From: Syntrophomonadaceae bacterium
Lineage (GTDB): Bacteria > Bacillota > Syntrophomonadia > Syntrophomonadales > Syntrophomonadaceae
Assembly (NCBI GenBank): GCA_012522955.1
Contig: JAAYJK010000017.1
Location: 1 to 64,000, forward strand
DNA: 64,000 bases
Reading direction: 5' to 3'
Of the stretch, positions 1 through 64,000 are shown in pieces. How positions within the stretch are numbered: position 1 is the stretch's first letter; every line of letters begins with the position of its first letter. A model generated the notes under the pieces. It saw only the letters and a list, made by a program, of their open reading frames with translations. It did not search any database and was not told the origin of the DNA. The position numbers were made by a program, and so were the translations under genes.

Positions 1-85
1 CAGAGTTCAGTATGGTTATGTTTTGAATAGCTCAGGTGATAGGTAATCTCTGCTTCGAAAATTTACAACAGGGTATCTTTATAAC

Positions 86-115
86 AAAAACCCAGGTTTC
101 AAGACCTGGGTTTTT
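86..115 (-). terminator. Intrinsic terminator of ssrA
   Basis: An inverted repeat AAACCCAGG / CCTGGGTTT surrounds a short loop and has runs of five A on one side and five T on the other, so it can act in both directions. It lies about 10 bases past the mature 3' end of the tmRNA and is the natural end of the rnr-smpB-ssrA direction of transcription. Positions 1-85, to its left, show no gene or motif I recognise. Confidence 0.85.
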
Positions 116-124
116 ATCTCATTT

Positions 125-474
125 TGGTGGAGGCGGGGGGAGTCGAACCCCCGTCCGAAAGAATGACCAGCCAGGTGTCTCCGAGCGCAGTTCGTGTTTT
201 GGGTTTCGCTCAGCCGGCGCCCACGAACAGGCTCCTTCGAGCTATCCCCGATAAGTTTCCCCTTTCAGCCCCTCGAGAAAGAAGGCGGAAGGGTACCTCA
301 CTAAGTGACGCCCTGCACTAAGCCGTGAGGATACTTAGCCGGACGAGCCGCTTAAGCGGCTAGTGCAAAATTATCTTCTGCAGTTATTTTAGTTTTTCAC
401 CTTTTTAACGAGCTGGCGACAACTCGGCTCGCTGCCCAACTCACCTATTCCCCCGTCGAAACCAGTACGCCCCC
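125..474 (-). ncRNA. ssrA: Transfer-messenger RNA (tmRNA)
   Basis: tmRNA rescues stalled ribosomes and tags the unfinished protein for degradation. Read on the minus strand, the 5' end GGGGGCG (474 downward) pairs with CGCCTCC next to an encoded CCA at 127-125, forming the tRNA-like acceptor stem with one G-U pair. The T-arm sequence TTCGACTCC is present near the 3' end, and the conserved GGTTTCGACGGGGG follows the 5' stem. The tag-coding stretch at 381-352 reads GCA GAA GAT AAT TTT GCA CTA GCC GCT TAA, giving the tag AEDNFALAA, which ends in the usual protease-targeting ALAA. Length is 350 nt, normal for a one-piece tmRNA. Its partner smpB lies immediately upstream. Confidence 0.97.
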
Positions 475-520
475 ATAAGTTGGATAACTGCATCGAAGGT
501 TATTGGTGTCTGGAATAATG

Positions 521-549
521 ATTCTACACCCTGTTGTATCTATTGTCAA
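521..549 (-). promoter_or_regulatory. Sigma-A type promoter of ssrA
   Basis: On the minus strand there is a perfect -35 TTGACA (549-544), a 17-base spacer and a -10 TAGAAT (526-521). Transcription would start about 40 bases upstream of the mature tmRNA 5' end, leaving a short leader to be trimmed. The -35 overlaps the smpB stop codon (AGT TGA CA), so the promoter is embedded in the end of the neighbouring gene. Confidence 0.8.
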
Positions 550-1019
550 CTGGAGCGTCCCCGCTCCTTAATAGTTCTTTCCATATCCCGCTTAGCATCC
601 CGGGCGGCTATATCTTCTCGCTTATCATACAGCTTCTTACCCACCGCTACCGCCAGATCCATCTTGGCTAGACCGTTTTTAAAATAGATTTTCAAGGGAA
701 TCAGGGTATAGCCCTTTTCCTGATGCAGGCCAATGAGGCGGTTTATCTCCCGCTTGTGCAGGAGAAGCTTCTTAGGCCTTAAAGGATCATGGTTAAATAT
801 ATTGCCCTTATCATAGGGACTGATATGGAAATTGTTTACCCATACCTCGCCTCCCTTGACTACCGCATAGGCATCCTGCAAATTCCCTTTGCCCATGCGC
901 AGGGATTTAACTTCAGTTCCTTTTAAAACCATCCCTGCTTCAAAGGCTTCTTTTATATGATAATTATGCCTGGCTTTTCGATTATCCACTACTGGTTTAA
1001 TTCCAGGTTTCTTGGCCAT
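546..1019 (-). CDS. smpB: SsrA-binding protein SmpB
   Basis: SmpB binds the tRNA-like domain of tmRNA and delivers it to stalled ribosomes for trans-translation in the cytoplasm. The 157-residue product has the usual family length and features: the early NRKARHNY segment, the [15 protein letters not shown] core of the OB fold, and a basic C-terminal tail (residues about 130-157, rich in Lys and Arg) that enters the mRNA channel. The gene lies directly upstream of ssrA, the classic smpB-ssrA pairing, and downstream of rnr, which encodes the RNase that degrades the rescued mRNA. The ATG at 1019 is the only sensible start. I am confident of the identity. Confidence 0.97.
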
Positions 1020-1472
1020 GATGCACCTCTATTTTCTGTGTTCTGCTCAAATACTCTGGGCAATTACTCACGATCAGTATATCGCCCATCCAGGCAAACT
1101 TCAACAACTCTCTTCAGCAGCATTTTACAAAGTTAAACCCTCGTCTCAGGCAAGTATAAACCAGGACCAGGGCTTTTACTTCTATTCCACTGCTACAATT
1201 ATACCTTGGCGGTCGCTCTTCAGTCAAGAGCGCCCCTGGTTTCACTAAAGGTCCCGTTAATTGACACCCATGATCAGTAAAAACAACGTGAATTTTTTTG
1301 CTATACCGAGACGGGCGGTCAAAGACCGCCCCTACAATTATTTGGCGATTTTAAACACTGGAATAAATCAATCATTGTCGTGTGAACCATTATAGCTGGG
1401 TGGGGTTAGGCCGGATCTATCAATGACCATAGACTATTTTTTCCTATGAAGTAAAGATCCCTAGCTTTCTGT
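1020..1472. other. Gene-free interval between rnr and smpB
   Basis: This 453-base interval holds no credible gene; an open frame on the plus strand at its left side has no ribosome binding site or family resemblance. It contains a hairpin near 1211-1235 (CGCTCTT / AAGAGCG arms) and a repeat copy described separately at 1291-1390. Near 1250-1268 is a short GGTCCCGTTAATTGACAC stretch that vaguely resembles transposase-end sequences seen at 52.5 kb. No clear terminator for rnr is seen. Confidence 0.6.
1291..1390. repeat. Composite palindromic intergenic repeat, copy A
   Basis: A perfect palindrome GGGCGGTC-AAA-GACCGCCC (1313-1331) is preceded by a T-rich stretch with CTATACC and followed by CTACAATTATTTGGCGAT and, about 48 bases later, CGTGTGAAC. 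The same parts, in the same order and spacing, recur at 46835-46942, so this is a dispersed element of about 100 bases and not a simple hairpin. Shorter relatives of the palindrome occur at 16.4 kb and 45.3 kb. Confidence 0.8.
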
Positions 1473-3584
1473 TCAGATGAGTTCAAAGTCGATTTTAGCT
1501 TCGTTGACGTCCACTTTAGCTAGCAGGATTTTCACCTTATCTCCTATGGCAAATTTGCGTCCGCTGTGACTGCCAGTCAGGGTATAGTTGCGATCATTGA
1601 ATAGATAATAATCATCTGCTATGGATGATATATGAACCAGCCCTTCTACGGTATTGGGTAGTTCTACAAAGAAGCCGAAGGATTGCACCGAAGAAATACG
1701 ACCTTCGAATTCTTCTCCCACAAACCTTTTCATATACTGGGCTTTTTTTAGCGCCACCAGTTCTCTTTCTGCTTCCTCGGCTTTTATCTCCTGCAGGGTG
1801 GAGTGTTCTCCATATACTGGCATCTTGGAATTCAAACTGGCCTTTTTCCGTTGGCTGATACTGCCTGCCAGCATCAAACTCAAAACCCGGTGCACGATAA
1901 GATCGGGGTAACGCCTAATGGGACTGGTAAAATGACAGTAATACTGGGAAGCCAGTCCAAAGTGCCCCAAAGCCTGCGGTACATATCGAGCGTGTTTCAT
2001 GGAGCGCAGAACCATCAGGGAGATCATCTGCTCTTCTGCTCGTCCTTTTATATCTTGCAGGAGCTTCTGAAAGAGCCGGGGTTCCATTTTACGTCCTTTA
2101 ATCTGATGCCCGAATACTCCCAGCACATGGTTTAGTTTAAGTAGAGCGTCTTCATCCGGGTTCTCATGCACTCGATAGAGGATAGGCAATTCCTGCCAGT
2201 ACATATGCTGGGCTACGGTTTCATTGGCTTTAATCATAAAGTCCTCAATCAGCATTTCTCCGGCACCCTGCTCCCGACGTAGGATCTCCAGGGGCACTCC
2301 CTTTTCATCTACGATTACTTTGGATTCGGGAAAGTCAAAGTCCAGCATCCCTCGCTGCATTCTCTCATTGCGGATAATTCCAGCTAGTTCCTGCATGAGA
2401 AAGAATTGCTCGACCAGGTCTTGATAACGTTCCTTTAGGCCCGCATCTTCTCCGGCCAGAATCTTATTCACATCACCATAGTTCATGCGTTCTTGTACTT
2501 TGATAACTGACTTCTGTATGTCATAATTGAATACCTGCCCGGCTGGGTTAACATCCATGATACAGCTCAGAGCCAGTCGGTCCTGTCCCGCATTCAAGCT
2601 GCATATATCATTGGATAGCTGTGGCGGCAGCATGGGCAATACCTTATCGATCAGGTAAACGCTGGTACCCCTTTTGCATGCTTCCTTGTCCAGTTTGCTG
2701 TCTTCCCGAACGTAATGAGACACATCGGCGATGTGTACACCTAAGCGGTATCCCCCTTCGATTCTGTACACCGATACCGCATCATCCAGGTCTTTGGCAT
2801 CTTCTCCGTCTATAGTAACCATAGGCAGTTCTCGCAGGTCCAACCTTCCGCTGAGATCGCGCTCCGAAATGGCCCGAGACGCTACCTCAACTGCTTCCTC
2901 CAGCACACTGTCGGGAAATTCTGCAGGCAGTCCGTGTTTTTTTATAATTACCTGGACATCCAATCCTGGCTGCCCTTTTTTCCCCAGTACTTCAACAATT
3001 TTTCCTTCGGCCACCCCTTTTTTATCCGGCCAGCCGGTGATTTTCACTAAGACCCGATCTCCCGGAGTCGCCTTCAGCTTGCGGCTGCGGCTTACGGTAA
3101 TAGGATAAATCTGTCGGGAATCATCCGGTATTACCTGCAGGGAATGCTTGCCCCGCTCAAAAGTCCCTACCAATTCCTTATTCGCACGGTTGATTACCCG
3201 GACTACTTCGCCTTCCGGTCTCCTGCTCTCACCATGAGCCTCTTGATATAGTCTGACCAATACCTTGTCATGGTGCATGGCACCATTCAAGTTGCGGCCG
3301 TAAACAAAAATGTCTGGCATATCGGGCTGATCCGGAGTAATAAACCCATAACCGCGCTGGCTCAGGTTAATAACCCCTTTAGCCAGGTTCATCTTCTCCG
3401 GCACGCCGTACTTGTTCTTACGGGTCTTAACTATTTCCCCCTGTTTTTCCAGGGTTCCCAGCATCCGCGCAAATTTCCCTTCTTCCTCCGCTTCTATCTG
3501 GAAAACCTTCATTAAATCATCGAAACTAAGCGGTCGATATGAATCCTGCCGTATATATTCCATAATGCTGGTCTTGTTTATCAT
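1473..3584 (-). CDS. rnr: Ribonuclease R (RNB-family 3'-5' exoribonuclease)
   Basis: RNase R processively degrades structured RNA from the 3' end and removes mRNAs released by trans-translation, which fits its place upstream of smpB and ssrA. The order is an N-terminal helix-turn-helix-like region (about 1-65), cold-shock domains (about 70-215), the RNB catalytic domain with the aspartate motif IDGEDAKDLDDAVS at 258-271, and a C-terminal S1 domain (about 620-703). The frame is open to a GTG at 3602, but the strong AAGGAGG ribosome binding site lies inside those first codons; the ATG at 3584, five bases after it, is therefore the better start and gives 703 residues. No basic Lys-rich tail is seen beyond S1, unlike the E. 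coli enzyme. Confidence 0.95.
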   Translation of the reverse strand: MINKTSIMEYIRQDSYRPLSFDDLMKVFQIEAEEEGKFARMLGTLEKQGEIVKTRKNKYGVPEKMNLAKGVINLSQRGYGFITPDQPDMPDIFVYGRNLNGAMHHDKVLVRLYQEAHGESRRPEGEVVRVINRANKELVGTFERGKHSLQVIPDDSRQIYPITVSRSRKLKATPGDRVLVKITGWPDKKGVAEGKIVEVLGKKGQPGLDVQVIIKKHGLPAEFPDSVLEEAVEVASRAISERDLSGRLDLRELPMVTIDGEDAKDLDDAVSVYRIEGGYRLGVHIADVSHYVREDSKLDKEACKRGTSVYLIDKVLPMLPPQLSNDICSLNAGQDRLALSCIMDVNPAGQVFNYDIQKSVIKVQERMNYGDVNKILAGEDAGLKERYQDLVEQFFLMQELAGIIRNERMQRGMLDFDFPESKVIVDEKGVPLEILRREQGAGEMLIEDFMIKANETVAQHMYWQELPILYRVHENPDEDALLKLNHVLGVFGHQIKGRKMEPRLFQKLLQDIKGRAEEQMISLMVLRSMKHARYVPQALGHFGLASQYYCHFTSPIRRYPDLIVHRVLSLMLAGSISQRKKASLNSKMPVYGEHSTLQEIKAEEAERELVALKKAQYMKRFVGEEFEGRISSVQSFGFFVELPNTVEGLVHISSIADDYYLFNDRNYTLTGSHSGRKFAIGDKVKILLAKVDVNEAKIDFELI

Positions 3585-3645
3585 AAAATCCTCCTTGTTC
3601 ACGTGGCATTTATACTATTATGCCCGTATGATGGGACAGATTAAT

Positions 3646-4197
3646 CTATAAAGCTATATCAGAGGCTATTTTTTTCATGCTCTGAAGGCATAGTTCCAAG
3701 AATTCTTCCAATTCCAAGCCCAGCTCGGAGCAGGTCTGCATTTGTTCCCGGCTGGCTCCTTTGGCAAATGCTTTTTCCTTAAAACGTTTTTTCAGGGATT
3801 TTAGCTGCACTTCCTCCAGCTTTTTATCCGGCCTTACCAGAGCTGCAGCAGTAATAAAGCCACTAACCGGATCAGCTGCATAAAGGGCATGATCCAGCAG
3901 ACTCTGTCGGGGCAAACCATGAATCTCATTATGAACTTTGACAGCGTATACTATGTCCTCCGGTAAAGCATTTTCCTTTAATATTTGGGCTCCCAGCAGG
4001 GAATGCTGGTGAGCATCTTCGGCGGTGGTATCATAATCGATATCATGCAAAAGACCGGCCAGACCAAATTTGTCTACATCCTGGTTTAGCCTTGCTGCAA
4101 TTCCCCGCATAATGGCTTCTACGGCCAGCGAATGATTGATCAGGTTCTCACTTTTCAAATGTTCTTTCATCAATTTCAGGGCTTGATTTCTGTCCAC
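3646..4197 (-). CDS. HD-domain (HDIG-type) metal-dependent phosphohydrolase
   Basis: A 183-residue protein with the HD superfamily metal-binding pattern: His22, the paired His51-Asp52 in GLLHDIDYDT, further histidines at 63-65 and about 89, and an Asp in YAADP near 109. Family members hydrolyse phosphate esters or nucleotides, but the true substrate of this small HDIG type is unknown. It lies 23 bases downstream of the carboxylesterase gene and about 60 bases upstream of rnr, in a run from secG to ssrA. Start is the ATG at 4197. The fold is clear; the cellular role is not. Confidence 0.8.
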   Translation of the reverse strand: MDRNQALKLMKEHLKSENLINHSLAVEAIMRGIAARLNQDVDKFGLAGLLHDIDYDTTAEDAHQHSLLGAQILKENALPEDIVYAVKVHNEIHGLPRQSLLDHALYAADPVSGFITAAALVRPDKKLEEVQLKSLKKRFKEKAFAKGASREQMQTCSELGLELEEFLELCLQSMKKIASDIAL

Positions 4198-4220
4198 TAA
4201 TATATCCTCCTGTTCTTCTA

Positions 4221-4994
4221 TTACGATTCCTTGTTGATGAACTCGCCCAACTCCCGGGCCAATATATTCTTTTCTTGCTCCATAGTAGCAATATGCCCAG
4301 AATTAGGCAAGGCCAGTATCTTGACTCGGCTATTAGATAACTGCTCCTTTAGGTACTCAACACTGCCCTTTTTTACCGCTCGATCTCGCAGCGATTGTAC
4401 CAACATGGCAGGGATCCTTAATAAATTCAGTTCCTTTATTATGATGTTTCTCAATTGGGTCAGGCTGGTATAGGCTCGCACTGGATAGCAATTATAATCA
4501 AACCTTCCCTGGCGAGCCAGTATATCCTCTTTGCGGGCCCCTTTAGTGAAATAAGGGACCAAATGCTGCATTAGGGGAGCTGAAGCTGACAGCAGTGGAT
4601 ACTGGGTAAAGATGGGGGCATTTATAGCCACCACCCCTCTTAGACCAGGCAGATGGATACCGGCATGCATGGATAAGAGACCTCCCATGGACAAACCGGC
4701 CACAAATACATGCTGATATTCACTCAATAGCCTTTTTCCCTCTAACTCTACCGCCCGATACCAATCCCACCAGCTAGTGGCATTCAAATCAGCCGGATTA
4801 GTACCATGCCCGGGCAGCAAAATACCACTCACAGTACAATCATTTATATCATGCAAAATTTCCGCCGTGGGCAGGAGCTCAGATGGGGAAGCGGTAAATC
4901 CATGTAAAAAAAGCAAGGCTTGATTGCTTTTTCCTTCCAAATAAAAAGGCTGGGCTTTTGGATGAACTTCTTTCATGTGACTCTTCCTTACCAT
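4221..4994 (-). CDS. Alpha/beta-hydrolase, Est30-type carboxylesterase
   Basis: A 257-residue serine esterase. It has the oxyanion-hole motif [10 protein letters not shown] (residues about 28-37), the nucleophile elbow GLSMGG with Ser102, an Asp in [11 protein letters not shown] and a His in [10 protein letters not shown] near the C-terminus, completing the catalytic triad in the right order. Length and motifs match the carboxylesterases found between secG and rnr in Bacillus and Geobacillus; those act on short acyl esters, though the natural substrate is uncertain. Two starts are possible: ATG 4994 and ATG 4976 (the seventh codon), the latter with AAGGAAG six bases upstream. The protein has no signal peptide and is expected in the cytoplasm. 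Confidence 0.85.
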
Positions 4995-5059
4995 GATTTT
5001 TTCTTTTCCTGTGAAATATAACTTTTCGCAGGAATATCACTTTTATAAAATTATATACA

Positions 5060-5095
5060 AAAAAGCAGGAAGATTATCATATCTGCCTGCTTTTT
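5060..5095 (-). terminator. Intrinsic terminator after hppA
   Basis: The arms AAAAAGCAGG (5060-5069) and CCTGCTTTTT (5086-5095) pair perfectly around a 16-base loop, with U-runs available in both directions. It falls between the end of the pyrophosphatase gene and the esterase gene, so it probably separates the glycolysis/secG/hppA transcription unit from the esterase-HD-rnr-smpB genes. Confidence 0.8.
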
Positions 5096-5120
5096 GCTTT
5101 TTATTAATTCAGCTATGCTT

Positions 5121-7106
5121 TTACAGTAATGGCGCAATAAAGACCAGGGATACGATAGCCATCAGCTTGAGCAGAATGTTTAGAGAAGGTCCGGCAGTAT
5201 CCTTACAGGGATCCCCCACCGTGTCTCCAACTACTCCGGCTGCATGAGCATCACTGCCTTTACCTCCATAGTTACCCGATTCAATATATTTCTTAGCATT
5301 ATCCCAAGCTCCTCCAGCATTTGCTAGCATTATGGCCAAACATACTCCGGAAGCAATTGATCCAGCCAACATTCCAGCTAAGGCTTCACCTTTCAGGAAC
5401 AGTCCTACCAGAACTGGAGCTATTATAGCCAACAAACCAGGTACTATCATTTCCTTAATGGCGGAACGGGTACTGATGTCTACGCAACGGGCATAGTCGG
5501 CTTTGGCCTTTCCTTCCATCAAACCAGTAATTTCCCGGAACTGTCTTCTTACTTCTTCTACCATTTCAGCGGCAGCCCGGCCTACTGCTCCCATAGTCAG
5601 AGCACAGAAGAAGAAAGGCAGCATGGCTCCAATTAATACACCTACCATTACCATGGGGTTCAAGAGATTAACTGAAGTGATTCCGGCCACCTGTGAAAAA
5701 GCGCTTAATAAAGCCAGGGCAGTTAAAGCGGCTGAACCTATAGCAAAACCTTTACCAATAGCCGCCGTGGTGTTTCCTACTGAATCAAGACGGTCAGTGG
5801 TTTCCCGAACTTCATGGGGCAGCTCCGCCATTTCTGCAATTCCCCCAGCGTTATCTGCTATGGGGCCATAAGCGTCAACTGCTACTACCATACCAGTGGT
5901 GGCCAGCATACCTACTGCGGCCAAAGCTATACCGTAAAGGCCCCCGGTTAAAAAGGCTATAACTATAGCTGCACAGATAATCAGTATAGGAATTAATGTG
6001 GAAAACATTCCCACTCCAAGCCCGGCAATGATTACAGTGGCAGGTCCGGTCAAGGCTGATTTAGCTATTCCTTGTACCGGCTTGTACTCGTCGGAAGTAT
6101 AGTACTCGGTAACCAGACCGATAATGGTTCCGGCTGCCAATCCGGCTACCAGAGACCAGAATACTCCGAAATAGGCGGCTGGCAACAGCATTTTAACCGC
6201 AAAATAAGCTATTACTATTAATATAGCAGCCGAACCAAAGGTTCCGGCATTTAATGCTTTTAAGGGGTTGCTATTTTCATCAGTTCTGACAAAGAAGGTT
6301 CCTATAATAGATGCAATTACTCCGCCGCTGGCTATAATTGCCGGCAGGAATATGCCTCCTATACCGTAAAGGGCTATCCCTACGGCTCCCAGAGTCATAG
6401 CTGCGATTATGGAACCTACATAGGATTCAAACAGATCGGCGCCCATACCGGCTACGTCACCTACATTGTCACCTACGTTATCAGCTATGGTAGCTGGATT
6501 ACGGGGGTCATCCTCCGGAATCCCGGCTTCTACTTTACCAACTAGGTCGGCACCTACGTCTGCGGCTTTGGTATAAATACCTCCACCCACACGGCCAAAC
6601 AGGGCGATGGAACTTCCGCCTAAAGCGAAACCATTTACTATCGATGGTTCCCCAAAAATTATGTATAGTATTCCCAATCCTAACAGGCCTAGTCCGCAAA
6701 CAGCCATTCCCATTACTGCTCCACCAGAAAAGGCAATACCCAAAGCCGCATTCTGAGAACTCCGGGCTGCGTTAGCAGTTCTTACATTGGCCTTGGTAGC
6801 CACGTTCATTCCAATAAATCCAGCGGTAGCCGAACACATGGCTCCCACCAGGAAACATATGGCCGTGGTCCAGCTATCCTCAGGCAGGACCAGCCCCAGC
6901 ACCAGAAAGGCAAGTACTACGAAAATTGCCAGAGCGGTATATTGTCTTCTTAGAAAGGCCATAGCGCCCTCATGAATATGTCCGGCAATTTCTTGCATCT
7001 TTTCGTTTCCGGGATCTGCCTTGTTCACTTTTCCCGCCAGATAAAGGGCGAACAGAAGAGCTATTGCTCCTGCAGCGGGTGCGTACATAGAAAGGTTTTC
7101 CAACAC
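5121..7106 (-). CDS. hppA: Membrane-bound proton/sodium-pumping pyrophosphatase, K+-dependent type
   Basis: This integral membrane enzyme hydrolyses pyrophosphate and uses the energy to pump H+ or Na+ across the cell membrane. The 661 residues form about 16 hydrophobic helices. The substrate-binding loop [21 protein letters not shown] and the [20 protein letters not shown] helix are intact. [10 protein letters not shown] has Ala where K+-independent enzymes have Lys, which places it in the K+-requiring class. The glutamate in LFESYVGS sits at the position seen in Na+-pumping members, but some H+ pumps share it, so the ion is undecided. The start is GTG 7106, with AAGGAGG ten bases upstream. 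It follows secG by 66 bases. Confidence 0.95.
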
Positions 7107-7172
7107 AATAACAAAGCCTCCTTATAAATAATAACGAAGTGAAATCATCTATTGCTGCATACATTGCTAAGA

Positions 7173-7400
7173 CTAAAGTATGGCGATTACCAGTGTTAAT
7201 GCCATAAATACTGCAGCCAGCCAGGCGGTAATTTTAGACAATAATTCATCCAGCCCTTTCTTTTTGCCACCAAAAAGAGCTTCGCCTCCACCTGCGATGC
7301 TGCCTGAGAGGCCAGCACTCTTACCTGATTGGAGCAATATAGTAGCAATTATGCCCAATCCAATCAGTACCTGAAACACCAAAGCAACAGTTTTTATCAT
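7173..7400 (-). CDS. secG: Protein-export membrane protein SecG
   Basis: SecG is the small non-essential subunit of the SecYEG translocon and helps SecA cycle. The 75-residue product has two hydrophobic segments (about 3-22 and 55-74) linked by the glycine-rich loop with SGSIAGGGEALFGGKKKG, the family signature. It sits between enolase and the pyrophosphatase, matching the eno-secG order of Bacillus. It has its own upstream promoter candidate at 7446-7475. The ATG at 7400 is preceded by GGAGGTG. Confidence 0.95.
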   Translation of the reverse strand: MIKTVALVFQVLIGLGIIATILLQSGKSAGLSGSIAGGGEALFGGKKKGLDELLSKITAWLAAVFMALTLVIAIL

Positions 7401-7445
7401 GATTTCACCTCCGTTTCCAGCTATCCGTGGCTAGAGCCAAAATAT

Positions 7446-7475
7446 ATTGTACCACATTAGTTATATATATAACAA
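7446..7475 (-). promoter_or_regulatory. Probable promoter for secG-hppA
   Basis: Minus-strand TTGTTA (7475-7470) and TACAAT (7451-7446) are separated by 18 bases in the only gap between eno and secG. Both hexamers match the sigma-A consensus at five or more key positions. It would let secG and hppA be transcribed apart from the CggR-controlled glycolytic genes. Confidence 0.5.
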
Positions 7476-7495
7476 TAAGCTCCTTTTATTAGGCA

Positions 7496-8812
<1,317 letters not shown>

Positions 8813-8870
8813 CTATAAATTTAAATTGTCTTCTACCCTTAATCCATAATTACTTATTTGAGGATTTTGC

Positions 8871-10436
8871 CTATTTAATCCTTGATTCCCCTGGTTTGCC
8901 TTCGATCAAGCTGCGTCCAGTCATTTCCAGCGGAATCTCCAATCCTAATAGATCGAGGATAGTGGGAGCCACATCCTGTAAGGAACCTCCAGACCTTAAG
9001 GGGAGTCCCCGATGCTCTTCAGATACCAGAATAAAAGGAACCTTATTGGTCGTATGAGCGGTGAGACAAGCCCCGGTAAGAGAGCAGATCATATCCTCAC
9101 AATTACCATGATCTGCAGTTATAAGCACTATGCCTTCTTTTTGCAATACCCGCTCCACCACTTTCTGCATACAAATATCCACTGTATGCACGGCTTTGAT
9201 AGCAGCTTCCATATTGCCGGTATGACCAATCATATCCGGGTTGGCATAGTTGAGAATAATTAAATCATAATAATCCCGGTCTATCTCCTGTATCACCCGG
9301 TCGGTCACTTCTTGGGCACTCATTTCCGGTTTTAAATCGTAGGTTTCTACCGGGGGAGATGGAATAAGAATGCGCTCCTCCCCTGGATTAGGCTGTTCAA
9401 CTCCGCCATTGAAGAAAAAGGTTACATGGGCGTATTTCTCCGTTTCTGCAATCCGTAGCTGTTTCATATTATGCTGGGCTATCCATTCTCCCAAGGTATT
9501 ATCCAAACTCTGGGGCGCAAAAGCCATGGGGGTGTTCAGGGTTATATCATACTGTGTCATGCACACGAAATGGGGAGCAGGCCATATTTCCCGTGGAAAA
9601 TACTCAAAATCTTCATCCACCAGAGCATGGCTTATTTCCCGAGCCCGATCGGCCCGGAAATTAAAAAATATAATGCTGTCCCCTTCCTTTATCCTGCCTC
9701 GGGAAGATCCCTGTTCATCTAAAATAACTACCGGCTCTACGAATTCATCGCTGATTTCAGCCTCATAGCTCTGCTGAATAGCGTCCAATGGATCCAGAGC
9801 CAGATGGCCTTGGCCCATAACCATGGCCTGATAAGCTCTATGCACCCGTTTCCATCGTTTATCCCGGTCCATAGCATAAAATCGACCCATGACCGTGGCA
9901 ATCTTGCCGGTTCCCAATTCCTGCATGCGCTCTTGCAATCTAGCCACGTATTTAATGCCGCTATGGGGATCAGTATCTCGTCCATCTAAAAAAGCATGCA
10001 CATAAACCTCATCTACACCCTGAGTCTGGCAAAGCTTCAGCAAGGCATAAATATGTTCCATATGGCTATGCACACCGCCATCCGATACCAAACCCATAAG
10101 ATGTATGGCTCCTGCCCTTGATCTAGCCTCTTCAGCCGCAGCTAGGAAAGCAGGGTTGGTATAAAAGGAGCCATCTTCAATAGCATTATTTATTCTAGTA
10201 ATTTCCTGATATACAATGCGTCCAGCTCCCATATTAAGATGCCCCACTTCCGAATTCCCCATCTGCCCCCAGGGCAGACCTACATATTTGCCGGAAGTAT
10301 TCAAACAAGTGTCCGGATAGCTATCTTGAAGCCGGTAAAAATTGTTGGGTTGGGCCAGAGCTACCGCATTACGGGCACATTTTTCTCCTTCCCCCCAGCC
10401 GTCCAAAATCATTAAAACCAGAGATTTTTTATACAT
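8871..10436 (-). CDS. gpmI: 2,3-bisphosphoglycerate-independent phosphoglycerate mutase
   Basis: This Mn2+-dependent cytoplasmic enzyme converts 3-phosphoglycerate to 2-phosphoglycerate through a phosphoserine intermediate. The N-terminal metal site LMILDGWG, the nucleophile serine in GNSEVGHLNMGAGR, substrate arginines in FNFRADRARE, and the C-terminal metal ligands NYANPDMIGHTG and ITADHGNCED are all present. Two starts compete: a GTG at 10442, and ATG 10436 two codons in. I chose the ATG because it sits at a better distance from the weak GGGTG. Either start overlaps the end of tpiA, so the two genes are translationally coupled. Confidence 0.96.
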   Translation of the reverse strand: MYKKSLVLMILDGWGEGEKCARNAVALAQPNNFYRLQDSYPDTCLNTSGKYVGLPWGQMGNSEVGHLNMGAGRIVYQEITRINNAIEDGSFYTNPAFLAAAEEARSRAGAIHLMGLVSDGGVHSHMEHIYALLKLCQTQGVDEVYVHAFLDGRDTDPHSGIKYVARLQERMQELGTGKIATVMGRFYAMDRDKRWKRVHRAYQAMVMGQGHLALDPLDAIQQSYEAEISDEFVEPVVILDEQGSSRGRIKEGDSIIFFNFRADRAREISHALVDEDFEYFPREIWPAPHFVCMTQYDITLNTPMAFAPQSLDNTLGEWIAQHNMKQLRIAETEKYAHVTFFFNGGVEQPNPGEERILIPSPPVETYDLKPEMSAQEVTDRVIQEIDRDYYDLIILNYANPDMIGHTGNMEAAIKAVHTVDICMQKVVERVLQKEGIVLITADHGNCEDMICSLTGACLTAHTTNKVPFILVSEEHRGLPLRSGGSLQDVAPTILDLLGLEIPLEMTGRSLIEGKPGESRIK

Positions 10437-11190
10437 TTTCACCCAACCTTACTATATTGGCAAAAACTGCTGCATCTAGACTAGCTCCTCCTATCAAGGC
10501 TCCATCTATATCTTGCTGTTGCAGAAATTCTTTAATGTTGTCTTCCTTAACACTGCCCCCATACAAAATCCTGATGGCTGCGGCCAGCTGTGATCCATAA
10601 AGCTGCTTTAACTGCTCCCGAATAAAACGGCACATATCCTGGGCATCCTGCCCGCTGGCATTAACCCCGGTTCCTATGGCCCAAACTGGTTCATAGGCCA
10701 AGACCAGATTATCCATCTGCTGAGAGCTTAGACCCTGTAAAGCCTGTTCCAACTGCTGGGCCACTACCTTTTCGGCCTTTCCATCCTTTCTCTGTTCCAG
10801 GGTTTCTCCGATACATAGGATAGGGATTAATTTCTCCTGGCAGGCCTTGTGCATCTTCTTGTTTATAAGGGCATCTCTTTCCCCCATAACTTGACGTCTT
10901 TCAGAATGGCCAATTATCACATAAGTGCAACCGGTATCCAGCAACATAGACGCTGAAATCTCCCCGGTATAAGCACCATTATCCCCCCAAAAAACATCCT
11001 GTCCCCCTAATTTTATCCCTGCTGCTGCCAGTAAGGGCTGCAATTCATAAAGCATGGTATAGGGAGGACAAATCAACACCTCACTAGTACCCGTATCTGG
11101 CAGCAGAGATGGTACTACCTGAGCAAAAGCCAAAGCTTCCCTTCTCGATTTATTCATTTTCCAATTGCCAGCTATCAGAGTAACCCTCAT
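10429..11190 (-). CDS. tpiA: Triosephosphate isomerase
   Basis: The enzyme interconverts dihydroxyacetone phosphate and glyceraldehyde 3-phosphate as a TIM barrel. Catalytic residues are visible as Lys in GNWKMNK, His in IIGHSERR and Glu in AYEPVWAIGTG; the phosphate-binding loop is LYGGSV. The frame is open back to 11235, but the extra 15 residues are unlike the family, while ATG 11190 gives the standard MRVTLIAGNWKMNK start with GAAAGGGGTGG just upstream. That leaves 25 bases after pgk and yields 253 residues, the normal size. Confidence 0.97.
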   Translation of the reverse strand: MRVTLIAGNWKMNKSRREALAFAQVVPSLLPDTGTSEVLICPPYTMLYELQPLLAAAGIKLGGQDVFWGDNGAYTGEISASMLLDTGCTYVIIGHSERRQVMGERDALINKKMHKACQEKLIPILCIGETLEQRKDGKAEKVVAQQLEQALQGLSSQQMDNLVLAYEPVWAIGTGVNASGQDAQDMCRFIREQLKQLYGSQLAAAIRILYGGSVKEDNIKEFLQQQDIDGALIGGASLDAAVFANIVRLGENV

Positions 11191-11215
11191 CCAACCACCC
11201 CTTTCTGAGCCATTG

Positions 11216-12391
11216 TTAGTGCTCACAAACGGCAACTCCAGGCAATTCTATACCTTCAAGGAATTCCAGAGTTGCTCCTCCTCCGGTGGAGATATGAGTT
11301 ATTCCCTCTTCCAATCCCAGGTCATGTACGATGACACTGGTATCTCCTCCGCCAATAACGGTGGTAGCGGAAGAAGCAGCCAGAGCCTGAGTAATGGCCC
11401 GGGTGCCCTGGGCAAATTGATCATACTCAAAAACTCCCAAAGGCCCATTCCACACTACGGTTCTGGCCTCATTGATAAGTTCCAGGTAAGCCTCTATGGT
11501 TTTGGGCCCAATATCCAAAACCATTTTATCTGAGCCCACTCCATCCACATCAACTATTTCAGCCCTGGCATCGGCTGAAATAGCATCAGCTACTACTACA
11601 TCCTGGGGCAATACCAGGCGCACCTTTTTGTCTTGGGCTGCCTGAATTATACTCCGAGCTTCATCCAGCAAATTATCTTCACAAAGTGATTTTCCCACAT
11701 TTTTGTTCTGAGCCTTTAAGAAGGTATTGGCCATGCCCCCGCCAATTAAAATGATGTCCATTTTGTCCAAGAGGTTACGGATCAGACCTAGTTTATCTGC
11801 TACCTTGGCTCCACCCAGAATGGCCATCCTGGGTTTTTCCCCCTCTCCCAGTGCCTTTCTCAACATAGCTACTTCATTTTCCATCAGGAATCCAGCGTAA
11901 GTTGGCAGGAAATCAGCTATCCCGCTAGTGGAGGAATGAGCCCGATGGGCAGTGCCAAAAGCATCATTGATAAAAATCTCACCCAAAGCAGCCAGCTGAC
12001 GGGAGAAACCCGGGTCATTTTTCTCTTCCCCTTCATAATACCTGACGTTTTCCAGTAGCAAGACCTGACCCTCCTGCAGCTTCTGAACTGCCTGCTGCAC
12101 CTCTTCTCCTATACAGTCATCCATCTTAATAACTGGCAAACTCAGTAGCGAAGAAAGATGAGCAGCCACTTTGTCCAGGCTGTACTTGCCATTTTTCTTC
12201 CCTCCGGGCCGGCCCAGGTGACTCATCAGTATCAGTTTCCCCCTATGTGCCAGGACATATTTAATAGTCGGCAATGCTGCTGTGATCTTAGTATCATCCA
12301 ATATGTTATTTTCTTTGTCAGTGGGTACATTAAAATCTACCCGCATTAAGACTCGTTTGCCTTTAAGCTCCAGGTCACGCAAACTTTTCAT
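11216..12391 (-). CDS. pgk: Phosphoglycerate kinase
   Basis: It makes ATP and 3-phosphoglycerate from 1,3-bisphosphoglycerate, or runs in reverse for gluconeogenesis. The 391 residues start with the substrate-binding RVLMRVDFNVP, continue with HLGRPGG and LLENVRYYEGEEKND, and have the nucleotide-binding AILGGAKVADKLG, WNGPLGVFE and GGGDTS motifs in order. The gene lies 26 bases downstream of gap in the cggR operon. Length is typical of the bacterial monofunctional enzyme and there is no fusion to TpiA. Confidence 0.98.
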   Translation of the reverse strand: MKSLRDLELKGKRVLMRVDFNVPTDKENNILDDTKITAALPTIKYVLAHRGKLILMSHLGRPGGKKNGKYSLDKVAAHLSSLLSLPVIKMDDCIGEEVQQAVQKLQEGQVLLLENVRYYEGEEKNDPGFSRQLAALGEIFINDAFGTAHRAHSSTSGIADFLPTYAGFLMENEVAMLRKALGEGEKPRMAILGGAKVADKLGLIRNLLDKMDIILIGGGMANTFLKAQNKNVGKSLCEDNLLDEARSIIQAAQDKKVRLVLPQDVVVADAISADARAEIVDVDGVGSDKMVLDIGPKTIEAYLELINEARTVVWNGPLGVFEYDQFAQGTRAITQALAASSATTVIGGGDTSVIVHDLGLEEGITHISTGGGATLEFLEGIELPGVAVCEH

Positions 12392-12417
12392 CGCCTACAC
12401 CTCCCTGCATAACGATA

Positions 12418-13419
12418 TCATTTTAATCCGCCTATATATATCACTGCATCCACTACCCGCATGGAATATCCCCATTCATTATCATACCAGGCTATGATCT
12501 TAGCCATCTTCTCTCCCATGGTCATGGTCAACATCCCATCTACTACCGAGGAGTGGTTTTCACCCCTGTAATCACTTGACACCAGCTCTTCCTCAGTGTA
12601 TTTTAGAATACCCTTTAAATCATTCTGGCTGGCGGCTTTAAAGGCATCATTAATCTCTTTAACTGAGGCCGATTTACTCAATTCTACCGTCAAGTCTACC
12701 AGGGATACGGTAGGAGTAGGAACTCTTATGGCCATACCATCGAATTTACCCGCCAATTCCGGTATGACCAGGCCCAGAGCGCTGGCAGCACCAGTGGTGG
12801 TAGGAACAATAGATAATGCTGCAGCCCGGGCTCTTCTCAAATCATCGTGGGCCAAATCAAGTATACGCTGGTCATTGGTATAAGAATGTACAGTAGTCAT
12901 CATGCCTCTTTCAATGCCAAACTGATCCAAAAGTACTTTGGCCACGGGAGCCAAGCAGTTGGTAGTACAGGAAGCATTGGAAATCACCTGATATTCAGGC
13001 CGGCACTGTAGGTGGTTGACTCCCATCACCATTGTAAAATCAATCTTCTTGCCCGGTGCGGTTATCAATACTTTTCGGGCTCCCGCCTGCAAATGTTTGG
13101 ACGCCTTGTCCTTGCTGCGAAAAGCACCAGTGCCTTCAATCACCAGATCGACTCCCAGTTCTTTCCAAGGCAATTGCTCCGGATTCTTCTCGGACAAATA
13201 TCTGATCTTTTTCCCTTTGATTGTCAGGCTATCCTGCTCAGCAATTACTTCACCCGGGTAGCGCCCGTAAACAGAATCATATTTAAACAGATGAGCTGAG
13301 GTCTGGGCATCGCCCAAATCGTTTATAGCAACAATTTCCAGGTCATCTCTTTCCAGTGCAATTCTCCCTACCAGTCGCCCAATACGTCCAAAGCCGTTAA
13401 TAGCTGCTTTAATCTTCAT
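12418..13419 (-). CDS. gap: Glyceraldehyde-3-phosphate dehydrogenase, type I
   Basis: This enzyme oxidises glyceraldehyde 3-phosphate to 1,3-bisphosphoglycerate. The Rossmann motif INGFGRIGR opens the protein, Asp in AINDLGD indicates NAD+ and not NADP+ preference, and the catalytic cysteine lies in SNASCTTNCLAP. The C-terminal WYDNEWGYSMR is intact. The frame reaches a GTG at 13428, but the ribosome binding site AAAGGGTGG covers it; ATG 13419 is the correct start and overlaps the cggR stop as ATGA, giving tight coupling of repressor and first enzyme. The product is 333 residues. Confidence 0.97.
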   Translation of the reverse strand: MKIKAAINGFGRIGRLVGRIALERDDLEIVAINDLGDAQTSAHLFKYDSVYGRYPGEVIAEQDSLTIKGKKIRYLSEKNPEQLPWKELGVDLVIEGTGAFRSKDKASKHLQAGARKVLITAPGKKIDFTMVMGVNHLQCRPEYQVISNASCTTNCLAPVAKVLLDQFGIERGMMTTVHSYTNDQRILDLAHDDLRRARAAALSIVPTTTGAASALGLVIPELAGKFDGMAIRVPTPTVSLVDLTVELSKSASVKEINDAFKAASQNDLKGILKYTEEELVSSDYRGENHSSVVDGMLTMTMGEKMAKIIAWYDNEWGYSMRVVDAVIYIGGLK

Positions 13420-14456
13420 TTTAACCACCCTTTCTCAATCGATTGTATAATTTCTCTGGCCGCTCCCTCATCGGTAATTAATACATCCAGCTGGCCATGC
13501 CCTAACACTGCTTTAATTGCCTCGGCCTTTCTTTTGCCTCCGGCTACTGCCACTACGATCTCAATATGACTCAAATCATTCATCTCCAGTCCTATGCCCG
13601 GAACTTCATATACTATATTGCCCTTTTCATCAAAATAATATCTAAATGCCTCGGCAACAGCATTCTTTTCCTGCAACATGTCAATAATGGTCGGCGACAA
13701 GCCTCGTCTGGCAGCCATTTCCATAGCCGGGCCTATACCATGAATTAATATACTGCTGGTTTTAATAATCTGCAGTATATCTTTTACATGGACATCCTTT
13801 TTCAATATTTCTGCGGTGTTTTCTTCAATATTATCCGGAATATGCAAGAGCCTGTATTGAGCTCCCAGAGTATCGGCAATATTGGCGGCTATGGTTCCCG
13901 CTTGTTGTTCCAATCCTTCTCCCAGCCCACCCCGGGCTGGAACTACCAGCACATCATTCATTCCAGTGACCTTCTTCATAGCTGCGGCCATTTCTGCCAA
14001 GGTAGTGCCCCCCGTAACCGCCAGTACACTATCCGGTTTTAGCATTTTCCTCAAATAGCCGGCAGCCGCACGACCCAGGTCTTTTTGGCTAAGATAGTCT
14101 TCACTGGAGTCTCCCGGCACAATAAGGACCTCTTTAACATGAAAACTTTGTTTTATTTTTTCGGCTAGAGGCTGGATACTTAAGAGAGAGGGTACAATAT
14201 CACTCATTTCCTGAAGCAATTTACGACCGGACGGACTGAGGTTGATACCAGCAGAGGTGGAAAGGGCTGCTCCCCGGGCTTTGAGTTTATCAATTTCACT
14301 TCTAACCGTTCGTTCAGACAAATTCAGCTCTTTGCACAGTTGACGCCTGCCTACCGGTTCATGATAGTAGATTTGCCTTAATATTTTATATCTGGTATCG
14401 ATTAATTCTATAGCCTCAGGAGCCAAACGCTCCAGTACCAGTAATATCCTATCCAT
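13416..14456 (-). CDS. cggR: Central glycolytic genes regulator CggR (SorC family)
   Basis: CggR represses the gap operon in Firmicutes and is released by fructose-1,6-bisphosphate. Residues about 20-80 form a winged helix-turn-helix (VGRRQLCKELNLSERTVRSEIDKL). The remaining part is the SorC-type sugar-phosphate binding domain, with GGTTLAEMA near 165 and GIGPAMEMAARRG near 245. The 346-residue length matches the family. It is the first gene of cggR-gap-pgk-tpiA-gpmI-eno, and a candidate operator lies between its start and a TATAAT-like box upstream. Effector identity is inferred from the family and position. Confidence 0.93.
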   Translation of the reverse strand: MDRILLVLERLAPEAIELIDTRYKILRQIYYHEPVGRRQLCKELNLSERTVRSEIDKLKARGAALSTSAGINLSPSGRKLLQEMSDIVPSLLSIQPLAEKIKQSFHVKEVLIVPGDSSEDYLSQKDLGRAAAGYLRKMLKPDSVLAVTGGTTLAEMAAAMKKVTGMNDVLVVPARGGLGEGLEQQAGTIAANIADTLGAQYRLLHIPDNIEENTAEILKKDVHVKDILQIIKTSSILIHGIGPAMEMAARRGLSPTIIDMLQEKNAVAEAFRYYFDEKGNIVYEVPGIGLEMNDLSHIEIVVAVAGGKRKAEAIKAVLGHGQLDVLITDEGAAREIIQSIEKGWLK

Positions 14457-14494
14457 CTTTCCAACCTCGATCCCTATTCCATTGCTGAGTAGAT

Positions 14495-14533
14495 GTGGGG
14501 CAATCTTCTACTTAAGGGGCATTTCAGCCCCAC
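14495..14533 (-). promoter_or_regulatory. Candidate CggR operator
   Basis: A long inverted repeat GTGGGGC ... GCCCCAC spans 14495-14533 and encloses a second, shorter palindrome GGGGC-TGAAAT-GCCCC (minus-strand reading, 14532-14517). It lies in the 160-base leader of cggR, downstream of a TATAAT at 14571-14566 whose -35 is weak. In Bacillus the CggR site also lies between promoter and cggR, with repeated CGGGAC/TGTC half-sites; the sequence here differs, so the assignment rests on position and symmetry. Confidence 0.45.
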
Positions 14534-14617
14534 TATCAACAAAAAAATACCCTAAACATATATATATTATATCATATACCCAGCTAATTAATGTATCGAT
14601 GGCTTAATAAATAATAA

Positions 14618-16333
14618 TCACCTTTTGGCTGCCATTGAATATGCCTCTATTATATCGCTGCGGCTGACGATCCCTATTAATTTCCTGTGATCATCGGGGT
14701 CTACCACCGGTAAGCGCCCTACATCACCTTGTGCCATTTTCTCCATAACTACTGCTATGGTATCCTGGGGATACACATAGATTAAATGAGGGTTTACTAT
14801 GTCTTTTAAGCAGAGTTTTTCACCTTGCTTGATAGCACTCCATACCTGTTCATAAGTTACCAATCCGACCAGGCCACTTTCGGCCATTACCGGAAACCCG
14901 GTATAGGATCGCTGCCGCATTATTTCCCGGGCCGCTTTCAAAGTGCAGCCAATATCTAAGGTCTCTACCTCAGTAGTCATCACCGACTCTACCCACATCT
15001 GCCCCATTCGGTCAATACTTTCTCCTTTGCGAAGATTCTTCCCCTCCCGGGCCAATTTCATGGTGTAGATGGATTCCGGACATATACCCCGGGCTACCAG
15101 GGCACTAATAACACATACCAGCATTAATGGTAAGACCACCTTATAATCACCGGTCATTTCAAATATTATTATTATACCGGTAATGGGAGCCTGGGCTATC
15201 CCGGCAAATACTCCGGCCATACCCACCAGAGCATAGGCGCCGGGAAGAGCAGTCATAGCCGGAAATAATTGATTTAGCAGATAGCCATAACTTCCTCCCA
15301 GCATGGATCCCATATACAAACTGGGGGCAAAAACCCCTCCAAGTCCACCCGAACCCAAGGTCAGTGAAGTGGCTACTATTTTGGCTACCATCAAAATCAA
15401 CACCAGCAACCAGGATAAGTCATTACTTAGAATCCGTTCTACACTTTCGTATCCTACTCCAAAAATTTGAGGATAATACAGCCCCATCAGTCCGACCAAT
15501 AGGCCACCCAAGGCTGGTTTAAAATAGTTGGGAACAGGTATTTGTTTAAACAGGTCTTCTGAAGCATATAGAGCCTTAATAAAGATCACTGCCACGGTCC
15601 CGGCCAGTACTCCTAGCACCAAATAAAACAATAGCTCCCCGGGAGATACCAGCTCATAGGGTGAGACCATAAAAGAAGGGTAATCTCCCCAGTATACCCG
15701 GCTAATTATAGCTGAAATGAGGGAACTTATTACTATAAGAATAAAGTTGTTGCTGCTGAATTTGCCCAAAATAACCTCCTGGGCAAAAAGCACCCCGCCA
15801 ATAGGAGCATTAAAGGTGGCAGAAATTCCTCCTGCCGCTCCACAGGCCAGCAAGGTTCTTAAAATATCGGGGGAGACTTTAAATCTTTGCCCAATAACTG
15901 ATCCTACTGTTGAACCAATATGTACAATAGGTCCATGCAGGCCAGCTGAACCACCTGAACCAATAGTAATAGCAGAAGCCAAGGTCTTGGCCAACACCGT
16001 CCAGGGCCTAATAATACCATCTTGGTCCACTGCCACCATTACTTCCGATACTCCATATCCACCCTTTTCCCGAGCCAGAAAATAGACTATGCCACCCACC
16101 AGCAATCCTCCCAGGGATGGAAGCAGAATGAGATGGTATTCGCCTAAAAGGGATTGTAGTGCCCTTTGGTTTTGGACAAAAAAGAGCCCGTGGATAAAGT
16201 CGATCAGAACTTTAAAAGCAATGGAGGCCAGGCCGGTTCCCAGTCCAATCAGAGCAGCGATAAATAGAAGCCGCGAGGAATCAACCCAGTAATTATTACT
16301 TCGACGACTTGGATCTTTGCTGTCATAATTCAT
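14618..16333 (-). CDS. CLC-family anion channel/transporter with C-terminal CBS pair
   Basis: A 571-residue membrane protein. Residues about 20-420 are the CLC anion-permeation domain with selectivity motifs GSGGSAGLHGP (126-135), FNAPIGGVLFAQEV (174-187) and GSGGLGGVFAPSL (328-340). Two CBS domains occupy about 447-505 and 512-567 and probably sense nucleotides. The glutamates needed for proton-coupled exchange in E. coli ClcA are absent: the gating position carries His133 and the internal proton position Val187. I therefore infer a passive or atypical anion conductor. It stands alone between cggR and rpoN, with repeat-rich DNA upstream and no shared operon evident. Confidence 0.9.
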   Translation of the reverse strand: MNYDSKDPSRRSNNYWVDSSRLLFIAALIGLGTGLASIAFKVLIDFIHGLFFVQNQRALQSLLGEYHLILLPSLGGLLVGGIVYFLAREKGGYGVSEVMVAVDQDGIIRPWTVLAKTLASAITIGSGGSAGLHGPIVHIGSTVGSVIGQRFKVSPDILRTLLACGAAGGISATFNAPIGGVLFAQEVILGKFSSNNFILIVISSLISAIISRVYWGDYPSFMVSPYELVSPGELLFYLVLGVLAGTVAVIFIKALYASEDLFKQIPVPNYFKPALGGLLVGLMGLYYPQIFGVGYESVERILSNDLSWLLVLILMVAKIVATSLTLGSGGLGGVFAPSLYMGSMLGGSYGYLLNQLFPAMTALPGAYALVGMAGVFAGIAQAPITGIIIIFEMTGDYKVVLPLMLVCVISALVARGICPESIYTMKLAREGKNLRKGESIDRMGQMWVESVMTTEVETLDIGCTLKAAREIMRQRSYTGFPVMAESGLVGLVTYEQVWSAIKQGEKLCLKDIVNPHLIYVYPQDTIAVVMEKMAQGDVGRLPVVDPDDHRKLIGIVSRSDIIEAYSMAAKR

Positions 16334-16360
16334 TAGCTAGTCATTCCTCAATGCTATATA

Positions 16361-16510
16361 GGAGCGGTCTTTGACCGCCAGCCGGAGTATATATCGGTGT
16401 TTTACAGGGTTCCTGCGAGGATTGTAGGGGCGGTCTTTGACCGCCAGCCTGTGTTTGCAAACGATATTCCGCCGGATGAACGGGCGGGCGACCGCAGGTC
16501 GCCCCCTACA
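16361..16510. repeat. Cluster of three palindromic GC-rich repeats upstream of the CLC gene
   Basis: Three hairpin units lie in the 208-base gap between rpoN and the CLC gene: GCGGTC-TTT-GACCGC at 16364-16378, GGCGGTC-TTT-GACCGCC at 16429-16445 (preceded by TGTAGGG), and GGGCGACC-GCA-GGTCGCCC at 16486-16504 (followed by CCTACAG). They are the same family as the palindromes at 1.3, 45.3 and 46.9 kb, seen here in the opposite orientation. They may also stop or stabilise the rpoN transcript. Confidence 0.8.
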
Positions 16511-16541
16511 GACCGCCCTTCCGGAGTTTTTTCAATACCTC

Positions 16542-17924
16542 TTAGTACCTCTTTCGGGCCATGGTAGAAGGAATCCCCATTTCTTGGCGATATTTGGCTA
16601 CTGTGCGGCGGGAAATCCTGATTCCTTTTTGCTTCAACAGTTTGGAAATAGCTTCATCACTTAAGGGTTTGCTAGTGTCTTCATTGTTGATTATCTCCTC
16701 CAGCATATGTTTTATGCTCTTGGAAGATACTTTACTGCTCCCATATGAATCTACTCCTGTGCTGAAGAAGTATTTTAGTTCAAATAAGCCCTGGGGAGTT
16801 TGGATGTATTTATTGGTAGTAGCTCGGCTCACTGTTGATTCATGCACATCAACTGCTTCCGCTACTTTGCGCAGGTTGAGGGGTTTCATGTATTCTACCC
16901 CTTTGTCCAGAAACTCGGTTTGAATATCTACTATGCTTCGAGATACCTTATACAAAGTCATGCGTCTTTGTTCAATGCTGCGAATCAGCCAGATAGCTGA
17001 ACCCATTTTATCTTCCAGATATTTTTTGGCGTCCTGGGAGAAATTATTATTTTGATGTAATATCCGTTTGTAAACATTATTTACAATCAAGCGAGGAAAG
17101 TTCAGATCATTTACTATTACTACATATTCTCCCTCTACCTTTTCCACAAATACATCCGGCATGATATACTTGACATCATCATAACTACTGTATTGCAGTC
17201 CCGGCTTGGGATCCAGGGTTCTTATCAGATCGCATACTTCTTGTACTTGGTTGATGGGAATGGACAGGGATTGGGCTATCTTGTTCAGTTTAGCCCGGGC
17301 TAGGTCTTCCATGTGCTGCTTAATAATGCAAGTAGCTATGGAATCCTCCTTATTGTAATATCTGAGCTGCAGCAAAAGGCATTCGGGTAGATCCCTTGCT
17401 CCTACTCCATGGGGATGAAAGGATTGTATCAGATTAAGCGCTTTTTCAACTTTTTCCAAGGGCACTTTTAGATTGGTTGCTACTTCATTAAGATCTACGC
17501 AAAGATAACCAGTTCTATCGATACTGCCGATCAGGTAATTACCGATGACCTGCTCTTGTTCCCCCTGGCAGCTCAGATGAAGCTGAAACTCCAAATGCTC
17601 ATAGAGGCTGGGTCTTTTAGTCAGAAAATTTTCCAGGGAAGGCTTTTCTTCCCGGTCGGTATAACTATATTCTATATCTCTATCATTGTAGTATTCTACA
17701 ATATCTTCTATCTTATTATCGTTTTCTTCCTGCTCTACTTTGTCAGCTTCAAGGCTTTCTTCAGGTTCTTTCAATTCCAAAAAGGGATTCTCCTGAAGCT
17801 CCTGCTCGATATACTCACTCAATTCAATGGTAGACATCTGCAGGATAGCAATAGCCTGACGTAATTCAGGAGTCATCATCAGTTTCTGCTGTTGTTCCAA
17901 GAAAACATCCTGTGTCAGCCGCAT
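16542..17924 (-). CDS. rpoN: RNA polymerase sigma-54 factor
   Basis: Sigma-54 directs RNA polymerase to -24/-12 promoters and needs an AAA+ activator to melt DNA. Of 460 residues, about 1-50 form the glutamine- and leucine-rich activator-interaction region (QQQKLMMTPELRQAIAILQMS), followed by an acidic linker (about 60-95). Then come the core-binding domain, a helix-turn-helix near 365-385 (VAEAVDVHESTVSRATTNKY), and the RpoN box SRRTVAKYRQEMGIP close to the C-terminus. In Bacillus the orthologue is sigL. No bEBP activator and no clear -24/-12 site was found in the window, so its targets lie elsewhere. Confidence 0.97.
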   Translation of the reverse strand: MRLTQDVFLEQQQKLMMTPELRQAIAILQMSTIELSEYIEQELQENPFLELKEPEESLEADKVEQEENDNKIEDIVEYYNDRDIEYSYTDREEKPSLENFLTKRPSLYEHLEFQLHLSCQGEQEQVIGNYLIGSIDRTGYLCVDLNEVATNLKVPLEKVEKALNLIQSFHPHGVGARDLPECLLLQLRYYNKEDSIATCIIKQHMEDLARAKLNKIAQSLSIPINQVQEVCDLIRTLDPKPGLQYSSYDDVKYIMPDVFVEKVEGEYVVIVNDLNFPRLIVNNVYKRILHQNNNFSQDAKKYLEDKMGSAIWLIRSIEQRRMTLYKVSRSIVDIQTEFLDKGVEYMKPLNLRKVAEAVDVHESTVSRATTNKYIQTPQGLFELKYFFSTGVDSYGSSKVSSKSIKHMLEEIINNEDTSKPLSDEAISKLLKQKGIRISRRTVAKYRQEMGIPSTMARKRY

Positions 17925-18009
17925 CTTTGTCCCTCCGCTTCAAAGACTATCTATTTCCTTCATTCGTCATAAAGTTACAAGTTCCTGCTATATTAATCTT
18001 TGTTGCCAA

Positions 18010-18948
18010 TCACTGCTCATTCCCAGCATCTGCTTCAATCAAGGTTTCCAGTTTCCTCATTCTGTAGGCAGTACCCGATTTGCTCAAGGAGGGACCCAGC
18101 ATAGACCCTAGTTCTTTCAAGGAATAGTCCGGGTGTTCAACTCTTAACAAGGCCAGCTCCCGTAAGTTGATGGGGATGCTTTCCCAACCATTCTTTTCTA
18201 CATAATGTTGAATTAATTCTACCTGCCGCAAAGATGCATCTATAGTTTTAGCCAGGTTAGCGGTTTCACAATTGACCTGCCGATTAACGTTATTACGAAC
18301 CGACTTTAGTATCCTAACATTTTCGAAGTCCAACAAAGCTTTATTGGCTCCTACCAAACGCAAGAAATCAACTATCTTTTCACCCTCTTTAAGATAAATA
18401 ACCAGGCTGTTCTTTCTCTCTACTATCCCCGCCGGAAGGTCAAATAATCCCATTAGTTTTTTTATGTCCGCCGCCATCTTGCTGGTATTACAGATAATTT
18501 CCAGATGATAGCTACCCTCGGGACGGTTGATAAAACCCCGACTAAGAAATAGCCCCCGCAGGTAAGCTCTTTTACAGCAGGCTTTTCCCAGCTGGGACCA
18601 GTTGATTCGCCTGCTTATGTCCGGGGATTGATACAAGATAATTTCAGACCTGAGTTTACTAAGATCCCGACCCAGTTCCGTGTTAACCACATAAAAGCGG
18701 TTTTTCCGAAAAAACCTTCTGTTGGCAACATTCACCTTGGATTGCAATCCATAAACATTTTTAATCATTTTAAAGGCTTTTCTGGCCGTTGCTGCATTAT
18801 CCAGGGTGAGGCTTAGCAGGTATTTTGAGCTTTCTCCACTCAGCTTGCCGCTGCTGGCAAACAATGCTGAGAGCTCAGCTTTCTGGCAACATTCTTTTTC
18901 ACCCATTTCTCGAGCTAACTCGTTGCGAACATCATTGGAAAAACTCAT
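18010..18948 (-). CDS. whiA: DNA-binding protein WhiA
   Basis: WhiA is a conserved Gram-positive regulator linked to sporulation in Streptomyces and to cell division and chromosome segregation in Bacillus. The 312-residue protein has the N-terminal region with two LAGLIDADG-like lobes (KAYLRGLFLSRGFINRPEGSYHLEI near 125-150 lies in the second) and a C-terminal helix-turn-helix, LKELGSMLGPSLSKSGTAYRMRKLE. It lies 21 bases after yvcK in the conserved rapZ-yvcK-whiA cluster. In many Firmicutes an HPr-like gene (crh) follows; here rpoN follows instead. Confidence 0.95.
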   Translation of the reverse strand: MSFSNDVRNELAREMGEKECCQKAELSALFASSGKLSGESSKYLLSLTLDNAATARKAFKMIKNVYGLQSKVNVANRRFFRKNRFYVVNTELGRDLSKLRSEIILYQSPDISRRINWSQLGKACCKRAYLRGLFLSRGFINRPEGSYHLEIICNTSKMAADIKKLMGLFDLPAGIVERKNSLVIYLKEGEKIVDFLRLVGANKALLDFENVRILKSVRNNVNRQVNCETANLAKTIDASLRQVELIQHYVEKNGWESIPINLRELALLRVEHPDYSLKELGSMLGPSLSKSGTAYRMRKLETLIEADAGNEQ

Positions 18949-18969
18949 AGCGTCTTCTCCCTGGCTTTA

Positions 18970-19923
18970 TCAATCTAAGAGGGTAAGAATAGTGCGAGCC
19001 AGTTTATCTGAATCATGCCAGGCTACATCATCATTGGAAACTAAATCCTCTTTTATTATATTAATTCCCATAGCCTGGATGTCTTCATATGCCGGCGATA
19101 CCGGAATTGCTCGCTCCTGACGATAGCGCCTAAGCCTATGCTCATCAATTACCCCGGAGTTGATAATCACAAAATCCACTAGTTGCCGATTCAAATGTCG
19201 TTTTATGGACTGCAAATGGTCAGCTGCAGTAAAACCATCGGTTTCACCTTGTTCGGTCATGATGTTGCTAACATAAATCACGGGGGCACTAGCCTGGGTA
19301 ATAGATTCGGCTACCCCCTTGACCAGCAAATTAGGAATTATGCTGGTATAAAGGCTGCCCGGCCCAAGTACAATGGCATCAGCTTCCTGAATGGCCTTTA
19401 AGGTTTCCGGTACTGGCAGACATTGGTCCGGGATCAAGGAGATTCTCTGTATCTTACCTTCATGGTTCCTGATCCTGGTTTCACCTATTACGGTACCACC
19501 GTTCTCCATGGTGGCAGCCAGCACTACCGGTTCCAAGGTGGCAGGCAACACCACTCCCCGCACTGCCAGCACCTTACTGACTTCCTGAATAGCCGATATA
19601 AAATCCCCCGCAATCTCACTCATGGCTACCAAGAGAAGATTGCCCAGGCTGTGTCCTTGTATTCCTCCCCCAGCTTGGAAACGGTGCTGAAAAACCTTAT
19701 TCATCAAGGTTTCAGTTTCAGCCAGAGCCACCAAACAATTGCGAATATCTCCCGGAGGTAAAACTCCCATTTCTGCCCGCAATCGTCCGGAACTGCCTCC
19801 GTCATCACTGACCGTTACTATGGCTGTGAGCCGGGAAGTATATTTTTTTAATCCTTTTAATAAAACCGCCAGGCCAGTACCTCCACCTATTACTACAATA
19901 CCCAGTTCTCTATTCGTTGCCAT
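18970..19923 (-). CDS. yvcK: YvcK/CofD-like gluconeogenesis factor
   Basis: YvcK proteins bind UDP-sugars and are needed for normal cell shape and growth on gluconeogenic carbon sources. The 317-residue sequence begins with GIVVIGGGTGLAVLLKGLK, followed by TVSDDGGSSGRLR, the nucleotide-binding elements of the CofD-like fold. DADAIVLGPGSLYTSIIPNLL-like signature residues are present around 180-200. The ATG at 19923 abuts the rapZ stop at 19924, indicating coupling. It probably links central carbon status to the cell envelope, by analogy with Bacillus. Confidence 0.94.
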   Translation of the reverse strand: MATNRELGIVVIGGGTGLAVLLKGLKKYTSRLTAIVTVSDDGGSSGRLRAEMGVLPPGDIRNCLVALAETETLMNKVFQHRFQAGGGIQGHSLGNLLLVAMSEIAGDFISAIQEVSKVLAVRGVVLPATLEPVVLAATMENGGTVIGETRIRNHEGKIQRISLIPDQCLPVPETLKAIQEADAIVLGPGSLYTSIIPNLLVKGVAESITQASAPVIYVSNIMTEQGETDGFTAADHLQSIKRHLNRQLVDFVIINSGVIDEHRLRRYRQERAIPVSPAYEDIQAMGINIIKEDLVSNDDVAWHDSDKLARTILTLLD

Positions 19924-20811
19924 TTACTCCTCCACTTTAAACCTGGCATAATCTCTATGTTTAACTAATACATTATATCCCATTTCATTTAATTCTTGAG
20001 ATATATGTTCAGCCAGTACTACTGAGCGATGCTGACCACCGGTACATCCGATGGACAGGGCCAGATTGGTTTTTCCCTCTTTGATATAGTGGGGAATTAA
20101 ATACTTTAATAGACTCAGGAAGCGACGATTGAACGCCTGAGTAACGGTAGATTTCATAACATAATCTCTTACCGGCGGATCCATACCGGTCATAGTTTTC
20201 ATCACCGGATCATAAAAGGGATTAGGTAAAAATCTCACATCTATTACTAGATCTGAATCCAAGGGTATTCCCATTTTATATCCGAAGGACACTACATTAA
20301 TGGAAAACCCGTTAAGAGACTGTTTCCCATAGAGGCTAATTAACTTCTCCCTTAACTCCCGGGAAGAAGTATTGGAAGTATCAATCACCACATTAGCCTG
20401 ACCACGAAGTTCTTCCAGCATGGTTTTTTCAATCTGTATAGCTTCCAATAGTCTCCAGCGTCCGGATAAGGGGTGCTTCCTCCGGGATTCCTTGAAGCGC
20501 CTTACCAATACCTCATCTGAGGCTTCCAAAAACAATATTTGATACTGTAAATGGCCCTGCTCCAGTTCTTTCAAGGCTCGAGATAAATCAAGGAAAAAAT
20601 CCCCACCCCGAGCATCCATAACCAGGGCTACCTTATCAATTTTACCCTCTGATTGTATACCCAGTTCTACAAATTTGGTCAAGAGTGCAGGCGGGAGATT
20701 ATCGACACAGTAATAACCAATATCTTCCAGGCAATTGACGGTCTGGGTTTTTCCTGCTCCTGATAAGCCAGTAATTATGAGTATGCGCAATCCTTCGCTT
20801 TTTTCGACCAC
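19924..20811 (-). CDS. rapZ: RNase adapter protein RapZ (YvcJ), nucleotide-binding
   Basis: RapZ/YvcJ is a P-loop protein: in E. coli it guides RNase E to the GlmZ small RNA; in Bacillus YvcJ affects competence and binds GTP. The Walker A GLSGAGKT lies at residues 15-22, and the C-terminal conserved GCTGGQHRSVVLAEHI is intact in the 295-residue product. The GTG start at 20811 overlaps the end of the PHP gene by 37 bases. Its only ribosome-binding candidate is a run of eight G residues nine bases upstream, which is also part of the PHP coding sequence. Confidence 0.93.
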   Translation of the reverse strand: MVEKSEGLRILIITGLSGAGKTQTVNCLEDIGYYCVDNLPPALLTKFVELGIQSEGKIDKVALVMDARGGDFFLDLSRALKELEQGHLQYQILFLEASDEVLVRRFKESRRKHPLSGRWRLLEAIQIEKTMLEELRGQANVVIDTSNTSSRELREKLISLYGKQSLNGFSINVVSFGYKMGIPLDSDLVIDVRFLPNPFYDPVMKTMTGMDPPVRDYVMKSTVTQAFNRRFLSLLKYLIPHYIKEGKTNLALSIGCTGGQHRSVVLAEHISQELNEMGYNVLVKHRDYARFKVEE

Positions 20812-21563
20812 TTTTTATATCCCCCCCCGGACCGGCGATTAGCTATTGTATTTCTATTAATCCCCAGTTTGTCTGCTATCCAACTTCCATAATCTAGGTT
20901 GCCAACCGATTCCTGAAAATGTGCATCACTATTAATTATGAATTTTACACCAACCCGGTTAGCTTCAATTATATCAGAAATTGGTGGATATTTATGAGCA
21001 CAATTTATTTCAAATAATACCTGCCTGATTTTACAAGCCCAGGCTACCTCTTCTATATGGACTTTAAAAAATAAACCAGGATGAGATAAAATATCAATCT
21101 GAGGATAACGGTTTAGAGCCGCTACGATGGCCCTGGTATTTGCCTTCACCGCCTCTTTTTGAAATCTTGGACCTAGGCGGCGCAGGGAATTACCAGCCAT
21201 AATGCTCCATCCGTCTTTTATAGAGGTAGGCCAGGTATAGGGATGCAAGCCGGCTATTAGAATATCCAGCTCTTCCATAATCTCCTCATCCAGGTCGAGT
21301 GTGCCATCCAAATCTCTGATGTTGGCCTCAGCTCCTAAGAGGATGTGAATATTAGGGTATTTTCTTTGAACCTGGTAAATTTCTTCTTTAATATCAAGAT
21401 AGCTCTCTTGCTTCTTTACCCCTATAACAGCGGCCAGAGGGCCATGATCAGTAATGGCTACTTCCAGCAGTCCTTTACTGAATGCGGCATGAACTATATT
21501 TTCTATGCCCTGCCGACCGTCACTGTACCGGGAATGGGTATGATAATCTCCGAAGAAATTCAT
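20775..21563 (-). CDS. PHP-domain metal-dependent phosphoesterase
   Basis: A 262-residue PHP protein with the four characteristic metal motifs: DYHTHSRYSDG at 6-16, TDHGP near 38, an HP dyad in ILSHPGLFF, and SDAHF near the C-terminus. These resemble the YcdX/histidinol-phosphatase-like branch, trinuclear phosphatases whose substrate is usually unknown. The gene overlaps rapZ, so it belongs to the rapZ-yvcK-whiA unit. The ATG at 21563 follows TAGGAGGGG. Histidinol phosphatase is possible, but there are no histidine genes nearby. Confidence 0.85.
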   Translation of the reverse strand: MNFFGDYHTHSRYSDGRQGIENIVHAAFSKGLLEVAITDHGPLAAVIGVKKQESYLDIKEEIYQVQRKYPNIHILLGAEANIRDLDGTLDLDEEIMEELDILIAGLHPYTWPTSIKDGWSIMAGNSLRRLGPRFQKEAVKANTRAIVAALNRYPQIDILSHPGLFFKVHIEEVAWACKIRQVLFEINCAHKYPPISDIIEANRVGVKFIINSDAHFQESVGNLDYGSWIADKLGINRNTIANRRSGGGYKKWSKKAKDCAYS

Positions 21564-21670
21564 AAATACCCCTCCTACTCGATTTTGTTATTTATAATTT
21601 GTCCATTATTCCTCCTTCCTAATACTATTCTCTGACTTTAATCCGCCTAGTCCCTTCCATTGCTTTAAGC

Positions 21671-22708
21671 CTATTGAGCCAATTGCTCCTTCAGCAAATC
21701 TATCATTTTGACCGGGGTAGGATTAATTCCGTATTCCAAAGCCAAATAAGCACTGGCATAGTCACCCACATATATTAACGAAAAGACCCGGGTTAGATAG
21801 GATTCTCCCTGGCTAAAAACTTCAATGATGCTTTTTACCTTGTCCTTGATAATAGTCTTGCTGATCTCAATGCGTTTTTGTATTCTCTCATTATCCTGTT
21901 TATCCCTTAAAATAATGTATACTTGTCGCTGCAACAAATCTGCTGGGGCTTCGAAGCCCACTATTTCATTATGGTTCAGTTCAGGAAAAATACTGTAGTA
22001 GGCTGGGCTTTTAGCATTTTCATTAATCTGGGCTTTCCAGCGCTGAGCCGCCACTTCCGATACTCCTGTAGTTCCCCATATTACTGGAATGCTGTCTCGG
22101 CATTTTCCAGCAATCACTCGCGCCTGGTTTACCGGCACATCAACTATGGGTTTCAGAGATTCCCGCAGTTCTCTTAATACTGTAGCAGTTTCTCGTATTT
22201 CCTCTTCCACCCCTGGTATTATGCCCATTTCACCCAGTAACAAGGCCTGAGGAGCGAAGAGCCAACCCGCTGCGGCTCGGGGAACAAATCCAGACGGGAG
22301 CTGAATCAGTCCTTGTCCATCCCGGCGAGCATATTCGCTTAGTTTTCCCCCGCTGCTCAAAATGATTATTCTGGCTCCACGATCAACCGCCTGTTCGTAG
22401 GCGGCCAGAGTCTCTTCTGTATTGCCCGAATAGCTAACCGCCAATACCAGCGTATCAGGACCGACAAAAGCCGGTAAATGGTAATCCCGGTTAACAACTA
22501 TTGGCAGCCTGGCCTTTTTAGCCGCATAGTTACGGAGGATGTCCCCTCCAATAGCTGAACCCCCTAAGCCAGTTACCACTACATTGCGGTAATCCTCCCT
22601 GTAGCGCTGGATAAAGTCAAATTCCAGTCCCAGGCTGTTATGGAACTGATCCGGCAACTCGTATAGGTATCCCATCATTTTTTCAGCACTCATATCACCA
22701 GCCATCAT
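21671..22708 (-). CDS. Bifunctional phosphoglucose/phosphomannose isomerase (SIS domain)
   Basis: This enzyme type interconverts fructose 6-phosphate with glucose 6-phosphate and mannose 6-phosphate. The 345-residue protein has two SIS sugar-isomerase lobes; GLGGSAIGGDILRNY (about 47-61) and SYSGNTEETL (about 92-101) form the phosphate-binding site, and ELNHNEIVGFE near 240 carries the conserved His and Glu. It resembles the family of thermophile and archaeal PGI/PMI enzymes and not classical Pgi. It is likely the hexose isomerase completing glycolysis/gluconeogenesis. ATG 22708, or the adjacent ATG, is preceded by GGAGGGAATCA. Confidence 0.88.
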   Translation of the reverse strand: MMAGDMSAEKMMGYLYELPDQFHNSLGLEFDFIQRYREDYRNVVVTGLGGSAIGGDILRNYAAKKARLPIVVNRDYHLPAFVGPDTLVLAVSYSGNTEETLAAYEQAVDRGARIIILSSGGKLSEYARRDGQGLIQLPSGFVPRAAAGWLFAPQALLLGEMGIIPGVEEEIRETATVLRELRESLKPIVDVPVNQARVIAGKCRDSIPVIWGTTGVSEVAAQRWKAQINENAKSPAYYSIFPELNHNEIVGFEAPADLLQRQVYIILRDKQDNERIQKRIEISKTIIKDKVKSIIEVFSQGESYLTRVFSLIYVGDYASAYLALEYGINPTPVKMIDLLKEQLAQ

Positions 22709-22840
22709 TGATTCCCTCCTGCCTTTATGTATCTATTTAACGGTGATTCTTACTGGCCTCAGCTGACCATTACTACTCCTTGGTCTTAATCCTGCCGTAT
22801 TAGTCTATGTTTTCCATAGGAGCAGCTAAAAATACCCGCC

Positions 22841-23647
22841 CTAGCGATCCTTAGTGATGAACTTTTCCAAAGCCTGTATTACTCCTCCTTCATCATTGGA
22901 TCCGGCAACAAAATCAGCAGCCTCTTTCACCTGTGAATGGGCATTGCCAACCGCTACTCCCATACCTGCCCATTTAATCATAGGCAGGTCATTATGGCTA
23001 TCACCAATGGCCATAACCTCCTGGGGCTCAATACGCAAAGCAGTCGCAACAGCAGCCAGAGCTTTGGCTTTTGTGGCCCCAGCATCCATTATTTCCAGGG
23101 TATTATACTTAAAGGGAGTGAGATGCAGCTCGGGTCCATACTGTTCTCTAAGCACTGCTTCCATCCCCCCTAGCTGATCCTTCTCCAATACCGCCATTAT
23201 TTCCAGAGGTGGAGTCTCAGCTACTAATCCCGGTATATCACGGGTTATGATAGGCTCAATACCGGTAATCCGGGTATGGGTTTTAAGCACTGGCATCATT
23301 TTCCTGCTATAAATTTGGTCATTACAATAAATATGGTAATCAACCTGATTAAATTCCAAGAAATCTATTAATTCCAGGGCCAAGTCGGACCTTATAGGCC
23401 GTTCATACCATATATCACCAGAGCCCGAATTTTTAACCAGGGCTCCCTGATAAGTGATAAGGGGTAAATCCAGTTCTAATTGTTGAGCATAAGGCAGGGC
23501 GGCTCGAAACATTCTCCCGGTAGCTAGAATAATATATACTCCTAGGGCTTTTACTCTCTGTATAGCACTGATGCAGGAAGAAGGTATTCTATGCTGGGAG
23601 TCCAGAAGAGTATCATCCAGGTCAATGGCAACCATTTTAATACTCAT
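22841..23647 (-). CDS. HAD-superfamily Cof-type phosphatase, first tandem copy
   Basis: A 268-residue Cof/IIB-type HAD hydrolase. The nucleophile motif AIDLDDTLLDS is at residues 8-18, motif II is in LATGRMFRAA, and the C-terminal motif GDSHNDLPMIKWAG provides the metal-binding Asp residues. Such enzymes dephosphorylate sugar phosphates or cofactors with loose specificity. The gene begins one base after the stop of the next HAD gene, with which it is alignable from end to end, including the insertion (cap) domain; it is a tandem duplicate. Substrate unknown; sugar phosphates fit the adjacent isomerase. Confidence 0.88.
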   Translation of the reverse strand: MSIKMVAIDLDDTLLDSQHRIPSSCISAIQRVKALGVYIILATGRMFRAALPYAQQLELDLPLITYQGALVKNSGSGDIWYERPIRSDLALELIDFLEFNQVDYHIYCNDQIYSRKMMPVLKTHTRITGIEPIITRDIPGLVAETPPLEIMAVLEKDQLGGMEAVLREQYGPELHLTPFKYNTLEIMDAGATKAKALAAVATALRIEPQEVMAIGDSHNDLPMIKWAGMGVAVGNAHSQVKEAADFVAGSNDEGGVIQALEKFITKDR

Positions 23648-23648
23648 T

Positions 23649-24467
23649 TTATATCTGCTCCTTTCCTAATATCCAGTACTGCAGAGCTTCCGCTACTCCA
23701 TCTTCTTCATTGGAAGAGGTAACATAATCCGCCACCGCTTTTACCTCTGCCGGAGCATTGCCCATGGCTACCCCCAATCCAGCCCATTTAATCATTTCCA
23801 TATCGTTATAACTATCCCCCAGAGCCATTACCTCTCGCTGATGAATGCCCAAGTGCTCCGCCAGCACTTTTAAGGCCTGGGCTTTGTTAGCAAGAGGATT
23901 CATTACTTCCAGGTAATAAGGTTTGGAGCGGGTAATATTAAGGGAAGCACCGTATATTTGTTTTAGTTCCTTTTCCGTCTTAATCAGCCGCTCCTGATCT
24001 CGATCTACCGCCATTATTTTCAAGGCTTCTTGGCCCTGTCGGCAAGCATCCCTCAAGTTGCCTACCAGCAAAGGCTCCACTCCGGCCAGTTGAGCATAGT
24101 CCATTCCTTCTTCATTCAAGGTTTCCAGACACAAACGGTCATCAAAATAGCTATGGTAATGAATTCCAGTAGTTTGAAAATATTCCATAACCGCCACCGC
24201 CATATCTGGATTCAAAGGTTGGTAATAGAGCACCTCCTGGGTTTGAGAATTCTTAACCAGGGCTCCTTGGTAGGTTATCAGGGGAATGTCAACCTTCAGT
24301 TGCAGAGCATAAGGCAGAGCAGAGCTATACATCCGGCCCGTAGCCAGAGTAATTATTACCCCCTGTTGTCGGGCAGCTCGAATATTTGTTTTACAAGGGC
24401 TGGATATGCTTAAACCTGAATCCAAAAGAGTATCATCCAGGTCAATGGCCACCAGTTTTAATGACAT
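23649..24467 (-). CDS. HAD-superfamily Cof-type phosphatase, second tandem copy
   Basis: A 272-residue paralogue of the downstream HAD protein. Motifs are AIDLDDTLLDSGLSI at 7-21, LATGRMYSSALPYALQL, and GDSYNDMEMIKWAGLGVAMGNA near 218-239, all catalytically complete. Cap-domain sequences differ more between the copies than the core motifs, as expected if substrate ranges have split. It is the first gene of the pair, with a GGAGG-like site upstream of ATG 24467. Function is predicted only to the level of small phosphorylated metabolites. Confidence 0.88.
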   Translation of the reverse strand: MSLKLVAIDLDDTLLDSGLSISSPCKTNIRAARQQGVIITLATGRMYSSALPYALQLKVDIPLITYQGALVKNSQTQEVLYYQPLNPDMAVAVMEYFQTTGIHYHSYFDDRLCLETLNEEGMDYAQLAGVEPLLVGNLRDACRQGQEALKIMAVDRDQERLIKTEKELKQIYGASLNITRSKPYYLEVMNPLANKAQALKVLAEHLGIHQREVMALGDSYNDMEMIKWAGLGVAMGNAPAEVKAVADYVTSSNEEDGVAEALQYWILGKEQI

Positions 24468-24494
24468 AATATCCTCCCTAACTCACAAGATATG

Positions 24495-24521
24495 ATAAAC
24501 CGGACTGGTGGCCCGGTTTAT
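24495..24521 (-). terminator. Hairpin between the YvlD-like gene and the HAD pair
   Basis: ATAAACCGG (24495-24503) pairs with CCGGTTTAT (24513-24521) around a nine-base loop. The following minus-strand sequence is only weakly U-rich, so this may be a poor terminator or an RNA-stabilising hairpin. Confidence 0.45.
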
Positions 24522-24546
24522 TAGGTATATATTTAAATAATGCTTA

Positions 24547-24906
24547 CTATTTGAATTTGAATTCCTTGTCTTCAACAACGAAGCTAATGATAAAGCTAAC
24601 CAGGCTGATAACAATAGAACATACAATAGCCCAAGCAAAACTATCGATATCAAACCCTTGTATGGTAAGAGAAGTCACCCATAACATAAAACCGTTGATT
24701 ACCAAAGTAAACAAACCCAGGGTCAAAAGGTTTAATGGCAGAGTGAGCAATATTAACAGGGGACGGATGATGGCGTTTATTACGCCTAGAAATATAGATC
24801 CCACTATAGCCGCCCATAGGGTAAGATCAAAAGCCGGTATAAGAGCAGCAGTTATAATTATAGCCAGTATGTTCAACAGCCACCTTAGAGTCCAACCCTG
24901 AACCAT
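24547..24906 (-). CDS. Small four-helix membrane protein of the YvlD/phage-holin-4 type
   Basis: The 119-residue product consists almost wholly of four hydrophobic segments (about 8-26, 30-50, 53-75 and 88-112) with a charged tail DKEFKFK. The motif IFLGVINAIIRPLLILLTLPLNLLTLG is typical of the family that includes Bacillus YvlD, annotated as holin-like only by weak similarity. There is no lysis cassette nearby, so a role in lysis is unlikely; family members are linked to envelope stress. Start ATG 24906 has GGGAGG upstream. Molecular function unknown. Confidence 0.8.
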   Translation of the reverse strand: MVQGWTLRWLLNILAIIITAALIPAFDLTLWAAIVGSIFLGVINAIIRPLLILLTLPLNLLTLGLFTLVINGFMLWVTSLTIQGFDIDSFAWAIVCSIVISLVSFIISFVVEDKEFKFK

Positions 24907-25006
24907 ATTATTACCTCCCTTACTTCTTTGCAGATTAGTTCTTAACTCTATGATACTCTATTTTTCTATATTTTTATAATATATTCTGGATATTTCCTGT
25001 ATCTTT

Positions 25007-26818
25007 TCATTCCTGGGCTCCCGGTATATCTCTATTTTCCCGCCAATACTGGTATATATTCTGAGCCAGGCTGTGACTTATGCCTGGTACCTCCTGCAAC
25101 TCCTCCACCGAGGCCCTGCTTACCCGCTGAGCGGATCCAAAATGGGCCAGCAGGGCTTTTTTTCTGTGCGGTCCTACTCCCGGGATCCCATCCAGGCTGG
25201 ATATTCTTGTTTTTTTATGCCTGCGGCTGCGATTATATTCGATGGCAAAGCGATGAGCTTCATTCCGTAAACGCTGCAAGAGCCTTAAACCCGGATCCGA
25301 TGCCGAAAGCTTTAAGGCTTTGGCATACCCGGGGCGATAAATTTCTTCTTGCTTTTTAGCCAGGCTAAACAGGGGAATATCAGCCTGCAAATCCCGTAAT
25401 ACCCGGGCCGCTGCATTGACCTGTCCCAACCCCCCGTCGATTAAAATCATATCCGGTTCCGGTAGAAAGGCGGGATTGCCTTGATTGGCTTCCTCAAAAC
25501 GTCGTCGCAGAACCTCGCTCAGGGAGGCAAAATCGTTGTTTTGATCCCTTTTAATCTTAAAGTGGCGATAAGCTTTCTTATCCGCCTGTCCATCGTAAAA
25601 AACCACCATGGACCCGGTAGTCTCTTCTCCAGATAGATGGGATATATCATAACACTCTATACGGCGGGGCAGTTCCGGCAGTTCCAAAGCCCGGCTCAGT
25701 TCCAGCAGAGCAGCAGTACCGGCCTGATCTCGATCCAGCTTTTCCTGATACAGTATGCGGGCGTTCTCTTCCAGCAAGAGCAACAGCTTTTTCTTGTCTC
25801 CCCGCTGAGGTATGGACAGTCTTATTACTCGCCCGCTTTTGCCCCGTAACCACTCTTCTACTAGTTCCTGTTGGGAAGGCATGACGTTCAAGTATATTTC
25901 CGCCGGAAGGTCCGGCGGATCCTCATAATAGTGCTGCAAAAAGTACTGGATTAACTCCTCCGCTCTTTCGTCCATGGAGGAATTGATCCAGCTGGTATAA
26001 CGATCTACTATTTTGCCCGACCGTAGTTTAAATAACAACACCAGAGCCTTTTGTTCTCCTTGTACTGCCACTATCATATCCAGGTTATAGGGTTTATCAA
26101 AATTGACCAGCTGCTTTTCCTGGATTTTAATAATGCTGGCCATCCCATCCCGGAGTCGGGCCGCTTGTTCGAAATCCAAGCAGCCCGCAGCCTGTTTCAT
26201 TTCCTTTTCCAACTGGCCCAACAGAGACTTTATGTCTCCTTCCAGGAACTTAATAACTCCATCCACCATAGCTCTATACTCTTCCACTGACACTAAACCC
26301 GTACAAGGGGCCAGACATTTTTTTATATCCCGGTTTAGACAAGGCCGGGAACCAATCCGGAATATGCGACATCTGCGCAGGGGAAATATGGAACTCAGCA
26401 GTTTTAAGGTTTCGCGTAAAGAGGTGACATCGGTATAGGGTCCGAAATAGCGAGACACACCGTCCATTTTCTCCCTGGTGATATAGACCCGGGGATACTT
26501 GTCACCCAGAGTAATCTTTACATAGGGATAAGTTTTATCATCTTTCAGATCAATATTATACCGGGGCCGATGTTCCTTGATCAGATTGTTCTCCAATATT
26601 AAGGCTTCTACTTCTGAAGAGGTGACTACATAATCAAGATCAGCGACCCGGTTCATCATAGCTCTTACCTTGGGATGCAGACGTTCCGGGGACTGGAAAT
26701 AGGATCGTACCCGATTCCGCAATACTATGGCTTTCCCCACATAGATTACCTGCCTATCCTGGTCTTTAAAAATATAGACTCCCGGTTGCTGGGGCAGATG
26801 TTTTAAACGTTCTTTCAC
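25007..26818 (-). CDS. uvrC: Excinuclease ABC subunit C
   Basis: UvrC makes both incisions in nucleotide excision repair. In order: the GIY-YIG nuclease domain for the 3' cut (GVYIFKDQDRQVIYVGKA at about 13-30), a cysteine-containing region CRIFRIGSRPCLNRDIKKCLAPC near 155, a UVR motif near 205-235 that contacts UvrB, the RNase H-like nuclease domain for the 5' cut (ECYDISHLSG near 393, DGGLGQVNAA near 465) and C-terminal tandem helix-hairpin-helices. The 603-residue length is normal. It follows uvrA by three bases, so all three uvr genes likely form one unit. Confidence 0.97.
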   Translation of the reverse strand: MKERLKHLPQQPGVYIFKDQDRQVIYVGKAIVLRNRVRSYFQSPERLHPKVRAMMNRVADLDYVVTSSEVEALILENNLIKEHRPRYNIDLKDDKTYPYVKITLGDKYPRVYITREKMDGVSRYFGPYTDVTSLRETLKLLSSIFPLRRCRIFRIGSRPCLNRDIKKCLAPCTGLVSVEEYRAMVDGVIKFLEGDIKSLLGQLEKEMKQAAGCLDFEQAARLRDGMASIIKIQEKQLVNFDKPYNLDMIVAVQGEQKALVLLFKLRSGKIVDRYTSWINSSMDERAEELIQYFLQHYYEDPPDLPAEIYLNVMPSQQELVEEWLRGKSGRVIRLSIPQRGDKKKLLLLLEENARILYQEKLDRDQAGTAALLELSRALELPELPRRIECYDISHLSGEETTGSMVVFYDGQADKKAYRHFKIKRDQNNDFASLSEVLRRRFEEANQGNPAFLPEPDMILIDGGLGQVNAAARVLRDLQADIPLFSLAKKQEEIYRPGYAKALKLSASDPGLRLLQRLRNEAHRFAIEYNRSRRHKKTRISSLDGIPGVGPHRKKALLAHFGSAQRVSRASVEELQEVPGISHSLAQNIYQYWRENRDIPGAQE

Positions 26819-26821
26819 TGC

Positions 26822-29671
26822 TTATCCCTTCCTTAGTATTTGCTGCAGGTATTGACCGGTATAAGAGTGGGGTGCCGCAGCCAGCTGTTCCGGAGTACCG
26901 GTGGCCACAATCTGCCCCCCCTGTTCTCCCCCTTCAGGCCCTAAATCAATAATATGGTCAGCAGACTTAATTACATCCAGGTTATGCTCAACTACCAAAA
27001 CGGTATCACCCTGGTCTACCAAACGATTCAAAATCTGCAGCAAGTGGCTTACATCCTCTTTATGCAATCCGGTAGTGGGTTCATCCAATATATACAGGGT
27101 CTTACCGGTTGAACGTTTGGAAAGTTCAGTGGCCAGCTTAACCCGCTGAGCTTCTCCTCCAGAAAGGCTGGGGGCAGGTTGTCCCAGCTTAATGTATCCC
27201 AATCCTACGTCCTGCAGCGTTTTTAGCTTCCGATACACTTTAGTAATATTTTCAAAGCATTCCACCGCCTCATCTACAGTCATATCAAGAACATCGGCTA
27301 TGGTCTGGCCTTTATATTTTACCTCCAGGGTTTCCCGATTGTATCGTTTTCCTTTACATACCTCACAAGGCACATAGACATCGGGCAGAAAGTGCATCTC
27401 TATTTTGATTATTCCATCTCCCGAGCAGGCTTCGCAACGTCCTCCCCGCACATTAAAACTAAAGCGCCCCGGTTTATAGCCCCTTACCTGGGAATCGGTA
27501 ACCTGGGCAAACAATTCGCGAATACCATCAAAAGCACCAGTATAAGTGGCCGGGTTGGAGCGGGGGGTTCGACCTATAGGGGACTGGTCAATATTAATCA
27601 CCCGATCTATGGCCTCTAGCCCTTCCAGGGCCTGGTGCTGCCCAGGACGATAACGCAAGGAAGTCCGAGTGGGCTGACGGGAAATACGGCTCATCAAGGC
27701 TGGATACAGGATGTCTTGTACCAGGGTGCTCTTGCCGGAGCCAGATACACCGGTTATAAGTACCAGCTGACCCAAAGGAATCTCTACATCAATCCCTTTC
27801 AGATTGTGCTCCCGAGCTCCTAATATCCTGAGTGAATTACCGTGCTTAGGCCTCCTTGAACCGGGAGTGTTTATCTCTTTGCGGCCGGATAAATACTGGG
27901 CGGTTAAGGACTCCTCTACATCCCAAATATCTTCGACCCGGCCCTGGGCCACCACCTGTCCCCCATGAAGACCAGCACCAGGTCCAATATCCACAATATA
28001 ATCTGCGTTTAATATAGTTTCCTCATCATGCTCTACCACTATCACCGTATTGCCCAGGTCTCTCAATCGTTTCAAAGTTCCCAGGAGGCGTTGGTTATCT
28101 CGGGGATGCAACCCAATGCTAGGTTCATCCAGCACATAGAGTACTCCCATCAGGCTGGAACCAACCTGGGTAGCCAGGCGGATCCGCTGAGCTTCGCCCC
28201 CGGAGAGACTGCCGGCAGCTCGATTAAGGGTCAGATATTCCAAACCTACATCGATAAGGAACCTGAGCCGGGATTGGATTTCCTTAATAACCATGCGGGC
28301 AATGAGGGCATCGGTCTCATTTAATTGCAGCTCATTCAAAAAAGCATCTAACTGCGTTATCGACATAGCAGTAATCCCGTTGATGGATTTGTCACCTACC
28401 AGCACCCATAGTATCTCTTTTTTTAGCCTCTGCCCCTGACACTCTGGGCACAAACGGCTGGTCATATATTTTTCAATATCAGCCCGTACGGCATCTGACT
28501 TAGTCTCCCGGTAACGGCGTCTTAGATTATTAATTACTCCTTCATAGCTGGAGCGAAAACTATGATGCTCACCATAAGAATTCACATAGTTAATCTTAAA
28601 GCGCTCCGGCCCATTTCCATATAGTATAGTATTAATCTGATTATCACTTAAGTCCTTTAACGGAACATCCAGAGGAATTTTTTCTTTTTTAGCCATAGCA
28701 GTCAAAACCTGATTGTAATAAGTATAAAGATTATTGGACCAGGGTAACACTGCTCCCTCCTGCAGGCTCTTGATACGGTTCAAGACCAACTCCGGATCTA
28801 TTTCCTGTTTTTCCCCCAGACCGTCGCATTCAGGACAAGCCCCAAAAGGATTATTAAATGAAAACATACGAGGGCTTAGCTCGGACAGACTGAATCCACA
28901 TTTGGTACATGCAAAGTCCTGGCTGTAAACCAGCTCCTTTTCGCTGCCCTCCCCATCTATTACCATGACTACCGCAGTGCCTTCACCCAAATCAAAACTT
29001 AGTTCCAGGGACTCTGCCAGTCGGCTCTGTATACCCTCTTTTATGACCAGACGATCAATAACTGCACTGATATTATGCTTTTTATTCTTCTCCAGCTTTA
29101 TTTCCTCATCCGAGGTATATTCATAACCATCTACCATCACTCGCACAAAGCCGTCTCGAAATAGTTTTTGCAGGACTTTTCGATGTTCACCTTTTTGAGC
29201 TTTGATTACCGGAGCCAATAGCTTGATTTTGGTCTTTTCTTTCAGAGACAATAGGCTGTCTACCACCTGATCCACTGTCTGCCTCTCAATGGGCAGATGG
29301 CAGTTAGGACAGTGGGGCTTTCCTATCCGGGCATACATTAGCCGCAGATAATCGTAAATTTCCGTTACTGTCCCAACCGTGGAACGGGGATTATTAGAAG
29401 TAGATTTCTGGTCGATGGATATGGAAGGAGATAATCCCTCAATATAATCTACATCCGGCTTATCCATCTGCCCCAAAAACTGCCGGGCATAGGTAGAAAG
29501 GGATTCTACATAGCGCCGTTGACCCTCACTGTATATGGTATCAAAAGCCAGACTGGACTTGCCCGAACCAGATACCCCGGTGAATACTACCAACTTATCC
29601 CGGGGAATGGCTACGTCAATGTTTTTTAAATTATGCTCTCTGGCACCCTTTACATAAATGTATTCTTTCAC
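26822..29671 (-). CDS. uvrA: Excinuclease ABC subunit A
   Basis: UvrA is the damage-sensing ATPase of nucleotide excision repair. The 949-residue protein has two ABC modules: Walker [14 protein letters not shown] (about 32-44) and [13 protein letters not shown] (about 640-652), each paired with an LSGGEAQR signature and a Walker B ending [11 protein letters not shown] or [11 protein letters not shown]. Zinc-binding cysteine pairs are seen in CPNC, CTKC...CPEC, CPEC and CEAC...CEVC. It lies 43 bases after uvrB. No DinR/LexA-type box (GAAC-N4-GTTC) was seen upstream of either gene. Confidence 0.98.
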
Positions 29672-29714
29672 TATTTATCTCTCCTATTACATCCACTACT
29701 CCCAGGCTGTCACC

Positions 29715-31712
29715 TTATCTTCTCTTCTTACTCCGGCTCTTCTTGGGAGGTTCTAGTAATTGTTTAATCACATCTCTTAGCTCGGCTGCCCGTTCGAAAT
29801 CCAGCTTTTCTGCCGCACTCATCATATCCTTTTGCATCTCCCCAGCCAATCGGACCCGTTCTTCTTTATTCATGGAGGTGAAATTGCTTATATCATAATC
29901 CCCGGATTCTTCCTCCACTGTGGTTTCGATGGCCTGGTAAACTGCTTTTTTGATGCTTTCCGGAGTTATATTATGCAATCGATTATATTCCATCTGTTTC
30001 TGGCGTCTGCGATCCGTTTCCTCAATAGCTTGCTTCATGGAAGGAGTAATGCGATCGGCATACATGATAACTTGGCCTTCAACATTGCGGGCAGCTCGGC
30101 CAATGGTCTGAATCAGGGAACGCTCTGAGCGCAGGAAGCCCTCTTTATCTGCATCCAGTATAGCCACCAGAGCTACCTCCGGTAGATCCAGGCCCTCCCG
30201 AAGCAGGTTTATTCCTACCAGTACATCAAATACTCCGCTGCGCAATTCTCGTAAAATATCCAGTCTTTCCAGAGCATCTATATCTGAATGCAAATATCTC
30301 ACTTTGATTTTGGCATCGGCTAGATAATCACAAAGGTCTTCCGCCATCCTCTTGGTCAATGTGGTAACCAAGACTCGGAAACCTCGGGCTACTTTTTGCT
30401 GAATATTATCCATTAAGTCATCAATCTGATTCAAAGTAGGCTTCACTTCTATTTGTGGATCTACCAGACCGGTAGGTCTTATTATTTGTTCTGCTACCTG
30501 AGTGCTTCTTTCCATTTCATATGGTCCCGGAGTAGCGCTGACGTATATAAGCTGATTAATCTTCTGATTAAACTCCTCAAATTTCAAAGGCCGGTTATCC
30601 AAAGCGGAAGGCAGCCGAAACCCAAAGTCCACCAGGTTTTGTTTGCGTACCCGGTCACCCTCATACATGCCTCTAACCTGAGGTACCCCTATATGTGATT
30701 CATCCATAAACAACAGGTAGTCAGAAGGGAAAAAATCGATTAAAGTATAGGGAGGTTCTCCAGCTTTTCTCCCCGTAATATAGCGGGAGTAATTTTCAAT
30801 CCCTTTACAATAGCCAATTTCCTTGATCATTTCCAGATCATAACGGGTCCGCTGCCCAATACGCTGAGCTTCCAACAACTGCTCCTGACTCTTGAAATGC
30901 TGAATCTGTCTCTCCAGCTCCCCTTCTATTTCCTCGGCCGCCGCCAGCATATTCTCACGGGTGGTGACAAAATGGGAAGCCGGGAAGACCATTACATGCA
31001 GGCGTTTGCCATAAACTTCACCGGTCAAGGGATTGAATTCTATCATTCGCTCGATTTCATCCCCGAAAAATTCTACTCTTATGGCCCTCTCCCCACTGGA
31101 GGCTGGAAAAATCTCCACTACATCACCCCGAACCCGAAATGTACCCCGGTAAAATGCAACTTCGTTACGTTCGTATTGAATATGGACCAGGTTGCGCAAG
31201 AGTTCATCCCGGACTAACTCCATTCCCGGCCGCAATGAAACTGCCAGCCTGTAATAATCCTGGGGAGCTCCCAATCCATATATACAGGAAACACTGGCCA
31301 CAATAATAACATCCCTACGTTCAAGTAAGGCTGCCGTAGCCGAATGCCTGAGCTTGTCTATTTCATCATTAATCGAAGAATCTTTTTCTATATAAGTATC
31401 GGTAGAGGGAACATAAGCTTCAGGCTGATAATAATCATAATAGCTGATGAAATACTCCACTGCATTGTCGGGAAAGTACTGTTTAAATTCAGAAAAAAGC
31501 TGACCGGCCAAGGTTTTATTGGGAGCCATTACCAGAGCCGGACGCTGCAGCTCTTCAATAATCCTAGCCATGGTAAAGGTTTTACCAGAACCGGTTACCC
31601 CTAATAACACCTGTTCCCGCTGAGCTTCCCTTATTCCCCTGACCAGGCTTTTTATAGCCTGGGGTTGATCGCCAGTGGCGATATAGGAAGAATGTAGTTT
31701 GAACTTTTTCAT
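29715..31712 (-). CDS. uvrB: Excinuclease ABC subunit B
   Basis: UvrB verifies the lesion and recruits UvrC. The 665-residue protein has helicase motifs beginning with Walker [11 protein letters not shown] (about 39-48), the damage-probing beta-hairpin region [32 protein letters not shown] box [10 protein letters not shown], motif VI region QTIGRAARN, and a C-terminal UVR domain (about 625-660) followed by a basic tail. It is the first gene of uvrB-uvrA-uvrC. ATG 31712 follows GGGAG. A perfect hairpin 63 bases upstream of the start could attenuate it. Confidence 0.97.
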
Positions 31713-32081
31713 AATATCTTTCTCCCGATATAATTTCAGTTATATCTATCTCTTTTCTCATAAATAATAACAAAAGTATTGGGAAAGCCCAATACTATAA
31801 ATTAACATATAATAAAACCTGGTTCAAATTTTAAAAACATCCCCTTTTTTGGGCCCAACCTATGGCTAGACTACACTTTTTCTCCCTTGACTAAGGCACC
31901 TTAATGATGACTCCGGACCAGCATTGCTTGTGCTGTTCAGCAAGATTAAAGCTAAATGCCGGACCACCATTGTTATTATTTTCAGCTTAGCCAGGGCTAT
32001 AAAAGTCTGGGGCAGATTGATTTAAGCTTGGCATCTTATTATATGATTTTGGACTGCCCAAAGCAATAAGCAGCCAATGCT
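31713..32081. other. Gene-free interval upstream of uvrB
   Basis: These 369 bases hold the uvrB leader, one strong hairpin (31775-31796) and about 285 bases in which I recognise no gene, RNA family or repeat. The base composition resembles the surroundings. It may contain the uvrB promoter, but no convincing -35/-10 pair or SOS box was identified. Confidence 0.5.
31775..31796 (-). terminator. Perfect hairpin with U-rich tail, upstream of uvrB
   Basis: AGTATTGGG (31775-31783) and CCCAATACT (31788-31796) pair perfectly around a four-base loop, and on the minus strand they are followed by TTTTGTTATTATTT. It looks like an intrinsic terminator for transcripts from the left-running ATPase gene or an attenuator in the uvrB leader. 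Confidence 0.7.
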
Positions 32082-33158
32082 TTATTTCATGCTCTCTGCT
32101 AATTCCATAAGAGCTTGAAATAACTCATGTCTCTTTTCTTCCAATACTTCGAAATTCATAGCCCCGGAGTACAAGCGTTTCAGGTTTTTACGGGATTTCT
32201 GGGCTGCCTCCAGCTCAGCTTGAGCTTGCAACAAAAGGCTTTCATACTGCCTCTGTCCGGCACTATACTCCAGCCTCTCTCGAAACTCACCGCCATCATT
32301 CATGCATTGATCCAAATCTATCATTCTATCACCGGGACGAAGCAGGAGCTCCGTATCGCCTGCGTCAATAATGGCCACCTGCAAATTACTGATTATCAGC
32401 ATAATTAGCTGATCTGGACTTATGCCACAATGATAATATTCCAAGGAATGGCCTCTCCCTTTTGCTCTTATGGCTATCTCATTTATTACTTTGCCGGCTC
32501 CGCCTCCCCCTTTTAATAAATATCTTACCTTACAGCTACTGCTGATCTCTTCCAGATAATTAATAATTCCCTCCGAGGTAAAGGAAGTAGCAAAATAGTG
32601 CCTACCCCCCATCCGGGTTTTTAGTATTTCCTCTTCCAGGTCTTCAATTAACCGGTTTAGCTTACTCTTATCAATTCTTCCGCAATTGCCTGAACCCATC
32701 CCTTCTCTTAAGGCCGAAGCCTCCTGTAATATTATTCCAGCTTGTAAACTTCGCTTTTCTACCTCATTTACCAGGTCTATTATCTGAGGACCGTGTTGGT
32801 TAATAGCACCTTCATCCAGGTATTCCGACAGGTTAATGATAGAGCCGCTAAGACCCGGATATTTAGGGTCTATAGCCACGGGCAGATTGCCATTGACTAC
32901 CGCGCTCTCCAACTGGCTAATGTATAAACCTTCCGGATTCATGGGATCTTCGGCCGACAGCCAGAAATCCACCTCATATCCTCTTTGATACAGCTCCTGC
33001 CCCAGGCTTCTTATAAGGCTGGATTTTCCCACCCCCGGAGCTCCCTTGAGCACATAGACTTTTTTCATACCTCCCAGCAGAGTGGGAATAAATGTATAGA
33101 AACCCTGGTTGGTATGGCTGCTGGTAAAAACGTATCTGATCTTTCCCTTTTCGCTCAA
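32082..33158 (-). CDS. Duplicated P-loop ATPase of unknown function (PRK06851-like)
   Basis: The 358-residue protein is an internal duplication. Residues about 8-95 and 187-265 share the pattern R-x-F-x-T-S-x-T ... G ... LKG-x-x-G-x-GK ... RG ... VAI-D. The first copy has an intact Walker A, KGAPGVGKSS (38-47). In the second, GGGGAGKV (217-224) lacks the Ser/Thr after Lys, so it probably cannot bind ATP in the usual way. It resembles the conserved Clostridial ATPases labelled PRK06851, whose role is unknown. No membrane segments. The likely start is TTG 33158 with a weak GGGGGT. It stands between uvrB and the MinJ-like gene and is separated from both. Confidence 0.75.
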   Translation of the reverse strand: MSEKGKIRYVFTSSHTNQGFYTFIPTLLGGMKKVYVLKGAPGVGKSSLIRSLGQELYQRGYEVDFWLSAEDPMNPEGLYISQLESAVVNGNLPVAIDPKYPGLSGSIINLSEYLDEGAINQHGPQIIDLVNEVEKRSLQAGIILQEASALREGMGSGNCGRIDKSKLNRLIEDLEEEILKTRMGGRHYFATSFTSEGIINYLEEISSSCKVRYLLKGGGGAGKVINEIAIRAKGRGHSLEYYHCGISPDQLIMLIISNLQVAIIDAGDTELLLRPGDRMIDLDQCMNDGGEFRERLEYSAGQRQYESLLLQAQAELEAAQKSRKNLKRLYSGAMNFEVLEEKRHELFQALMELAESMK

Positions 33159-33314
33159 AATACTACCCCCATGTCTGGCCCAAAATTCAAAATTAGTGTA
33201 TTCACAATTAATATATTCCAGACATAAGGCAAGTGTTAATTCTTAAGCCAATAAGCAAATAACTGGCGGGGGCTTAAACCTTATAGCGTGCACCCGGGGA
33301 ACGGTAATTGTAAG

Positions 33315-34538
33315 TTAACTTATAACCTGACCTCGGGGCAACTTATGCCAAAGTTTTCGGACTAGGCTGAATATTCGGTCTTCATCCATTACCAGATACC
33401 GTGCTACGGGATCTTCGGGAACCGGAATTATCCCCAGATCATCCCCAACTAGACGAATAGTAATTGGCTGACCCGCTCGTTTAATTTGCAGCTGACACCT
33501 TGGGCTGCTCTTTATCAATTCATGAACTTTGGCATAATGGTGTACTTGTAAGCCTTTTACCTGGACAATAATATCTCTTTCTCTCAGACCTGCTCTCGCT
33601 GCTGGACTGCCGGGCTTCACTTGCAAAATCCTTACCCCCTCCCGACTGGGGATGTATAAGGGACGTCGGCTGCTTTCTTCCCGCATACCTAGCCAGATAA
33701 CCAGTTCATGACCTAAAGGGGAGAATAGGGCTGCCAAGATAGTTAAGGCTGGAAGGTGGTAGGAAATACAGACCAAAATTAGTAAAATCAGACTATATAC
33801 AAATAGGTTCCAGGAAGACCGTTTTACGCGTATAGAAGGAGGACTGGTGGTGCTTATTTCACCATATCCCAACATGGCCACCACTGGCAGCAAGGTGAAG
33901 CCCTGTTCACTTACCCCCGAATATTCCTGCAATAAAGGCCACCATTCAGGCATAATCACAACTGGAGCTGGATCCAGACCGGAGATACCTACCAAAGCCA
34001 GAAGTGGCAGAGGCCAGAATTTCTGCAGGTTAAATCCCCCTACTATCTGCCCTTTCTTCTTTATATACAGAGGGATAGGATAAGTATGACCGTTGAGAAG
34101 AATTAACAAGCTCTCAACTAAATGAAGAACTGCTACTAGAGCCAGGAGATGGGTTATGCTGATATGGGGAAAGGAAAAGATTAGGCTAGCCAAAGACAAA
34201 ATTCCGGCCGCATAGGAAAAACAAAGGAAGCGAGGATTAACAAACATAAGCAGCAGGGCTATCACCCATAGATAGGCTAATCCTATGGCACTCAGGTTGA
34301 TTCCCAGCAGTATCAACAGAATACTGCCGGCCAATCCACCCAAAAGTCCCAGCAGAGAAGACCATATTGCTGAGGCCAGATAAAGTCTGGTTCTGCTCTC
34401 TATTAGCTTGGCACTTAGATGCTCCAGCCGTTTATACTGCCAGCATACTAGCGCAAATAGCAGCAGATATACGGCAAGGAAAAAGGGCGAAGTAATTGTT
34501 TCCACTATCACTCGCCCCATTAACAAGAATATTTCCAT
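33315..34538 (-). CDS. Polytopic membrane protein with C-terminal PDZ domain, MinJ-like
   Basis: In about 407 residues the first 285 form seven or more hydrophobic helices, and residues about 295-375 form a PDZ domain (VRILQVKPGSPAARAGLRERDIIVQVKG). The topology, size and position next to ctp-envC-ftsX-ftsE and near uvrB match Bacillus MinJ, the membrane adaptor between DivIVA and MinD that keeps division at midcell. Sequence likeness outside the PDZ domain cannot be judged here, so the name is by architecture and synteny. ATG 34538 is preferred over ATG 34544 because GGGAG sits six bases before it. It follows ctpA by about 36 bases. Confidence 0.7.
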   Translation of the reverse strand: MEIFLLMGRVIVETITSPFFLAVYLLLFALVCWQYKRLEHLSAKLIESRTRLYLASAIWSSLLGLLGGLAGSILLILLGINLSAIGLAYLWVIALLLMFVNPRFLCFSYAAGILSLASLIFSFPHISITHLLALVAVLHLVESLLILLNGHTYPIPLYIKKKGQIVGGFNLQKFWPLPLLALVGISGLDPAPVVIMPEWWPLLQEYSGVSEQGFTLLPVVAMLGYGEISTTSPPSIRVKRSSWNLFVYSLILLILVCISYHLPALTILAALFSPLGHELVIWLGMREESSRRPLYIPSREGVRILQVKPGSPAARAGLRERDIIVQVKGLQVHHYAKVHELIKSSPRCQLQIKRAGQPITIRLVGDDLGIIPVPEDPVARYLVMDEDRIFSLVRKLWHKLPRGQVIS

Positions 34539-34574
34539 AAACATCTCCCGGTTGGATCCGACATCGTCACCGAT

Positions 34575-35717
34575 TTATAGCTTTTCTTTTAGCAACTCTA
34601 TGGCCTTATTAAGCTGAACATCTTCGCCATTAGGGTTCTGTTCTACGAAATAATCAGGTACAATGCCAATCTCGTTAATATCAGTTCCATTAGGAGTATA
34701 ATATTTCTGGGTAGTCAGTTTTAGAGCTCCTCCATCCCTTAAGGGAAAGACCGTTTGCACCAGTCCTTTGCCGTAGGTAGTAGTGCCCACCAGCACTGCT
34801 CTGCTATTATCTTGCAAGGCTGCTGCCAGAATCTCGGAAGCACTGGCGCTGTCCTGGTTCACCAGCACCACCAGAGGAATGTTGGTTTTACCTGCTGTAG
34901 CACGATATACTTTTCGATTTCCCTGGGCATCGGCAGAACTTACTACCTCCTCCCCTTCGCTTAGGAAGATGCTGGCTATGTCAATGGCGGCTTCAAATTC
35001 ACCTCCGCCGTTATTGCGCAGATCCAGCACCAGCCCCTGTATCCCTTCATCTTGTAGCAGGCGATTCAGGCTGTCTGACATTTCCCGGCTGGACTGGGCG
35101 TGAAACTGGCTGAGTCTAATATAAGCTATGCCACCATCTAAAACCTCTTCTTCTACAGAGGGCACATTTATAATTTCCCTAACTATCTCGAATTCATACT
35201 CCTTATTATCTGATTCTCGATACACGTTCAATTTCACCTGGGTACCTGGATCTCCTCTCATCAAAGTCACTGCATCATCCTGGCTCATATTCATGGTGCT
35301 CTTGCCGTTGATCTTGGTAAGAATATCACCATGCTGAATACCCTCTTCATAGGCGGGAGTCCCTTTTATGGGGGAATACAATTGAATCCTTCCCTCATTA
35401 TCCTGAAATACATAAACCCCTATACCGCCAAACTTGGCTTCCAATCTGATTTTTAATTCCTGCCAGCTTTGGGTGTCCAGGTAACTGGAATAAGGATCAT
35501 CCAGTGCTTCCACTACCCCGGCAGTAGCACCTCCTAGCATCTGTTGAGGGGATATCTGGTACAGGGACTGGGAATTTATCAATCCTACTACACTAAGTAG
35601 GGTTCCCAATCCTAGAGGATTTACCACCAATAAAAAGATTACCCCTACGGTGCAGAGCACACCCAGGGAGGTAAAAAATATATTAAGTCCAGTTAAAAAT
35701 CCGTTTCTCTTTTTCAA
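34575..35717 (-). CDS. ctpA: S41-family C-terminal processing protease
   Basis: A 380-residue membrane-anchored serine protease. An N-terminal helix (about 10-45) anchors it; a PDZ domain (about 95-175, PIKGTPAYEEGIQHGDILTKING) recognises substrate C-termini; and the S41 core has the Ser in NQDSASASEILA and the Lys in TTYGKGLVQ, forming the Ser-Lys dyad. Bacillus CtpB, which occupies the same spot beside ftsX and minJ, cleaves SpoIVFA during sporulation; whether this protein has that target is unknown. It likely forms a unit with the MinJ-like gene. Confidence 0.92.
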   Translation of the reverse strand: MKKRNGFLTGLNIFFTSLGVLCTVGVIFLLVVNPLGLGTLLSVVGLINSQSLYQISPQQMLGGATAGVVEALDDPYSSYLDTQSWQELKIRLEAKFGGIGVYVFQDNEGRIQLYSPIKGTPAYEEGIQHGDILTKINGKSTMNMSQDDAVTLMRGDPGTQVKLNVYRESDNKEYEFEIVREIINVPSVEEEVLDGGIAYIRLSQFHAQSSREMSDSLNRLLQDEGIQGLVLDLRNNGGGEFEAAIDIASIFLSEGEEVVSSADAQGNRKVYRATAGKTNIPLVVLVNQDSASASEILAAALQDNSRAVLVGTTTYGKGLVQTVFPLRDGGALKLTTQKYYTPNGTDINEIGIVPDYFVEQNPNGEDVQLNKAIELLKEKL

Positions 35718-35832
35718 GTCTTCACCACCACTAGTATTTTATTATTAAATATTAGATTTTATGTTACTCCTGTTTACCTGGAAAAACAATGCCCGGTGTT
35801 TCCAGACCTTAGCCCCCAATCAAGCCAAAATT

Positions 35833-35860
35833 ATAACCAGGAAATACTAATCCTGGTTAT
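35833..35860 (-). terminator. Hairpin terminator after the EnvC-like gene
   Basis: ATAACCAGGA (35833-35842) and TCCTGGTTAT (35851-35860) pair over ten perfect bases around an eight-base loop; the minus-strand tail AATTTTGG is moderately U-rich. It separates the ftsE-ftsX-envC unit from ctpA. The rest of the 197-base gap shows nothing notable. Confidence 0.6.
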
Positions 35861-35914
35861 CAATGCAATAATCTTAGTGGTTTTCTCTCCCCTGTTCCCA
35901 GCTAGGGTAGAATA

Positions 35915-37048
35915 CTACCTCAGGTAGCTCATGGGATTAGTTGGATTACCGTTAATTCTGACCTCAAAATGCAGGTGCGGTCCGGTGCTCCATCCGGTAC
36001 TACCTACATAACCTATAACATCACCTTTGCTAACTGACTTCCCACTGCTGACGGCAAACCTGGATTGATGGGCATACAAGGTGGACATTCCCGCACCGTG
36101 GTCAATAATAATGGTCTGTCCATATCCCCCCTGCCATCCTGCATAAATTACTTTTCCAGAATCGGCTGCTACAATTTTAGCTCCCATGGGGGCTCCTACA
36201 TCCACTCCGGTATGCAGCTTGTTGGTTTTCAATATGGGGTGATAACGCATTCCATAGGCTGATGTTATGGAACCATAGCCCGGTGTGGGCCAGGTATATA
36301 TGCCGGTGCCCAGCTGCTGACCGGACTGGGATCTTCTGATTAATTCTTCCAGTTCTCGAGAGCTCCGTTCCAATTCCGCCAGAGCTTTTTCATAAGTCTT
36401 TTTTTCTACCCGTACGTTGGCCAGTATTTCCTGCTTCTGATCTGATTGTTCTGCCAGCTGGTTTCGCTGTGCTTCCTGAACCTCCCTCATAGTGACTAGC
36501 TCTTTTTTCTGAATCTCCAGGCCATTTTTCTTAATGTCCAAAGCCCGCTTATTTTTATTTATAGAATCAATAAGATTCATATCCTGTTCCACTACATATT
36601 GCAGCAAATCATAACGGGTCAGAAAATCCTTTATATTAGTTGATGAGAACAGTACCTCCAAGTATGAAACGTCCATTCCATCCTCATACATATAAAGCAA
36701 GCGTTCACATAGGTAATCAACTTGCACCTGCAACTCCGCTTCTTTTTCCGCTATCTCTTCCTCAGTTTTGTTAATATCTTTTTCCAAACCATGAATTCTA
36801 GCTGCCAGTGTTTCAATCTGCTGTTCTTTGTCCATGATGCCCTGTTCCAGATTTTGCAGTTGCCCAATTATAGAGTTCTCCTGCTGTTTAATCTGCTTGA
36901 GCTGGCTTTCTTGATCCTCAATCTGCCGGCTCACATCCTGCAGTTTTTCCTGGGCTTTATCAATTTCATCTGCATATACAGGCAAAATGGCAGTTAAGAC
37001 AAATAATATACTCACCATTAGAGCCAGTAGCCGATTTCCAGCTTGCAC
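35915..37048 (-). CDS. EnvC-like M23 peptidase with long coiled coil
   Basis: The 377-residue exported protein has a signal peptide (about 1-26, cleaved after VYA). A long coiled coil follows (about 28-245, rich in Glu, Gln, Lys and Leu heptads), then an M23 domain (about 265-377). The zinc ligands look intact: HTGVD supplies His and Asp, and HLHFE supplies the second pair, so unlike E. coli EnvC this protein may itself cut peptidoglycan. It lies directly downstream of ftsEX, whose products control such hydrolases during division or elongation. The GTG start at 37048 has AGGAG seven bases upstream. Confidence 0.9.
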   Translation of the reverse strand: MQAGNRLLALMVSILFVLTAILPVYADEIDKAQEKLQDVSRQIEDQESQLKQIKQQENSIIGQLQNLEQGIMDKEQQIETLAARIHGLEKDINKTEEEIAEKEAELQVQVDYLCERLLYMYEDGMDVSYLEVLFSSTNIKDFLTRYDLLQYVVEQDMNLIDSINKNKRALDIKKNGLEIQKKELVTMREVQEAQRNQLAEQSDQKQEILANVRVEKKTYEKALAELERSSRELEELIRRSQSGQQLGTGIYTWPTPGYGSITSAYGMRYHPILKTNKLHTGVDVGAPMGAKIVAADSGKVIYAGWQGGYGQTIIIDHGAGMSTLYAHQSRFAVSSGKSVSKGDVIGYVGSTGWSTGPHLHFEVRINGNPTNPMSYLR

Positions 37049-37092
37049 GATATCACTCCTTAGCTTATGACTGTCCTTTTACAAAACTCCTC

Positions 37093-37980
37093 TTATACGT
37101 CCAGAAAGCGGTTGATGGAGATAGCGGTCCCAATAATACCCAGTACCACTCCCGCTCCAAACAAACCCAAATATAAATGAATCAAAACATCGAAATCACT
37201 GACCAAAGCCATGAAGAATATGGTATCTACTCGATTTAGCAAGGAACCATAGGCCAATGCCAGAATTAGGATCGATACCATAGAGCCCAGAGCTCCCAAA
37301 CCAATTCCTTCAATAAAGAAGGGCCAGCGAATAAACCAATCCGTCGAACCAATCAATTTCATCAAATAGATTTCTTTTCTGCGAGCGAATATGGCCAGCC
37401 GAATAGTGGTCGCGATCAGGAAAACAGCACCCAGGGCTAGCAAGATAATAAATACTACGCTTACCACTCTTACCCAGCGGGCAGTGGAAAAGAGCTGTTC
37501 CACTACTCCTTTACCATAGTTGACCTTATATACCCCAGGGATTTTCCCAATCTGTACCGCCAGCTGAGGCACATCATGGGGATCAAGAGCCTTAATTTCA
37601 AATGAATCCGGAAGTGGATTTTTCCCCAGGGTACTTTCCAAGTCATAGTTCTTTTTGCCCAGGGTTTCTTGCATATCCTTAAGAGCCTCTTCCCGGGATA
37701 CAAAAGTAATGCTTTCTATTCCTGACAAGCTTTCCAGCTTATCTTTTACCTCTTGAATGCTATCCTGATCCAGCTCCTGCTCCAGATAGGCCATAATTTC
37801 CACATCTGATTCCAGGTTAGCCAGGAAAGTGCTGGTGTTCATGGTTAATAAAACAGACATACCCAAAATTAAAATGCAAATGGCAATGGTACTTATGGTA
37901 GCAATGCTAAGCAGGTGATTTCGGGCAATGGATTTAAACGCTTCCCGGAAAAAATAAGCCGCATTTTTTAATGGCATCAT
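37093..37980 (-). CDS. ftsX: Cell-division ABC transporter permease FtsX
   Basis: FtsX pairs with FtsE to relay an ATP-driven signal across the membrane to peptidoglycan hydrolases. The 295-residue protein has the expected topology: one helix at about 22-45, a large extracellular loop (about 46-165), and three C-terminal helices (about 170-195, 218-245 and 262-287). The motif RLAIFARRKEIYLMKLIGSTDWFIRWPF between helices 2 and 3 is the family signature. Its ATG overlaps the ftsE stop as ATGA, so the two are translated together in equal amounts. Confidence 0.95.
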   Translation of the reverse strand: MMPLKNAAYFFREAFKSIARNHLLSIATISTIAICILILGMSVLLTMNTSTFLANLESDVEIMAYLEQELDQDSIQEVKDKLESLSGIESITFVSREEALKDMQETLGKKNYDLESTLGKNPLPDSFEIKALDPHDVPQLAVQIGKIPGVYKVNYGKGVVEQLFSTARWVRVVSVVFIILLALGAVFLIATTIRLAIFARRKEIYLMKLIGSTDWFIRWPFFIEGIGLGALGSMVSILILALAYGSLLNRVDTIFFMALVSDFDVLIHLYLGLFGAGVVLGIIGTAISINRFLDV

Positions 37981-38657
37981 TTCAATTCTCCCGGAGCCAA
38001 ATCTGAAGCAAGCTTACCCTTGTCCAAGCTAATAACCCGCTTATGAGCTGCCTTAACCAATTCCAGAGCATGAGTAGCCATAATTACCGTGGTACCCTTG
38101 CGATTAATGTCAAAAAGAAGCTCCATGATTTCCTGGGCCGTGTTCATATCCAGATTACCGGTGGGTTCATCGGCAATCAACAACAGTGGTCGATTGGTCA
38201 AAGCCCGGGCAATTCCCACTCGTTGCAGCTCCCCTCCGGAAAGTTCATGGGGAAAGGAATTTTCCTTGCCCTGAAGTCCAACCAGCTTAATTACCTCCAA
38301 TACCCGACTTTTTTTATCCCGCTGATTAGCCCCTATCACTTCCATGGCAAAGGCTACATTCTCATATACGGTTTTGCTTTCCAATAGCTTAAAATCTTGA
38401 AATACCACCCCGATGCTGCGACGCAGTATGGGTATATCCCTTTTCTTCATACGCACCAGACTGCGGGAGGCTACGAATATTTGACCTCGACTAGGGTTTT
38501 CTTCCCGGTAGAGCATTTTTATCACGGTAGATTTCCCGGCCCCGCTGGGACCCATAAGGAATACAAATTCTCCTGCATCTATCTTTAATGAAATATCCTC
38601 CAACGCCTTTACTCCATTGGAATATATTTTAGAGACGTTATAAAATTGAACCAGCAT
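37977..38657 (-). CDS. ftsE: Cell-division ATP-binding protein FtsE
   Basis: The 226-residue cytoplasmic ATPase of the FtsEX complex. Walker A GPSGAGKST lies at about 37-45, the ABC signature LSGGELQRVGIARAL near 138, Walker B LLIADEPTGNLD near 160, and the switch His in MATHALELV. The VGVVFQDFKLLESKTVYENVAFAM region matches FtsE more closely than generic importers. ftsE is followed without gap by ftsX and then the EnvC-like gene, forming a division or wall-remodelling unit. A terminator just upstream separates it from the transketolase genes. Confidence 0.96.
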   Translation of the reverse strand: MLVQFYNVSKIYSNGVKALEDISLKIDAGEFVFLMGPSGAGKSTVIKMLYREENPSRGQIFVASRSLVRMKKRDIPILRRSIGVVFQDFKLLESKTVYENVAFAMEVIGANQRDKKSRVLEVIKLVGLQGKENSFPHELSGGELQRVGIARALTNRPLLLIADEPTGNLDMNTAQEIMELLFDINRKGTTVIMATHALELVKAAHKRVISLDKGKLASDLAPGELK

Positions 38658-38680
38658 TAATGTACCTCCAAAAGAATAAA

Positions 38681-38701
38681 AACCACCCTCAAAAGGTGGT
38701 T
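38681..38701 (-). terminator. Intrinsic terminator after the transketolase pair
   Basis: AACCACC (38681-38687) and GGTGGTT (38695-38701) pair around a seven-base loop. On the minus strand the hairpin is followed by TTTTATTC. It lies in the 73-base gap between the transketolase C-half and ftsE. Confidence 0.8.
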
Positions 38702-38730
38702 CTACAAAAATATATAAAATCCTTTTATTT

Positions 38731-39666
38731 TTATTTTATTTCTAGTAAATTCCGGACTTTTTGTACTATGTCCTCTACACCTAGCCCATAATGTTGCAAT
38801 AACTCCTCTGGCCTTCCCGATTGTCCAAACTGATCTTTTATACCCATCCGCAAGACTGGAACCGGATAGTACTCACTGACTATCTCGCAAACTGCACTGC
38901 CCAAACCTCCAATAATACTGTGTTCCTCCACCGTCAATATAGCTCCGGTTTCCTTGGCCTTCTTGATAAGCAGTTCCTGATCCAGTGGTTTTATGGTGTG
39001 CATATCCACTACCGAAACGGAAATACCTTCCCGGCTTAACAACTCCCAGGCCTGTATGGCCCTATCCACCATAATTCCGCAGGCAACTATGGTAGCCTCA
39101 GTTCCAATTTTAAGCTCCACTCCTCGGTCCAGCTCTAGTTTATTATCTTCCGCGTAAACCTGGTCTACCGCCAGTCTCCCCAAGCGCAGATAGGCCGGCC
39201 CCTTCCTATGGTATAATTGCTCTAACAATTGGCCCGTACTAGGTCCATCAGCGGGCACTACTACCCGCATTCCAGGAATAATGCGCATTAAGGCAATATC
39301 CTCCACCGACTGGTGCGATCCACCATCTTCACCTACGGTGATTCCAGCATGGGTAGCACAAATTTTTACGTCCAAAGCAGCATAAGCAATGGAGTTTCTT
39401 ATCTGCTCAAAAGCTCGCCCAGCTGCGAATACGGCAAAGGTACTGGCAAAGACAGTTTTGCCCGCTGCCGCCAAACCAGCCGACATACCCATCATATTTT
39501 GCTCCGCAATCCCGGCATTGATAAATCTTTCCGGAAATACTCGAGCAAACTCTGCCGTTTTAGTGGATTTCGATAAATCAGCATCCAATACTACTATATC
39601 CTGGTGTTGTTTGCCCAGTTCAAGAAGGGCCTTTCCATATGCTTCTCGAGTTGCCTGCTTTTTCAA
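38731..39666 (-). CDS. Transketolase, C-terminal subunit
   Basis: Transketolase moves two-carbon units between sugar phosphates in the pentose phosphate pathway. This 311-residue protein is the pyrimidine-binding and C-terminal half, with FINAGIAEQNMMGMSAGLAAAGK (the catalytic Glu of the TPP site), CATHAGITVGEDGGSHQSVEDIALMR and a transketolase C-domain from about 190. The N-terminal half is encoded by the gene 40 bases upstream, so the enzyme is a split two-subunit form common in Clostridia and archaea. Both halves are complete, so this is not a frameshift. Confidence 0.93.
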   Translation of the reverse strand: MKKQATREAYGKALLELGKQHQDIVVLDADLSKSTKTAEFARVFPERFINAGIAEQNMMGMSAGLAAAGKTVFASTFAVFAAGRAFEQIRNSIAYAALDVKICATHAGITVGEDGGSHQSVEDIALMRIIPGMRVVVPADGPSTGQLLEQLYHRKGPAYLRLGRLAVDQVYAEDNKLELDRGVELKIGTEATIVACGIMVDRAIQAWELLSREGISVSVVDMHTIKPLDQELLIKKAKETGAILTVEEHSIIGGLGSAVCEIVSEYYPVPVLRMGIKDQFGQSGRPEELLQHYGLGVEDIVQKVRNLLEIK

Positions 39667-39706
39667 GAGCCAATTCCTCCTATTCCAAGTCCAGCTGTTA
39701 TAATAC

Positions 39707-40534
39707 TCAAACCAGCTCAGCCAGTGCTTTATCCATTTCTTCGCGATTGGGAGCAGTCCCGTGCCATTCCACTCTATCTTCCATAAAGGAGCATCCTTTA
39801 CCCTTGGTAGTAGCTGCTACTATAACTACCGGTTGTCCCTTCACCCGTCGAGCTTGATTGAGAGCTTCCATAATATCAGGAATATGGTGCCCATCTACCT
39901 CTATTACATGCCAGCCAAAAGCTCGGAACTTGTCGCTTATGGGCTCAGGCGATAATACTTCGCTTATTTTGCCATCTATCTGCAATCCATTATGATCTAC
40001 AAAGAGCAATAGATTGTCCAGTTTATAGTGAGCAGCTGCCATACTGGCTTCCCACACCATACCTTCTTCCAGCTCCCCGTCTCCTACCATGACATAGACC
40101 CGGTGGGGTTTTTTATCAATTTTCCCTGCCAAAGCCATTCCTACCGCCCAGGAGATTCCTTGCCCCAGTGAGCCAGTAGAAGCCTCCACTCCGGCCAGTT
40201 TTCTCATGTCCGGATGACCCTGTAAAGGGCTTCCCAGTTTTCTCAGAGTCATTAATTGTTCGGTAGGAAAAAATCCCCGTTCAGCCAGGGCCGCATATAA
40301 TACCGGTGCCGCATGCCCCTTGCTCAATACAAAGCGGTCACGGTTTTCCCAGTCCGGATTAGCCGGATCCAGGTTCATTTCCCAGAAATAAAGGCAGGCT
40401 ACTATGTCAGAAGCACTTAAGGATCCTCCAGTATGCCCTGAACCCGCGGCACTAAGCATAGTCACGATATGCCTTCTAATAGCCAGAGCTTTTTCTTTTA
40501 CCTGCAGTACTGCTCGATCATTTATTTCTCTCAC
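39707..40534 (-). CDS. Transketolase, N-terminal subunit
   Basis: The 275-residue TPP-binding half of a split transketolase. It has the HTGGSLSASDIVACLYF motif with substrate-contacting His (about 36), the DRFVLSKGHAAPVLYA loop, and the thiamine diphosphate/Mg motif GDGELEEGMVWEA ... DHNGLQIDG. It begins 15 bases after the prfB stop and is followed by the C-terminal subunit. The joint product supplies pentose phosphates from glycolytic intermediates, fitting an organism without an obvious oxidative pentose pathway here. Confidence 0.93.
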   Translation of the reverse strand: MREINDRAVLQVKEKALAIRRHIVTMLSAAGSGHTGGSLSASDIVACLYFWEMNLDPANPDWENRDRFVLSKGHAAPVLYAALAERGFFPTEQLMTLRKLGSPLQGHPDMRKLAGVEASTGSLGQGISWAVGMALAGKIDKKPHRVYVMVGDGELEEGMVWEASMAAAHYKLDNLLLFVDHNGLQIDGKISEVLSPEPISDKFRAFGWHVIEVDGHHIPDIMEALNQARRVKGQPVVIVAATTKGKGCSFMEDRVEWHGTAPNREEMDKALAELV

Positions 40535-40549
40535 TTTATCCTCCCTCTG

Positions 40550-41654
40550 CTATCTGTTTTTGGAGCTAAGGCTGGCATAGATGAATTCATCTAGCTCTCC
40601 ATCCAGTACCGCCTGCACATTACCAGTTTCAATCCCGGTACGATGATCTTTTATCAGGTTAAACGGGTTCAGGGTGTAAGTCCTGATCTGACTGCCCCAG
40701 GCTATCTCTTTATGCTCGCCTTTCAAACCCTCCCGATTATTCTCCATTTCTTTCTGTTTCCTTTCATATAAGCGGGCGGTTAAAATCTTCATGGCCGCCA
40801 TACGGTTGGAAAGCTGAGATCTTTCATTCTGACACTGCACCACTATACCAGTAGGCAAATGGGTGACGCGTACTGCCGAATCGGTTTTATTGACATGTTG
40901 TCCCCCAGCTCCTCCAGAGCGGTAGGTATCTATACGCAAATCTTCGCTATTAATTTCTACCTCTACTTCTTCATCAATATCCGGCATAACCGATAGAGAT
41001 GCAAATGAGGTATGGCGACGGCCAGACGAATCAAAGGGCGACACCCTGATTAGTCGATGTACTCCCTGTTCACATTTCAATTTGCCATAGGCAAAATTGC
41101 CGGCTACTAAAAAAGTAACACTCTTTATTCCGGCTTCATCCCCAGCCAAGAGATCCATAATCTGAACCTGGCAGTCTGACCTCTCCGCCCAGCGGGTATA
41201 CATCCGCAACAACATTTCCACCCAATCCTGAGCCTCGGTACCACCTGCCCCTGCATGCAGGGATACAATGGCATGGTTGCGGTCATGCTCACCGGAAAAT
41301 AAAAACAGGAGCTCAAATTCTCTAAATTTCTCCTGTGCCCTTTCCAGTTCTTTGATAGTTTCTTCAATTAGTTCCTTTTCATTTTCGGCTTCGGCAATTT
41401 CCAACATATCCTGAATGTATCCTATACTACTATACATTTCCTGGTGTTGCTTTACGATATCCTGCAGTTCACTTATTTCCTTTAGTATGGACTGAGCCTG
41501 CTGGTTATCATCCCAGAAACCTAGTTTTATTGTCTTTTCCTGTAATATCTCAATCTGTTCTTTTTTCCCTTCCAGGTCAAAGAGAAGCCCTCATTTCATG
41601 CAGACGGCCTATCATATAAGCGCAAAGGCCCTGGGGATCTTCTATCAAAACCAT
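40550..41654 (-). CDS. prfB: Peptide chain release factor 2, programmed +1 frameshift
   Basis: RF2 releases proteins at UGA and UAA codons. The gene is in two frames. A 25-codon first frame starts at ATG 41654 (AGGAGG just upstream) and stops at TGA 41579-41577 inside AGGGCTTCTCTTTGAC; ribosomes shift +1 at CTT to continue as D-L-E-G into the main frame, which ends at 40550. The total is about 367 residues. The stop-codon-reading SPF tripeptide (LIRVSPFDSSG) and the GGQ catalytic loop (SGGAGGQHVNK) are present. Low RF2 favours the shift, so the gene regulates itself. It sits between secA and the transketolase pair. Confidence 0.96.
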
Positions 41655-41932
41655 CTCCTCCTATCTGCTTAATTAATACTTGCTGTAGTATGCCGGGGCT
41701 GAATAGTATTTTTAAACAATGAGAATCGCCCTCGACTGTCTCCTGATAATAGACTTACATATATTAATACCATTATTATCCCTTACCATCAGTATATACT
41801 CATATCTTTTCCACTGTATTAAGTTAGCATCGGTTGATATATTTGTCAAATGCTATATAAATAAAGCGCCCCGCCCAGGCTAGGGCCGGTAAACAATGAT
41901 TCCAAGTCCATCCAGATGGAATCACTCTCTGC

Positions 41933-44431
41933 TTAATCCCCTTGGCCGCAACAATGTTTGTACTTTTTCCCGCTACCGCAGGGGCAGGGCTGATTGCGCC
42001 CGATTTTCTTATCCCGGCGTACCGGCTTCTTGATTTTTTCTTCATTGTGGCTGGTGCTTATTTTCCTTTCTTCTGGATTCTGTACCACCTTAAGCCTCAA
42101 TATATAGCGCACTACGTCCTCTTTGATGCTGTAAACCATGGATTGGAAGGCATCATAGGCTTCAAATTTGTACTCTACCAAAGGATCCTTTTGTCCATAA
42201 GCTCTAAGGGAAATTCCATTCCTGAGCTGATCCATGGCATCAATGTGATCCATCCACTTCTGGTCAATAATCCTTAACAAGAGAGCCTTTTCCAACTGCC
42301 TCATTACCTCTGCTCCCATTTCCTGTTCCCGAGCCTGGTACAAGGCCTGGGTGCGTTCAGCCAGGAATTCCTTGGCCTCTGCTGCGGTAAGGCCTAGGAG
42401 GTCCTCACTGCCAAAATCAGGTGCTGGTATCAAGGATTGTTCTATATAGGTCATCATGCCAGCAAGGTCCCAATCATCTGAGTACTTGGCTTCACCGGCA
42501 AAACTATCCACTATTCCATCCACCACATCATCGATCATGCCTCTAACTGTTTCCTGCAGGTCCTCTCCCAAAAGCACTTTATAGCGCTCTCCATAAATTA
42601 CCCCACGTTGCTGGTTAATAACATCGTCATATTCCAATACGTTTTTACGGATACTGAAGTTGCGATTCTCGACTTTCTTCTGGGCATTTTCAATTCCCCG
42701 GCTGACTATATTGTTTTCAATGGGCATATCGTCATCCATGCCCAGACGATCCATAACTCCCTCTATTGTAGCGGCCCCAAACAGCCTCATCAAATCGTCT
42801 TCCAGGGATACATAAAACCTGGATTCTCCTCTATCCCCCTGCCGGCCTGAGCGCCCTCGCAACTGGTTATCTATCCGACGGGATTCATGCCTTTCTGTTC
42901 CCAAAACATACAAACCGCCCAGTCCTTTGACTCCTTCTCCTAGCACTATATCGGTCCCACGCCCAGCCATATTGGTGGCTATGGTAACCATCCCTTTCTG
43001 CCCGGCCTGGGCAATGATCTGGGCTTCTTTTTCATGGTATTTGGCATTCAGCACTTGATGCGGTACTCCTCGCTTGCCCAGCATGGAACTCAGTAGCTCG
43101 GATTTCTCTATGGAAATAGTTCCCACCAGTACCGGCTGCCCTTGTTTATGGCGCTCCACTATATCGTTGACTACCGCCGTAAATTTCCCCATCTCGCTAC
43201 GATATATGATGTCCGGCTGGTCTTCCCTTATCATGGGCTGATGGGTGGGTATTACCACTACATCCATATTGTAAATTTTCTTGAATTCGGCTTCTTCTGT
43301 TTCAGCGGTACCAGTCATACCGGCTAGCTTTTTATACATACGAAAATAATTCTGGAAGGTTATAGTAGCCAGGGTCTGAGATTCTTTTTCTATCTTTACC
43401 CCCTCTTTAGCTTCTATGGCCTGGTGCAAGCCATCGCTGTAACGACGTCCAAACATCAAGCGACCGGTAAATTCGTCTACTATTATTACCTGCTCATCTT
43501 TTACCACATAGTCCCGGTCCCTTTTCATCAAGCTATGAGCTTTCAGCCCCTGGTTGATATGATGAGCCAGTTCCATATTCTCCGACAGATTATCGATATG
43601 AAAATACTGTTCCACCTTTTGTACCCCTTCCTCGGTCAAGGTGGAAACATGGGCTTTTTCGTCTACCATATAATCTTCCTCAGCTTTTAAACGGGGAACA
43701 AATTTGGCTATCTGATAGTAAAGACTGGTGGGTTTATCTCCTTCCCCGGAAATAATCAAAGGAGTGCGAGCCTCGTCAATTAATATGGAGTCCACTTCGT
43801 CTATGATGGCATAGTTCAGTGGCCCCTGCACCCGGTTTTCCTGGCTAACCGCCATATTATCGCGCAGATAGTCAAATCCATATTCATTGTTGGTTCCGTA
43901 AATAATATCACAGGCATAGGCCTCCCTTTTAGCAGCTGGGGTCATGCCATGAACTACCAAACCTACAGTCAAACCACAGTATTCATAGACCGGCTGCATC
44001 CACTCCCGGTCACGGCTGGCCAGGTAATCATTAACGGTAACGATATGAACCCCTTTTCCTTCCAAGGCATTTAAATATGCGGGCAAGGTGGCCACCAGGG
44101 TCTTACCTTCCCCGGTTTTCATTTCCGAAATACGCCCGTCATGCAGCACCATTCCACCTATTAACTGTACATCGAAGTGCCTCATGCTCAGAGTACGGCG
44201 GGAAGCTTCACGAACCAGGGCAAAGGCCTCGGGCAATATATCATCCAAAGATGCTCCGTCTCTTAGCCTTTTCCGAAACTCTTCGGTCTGCCGGGGAAAG
44301 TCTTCCGGCTTTAGTTGTTCATATTTGGATTCCAGGACATTTATAGCATCCACCCGTTTTCGATAACGCTTTACTTCCTTTTCATTATCATCCAAAATAT
44401 TCTTTAGAAAATTCTTCAACATTTTTTTCAT
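41933..44431 (-). CDS. secA: Preprotein translocase ATPase SecA
   Basis: SecA drives secretory proteins through SecYEG. The 832-residue protein has the DEAD-motor pieces [34 protein letters not shown] and [11 protein letters not shown], the preprotein cross-linking region in between, and a C-terminal zinc motif [13 protein letters not shown] that binds SecB or ribosomes. The frame is open back to 44482, but ATG 44431 ([11 protein letters not shown]) fits family starts and has AAGGAAAGG upstream; the extra 17 residues overlap a terminator hairpin. It is flanked by hpf upstream and prfB downstream, as in Bacillus. Confidence 0.97.
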
Positions 44432-44444
44432 CTGCCTTTCCTTA

Positions 44445-44471
44445 AAAAAAGAAGGAACCAATTGGCTCCTT
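44445..44471 (-). terminator. Terminator between hpf and secA
   Basis: AAGGA-CCAATTGG-TCCTT-type arms (44452-44471, one mismatch) form a hairpin that on the minus strand is followed by seven T (44450-44444). It follows hpf and ends just upstream of the secA ribosome binding site, so it may stop hpf transcripts or attenuate read-through into secA. Confidence 0.75.
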
Positions 44472-44526
44472 TCCTCAAGCAAAAGATTAATTTTATCTTA
44501 GCACTTTTTTGAACTACTCTTCAACT

Positions 44527-45084
44527 CTAGTCAAAATGAGGTTCAATCAGACCATAATTACAGTCTTTTCTTTTATACACCACGTTGACTTCATCGGTTT
44601 TGGCATTAAAAAATACAAAAAAGTTATGCCCTAACAGGTTCATTTGCATTATTGCTTCTTCTTCATCCATTGGTTTTAGAGCGAATCTCTTGGTTCTCAC
44701 AATATTAAAGGCCTCGGCTGATGCAGTATGGGCCCCTTTGCTTTTAAGCTCTTTTTCTATCTCTTCTTTCATGTTTTTTCTGAATCCGGCTCCCCTGGTT
44801 TTCCTATACAGTTTAGTCCGATATTTATTAATCTGTTTTTCCAGTTTTTCTTCAACCAGGTCGATAGAACTATACATATTGTCGGTAGATTCTTCTCCCC
44901 TAAGAATCATGCCATTGAGGGGTATGGTTACCTCTACCTTATGTCCCTCACTGTCTACAGAAAGGGCAACCTGAGCCTCTTTTACATCATCAAAATACTT
45001 TTCTAACTTGGAAAGACGTTTGGTGGTATAATCCTTGAGTGCATCGGTGACTTCTATGTTTTTTCCCCTGATGTCGAGTTTCAT
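44527..45084 (-). CDS. hpf: Ribosome hibernation promoting factor, long form
   Basis: Long HPF silences ribosomes in stationary phase by pairing them into 100S dimers. The 185-residue product has the N-terminal S30AE domain (about 1-100, MKLDIRGKNIEVTDALKDY) and the C-terminal dimerisation domain (about 128-185, IVRTKRFALKPMDEEEAIMQMNLLGHNFFVF). The length and two-domain layout mark the long type typical of Firmicutes. It lies directly upstream of secA, conserved synteny. ATG 45084 follows GGAAAGGAG. The upstream region holds A/T-rich sequence but no promoter I can name with confidence. Confidence 0.96.
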   Translation of the reverse strand: MKLDIRGKNIEVTDALKDYTTKRLSKLEKYFDDVKEAQVALSVDSEGHKVEVTIPLNGMILRGEESTDNMYSSIDLVEEKLEKQINKYRTKLYRKTRGAGFRKNMKEEIEKELKSKGAHTASAEAFNIVRTKRFALKPMDEEEAIMQMNLLGHNFFVFFNAKTDEVNVVYKRKDCNYGLIEPHFD

Positions 45085-45442
45085 ATGACCACTCCTTTCC
45101 CGATGTTGTACTTATATTTTATACCAGGTCTACACTTTTCTCTACTACAAAACACAATACTTATAAGTAGTATGTGCATTAATAGTATAATTATGGGGAT
45201 TAATTAAGGTGTCAGACAATAACTTATCCTGAGATCCATACTTAACGGTGCAAGTCTGTAGGGGCCACCTGTGGTCGCCCGCCCGCAATTATCACCGATT
45301 TCCGTGCATATTCTTTATATGTGGGTAATGTCGGGATTAACATTTTCGTGTGAACTTACTTATAAACAAATTTATGGGGCCAAAGTACTAATAACTCAGT
45401 ATCTGACCCCATGATCGATTTCAGAAAATATATTTTTATATA
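45085..45442. other. Gene-free interval upstream of hpf
   Basis: The 358 bases contain the hpf leader and presumably its promoter, a 12-base palindrome TACTTATAAGTA near 45160, and one degenerate copy of the palindromic repeat family at 45257-45355. There is no open frame with a ribosome binding site. Confidence 0.55.
45257..45355. repeat. Composite palindromic repeat, diverged copy C
   Basis: CTGTAGGGGCCACC-TGT-GGTCGCCCGCCCG (45257 onward) is an imperfect version of the GGGCGACC / GGTCGCCC palindrome at 16.5 kb, with two bases lost in one arm. About 65 bases later comes ATTTTCGTGTGAACTTA, matching the right-hand end of the copy at 46.9 kb. It therefore looks like a diverged composite element. 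Confidence 0.6.
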
Positions 45443-45733
45443 CTAAATAGCGTCTTCCTCTTTCATCTGTTGGAAACACTGTAAACAGTATACTGGCCTG
45501 TCTTCCACCGGTTTAAATGGTACCTGGGTTTCCTGCCCACACCTGGCACAGGTGGTGTCAAACATCTGGCGAGGACCCCGTTCGCTTCGACCAGCTCTAC
45601 GCTGAGTTCTGCATTCTTTACAGCGTTTCGGTTCATTTTGGAAACCCTTCTCATGGTAAAATTCCTGCTCACCAGCACTGAAGATAAATTCTTGCCCACA
45701 GTCCTGACAAATTAACGTTTTGTCTTCAAACAT
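45443..45733 (-). CDS. Small zinc-ribbon protein
   Basis: A 96-residue cytoplasmic protein with paired CxxC motifs: CQDC (14-17), CKEC near 40 and CARC / CLQC near 64 and 84, enough for two zinc ribbons. The part FIFSAGEQEFYHEKGFQNEPKRCKECR is typical of the probable zinc-ribbon family (zf_Tbcl-like) widespread in Clostridia, which may bind nucleic acid; function unknown. It lies alone between the comF and hpf genes with about 140 bases upstream. The start ATG 45733 is the only suitable one. Confidence 0.82.
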   Translation of the reverse strand: MFEDKTLICQDCGQEFIFSAGEQEFYHEKGFQNEPKRCKECRTQRRAGRSERGPRQMFDTTCARCGQETQVPFKPVEDRPVYCLQCFQQMKEEDAI

Positions 45734-45872
45734 TGAAATCCCTCACTTTGTATGATTTTGCCCCAGGTCAAGCGGAAATGTTTCTGCAGCTTCCTGCCGA
45801 CCCGTATTGCATATTATAAAGCTCTAAAATCAAAATAGCAAGGAATCCTGTAAGCTGTAAGGGCTTGGTTTC

Positions 45873-46598
45873 CTAATATCCGCTGCCCGTAGCCCAGGTT
45901 ATAACCCCAACGCTTTCAGCACCAGCTTCCAGCAAGACACGCGTACACTCCCGGATGGTTGACCCGGTAGTGTATACATCATCAACCAGCAGGACGTTTT
46001 TGCCATCAACTTTAGTCGGATCAGTTACTTCAAAAGCACATAAAAGGTTTTCCACTCTTTCCTCCCGGGTTAGTTCTCTTTGGGAAGGGGTTTCCTTTAT
46101 TCGCCTTAACAGGTGGGGATACATACATCTTTTCAAGATCTTGCTGATCTGTTTGGCCAGCAATTCAGACTGATTAAAACCTCTTTGCTTCAAGTTGCCC
46201 TTGGAAATGGGTACCGGTACTATAATGTCTATAGGCCAGAAAGCAGGCTCTTCAATTACCACTTCCCCCATCATATCTCCCATTTTTATGCTCATATAGC
46301 GACGGCATAAAAATTTTAAAACTTTCACCGCTTTACGCAGCTTATCGTTACAGTATGGTCCTACCGCTCGAGCAATTTTAAATTCCGGGGGGTTATCCCG
46401 GCATTCAGCACAGCAACTTGCCTCCGGCACATCCAGGTATTTGCCGCATTTTCGGCAAATTGGACGGCTGTTTTGGGTACTAATTATTTCATTCTGGCAC
46501 TGCTGACACCAAGGACGGCGACTGTGAAATCTTCCTTTTTCTCGACATAGGCTGCATTCATTTACTGGAAATAGGATGTCCATAAGAATATTCTCCAT
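45873..46598 (-). CDS. comF: ComF-family phosphoribosyltransferase-like protein
   Basis: ComF proteins assist DNA uptake in competent bacteria, though many non-competent species keep them. The product has an N-terminal zinc-finger region (CSLC, CQQC, CRKC, CAEC over about 13-70) and a C-terminal PRTase-like domain with NVLLVDDVYTTGSTIRECTRVL, the PRPP-binding loop. The GTG at 46616 overlaps the ribosome binding site GAGGTGG, so ATG 46598 is taken as the start, giving 241 residues. No other competence genes are nearby. It is a single-gene unit behind its own upstream terminator. Confidence 0.88.
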   Translation of the reverse strand: MENILMDILFPVNECSLCREKGRFHSRRPWCQQCQNEIISTQNSRPICRKCGKYLDVPEASCCAECRDNPPEFKIARAVGPYCNDKLRKAVKVLKFLCRRYMSIKMGDMMGEVVIEEPAFWPIDIIVPVPISKGNLKQRGFNQSELLAKQISKILKRCMYPHLLRRIKETPSQRELTREERVENLLCAFEVTDPTKVDGKNVLLVDDVYTTGSTIRECTRVLLEAGAESVGVITWATGSGY

Positions 46599-46633
46599 TG
46601 CCCCCACCTCAAACACTTTTTCCTATCTAAGGC

Positions 46634-46676
46634 AAAAATCGTATGAAAGCAACCCCCTCCAGCCTTTGCATACGAT
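46634..46676 (-). terminator. Intrinsic terminator upstream of comF
   Basis: ATCGTATG (46638-46645) pairs with CATACGAT (46669-46676), extended by AAAG/CTTT with one bulge; on the minus strand the hairpin is followed by TTTTTGCC. It ends transcription coming from the small-protein/degU direction before comF. Between it and 46835 I see no feature. Confidence 0.7.
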
Positions 46677-46834
46677 CTTGTTTCTTATTTAATCATAACC
46701 CATATCCTGTTTTTTTTCACTGTATACTAAGCAAGTTGAAGGTTTTTAAACACTTTCTAACTCCCACATCCATACATTGTAACTTCCCGTCTTTCCTTAT
46801 AAACCCCCCTGATCAAGGAACAAGAGCGAGTATG

Positions 46835-46942
46835 ATTTTTTGGCTATGCCTGATACTGGCGGTCAAAGACCGCCCCTACAATTCTTTGGCGATCACTGGC
46901 ACTGGGTATATCCAAGTAAACCATTTTCGTGTGAACTTATAT
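46835..46942. repeat. Composite palindromic intergenic repeat, copy B
   Basis: Same order of parts as the copy at 1291-1390: T-rich stretch with CTATGCC, perfect palindrome GGCGGTC-AAA-GACCGCC (46858-46874), CCTACAATTCTTTGGCGAT, and 52 bases later CGTGTGAACTTAT. Its end overlaps the 3' end of the small membrane protein gene at 46937, so it may have supplied that gene's last codons. Confidence 0.8.
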
Positions 46943-47146
46943 ATTTTGATCTAAACTTAACTTTGGCCAAGGGTTAATTTGACATAAAATTTCTCTTGGT
47001 TGGCCTTCTATATCATTTTCTTCATTTAATGGCATACAAAGACGCTGGCTGGGAGAAGGGGATTTTCTCTGCTTGCTCCCATGAATCAAAACCATCATAA
47101 TGGTCATCCAGATGGCAAAACATAGGATTTTAAGACAAACAGCCAC
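46937..47146 (-). CDS. Small membrane protein of unknown function
   Basis: A 69-residue frame starting with GTG 47146 has a strong AAAAGGAGG eight bases upstream, the best ribosome binding site in the area. Residues about 3-22 (VCLKILCFAIWMTIMMVLIH) form one hydrophobic helix, followed by a polar tail with Lys, Ser, Pro and Glu. It starts 70 bases after the DegU-like gene and could be cotranscribed with it. No family is recognised. Its last codons run into a dispersed repeat, so the tail may be altered. The ribosome binding site makes translation plausible. Confidence 0.5.
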   Translation of the reverse strand: MAVCLKILCFAIWMTIMMVLIHGSKQRKSPSPSQRLCMPLNEENDIEGQPREILCQINPWPKLSLDQNI

Positions 47147-47216
47147 AAAAAGAACCTCCTTTTAGCCAGTTTATATATAATATGCGGCGTGGAGGTCAGT
47201 TGATTACTTCTTTTAA

Positions 47217-47861
47217 CTAGTCTTCAGTGACTAGCTTATTTTTTAGTGCATATACAGCAGCCTGGGTGCGGTCTTTAACTCCCAGTTTGCGAAAAATACT
47301 GGTAAGATGATTTTTTACCGTTTTTTCGCTTATAAACATATTTTCTGCCATTTCTTTATTGGAATTGCCTTTTACCAATAGGGACAGTACATCCCTTTCC
47401 CGTTTGGTAAGTTTCACCCCATCCTGTTCCTGTTCAGACCGGGTTATTTCTTCTATAAGTCGGTTGGCCACCCGGGGGTGTATCACTATTTCACCATCCA
47501 TAACTCTGTGAATGGTATCTATTAACTCACTTCCGGCCACATCTTTAAGCACATAAGCAGAAACTCCCGCTTTAACCATGGCCATTACTTCCTCATCTTC
47601 ATAAATAGTTAGGGCAATAATTTTAATGGAGGGTATCTCTCGCTTAATTACCTGGGTAGCTACAATGCCATTGGTTCCAGGCATATTGACGTCCATTAAA
47701 ATAATATCAATTGAGTTTTTACGGGCCATATTAATAGCCCCTTGCCCATCTCCAACAACGGTAAGCAACTCAATGTTGTCATCCAATTCCAACAATTTTC
47801 GAAGTCCTTCTCTTACTAGAACATGATCATCAGCGATGATAAGCCTAACCTTCTCATTCAT
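47217..47861 (-). CDS. NarL/LuxR-type response regulator, DegU-like
   Basis: A 214-residue two-component regulator. The receiver domain (about 1-120) has acidic residues DDH at 12-14, the phosphorylation site Asp in IILMDVNMPG near 57, and Lys near 107. The C-terminal LuxR-type helix-turn-helix is LTKRERDVLSLLVKGNSNKEMAENMFISEKTVKNHLTSIFRKL. The gene overlaps the upstream kinase gene by eight bases, so the two form a matched pair. DegU in Bacillus controls exoenzymes, motility and competence; the regulon here is unknown. Confidence 0.9.
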   Translation of the reverse strand: MNEKVRLIIADDHVLVREGLRKLLELDDNIELLTVVGDGQGAINMARKNSIDIILMDVNMPGTNGIVATQVIKREIPSIKIIALTIYEDEEVMAMVKAGVSAYVLKDVAGSELIDTIHRVMDGEIVIHPRVANRLIEEITRSEQEQDGVKLTKRERDVLSLLVKGNSNKEMAENMFISEKTVKNHLTSIFRKLGVKDRTQAAVYALKNKLVTED

Positions 47862-49011
47862 TATTTTCCTCTCCTTCCAGGGGGACTATAATGAGTATGT
47901 GAGTTCCTGCTCCCGGCTGAGAATTAATTTGTATTACCCCACCCAACAGTTGAACCCTTTCTTTCATGCCCAAGATTCCAAAACTCTCCTGAGCACCCTG
48001 TTGTTGTGGATCAAAACCAATACCTTGGTCCTTAATGATCAGGGTAAGCTTTTGCCCATCATCCTCCAGTCTAAGCATAGCTTTTTCTGTAGCGGCATGT
48101 TTACGAATATTGCTTATGGCTTCCTGAACAATGCGCAATATCGAAGCAGATAATGCCGGGTCGTATTTTCTTTTAACGCCAATCAGAGAAACCTCTATTT
48201 GTAAATTATATTTGAGCTGTATATCCCGCAAGTATGCTTCCAGAGTATGATAAAAACCCTCTTCCAGCTGGGCTGGTTTTAAATCAAAGATGACACGCCT
48301 GATTTCATCCAAACTCTCCCGGCTCATGGCTTTTATAAGGCCCAATGTATGGTCCATACTATGGAGATCCTTATCCCCCAAGCGTTGCAGATAATCCAAT
48401 TGCATTAAAACAGCTGCCAGGGTTTGAGCTGGTCCATCATGAAGTTCCCGGGCAATTTTTCGGCGCTCAATCTCCTGGGACTTAAGGAGCCATAAAGCTG
48501 CTTGTTTCCCTTTGGATGCATCCACCTGAGGCTGATCGAATATATTAAGCTGCCCCTGTAAAACCTGTAAAGCTAAATGGGTGGTATTCAGATACTCATA
48601 TGCATGTCGGTAGGTAGTCTTTAAATTTTGCAGCTGTTGCAAGATTTCATCCCGCTTCCTCTGCATCTGGATCTGCTGCTGCTTGATTAAATCAAGCAGC
48701 CCTTCCGTATTCGATTCCTCTATTCCATCGATTGCCCAACTGGGAATAGCTTCACTTAACACCTGGGTGGCAACGTTTTCATTTTGTTGCTTTTCCTGCA
48801 ACTGTTCCATGACCCGGGTATAATCCAGATCAATGTTCTCCATCTCTAGCTGTAAACGTCGGATTTTAGTGTTGCTGGCCTCAGCTAAAAGATAGATATC
48901 ATCCCGGCCTTTTTCCAGAGCCTGGATTAATTTGAGCAACAGGCCCTCCAGTATATTCTGCTCATCACTTCCTGAACGTTCACTCATTATACTACTTTCG
49001 TCACTATTCAT
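47854..49011 (-). CDS. DegS-like sensor histidine kinase
   Basis: A soluble histidine kinase with no membrane segments, as in DegS. The N-terminal half (about 10-170) is a helical sensor region with LEKGRDDIYLLAEASN, typical of DegS sensor domains. The HisKA_3 motif RRKIARELHDGPAQTLAAVLMQLD contains the phosphorylated His, and the ATPase domain near the C-terminus has NIRKHA, DQGIGFD and GILGMKER. ATG 49011 is chosen for its AGGAAA site; an earlier ATG at 49062 directly follows the stop of the phosphohexomutase gene and could be coupled to it. About 385 residues. Confidence 0.9.
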   Translation of the reverse strand: MNSDESSIMSERSGSDEQNILEGLLLKLIQALEKGRDDIYLLAEASNTKIRRLQLEMENIDLDYTRVMEQLQEKQQNENVATQVLSEAIPSWAIDGIEESNTEGLLDLIKQQQIQMQRKRDEILQQLQNLKTTYRHAYEYLNTTHLALQVLQGQLNIFDQPQVDASKGKQAALWLLKSQEIERRKIARELHDGPAQTLAAVLMQLDYLQRLGDKDLHSMDHTLGLIKAMSRESLDEIRRVIFDLKPAQLEEGFYHTLEAYLRDIQLKYNLQIEVSLIGVKRKYDPALSASILRIVQEAISNIRKHAATEKAMLRLEDDGQKLTLIIKDQGIGFDPQQQGAQESFGILGMKERVQLLGGVIQINSQPGAGTHILIIVPLEGEENNE

Positions 49012-49062
49012 TATTTTCCTGCCTGTGTTTACAAATCCCTCGATAGCTGGACCTGAAATCAT

Positions 49063-50496
49063 TTATATTTTAGTCTTGATTCCCAGGCTGACTAAAACCT
49101 CTTCCTGTAATTGCATCATTCTCCCCTCATTTTCCGCCTCTACATATATCCTAAATACTGGTTCGGTTCCAGAATACCGTATTAAGATCCAGCTATCGTC
49201 TTCCAGTACTATTTTACGACCGTCTGTTTCAAGAATTGAATCTACTTTAGCACCGGCTATAGTTTTAGGATTAAAGGCCTCAATGTTTTCCAGTATCTCT
49301 GGCTGATCGCTGCTGTCAACTTTTATGTCCATACGTTGATTGCTGCTTTGCCCATATTTATGCTTAAATTCCTCGGCCAATTCCACCAAACTCTTACCCG
49401 TATAAGCCAGCATTTCTACTGCTAAGAGGCAGCCCAAAATGCCATCTTTCTCCGGAATATGTCCAAAGATGCTCATGCCTCCGCTTTCCTCACATCCCAT
49501 GATGCACCCCTTTTCCCGCAGTGCTTCGCTTATGTATTTAAATCCTACTGGAGTTTCTATGACGCTTAAGCCATAACTGCGCGCCACTTTATCCAACATA
49601 TGAGTAGTGCCAACTGATCGGCAAACTGGCCCTCTCCATTTTCTGGTGCTCAGAAGGTGTTCCAGAAGCAGGGGCATAATATGATTGGCACTGATAAAAT
49701 TACCGCCGCTATCTATGATACCAAAACGATCAGCATCACCATCCAAGGCCAGGCCAATATCAGCATTGTAGCTCACTACGGCCCTTTTCAAATCACCCAG
49801 AAGCTTGCTTATGGGTTCCGGCATGGATCCGCCAAACAAAACATCTCGGTGATTATTTATAGTCCGCACCTCACATCCCAGCTCGGTCAAAATCTGATCC
49901 AAATATCCTACTCCGGCTCCGTACATAGGATTGCTTACTACTTTTATCTTCCTCTTCTTTAAAAACCCCACCTCAATTAGCTTGCGAATATGATTGAAAT
50001 ACTCATTATCTGCCTCTATCCGCTGGTACAGGGACAGTTCCATGGCTTCAGCCAAATCCAGCTCATAGATCTTGCCGGTTTCCTTAACCCGGTTGATCTC
50101 CTTTTCAATGGCATCGGTAACCTCTGGTAAAGCGGGTCCGGCATAATAAGGTATATATTTAATCCCATTATACTCAGCCGGGTTATGACTGGCAGTAATC
50201 ATCAACCCTCCCCCGGCCCCCTTCAAATGTACTGCATAAGCCGTTACCGGGGTGGGGCTTACCTTATTTAGCATAAAGGTTTTAATTCCATTGCCCACCA
50301 AGACCCGGGCACATTCTTCGGCAAATTCTTTAGACATGAATCTATTATCATAGCCAATTATTACTCCCTTTTTGGCTAGATTAGTGCAGTTTAAATAAGC
50401 AGCAATCCCTTGGGCTGTTACTCGGCAATTGCTGAAAGTAAAGTCCCTGGCAATAATGGCTCTCCAACCATCAGTGCCAAATTTTATTTTTGACAT
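49063..50496 (-). CDS. Alpha-D-phosphohexomutase (phosphoglucomutase/phosphomannomutase)
   Basis: These enzymes move phosphate between C1 and C6 of hexoses for cell-wall and polysaccharide precursors. The 477-residue protein has all four family motifs in order: active-site phosphoserine loop MITASHNPAEYNGIK (about 99-113), metal-binding DGDADRFGIID (about 250), sugar-binding GCEESGGMS, and phosphate-binding RYSGTEPVFRIY near the C-terminus. Substrate (glucose, mannose or glucosamine) cannot be fixed from these motifs alone; the GEESGGMS loop fits PGM/PMM. It precedes the degS-like gene and follows the UDP-GlcNAc epimerase. Confidence 0.92.
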   Translation of the reverse strand: MSKIKFGTDGWRAIIARDFTFSNCRVTAQGIAAYLNCTNLAKKGVIIGYDNRFMSKEFAEECARVLVGNGIKTFMLNKVSPTPVTAYAVHLKGAGGGLMITASHNPAEYNGIKYIPYYAGPALPEVTDAIEKEINRVKETGKIYELDLAEAMELSLYQRIEADNEYFNHIRKLIEVGFLKKRKIKVVSNPMYGAGVGYLDQILTELGCEVRTINNHRDVLFGGSMPEPISKLLGDLKRAVVSYNADIGLALDGDADRFGIIDSGGNFISANHIMPLLLEHLLSTRKWRGPVCRSVGTTHMLDKVARSYGLSVIETPVGFKYISEALREKGCIMGCEESGGMSIFGHIPEKDGILGCLLAVEMLAYTGKSLVELAEEFKHKYGQSSNQRMDIKVDSSDQPEILENIEAFNPKTIAGAKVDSILETDGRKIVLEDDSWILIRYSGTEPVFRIYVEAENEGRMMQLQEEVLVSLGIKTKI

Positions 50497-50516
50497 CTAA
50501 ATCCTCCTTAACGGAT

Positions 50517-51650
50517 TTACTGAGCCCCCAAACGGGCATAAAGAAATTCTACAATAACCTTTGCAATCCTGCCCGCTGCTTTACCATCCCCATAGGGGTT
50601 AATTGCTCGAGCCATTTTATGATAATCCAACTGATTGGCCAGCAAATTACGAGCCTCATTAAAAACTCGTTCCCGATTGGTTCCTACTAGCTTTACTGTT
50701 CCTGCTTTAACCGCTTCCGGTCTTTCCGTAGTATCTCTTAATACCAATACCGGTTTACCCAGGGAAGGCGCCTCTTCCTGCATTCCTCCAGAATCGGTCA
50801 AGACCAGGTATGATTGGTTCATAAGATTGGCAAACGGTTCATATTCCAGCGGTTCGATAAGATGTACCCGCTTGCTCTCCCCCAGCATGGATTCAGCCAG
50901 ATTACGAACGATGGGGTTTTTGTGAACAGGAAAGACAATTTCTATATCACCAAAGGTATCCAACAAATCCAGTATGGCCTGATAAATTTGTTGCATACGG
51001 CTACCCCAGTTCTCTCGCCGATGAGTGGTAAGCAGAATGATCCGTCGATTAAAATCTACCCCGGATAGCTCAGAACCAAAATCAAAGCTGGGCCTTACTG
51101 TCTGTATCAAAGCATCAATAACTGTATTGCCGGTTACCCAGATCCTCAAATCTCCTATGGACTCCCGTAGTAGATTATCTCGATTAAGATCCGTAGGTGC
51201 AAAATGAAGATCGGCCAGGCGGGAAGTTAGAGTGCGGTTTATCTCTTCTGGAAAAGGAGAGTACTTGTTATGGGTGCGCAAACCAGCCTCAACATGAGCT
51301 ACTGGTATTCTCTGGTAAAAAGCAGCTAAAGAGGCCGCAAAAGTGGTAGCAGTATCTCCATGTACCACTACCAGATCAGGCTTCTCTTTTTCCAAAACTT
51401 CCCTTACTCCATTTAACACCCCGGTAGTTATACTGTATAAATCCTGTCCTTCCCTCATCAAATCCAGGTCATGATCAGGCTCTATATTAAAAAGCTGTAA
51501 AACCTGATCCAGCATCTCCCGGTGCTGGGCAGTAACCAGCACCACAGTCTCAATATCTTGTACCTGCTTCAATTCTCTGATTACCGGAGCCATTTTTATA
51601 GCCTCCGGCCTGGTCCCAAACACTACTAATACTTTCCCCAAATACACCAC
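50517..51650 (-). CDS. wecB: UDP-N-acetylglucosamine 2-epimerase (non-hydrolysing)
   Basis: The enzyme interconverts UDP-GlcNAc and UDP-ManNAc for teichoic acid or other surface polymers; Bacillus calls it mnaA. The 377-residue sequence begins KVLVVFGTRPEAIKMAPVIREL, has the VHGDTATTFAASLAAFYQRIPVAHVEAGLRT segment and LTDSGGMQEEAPSLGKPVLVLRDTTERPEA, the UDP-sugar binding signature. The GTG start at 51650 has GGAGG nine bases upstream. It lies 20 bases before the phosphohexomutase gene, suggesting a short wall-precursor unit. Confidence 0.95.
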   Translation of the reverse strand: MVYLGKVLVVFGTRPEAIKMAPVIRELKQVQDIETVVLVTAQHREMLDQVLQLFNIEPDHDLDLMREGQDLYSITTGVLNGVREVLEKEKPDLVVVHGDTATTFAASLAAFYQRIPVAHVEAGLRTHNKYSPFPEEINRTLTSRLADLHFAPTDLNRDNLLRESIGDLRIWVTGNTVIDALIQTVRPSFDFGSELSGVDFNRRIILLTTHRRENWGSRMQQIYQAILDLLDTFGDIEIVFPVHKNPIVRNLAESMLGESKRVHLIEPLEYEPFANLMNQSYLVLTDSGGMQEEAPSLGKPVLVLRDTTERPEAVKAGTVKLVGTNRERVFNEARNLLANQLDYHKMARAINPYGDGKAAGRIAKVIVEFLYARLGAQ

Positions 51651-51668
51651 TTAATTCCTCCAAATCAA

Positions 51669-51694
51669 TGACATTGGAGACGGTTCCAAATGTC
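51669..51694. repeat. RAYT-end-like inverted repeat
   Basis: TGACATTGGAGACGGTTCC (51669-51687) followed by AAATGTCA forms an imperfect inverted repeat in the gap between the split-barrel gene and the epimerase gene. It matches the sequence that ends the transposase remnant (TGACAATGGGGACGGTTCC, minus strand 52558-52540) at 17 of 19 bases, so it is probably a second, stand-alone copy of that element's end. Confidence 0.6.
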
Positions 51695-51746
51695 AACTAT
51701 TTGCCTTATGATCTTTTATAGTAAGGCTTCTACTTTATTATCTTAT

Positions 51747-52160
51747 CTATTCTTGCTTTTTCAGCATGGAAATCGGCAGTATATCTACTATTTTGAATAC
51801 CAGACAGTTCTTTAAGGGAAAGGAACCATAAGCTGTCTTCTCCAGCCGCTCCTTTATCCTCTCATAATAATAACCCTGCTGCTGGTCATCGTGCAATTCA
51901 ACATACACCCGTATGCCATCCTTGGTTTGATTATCGGTAGTCACTAATACTAAGAATACACCCTTACCGGTTTCCTTTAAATTGGCATAGGTCTTGTCAG
52001 CACCAAATCGGGCACAGATGATGGTATTAGCATCTATCATCTCCAAAATAGTGATTACTGCAATATTTACATTATATTCCCTATCTACAGTGCTCAGAGT
52101 AGTGGAAATATAGTTAGCATTAATCAATTCCCGAGCCTTTTCAATAAGATTTTTTTCCAT
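51747..52160 (-). CDS. Flavin-type split-barrel protein (pyridoxamine 5'-phosphate oxidase-like)
   Basis: A 137-residue protein whose layout (ISTTLSTVDREYNVNIAVITILEMIDANTIICARFGADKTYANLKETGKGVFLV) fits the FMN-binding split barrel of the PNPOx-like family: paired strands, then an N-L-x-x-T-G segment. Family members range from oxidases to F420- or haem-binding proteins, so the reaction is unknown. No partner genes suggest pyridoxal synthesis. ATG 52160 follows GGGAG. It stands alone beside the transposase remnant. Confidence 0.72.
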   Translation of the reverse strand: MEKNLIEKARELINANYISTTLSTVDREYNVNIAVITILEMIDANTIICARFGADKTYANLKETGKGVFLVLVTTDNQTKDGIRVYVELHDDQQQGYYYERIKERLEKTAYGSFPLKNCLVFKIVDILPISMLKKQE

Positions 52161-52290
52161 AGCATCTCCCTTTTTTAACTATCATAGATGTATTTAGCAT
52201 CATAGTATTATATTCCCAGCTTGAAGTCAAAATTTTTAGGTCCAGGGTCTCCTATAGTTTAAATATGCCCTCGAGGAGATGGGGTAGGCT

Positions 52291-52578
52291 ATGTCGAGAG
52301 ATCCTCGTGTATATGGTTATACCTCTTGTTACCATATTATGGTTAGAAGGAGGAAAAGAAAGATATCTTTATTAAACCGAAAACAGGTAGAAATTCATAC
52401 ATTCTTTACAGAGCAAAAAACCGACTTTGGTTTTGGCTTATACTCTTATTGCTTGGTGAGTAAGCATGTGCATATGGTATTTAGAAAAGAGCGGGAATCC
52501 TTATCCAGGACCATGAAGAGGATTAATACCAATTATGGGGGAACCGTCCCCATTGTCAATTGCGGATGCCGTTCATGA
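52291..52578 (+). pseudogene. Truncated REP-associated tyrosine transposase (RAYT/Y1-type)
   Basis: This is the only plus-strand coding trace. The 95-residue frame matches the N-terminal half of Y1-type transposases: MSRDPRV start, CYHIMVRR near 13-20, and YSYCLVSKHVHMVFR with the metal-binding His59-x-His61, then MKRINTNY. It stops right there: the C-terminal half with the catalytic tyrosine is gone, replaced by GGTVPIVNCGCRS encoded by the element's end repeat. It therefore cannot be active. Intact RAYTs mobilise or maintain small palindromic repeats. The gene runs into the 3' end of the tetR gene on the opposite strand. Confidence 0.8.
52540..52558 (-). repeat. End repeat of the RAYT remnant
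   Basis: On the minus strand TGACAATGGGGACGGTTCC. The first three bases, TGA (52558-52556), are the stop codon of the TetR gene. A near-identical copy lies at 51669-51687. Confidence 0.65.
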
Positions 52579-53146
52579 CCGCGTCGGTGAGTTGATCAGC
52601 CAGTTCTTGCGGATCGATTTCCCAGTTTTCCAGGATGTTAATGGCCCAGATGGAGCCTACTAGTCCCCCTAGTATTATATACACCAGCATGGTGTCTACC
52701 GGCTTTATCTCCCCAGCTGCCACCGCTCTGCTTACCATCTGCTCGATTAGTTTTTCCTGCTCTGTCTTGCGCCTGTGCATCCATTCTCTTAGTTCTTCAT
52801 CCATGATTTCGGTATCCCAGAATAGTATGCGGGCCAACTTTTTGTTTTTTTTGCTGAAGGTGAAATGGCCCTTAATTATTTCCCGGATAGTGTCTTCGAA
52901 ACTGAGCTGATGAATGGAATCAGCAGTTAGGGAATTGGTGTATTCTTCCCAGGACTTGATGATCATTTCATTAAATAGCTGCAACTTACTATCGAAGTAT
53001 TCATACAGGGTGCCTTTACCAATCCCAGCTGTCTCGGCTATCTCTTCCATTCGGGCACTGTTATAGCCCCTACGAGTAAAAACTTCTACCGCAGCCAGTA
53101 GGATCCGCTCTCTTTTATTCACGGTTTTTTCAATGATTTCTTTCAC
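52556..53146 (-). CDS. TetR-family transcriptional regulator
   Basis: A 196-residue repressor-type protein with an N-terminal TetR helix-turn-helix: ILLAAVEVFTRRGYNSARMEEIAETAGIGKGTLYEYFDSKLQLF (about 15-58). The remaining helical domain binds an unknown ligand. It is the last gene of a run adaptor-RND pump-tetR, and a matching palindrome overlaps the adaptor promoter, so it very likely represses that unit and itself. Its C-terminus ends ...NGIRN, with the TGA supplied by the transposase-end repeat, so it may have lost a few native residues. The GTG start at 53146 has a weak ribosome binding site. Confidence 0.9.
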   Translation of the reverse strand: MKEIIEKTVNKRERILLAAVEVFTRRGYNSARMEEIAETAGIGKGTLYEYFDSKLQLFNEMIIKSWEEYTNSLTADSIHQLSFEDTIREIIKGHFTFSKKNKKLARILFWDTEIMDEELREWMHRRKTEQEKLIEQMVSRAVAAGEIKPVDTMLVYIILGGLVGSIWAINILENWEIDPQELADQLTDAVMNGIRN

Positions 53147-53205
53147 ACCAAAGCCCCCCTTGTACTTAATCTTTACTCCCTTATCTAAACTGATCTTGGA
53201 TTAAA

Positions 53206-53232
53206 CCCGGGCCGACTAAATATCAGCCCGGG
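53206..53232 (-). terminator. Terminator-like hairpin after the RND pump gene
   Basis: CCCGGGC (53206-53212) pairs with GCCCGGG (53226-53232) around a 13-base loop, followed on the minus strand by TTTAATCC. The stop codon of the out-of-frame tail described at 53216-53392 lies in the loop, a position typical of gene ends. Read-through to tetR is still possible because the U-run is short. Confidence 0.55.
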
Positions 53233-53392
53233 CTTGCGCTTCTTGATTAGTTACTTTGGCTCTACCAGCTTGATCTAAATCTTCCTGCTTCTCATCCCAG
53301 TCGGGTTCTTTTACTTCGTCTTCCTGGTCTGGATATACTATTGGCCCTAAGCAGCTTTCACATATTATAACTATTCCAGCTCCAGACTCAGC
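53216..53392 (-). other. Open out-of-frame acidic tail downstream of the RND gene
   Basis: Beginning inside the last codons of the RND gene in another frame and running 58 codons to TAG 53218-53216, there is an open frame with no usable start codon. Its translation is strongly biased to Asp, Glu, Lys and Gln (for example PDQEDEVKEPDWDEKQEDLD) and ends QARADI. It may be the former C-terminal extension of the pump, separated by a frameshift, or a chance frame. It ends in the loop of the terminator hairpin, which favours former coding sequence. Confidence 0.45.
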
Positions 53393-56300
53393 TCATTTTT
53401 TACTTTTTTGGCTTCAGTCTTTTTATGCCGACGCCGGCGTCCTATATCGTCTAAAATGGAGTATACTACCGGCACCAACACCAGGGTAATCAAAGTGGAT
53501 ACCAATAAGCCCCCAATTACCACCGTAGCCAGTGGAGCCTGGTATTCCCCTCCTTCTCCAAAACCCAGAGCCAGGGGCGTCATAGCCAAAATAGTACTGA
53601 AGGCGGTCATGAGTATGGGCCTTAACCTTACTCGTCCAGTTTCGATTATTGCTTCGTCCCGCTCCATGCCTTTCTCCACCTGCTGTTTCAGGTAGTCCAC
53701 AAACACTATGGCATTGGAAACGACTACCCCGACCAGCATAATAACCCCGATAAAAGCTGGAACACTAAGAGCCCGCCCAGTTATAAAGAGGGAAAGGATT
53801 ATACCTATCAAAGCGGTAGGCAGAGAAAACATGATTACAAAAGGATTGAAAAAGGATTCATACTGTACCGCCATAACCGCATAGACCAGGATAATAGCCA
53901 GTATTAAAGCCAAAGCCAGATCAGCGAAGGTATCCATCATTTGCTGGTTCTCACCTGTAAATTCAACCTCATACCCCGACGGCAACTCTATTTTATCCAC
54001 GCCAGCCTTGATATCATCCGTTACACTCTTTAAATCTCGATTAAAAAGATCTCCGTTAATATTGGCTATTCTTACTTGGTCGTGGCGGTCTATAGATATA
54101 GGACCCTGTTCCACTTTAAAGATTGCAATCTGGGACAACTTCACTTTCATTCCCATGGCATTGTTTAAGGTAAGGTTTTTAAGGTAGTCTATATTCTGTA
54201 CTTCTTCGCCGGAGTATTTGACTTTTACATCTACCTCTTCACCTTCCACCCGGTATTGGGTAGCTACTGTCCCCTGCATGGCTGCATTTATGGTGGAAGA
54301 AACCTGAATCGGGGTTAAACCATAGGCAGCTGCTTTATCGCGATCGATATGAATCTGCAATTCAGGTGAACCATCGGTAAGTGATGATACTACTTCCCGG
54401 GTCCCAGGTACCTCTCGAACCACTTCTGTGATTTGCTCGGATAGATCCCTAAGTACATCTAAATCATCACCTCTAAGCTGAATGCTTATAGCCCCACCGC
54501 CGCCGGACATCATACTTGCATTGTCCATTACTCCCACTTCAATTTTAGCTCCAGGAATATCAGCCAGCATCTGGCGTATTTCCTCGGTCATTGCATTAAC
54601 ATCTTTATCCCGCTCTTTACGGGCACAGAGTTTCACATACATGGTGGACACATCGGTTTGGGATCCTGAACCCATGAGCATTACCGAAGAAGAACCTACG
54701 CTGGCAAATATCAAATCCACTTCGGGAACAGTTCGTAATCGTTCTTCAACTTCCAAGCTAACTTCATCGGTATTGTCAATAGTGCTGCCTTTATCCATCT
54801 CAATATTGATTGATATCTCCCCGGTATCCATAGCCGGCATAAACTCAGCTCCTATTACCGGTACCAGGGCTAAAGAAGCAACCATGATCAGGGTTACGAG
54901 TGCTATTACACGGCGCCGGCGCTTTAAGGCTCCCTGCAGTAGTCGGCTATACTTTTCGCTGAGTCCGTCCAGCCAGCGACCAAAGCGGTCTCCAGGCTTG
55001 TTCCCTTCTCCCAGATTAAGTTGAGCCATTTTCGCCATGGTTTCATCAGTCAGCATGCGTGAAGCCAAGAGGGGTATAATGGTCAGGGATACAAAGAGTG
55101 AGGCCAGAATGGCACAACATATGGTAATAGCCAGAGGCTGGAACAGTATGGAGGTCAATCCCTGCACATAAGCAATGGGAGCAAAAACCGCTATAATGGT
55201 CATAGTAGCAGCTATTACTGCTCCTCCCACTTCCGAAGCCCCGTTCTGGGCCGCCTGCATACGGGGTTCTCCCATCTGCCGATGTCGATATATATTTTCG
55301 AATACTACAATGGAGTCATCCACTATTCGGCCTACCCCCAAGGCCAGTCCCCCCATAGTAATCAGGTTCACAGTGCTGTTAGTGAAATACATTAAAATAA
55401 AGGTAGCGATTATGGATACTGGTATGGAAACGAAAATAATGAAAGTGCTGCGCCAGTTACGCAAAAAGAGGAATATAACCAGTATGGCTAACAGTGCCCC
55501 TTCCAAAATCATCTTTTCCGTGTTCTGAATGGATTGCTGGACATATTCAGCCTGATCCATAACCACATCGATTTTAAGATCAATATTCATTTCCTGCTGG
55601 ATTTTCTCCAGTTCTGCCAATGCTTGCTTGGATGCGGCTACCGTATTGGCTCCGGTCTGTTTCATACAATGGATACCCACTGCTGGTTCTCCATTGACTC
55701 TGGTATACTGAGTGGTTTCTTCATAACCGTCCTTAACTTCTGCCACATCACCCAGACGAATCGCCTGTCCGGCAGCGGTTAGGATGCGCACATCCTCTAT
55801 GTCTTTGGTGGACTGAAATTGTTGCAGATTGCGCACATAATACTTGCGCTGCCCCTGTTCATACTGTCCTCCGGACATATTAAAATTTTCTGCCTGCAGC
55901 ACAGAAGTCAGCTGGGACAGGGTAAGATTATGATTTTCCAGCTTTACCGGGTCAACTTCCACACTGATCTGCCGCACATTGCCGCCGGTTATATATACCG
56001 AAGCTATTTCTGGAATACGGGAGAGTCGGGGTTCGATAATATCTTCAGCGATGTCCTGAAGCTGTTCCAGATCCCCCCCGCTTACTCCAATCTGCAAAAT
56101 AGGCATCATATTTGGGTCCATCTTCACTACCATGGGTTTACCGGCTCCATCCGGCAGAAAGCTCTCAACAAAAGATATGTTTTCCCGGATATCCAGCATA
56201 GCACTGTCCATGTTAACACCCCAGTCAAACATCAACAGAACTACCGAACTTCCGTCGCTGGATGTGGATTGGATCTCAGTGACGCCGCTGAGGCTGTTTA

Positions 56301-56511
56301 ATGATCCCTCCATGGTTTTGGTAATTTGGGATTCTACTTCTTCCGGTCCGGCCCCAGAATAACTGGTGATAACAGCGGCCATGGGGAAGTTCATCTCTGG
56401 CAGCAGATCAACCGAGGTACGTGAAAAGGAGAAAAATCCTAATATTAATATAACTGAAACAATAATGGCAATACTAACAGGTCTCCGGGTTGAAAAATTG
56501 ACTATTTTCAC
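53371..56511 (-). CDS. RND-family efflux pump, AcrB/MexB-like
   Basis: The 1046-residue inner-membrane protein exports drugs or other small molecules using the ion gradient. It has 12 helices in the RND pattern, two large extracytoplasmic loops (about 35-335 and 560-860), and in helix 4 the paired aspartates GRIVDDSIVVFENIYRHRQMG that carry protons. The GTG start at 56511 shares its G with the adaptor stop (TAGTG), so translation is coupled. No TolC-like outer-membrane gene is present, as seen for RND pumps of monoderms. C-terminal tail KKTEAKKVKNELSLELE is polar. See the separate entry on an open tail in another frame. Confidence 0.95.
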   Translation of the reverse strand: MKIVNFSTRRPVSIAIIVSVILILGFFSFSRTSVDLLPEMNFPMAAVITSYSGAGPEEVESQITKTMEGSLNSLSGVTEIQSTSSDGSSVVLLMFDWGVNMDSAMLDIRENISFVESFLPDGAGKPMVVKMDPNMMPILQIGVSGGDLEQLQDIAEDIIEPRLSRIPEIASVYITGGNVRQISVEVDPVKLENHNLTLSQLTSVLQAENFNMSGGQYEQGQRKYYVRNLQQFQSTKDIEDVRILTAAGQAIRLGDVAEVKDGYEETTQYTRVNGEPAVGIHCMKQTGANTVAASKQALAELEKIQQEMNIDLKIDVVMDQAEYVQQSIQNTEKMILEGALLAILVIFLFLRNWRSTFIIFVSIPVSIIATFILMYFTNSTVNLITMGGLALGVGRIVDDSIVVFENIYRHRQMGEPRMQAAQNGASEVGGAVIAATMTIIAVFAPIAYVQGLTSILFQPLAITICCAILASLFVSLTIIPLLASRMLTDETMAKMAQLNLGEGNKPGDRFGRWLDGLSEKYSRLLQGALKRRRRVIALVTLIMVASLALVPVIGAEFMPAMDTGEISINIEMDKGSTIDNTDEVSLEVEERLRTVPEVDLIFASVGSSSVMLMGSGSQTDVSTMYVKLCARKERDKDVNAMTEEIRQMLADIPGAKIEVGVMDNASMMSGGGGAISIQLRGDDLDVLRDLSEQITEVVREVPGTREVVSSLTDGSPELQIHIDRDKAAAYGLTPIQVSSTINAAMQGTVATQYRVEGEEVDVKVKYSGEEVQNIDYLKNLTLNNAMGMKVKLSQIAIFKVEQGPISIDRHDQVRIANINGDLFNRDLKSVTDDIKAGVDKIELPSGYEVEFTGENQQMMDTFADLALALILAIILVYAVMAVQYESFFNPFVIMFSLPTALIGIILSLFITGRALSVPAFIGVIMLVGVVVSNAIVFVDYLKQQVEKGMERDEAIIETGRVRLRPILMTAFSTILAMTPLALGFGEGGEYQAPLATVVIGGLLVSTLITLVLVPVVYSILDDIGRRRRHKKTEAKKVKNELSLELE

Positions 56512-57644
56512 TATTTTTCACCTCCGGCAACCACCCTGACCTTGCTGCCATCGCTTACCAGCGTATTACCCTTTTCTATTACCTCCTGGCCCTCTTTAAG
56601 CCCCTTGCTTATCTGAATATATTTGCTGTTCTCAATACCGGTTTCAACTTCCTGCATACGGGCTCGGCTGTCTTCATCTACTATGTATACCACGGACAGG
56701 CTCCCTTTCGGTATGACGGCATTGCGGGGAACGCATAGAGCCTGGGGTTCAGCTACCGTAGACAATGCAACCTGGGCAAACATACCAGATTTAATCATTC
56801 TATCGGGATTATCCAAAGTAATTTTTACTTTGTAGTTCTTGCTGCTGGGATCTGCTGCCACTGATACACTATCCACTATACCTTTAAAAGGATCCTCTCT
56901 GACTGCACCAACCCTTACCTCTACCTCGCTGCCCTCTTGCACATAGGATATTTCTGATTCACTCACCTGTACTTCCACTTCCAAACGAGAGGTATCACTG
57001 ATTATAGCGGCTGGGGACTGCATGCTGGCCATTTCCCCCATGGATAGCCCTATACTGCCCACCACCCCACTGATAGGTGCGCTAATGGTACAATTACCGA
57101 TATTATTTGTAGCTTGCTGCAGAGCAGCTCGAGCCTGTTCCACAGCCGCCTCCGCACTACCCGAATTGAGTGCATCATATTGAGCTTTGGCCGCTTCCAG
57201 TTGGCTGTCTGAAACCCCGCCTCCCTCATGTAGCATTAAGATCCGCTCATAATTGGCCTGGGCAGCAGTCTTCTGTACATCGTTAGCCCGCTTCCCCGCT
57301 TCCGCCATGGCCAAGGCTGCTTCCGCCTGCCGAATACCGGCTTGATAATCGCTGCTGTCCAGGGTTATGAGAACCTGATCTTTTTTTACATTATCCCCTG
57401 GCTTAACATTGATAGAGGTTACTCGGGCAACTGCTTTAGGCATAACGTTTACTTCGTTAATACCTCGTATACTGCCTGAATATTGAGAAGTTTTGGCAAT
57501 AGCTCTAATTTGAGCCTTAGCTACTTTCACCGTTAGTTCCGATTCTTGTACTTTCTCCTCGGTCTTACCGCAGCCTCCAAGGCTTAAGGTAGAAATCATA
57601 GTTATTACCAGCATCAGGCCGATAAGCTTAATTCTGTGTTTCAA
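56511..57644 (-). CDS. RND efflux periplasmic-adaptor (HlyD/MFP) lipoprotein
   Basis: The adaptor partner of the RND pump. A lipoprotein signal with LSLGGC anchors it to the membrane outer face. Then come the barrel-sandwich half NVMPKAVARVTSINVKPGDNVKKDQVLITLD, a helical hairpin (about 100-165, Ala- and Gln-rich), the second lipoyl half, and beta-barrel and membrane-proximal domains. The frame reaches TTG 57659, but that stretch contains the GGGAGGG ribosome binding site; TTG 57644 (MKHRIKLIGLML) is the better start, giving 377 residues. First gene of adaptor-pump-tetR, behind a visible promoter and operator. Confidence 0.93.
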   Translation of the reverse strand: MKHRIKLIGLMLVITMISTLSLGGCGKTEEKVQESELTVKVAKAQIRAIAKTSQYSGSIRGINEVNVMPKAVARVTSINVKPGDNVKKDQVLITLDSSDYQAGIRQAEAALAMAEAGKRANDVQKTAAQANYERILMLHEGGGVSDSQLEAAKAQYDALNSGSAEAAVEQARAALQQATNNIGNCTISAPISGVVGSIGLSMGEMASMQSPAAIISDTSRLEVEVQVSESEISYVQEGSEVEVRVGAVREDPFKGIVDSVSVAADPSSKNYKVKITLDNPDRMIKSGMFAQVALSTVAEPQALCVPRNAVIPKGSLSVVYIVDEDSRARMQEVETGIENSKYIQISKGLKEGQEVIEKGNTLVSDGSKVRVVAGGEK

Positions 57645-57675
57645 TTTTTTCCCTCCCAATTATTATGGCGTAATT

Positions 57676-57693
57676 ACCGACCGGCTGGTCAGT
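57676..57693. promoter_or_regulatory. Probable TetR-family operator
   Basis: The 18-base sequence ACCGACCGG-CTGGTCAGT is an inverted repeat in which seven of nine half-site positions match (ACCGACCGG against ACTGACCAG). It starts nine bases downstream of the -10 box, overlapping the expected transcription start of the adaptor gene, the classic place for repression by the TetR protein encoded at the end of the same run. Confidence 0.7.
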
Positions 57694-57701
57694 CTATTCC
57701 A

Positions 57702-57731
57702 ATTATATATTCTCCTCCCGGGAACGGTCAA
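57702..57731 (-). promoter_or_regulatory. Promoter of the efflux operon
   Basis: Minus-strand TTGACC (57731-57726) and TATAAT (57707-57702) are separated by 18 bases, close to sigma-A consensus. It is the only strong promoter in the gap upstream of the adaptor gene. Confidence 0.75.
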
Positions 57732-57778
57732 CGATATTATTCGCTATCTGCGACTCTAAATGATTTACCCTAAACCAA

Positions 57779-57812
57779 TACTGTCATGCTGAGCCAAGTG
57801 AAGGATCTTCCC
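57779..57812. repeat. Copy of a widespread TGTCATGCTGAGC-type repeat
   Basis: CTGTCATGCTGAGCCAAGTG followed by AAGGATCTTCCC matches a short repeat (TGTCATNCTGAGCGAAGCGAAGNATCT) that I know as dispersed in many unrelated bacterial genomes. Only one copy is in this window. It lies in the gap between the S41 protease end and the efflux promoter. Confidence 0.6.
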
Positions 57813-57855
57813 CAGGGTTTATTCGCTCCACGAAATATGACTTTTCCCAGGGGAA

Positions 57856-59427
57856 TCACTGCTGGACCTCGATTCGAGCCAGGTAAGTATCCCGTTCCTT
57901 GCCCTTTAAAATCAGCCAGTATTCTCCCGGCAGCATTTCTTCCTCAGGCTGAATCCTGATCAAGTTGCCCTCCTGAAGCACCCTAAATGGCAGCTGAGCA
58001 CCAGAAGCAGCATGGCGGACTTCCAATTGCTGATTACCCAGATCCCTGGCTGGAGAAATATACAAAATCAGCTCCCGGCTGTTTTGGTAGTTATCCAGGC
58101 GGCCCAGATCTTGAGCCTGAGGATAATACCAACTGGCCTTATTCTTAAACTGCTGAGGGTTGAGCAAACTATAATCTTCTTCTGCCTGAGCCTTATAGGC
58201 CGGCAAAAGCTCCAATTCACTGTTGATTTCTCCCCATACCCCCCAATAATTTGAGCTTCTAGCCAAGGCCAGGTCCACTACAAATTCATGTCCATCGGCT
58301 AGCAATTCAAAGCTGCCCGCTCCCCCATCCGGAGGGTCGGATAGCAGTAATTCGGCAGCCTTAATCATGTCACTACTTTGCAGCGGCAGATCAGGTTCTA
58401 CCCCCGTGCCGTTGATGGAAAAGCCCAAGGGAGAATAAAAACGTGCGGTAGTTAGTTTTAGATAATCTCCATTGGAAAGAGGGAAAATGGCCTGGGCGGT
58501 ACCTTTCCCATAGGTGGTCTGGCCCAGCAGCACTCCCTGGTGGTGATCCTTTAATGCTGCCGCCATAATCTCCGAAGCACTGGCACTGTTTTCATCTATT
58601 AATACTATCACTGGATCAGATATCTGTATACCCAGCTGCTGGGCCTGATATTTGCTGATATCCTCTCTCTCTTCCAGAACCGTGACTATTTCCGATCCTA
58701 CAAATATGCCTGATATATCCAGTGCCGCGTTTATATACCCTCCCGGGTTGCCCCGCAAATCAATTATCCATTTGTCGACCCCTTCCTGACGGCAGGCATC
58801 GATTTTAGGCAGCAGATCCTGGTAGGCGGTTTCGCTGAAGCTGTCAATATCTATATAGACGGTATTAAAGTCAAGCTGGGTACAGCTTACCTGGGGAACT
58901 TGTATCAACTGCCTCTCCAGAATAAGTTTATAATGCTCTTTTCCCCTTTTTACTTCTAGCTCTATTTTGCTTCCGGCAGGTCCCAATAAGATCTGCTGAA
59001 CAGCGTCCAGGTCCAATCCTTCCAGGCTTTTATGGTCAACTCGCACTATAATATCCCCGGTCTTAATACCTGCCTGTTCAGCCGGAGAATTGGGTATGAG
59101 GCCGCTTATTTCAACTCCTTCTGTCAGCAGGTTACCGTTTATATACACTCCGATACCAGCATATAGACCTTCGATAGATGCAATAAATTCTTCCATCTCT
59201 TCTGCACTCAGATATTGGCTATGGGGATCCCTCAGTTCAGCTATTAGATCACCAACGAAGTTGATATTTGAACGGTCCAGATCCAGTTCATCAACATAAT
59301 GAGTCTCAATCAAAACTTTTATTTCATCTAGTACCAAATCATCCGCAGCCAACAATGGATTGCAAAACAGTAATAATCCCAGGACGCTTAACAACAGTCC
59401 GAAAAATATACCCCACACTTTTTTCAT
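57856..59427 (-). CDS. Secreted S41-family protease with PDZ and extra C-terminal domain
   Basis: A 523-residue second Ctp-type protease. A signal peptide or anchor (about 1-28, ending LLAAD) leads to a PDZ domain (about 85-165, SGLIPNSPAEQAGIKTGDIIVRVD) and the S41 core with Ser in DENSASASEIMAA and Lys in TTYGKGTAQAIFPL. Residues about 385-523 form an extra domain, ending in beta-rich sequence GEYWLILKGKERDTYLARIEVQQ, perhaps substrate or wall binding. It follows the sigma/anti-sigma pair and could act in that stress response, but a terminator lies between. The other Ctp protease in the window sits beside ftsEX. Confidence 0.9.
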   Translation of the reverse strand: MKKVWGIFFGLLLSVLGLLLFCNPLLAADDLVLDEIKVLIETHYVDELDLDRSNINFVGDLIAELRDPHSQYLSAEEMEEFIASIEGLYAGIGVYINGNLLTEGVEISGLIPNSPAEQAGIKTGDIIVRVDHKSLEGLDLDAVQQILLGPAGSKIELEVKRGKEHYKLILERQLIQVPQVSCTQLDFNTVYIDIDSFSETAYQDLLPKIDACRQEGVDKWIIDLRGNPGGYINAALDISGIFVGSEIVTVLEEREDISKYQAQQLGIQISDPVIVLIDENSASASEIMAAALKDHHQGVLLGQTTYGKGTAQAIFPLSNGDYLKLTTARFYSPLGFSINGTGVEPDLPLQSSDMIKAAELLLSDPPDGGAGSFELLADGHEFVVDLALARSSNYWGVWGEINSELELLPAYKAQAEEDYSLLNPQQFKNKASWYYPQAQDLGRLDNYQNSRELILYISPARDLGNQQLEVRHAASGAQLPFRVLQEGNLIRIQPEEEMLPGEYWLILKGKERDTYLARIEVQQ

Positions 59428-59674
59428 ACATTTGCCCCCACTTTAATCATGACTATAGGTATTCAATAAAATTTTGCTTATACCTCCAAAAAGCGGCTGA
59501 ATTTAAAGTATTTTTTTTCCATCTATACTTGAGTGGCATGTTTTCTGCTTGTATCACGCATAAGACTGCTTGGTATAAATAGGGAAAGTTAATTAAATAA
59601 GAGATGGGGCAGAATGCCTTCCGGCCTCTGATATTTAGCAAGGAAATTTGCTTAGGGGAATATGGCAAGCAAAA

Positions 59675-59703
59675 GGAAGCTATAAGAAAATACTATAGCT
59701 TCC
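59675..59703 (-). terminator. Intrinsic terminator after the anti-sigma gene
   Basis: GGAAGCTATA (59675-59684) pairs perfectly with TATAGCTTCC (59694-59703) around a nine-base loop and is followed on the minus strand by TTTTGC. It ends the sigma/anti-sigma unit. Between it and the S41 gene start at 59427 lie about 245 bases in which I recognise no gene. Confidence 0.8.
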
Positions 59704-59713
59704 ATCTTTTAGA

Positions 59714-60796
59714 CTAGGGGTTAACGTTTTGAACCAGATAAACGGTAATGTTTACCGTGTTAAGCTCTTTCTCCAGCTGACCTTTTTGGCTATGGGAATC
59801 TTTTAATTGCTGTTTTAATGCCGTCAATTTTGCCTGATCCTCAGTAGAAATACTGCTTTCCGATTCCAAGCTCTGAATATCTTGTTCCAGACCGCTAATT
59901 TTATTCTCAATGCTGCTGAATTCCTCAGTTAACACGATCTGGTCGTAAATGGGAGTAGTCAGGTGACCCAGATTTCCCAATTGGCTTAAGAAACTATTCA
60001 GCTGGCTTTTATTAACTTTAAAAACTACTTCTCGCGTACTGGTAGCAGACATAATTTGAGCACTGCTGTTATTAGATGTGGAAACAAATTCTATTCCATT
60101 GCCCACATCAGCGATTTGTACTATACGAGCCAGAGAATCTCCGGTATCTTCTACCATTACCCGGGTGGAACAGCTCTGGGCTATCCGGGGTACATTTACT
60201 TTAATAGGATCCGGGGTTACATTGCTAGCTGGAACTTCCGTATTACTGTTATTAGTATCAGGCTGGTCCTTAGAACCAGGTTCTTCTGGGATTTCATTAT
60301 CAGCAGGAGTGCTGGGGTCCTTCTCAGGGTTGGCAGCTTCTGTGGGATTATTATCTTCCTTTTCGCTGTCAGTATTATCCCAGGAAGGCATAGGTTCTTC
60401 AATGGCCACTGAAGGTTTGCTGTCTTTTTCATCGGCCTTAAACCATAAGGCCAGATTGGCCCCGGGCACAAGACCACTGGCATATATACTTACCGCCATA
60501 AGCAAGCCGGCCGCTACTCCTGCGATCCATTTTGGCTTACGGCCCATGGCAATTACAACCGGCTTATCTCTTCGCTGTTCTACCAGCAAACGCTGGTGTA
60601 AATCTTGAACCGCACTATCCCTTACCGGAGGTAATTTAAGCTCTTGCATCATATGGCGCAGGGACTCCAAATGCTCCAGTTCTTCCCGACATCGGGCACA
60701 AACCTGCAAGTGAGCTTCTACCGCTTGAGTTTCCTGCTCATTAGTCATTTTATCTATATAGGGGGACAATAAATCCCTTATCCGCTTACATCTCAT
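59714..60796 (-). CDS. Membrane anti-sigma factor: zinc finger plus large extracytoplasmic domain
   Basis: The 360-residue protein starts with an anti-sigma zinc finger: MRCKRIRDLLSPYIDKMTNEQ and HLQVCARCREE (His and two Cys of the HxxxCxxC site at about 29-36). One helix (about 90-112) crosses the membrane. Outside come a Pro/Asp/Glu/Asn-rich spacer (about 120-210) and a domain (about 212-360) with a strand region then a coiled coil, LTEEFSSIENKISGLEQDIQSLESE, resembling DUF4349-type proteins. It presumably holds the ECF sigma factor encoded 34 bases upstream until an outside signal triggers release. Confidence 0.82.
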   Translation of the reverse strand: MRCKRIRDLLSPYIDKMTNEQETQAVEAHLQVCARCREELEHLESLRHMMQELKLPPVRDSAVQDLHQRLLVEQRRDKPVVIAMGRKPKWIAGVAAGLLMAVSIYASGLVPGANLALWFKADEKDSKPSVAIEEPMPSWDNTDSEKEDNNPTEAANPEKDPSTPADNEIPEEPGSKDQPDTNNSNTEVPASNVTPDPIKVNVPRIAQSCSTRVMVEDTGDSLARIVQIADVGNGIEFVSTSNNSSAQIMSATSTREVVFKVNKSQLNSFLSQLGNLGHLTTPIYDQIVLTEEFSSIENKISGLEQDIQSLESESSISTEDQAKLTALKQQLKDSHSQKGQLEKELNTVNITVYLVQNVNP

Positions 60797-60830
60797 AAAG
60801 ACTTCCTCCCTGAATTTTTAGACGCAAGCT

Positions 60831-61412
60831 TTAAGGTAAAAGTTCCCTCTTAAGCAACATTTCCTTTAGTATATTTCTAGCTCGACTGAGACGTGATTTT
60901 ACGGTTCCAATAGAACAATCCAGGACTTCTGCCATCTCCTCATAACTAAGATCCATAAAATCTCTTAAGATAATGGCGGTTTTATGTTCATTTTTCATTT
61001 GATCCAGTACTTCCTGTATGCTTAAGGATAATTCTTTCTGTTCGTATAATATGTCAGCTGAATAGGAAGTATCCGCGATTTCCATTTCTACCTGGTTTCC
61101 ATTGAAAGTTGCAGCCGGCTCATCTAGAGACAGGGTAGGAATCCTGCGTTTCTGGCGCCTGAACTCATCCAGACAAACATTGCTGGCTATACGGTAAATC
61201 CAGGTACCAAAACTGGATTTGCCTTTAAAAGAAGGCAAAGAACGATAGGCCTTGATGAAAGTCTCCTGAAACATGTCATAGGCATCCTCTTCATTTCCCA
61301 TATATCTATAGGTTAAGGCATATACTTTGCTTTGATAGCCCAGCACCAGTTCCTCAAAAGCCTGTAAATCACCCTGTAGACTCTTTTTTACCAGTTGCTC
61401 TTCCGATAACAT
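60831..61412 (-). CDS. ECF-type RNA polymerase sigma factor, SigW-like
   Basis: A 193-residue sigma-70 family factor with only regions 2 and 4. Region 2 contains YRYMGNEEDAYDMFQETFIKAYRSLPSFKGKSSFGTWIYRIASNVCLDEFRR (about 35-86); region 4 contains LRDFMDLSYEEMAEVLDCSIGTVKSRLSRARNIL (about 150-183). It likely answers envelope stress, since its partner anti-sigma factor is encoded next. No own -35 GAAC / -10 CGTC-like autoregulatory promoter is clear upstream. ATG 61412 follows AGGGGAG at nine bases. Confidence 0.93.
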   Translation of the reverse strand: MLSEEQLVKKSLQGDLQAFEELVLGYQSKVYALTYRYMGNEEDAYDMFQETFIKAYRSLPSFKGKSSFGTWIYRIASNVCLDEFRRQKRRIPTLSLDEPAATFNGNQVEMEIADTSYSADILYEQKELSLSIQEVLDQMKNEHKTAIILRDFMDLSYEEMAEVLDCSIGTVKSRLSRARNILKEMLLKRELLP

Positions 61413-61819
61413 GGAACATGTCTCCCCTATAATTCCGGCCTAAAAATATTTCCAAATAATAACCTTAGTATTTTTCGCCATCGACCAGGCAAAACCCTTT
61501 GCTGCCCCTGCACCTATTTATACCTTTCCAGCCAAGGTTTTACTTTTAGGCTTATCTCAAGGAATAAAGCCCCAAGTATAAATATGATTCTGCACCAAAA
61601 CCACAATTGGTTTTGGTGCACAAATCTGTAGGAACCCTTTGATGCAAGATGTATCCCTGGGAACAGGGCTAGGCAGCGCCTTCTCGTCCTTTCCCCCTGC
61701 ATTTCCCACTACTCATAACAATTATGCGGCATAAATCCAGTAATTTTAGGGGTTATGCAACTTCTCCTGCCTTTTAAGACCTGATATAAGTAAAATGGGG
61801 GTTAAATAGACAAGATCAT
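61413..61819. other. Gene-free interval upstream of the ECF sigma gene
   Basis: About 400 bases without a supported gene. A 62-codon minus-strand frame at 61514-61702 has no ribosome binding site and no recognisable product. The sequence GGTTTTGGTGC and its neighbour ACCAAAACCAC near 61595-61620 form a short inverted repeat. I see no promoter that I would defend. Confidence 0.5.
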
Positions 61820-61823
61820 AAAA

Positions 61824-61860
61824 TCATTTAATACCCGGGATCATCCCAGGTATTAAATGA
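61824..61860 (-). terminator. Strong intrinsic terminator after the subtilisin-like gene
   Basis: TCATTTAATACC (61824-61835) and GGTATTAAATGA (61849-61860) pair perfectly, extended by further G-C pairs towards the loop, and on the minus strand are followed by TTTTATG. It lies 30 bases past the protease stop. Confidence 0.85.
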
Positions 61861-61889
61861 CATAATCATAGCTCGATTATTATGCCGGC

Positions 61890-63998
61890 CTAAGGAACCT
61901 TTTGAATGGTTAGGTCCAGATCGTTATGCTCAAATGATGAAAATATTTTAACCTTTCCATCTCTCACCTCATATAGGAGACTGTTGATTAATAATTTGCC
62001 ATCATATGGCCGTTGCTCCCTATCTAAAACATTAAGCTGAACGAATTCTAATTTTTTGGCCTCGATTGGAAAAGCACAGCCAACAACCAAATCCAATTCC
62101 TTATACCCATAATCATTAGCCTTGGATTGTGCCAGTTCAGCACTTAAAACAAAGTCGCTTTTGGCCAAATTATATCGCCTCAGATTAGCGGAGCTATATG
62201 CTACTACTTCCCAAGTCCCCGACTCAGGTTTATCCGCTCTAATCTCAACCTCTCTTTTATCTGCTTGACCCTCCAATGCCAGTCCGGCATAATCACTTAC
62301 TTTATATTGCTTGCCTCGGGGATCATAAACATGTATTCTGGCTCGGCCTTGGAGCTTGTTCATAGTTCCTAATATTTTAAGCTTGATATTTAATATATCG
62401 GCCCCAGCCGGCACACTAAAATAATATCTTTTAGTCTTGCCAGCGGCCAGGGAATTATAATCCAGATATTCATGATCTTTATCCAATTCTATGGGTACAA
62501 TTATGGTGTTCAAAAACTCCACCTTGTTATAAGGTAAGTTCTCAGCCAGCCCTTGTAAAATTCCTGTATACAAACCCGGCTGCTGGGGAATATTATACAA
62601 AATATTTACGTTGCGCTTGCTCCCAGCTGCGATTTGAGTCTGTTCCTGTTCTGGTTTAAACCACTCCACGTTACTGACCCATTTTACAAAAACACTTTCT
62701 TTTCCCCAGTTTATAGCTTCCAGAGTAGCGATACCTGGGGTCAGGCTGCGGGAATAGATACCCCTAGCATCATCATACAATCCCACCCGGGTATCCAAGG
62801 TATTGGAACGGGCCAATCCCTGGCTTTGTTGCAGATATTCCCAGGAATTCAGGGCATCGGCCAAACCGTGACCCTGCTCGATTAACTCATAACCTTCCAG
62901 GGCCTTGGCTCCCTCCCTCAGAGCTGTTTTTATCATATAACTATTGACCGCTTTACCTTTAACCCACATTCCTTCCATCAAAAGGGCAGTTATTCCAGAA
63001 ACAAAAGGTGCGGCCATACTGGTGCCCTGGTCCAAATAATAGCTGCTTGCCTTCCAAGAGGGATATGAGGAAACAACTGCAGCAGGCGCAATTAAGTCTG
63101 GTTTCCAGCTTCCATTTGGGCTGGGGCCATGGGAAGTGAAATACCACTTGCCATCAGCCTCGGTATCCCATCCATATCCCAACTCTAACAACTCAGGGGC
63201 CATATAAGCTCCCACTGATATTATATTGTCCACATCACCGGGAGTAGATAAACTGCCAATTCCAGGTCCGGCATTGCCGCTGGATGCTACAAATACTACC
63301 CTCTCCCCAGCTAGTCTATTAATTAGCTCCTGGACATATTCCCAATCCGAATCATCCTGAAAGTATTGCCCCAAACTAATATTAATAATATTAGCTCCAT
63401 GCTGCAAGGCATACTGGATTCCGTCCACAATGTTTTCGATGCTGGTAATGCCACTGCTGTCTACCACCTTGACCGCCATTAATCTGGCCTCTGGAGCAAC
63501 TCCATTTATCTTGCCTTGCCCTGATGCTATACCTGCCACATGGGTGCCATGGCCCAGGCTGTCATAGCCAAAGCACACTTCGCTGCCATCCACAGCCATA
63601 TCACTTAAAACAAAAGAAAATCCTTCAGGTAAAGCATCTGATACCGGGAAGGTAGCATAACTGCTTTTATAATCTCTATAAACTCGCAAAGGAATCTCAT
63701 CCAACAGGCTTAAATTACTATTAGTGTCTACAAATACCGTATCATATACTCCGGCTTCTTGAGAATCAAGGGCCAGCACCAATACTTGGTCATTGCTAAT
63801 GCCATTGCCAGTAAAATCCAGGGCGTGAGTTATTATGATCCATTCTTCCTGCCATAGCCCATAGCGGTATTCTCCACTAAGCGATTTACGCCTAGGCAAT
63901 TCTACCGGACCAAACTCAGTGGACAAGAATTCTTCTCCCTTATGCATAGCCGTGTAGGGAATTTTAACCCTGCCTTCATCAGTAATATTTACCCAATC
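61890..63998 (-). CDS. Subtilisin-like S8 serine protease, 5' end beyond window
   Basis: The frame stays open to the window edge past an internal ATG at 63947 (DWVNITDEGRVKIPYTA precedes it), so the true start lies outside and the protein is longer than 702 residues. Numbered from that ATG, the triad is Asp74 in VFVDTNSN, His133 in GHGTHVAGIASG, and Ser in GTSMAAPFVSG, with the oxyanion Asn in ASSGNAGPG. After the catalytic domain about 330 residues of beta-rich sequence follow, perhaps for substrate or wall binding. Likely exported. A strong terminator follows. Confidence 0.88.
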   Translation of the reverse strand, partial: DWVNITDEGRVKIPYTAMHKGEEFLSTEFGPVELPRRKSLSGEYRYGLWQEEWIIITHALDFTGNGISNDQVLVLALDSQEAGVYDTVFVDTNSNLSLLDEIPLRVYRDYKSSYATFPVSDALPEGFSFVLSDMAVDGSEVCFGYDSLGHGTHVAGIASGQGKINGVAPEARLMAVKVVDSSGITSIENIVDGIQYALQHGANIINISLGQYFQDDSDWEYVQELINRLAGERVVFVASSGNAGPGIGSLSTPGDVDNIISVGAYMAPELLELGYGWDTEADGKWYFTSHGPSPNGSWKPDLIAPAAVVSSYPSWKASSYYLDQGTSMAAPFVSGITALLMEGMWVKGKAVNSYMIKTALREGAKALEGYELIEQGHGLADALNSWEYLQQSQGLARSNTLDTRVGLYDDARGIYSRSLTPGIATLEAINWGKESVFVKWVSNVEWFKPEQEQTQIAAGSKRNVNILYNIPQQPGLYTGILQGLAENLPYNKVEFLNTIIVPIELDKDHEYLDYNSLAAGKTKRYYFSVPAGADILNIKLKILGTMNKLQGRARIHVYDPRGKQYKVSDYAGLALEGQADKREVEIRADKPESGTWEVVAYSSANLRRYNLAKSDFVLSAELAQSKANDYGYKELDLVVGCAFPIEAKKLEFVQLNVLDREQRPYDGKLLINSLLYEVRDGKVKIFSSFEHNDLDLTIQKVP

Positions 63999-64000
63999 CA

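Follow-up and report, generated by a model that had tools for sequence, protein, structure and literature searches.

The solved structures closest to the protein described here, as found by HMMER alignment, are those of ClcA (CLC-ec1), a Cl-/H+ antiporter from E. coli. When E148, the external gating glutamate of ClcA, is replaced by a nonprotonatable residue, proton transport is abolished and Cl- movement persists (excerpt of PMC3519907), and the E148Q protein shows no proton pumping (excerpt of PMC7253180). The mutant E203A and several CLC homologues pump protons with no titratable residue at the E203 position, and CmCLC, the Phillips 2012 homologue and CLC-F are given as carrying a non-titratable residue at this internal position, Glu_in (both from the same excerpt of PMC7253180). 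Valine is described at the E203 position in all known CLC channels (excerpt of PMC3519907). In CLC-F the external glutamate, Glu_ex, is E118 (excerpt of PMC12035849), and vertebrate CLC-K, which is devoid of the gate glutamate, is called inert to H+ transfer (excerpt of PMC6019066).

The switching between exchangers and channels in CLC proteins is a long-standing question, vertebrate CLC-K being the best known natural case without the gate glutamate. The present work deals with a CLC-CBS protein encoded in a window of bacterial DNA (the whole stretch analysed, 64,000 nucleotides long) in which the gate position is occupied by a histidine. A search of open-licence papers found none on a histidine at the CLC gate.

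The CLC-CBS gene of the window

According to the listing of open reading frames and the translation, the gene runs from ATG to stop and encodes 571 amino acids (Table 1). The sequence-only reading had given its limits exactly and had left out that it lies on the minus strand. The Pfam profile Voltage_CLC (PF00654) matches residues 75-415 with 342.9 bits, the cut-off being 24.8, and two CBS domains were found by Pfam as well. This is the only CLC of the whole genome above the Pfam cut-off; the second place, with 18.3 bits, is below it. An AlphaFold model was built with 14 CLC relatives, a single-sequence model (pLDDT 37) having been discarded. Most of the transmembrane part of the model has pLDDT values of 80-98 and the CBS part lies below 50; the model matches E. 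coli ClcA (1ots_A) with a Z of 53.5 and 3.6 A over 432 aligned residues, that is, with the CLC transmembrane fold.

The HMMER alignment with ClcA chains places His133 at E148, Val187 at E203 (mutated to Val, E203V, in the chain aligned, 3ejz) and position 138 at Q153. The motif GLHGP thus stands where CLC Cl-/H+ antiporters have GxEGP, and no carboxylate is present at the gate, as in channels of the CLC-K kind. In these respects the sequence-only reading has held: it had assigned His133 and Val187 to the gating and internal proton glutamates, and it had considered the fold and the CBS pair intact, which agrees with the Pfam domains and with the match of the model to 1ots_A.

The gene belongs to a long run of genes on the same strand (8871-21563 of the window), kept across the genus, which we take to be PHP, rapZ, yvcK, whiA, rpoN, CLC, cggR, gapA, pgk, tpiA and gpmI-like genes; it is located immediately upstream of a gene resembling a glycolysis regulator (presumably cggR-like). 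G013-G016 retain the order from the PHP/rapZ-like genes via rpoN, CLC and cggR to gpmI. The CLC gene of G033 also lies between these neighbours; the 19 kb read in G044 contain none of the ten.

Table 1. Location of the CLC-CBS gene, its main residues and its neighbours in the window
Feature	Coordinates	Strand	Evidence
CLC-CBS protein gene	14618..16333	-	ORF, Pfam Voltage_CLC and two CBS
Helix C-D anion loop, residues 90-98 KGGYGVSEV (genus relatives AKGHGVPEV); Tyr93 at the ClcA Ser107 position	16040..16066	-	alignments
Helix F motif, residues 125-141 GSGGSAGLHGPIVHIGS; Leu132; His133 (15935-15937) = Glu148 of ClcA; His138 (15920-15922)	15911..15961	-	alignments
Residues 174-190 FNAPIGGVLFAQEVILG; Glu186 = E202 and Val187 (15773-15775) = E203 of ClcA	15764..15814	-	alignments
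Helix N anion loop, residues 327-337 GSGGLGGVFAP; Leu331 in place of Ser	15323..15355	-	alignments
Tyr423, equivalent of ClcA Tyr445 (central site), kept	15065..15067	-	alignment
CBS pair, residues 449-566	14636..14989	-	Pfam CBS (two stretches) and genus alignment
Upstream neighbour, presumably rpoN-like	16542..17924	-	ORF; kept in G013-G016 and G033
Downstream neighbour, presumably cggR-like, then gapA, pgk, tpiA and gpmI-like genes	13416..14456	-	ORF; order kept

Gate residues in the genus and in the subfamily

A sample of 54 genomes of the family contains five of the genus (a partial gene of G018 was excluded from the comparison). The sister species G013, separately assembled and with a CLC 83% identical, shares GYGVSEV and GLHGPIVHIGS, the whole helix F stretch of Table 1 being identical; GLHGP is therefore not a sequencing slip. 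The other three species, G014, G015 and G016 (72-73% identical), have GHGVPEV and GREGPIVQISS with the same gene order, and G033 and G044 (61 and 56% identical) have GHGVPEV and GREGPIVQIGS. As the gene order is the same in all five genomes of the genus, the His proteins are orthologs and not second copies. In a tree from which the three pore loops had been removed, support is 100 for the His pair as well as for the five-genome genus; from this support and the conserved gene order it follows that the gate changed recently and in the ortholog itself. In the tree of 83 rows the window protein nests inside the prokaryotic CBS-CLC subfamily characterised by GHGVPEV.

A pattern for CLC helix F was run on 63 genomes of the class and 299 genomes of the phylum. 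The latter gave 84 matched places, of which 15 failed the CLC filter and four (three with Gln and one with a stop, one recurring non-CLC sequence) were dropped by eye. Glu is present in 62 of the 65 accepted motifs, Val in two and His in one, the window itself, in a count where variants other than those with Gly-Pro and Gln or His at 138, which the pattern demands, are underestimated. Within the subfamily, 47 members besides the His pair, mostly phylum draws, have Glu (40), Val (3), Ile (2), Thr (1) or Gln (1). The set of 83 rows, that is, an alignment of 84 minus L167 (without the membrane half), has Glu in 56 and another residue in 27, with His in two, both in this genus; its sampling is partly targeted, including two classes picked because they held losses. 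Loss of the gate Glu is recurrent in the subfamily. His is unusual there, as the sequence-only reading had supposed; the alignment with many prokaryotic CLCs that it proposed, run within the own phylum, revealed no large clade of antiporters with the same His.

Val187 is a different case. Within the subfamily, all 81 others carry a hydrophobic residue at the E203 position (Val 48, Ile 27, Ala 4, Leu 2) and Glu at the E202 position. Val187 is thus inherited and represents no event in this protein. It differs from the internal glutamate of CLC Cl-/H+ antiporters, but this residue is not obligatory (excerpt of PMC7253180), so that, the subfamily being hydrophobic there, Val187 says little on coupling and the diagnosis has to be made from the gate residue alone.

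Several other proteins came to light among the relatives. The CBS pair is retained in most scanned lineages lacking Glu_ex. In a divergent CLC-CBS clade (L132, L152, L154 and L156) the gate residue is Gln, the Ser107 position is occupied by Tyr, and Ser or Ala takes the place of the Pro of GxxGP or lies close to it (KQGS, KQAS); gate Glu loss and a Tyr at the central serine coincide here for a second time. A further clade (L084, L138, L165, L166, L168, L169 and L171-L176) has GRIGP for GREGP and Glu at 138; its only member scanned with Pfam, L168, is short (429 aa) and consists of CLC without CBS. The CLC copy L081 (G161:C64:41050-42417), whose matched region is interrupted by two TAG codons, is possibly a pseudogene; it was retained in the tree, as was the short L076. 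CLC-CBS proteins with a C-terminal TrkA_C domain were also found (L075, L131, L134, L135). All six long members scanned in one clade of the tree (L130, L158, L160, L161, L162 and L163; CLC-CBS-CBS, 759-796 aa) carry a C-terminal HATPase_c domain of histidine-kinase type, and their gate motif is still GREGP or GSEGP; such a fusion of CLC with a kinase-like ATPase domain would be a candidate anion sensor. Finally, CLC-like genes appear in 81 plasmid records.

The stem of the His pair has 36 changed sites and that of the three canonical species has 10. The ten neighbour genes summed give 56 against 40 (Fisher p 0.024 for the CLC ratio against them); the ratio 36:10 alone is modest, as single neighbours can match it (cggR 12:3, rpoN 3:1). 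The share of changed columns in CLC, 6.3%, is the highest of eleven genes, followed by cggR with 3.5%. Eight of the 36 changes, that of His133 and seven more, fall in the 26 of 568 columns that make up the three anion-binding loops, where 1.6 were expected (p 8e-5, with loops defined post hoc); the strict 15 loop columns hold four of the 36 (p 0.011). The rates, with purifying selection having acted since, fit functional change, followed by constraint, better than decay.

Possible functions of the altered anion pathway

The window protein may be an uncoupled or weakly coupled anion conductor without obligatory proton exchange, either channel-like or a leaky uniporter, and we assign to this reading, made by analogy, a probability of about 0.5. 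By its place in the gene order the protein is orthologous to an ordinary prokaryotic CBS-CLC, its anion pathway having been rebuilt on the branch to the two species. The carboxylate usual at 133 swings into the external anion site and carries the proton; with this group gone, anions could be conducted without obligatory proton exchange, as they are by CLC-K with Val there. The channel-like reading is preferred because the gate carboxylate is absent, as in the ClcA mutants and CLC-K. The sequence-only reading had proposed an anion channel that had lost both glutamates: the channel-like behaviour is plausible by the CLC-K analogy, indeed likely, and the gate loss is a recent event, but the valine at the E203 position is ancestral and, being subfamily-wide, gives no support to it.

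The sequences themselves show the residue changes, their recent date, the orthology, the clustering in the loops and the later purifying selection; the loss of coupling, the identity and direction of the anion, any pH effect of His133 and His138 and any regulation by the CBS domains are inferred. All five members of the genus have TYEQ in CBS1, where some relatives have Asp, and SRSD or TRSD in CBS2 (SRSD in the window protein); nucleotide control through the CBS domains, another proposal of the sequence-only reading, might occur. Two features count against an uncoupled conductor: the chemistry of histidine, which is titratable, could leave room for coupling, and the central serine position, with Tyr for Ser/His, could make the inner pathway narrower instead of opening it.

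The first of these features leads to the main rival explanation, unlikely in our opinion, which extends the His-based pH gating of the sequence-only reading. His133 (with His138) would itself be the gate and its protonation would switch the conductance; the protein would then be either an anion channel gated by pH or an exchanger that is still coupled but whose pH range has shifted. Both species have the pair His133/His138. Of the 27 rows that lack Glu_ex, 23 have His, Glu or Tyr at 138, as do 2 of the 56 that possess it (Fisher 2.5e-14, kinship ignored), as if an ionisable group were kept near the gate. The combinations at 133/138 are H/H in the window pair; V/H in L144-L145; V/H in L066, L129, L149 and L150, grouped with L151 (V/Y); T/E in L073; and V or I/E in L074 and the Ile clade. 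The KQGS group, Q/Q, is the exception. In a test that takes kinship into account, 3.9 of 5 independent pairs agree in direction and none is opposed on average, which is not significant (p 0.125); branch-wise parsimony gives three shared branches for four losses and five gains among 164 (p 5e-5), with the root and reversals doubtful and two class samples selected for losses. The link is therefore suggestive. On the other hand, most of the other lineages that have lost Glu_ex carry Val, Ile or Thr at 133, so that a titratable residue is not generally kept there; an imidazole is unable to mimic an anion in the external site; and among eukaryotic CLCs with an intact gate Glu, His at 138 is common as well.

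A wider proposal is tentative and somewhat doubtful: the inner Glu having already been dispensed with in the subfamily, the gate Glu would have been lost about six times, about five of them with His, Glu or Tyr replacing Gln at 138, and these proteins, that of the window among them, might be bacterial CLC anion channels in which gating has passed to an ionisable side chain located five positions beyond the gate residue in helix F.

It is quite improbable that the pore was retuned for another anion through changes in all three anion loops, coupling being secondary. H93Y, P96S, R132L, E133H and S331L all fall in anion-coordinating loops, and the new residues of A90K, K91G, H93Y, R132L, E133H and S331L are seen in none of 30 outgroup members (L081 and L076 excluded). 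Both His species have Leu instead of Arg before His133, Tyr93 at the ClcA Ser107 position, where 69 of the 81 other members have the usual His of the subfamily, and the changes of Gln138 to His and Ser331 to Leu, none of which the sequence-only reading had mentioned. The ClcA Ser107 position sets the preference for nitrate or chloride in plant CLCs. Nevertheless, the surroundings of the gene point to no particular anion: neither an Rfam match nor a riboswitch was found in 8000-22000, and the genes nearby serve glycolysis and housekeeping.

Least probable of all is a transporter losing its function or turned into a non-conducting sensor, for although the stem evolved faster and the dN/dS of the His pair, 0.125, is above the 0.07 of the canonical species, the frame is open with all domains kept, this dN/dS is far below 1 and like that of gpmI (0.117) and tpiA (0.150) for the same pair, and the motifs are identical in two species at a dS of 0.73.

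Comparison with known CLC systems

The window protein resembles ClcA in the fold, the Tyr445 and E202 positions, the GxFxP of helix N and the K131 position. It differs in having His for Glu148, Leu for Arg147, Tyr for Ser107, Val for Glu203 and His for Gln153, and in carrying a CBS pair. The nearest NCBIfam model is PRK01862 (ClcB-like), with 372.8 bits, below its cut-off of 482. The protein shares a non-titratable residue at Glu_in with CmCLC, the Phillips 2012 homologue and CLC-F; these, however, are coupled exchangers that keep Glu_ex, whereas the window protein, with His133, has lost it. With vertebrate CLC-K it has in common the absence of the gate Glu, the Val at the E203 position and the cytosolic CBS pair (in part from the excerpt of PMC6019066), but CLC-K has Val and not His at the gate and needs barttin; the likeness is not taken as a sign of specific kinship.

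The protein itself belongs to the prokaryotic CBS-CLC subfamily of the GHGVPEV type, with 38-83% identity to 19 aligned members, a hydrophobic residue at E203, the E202 glutamate and the CBS pair; the His gate and the set of Tyr, Leu and His in the pore are found only in the species of the window and its sister. The switch, if there was one, took place within a single bacterial genus, and GREGP and GLHGP orthologs about 72% identical can be compared directly: the candidates are the 36 stem changes, of which eight belong to the anion loops, and other branches of the subfamily, where the gate Glu was lost repeatedly, provide replicates.
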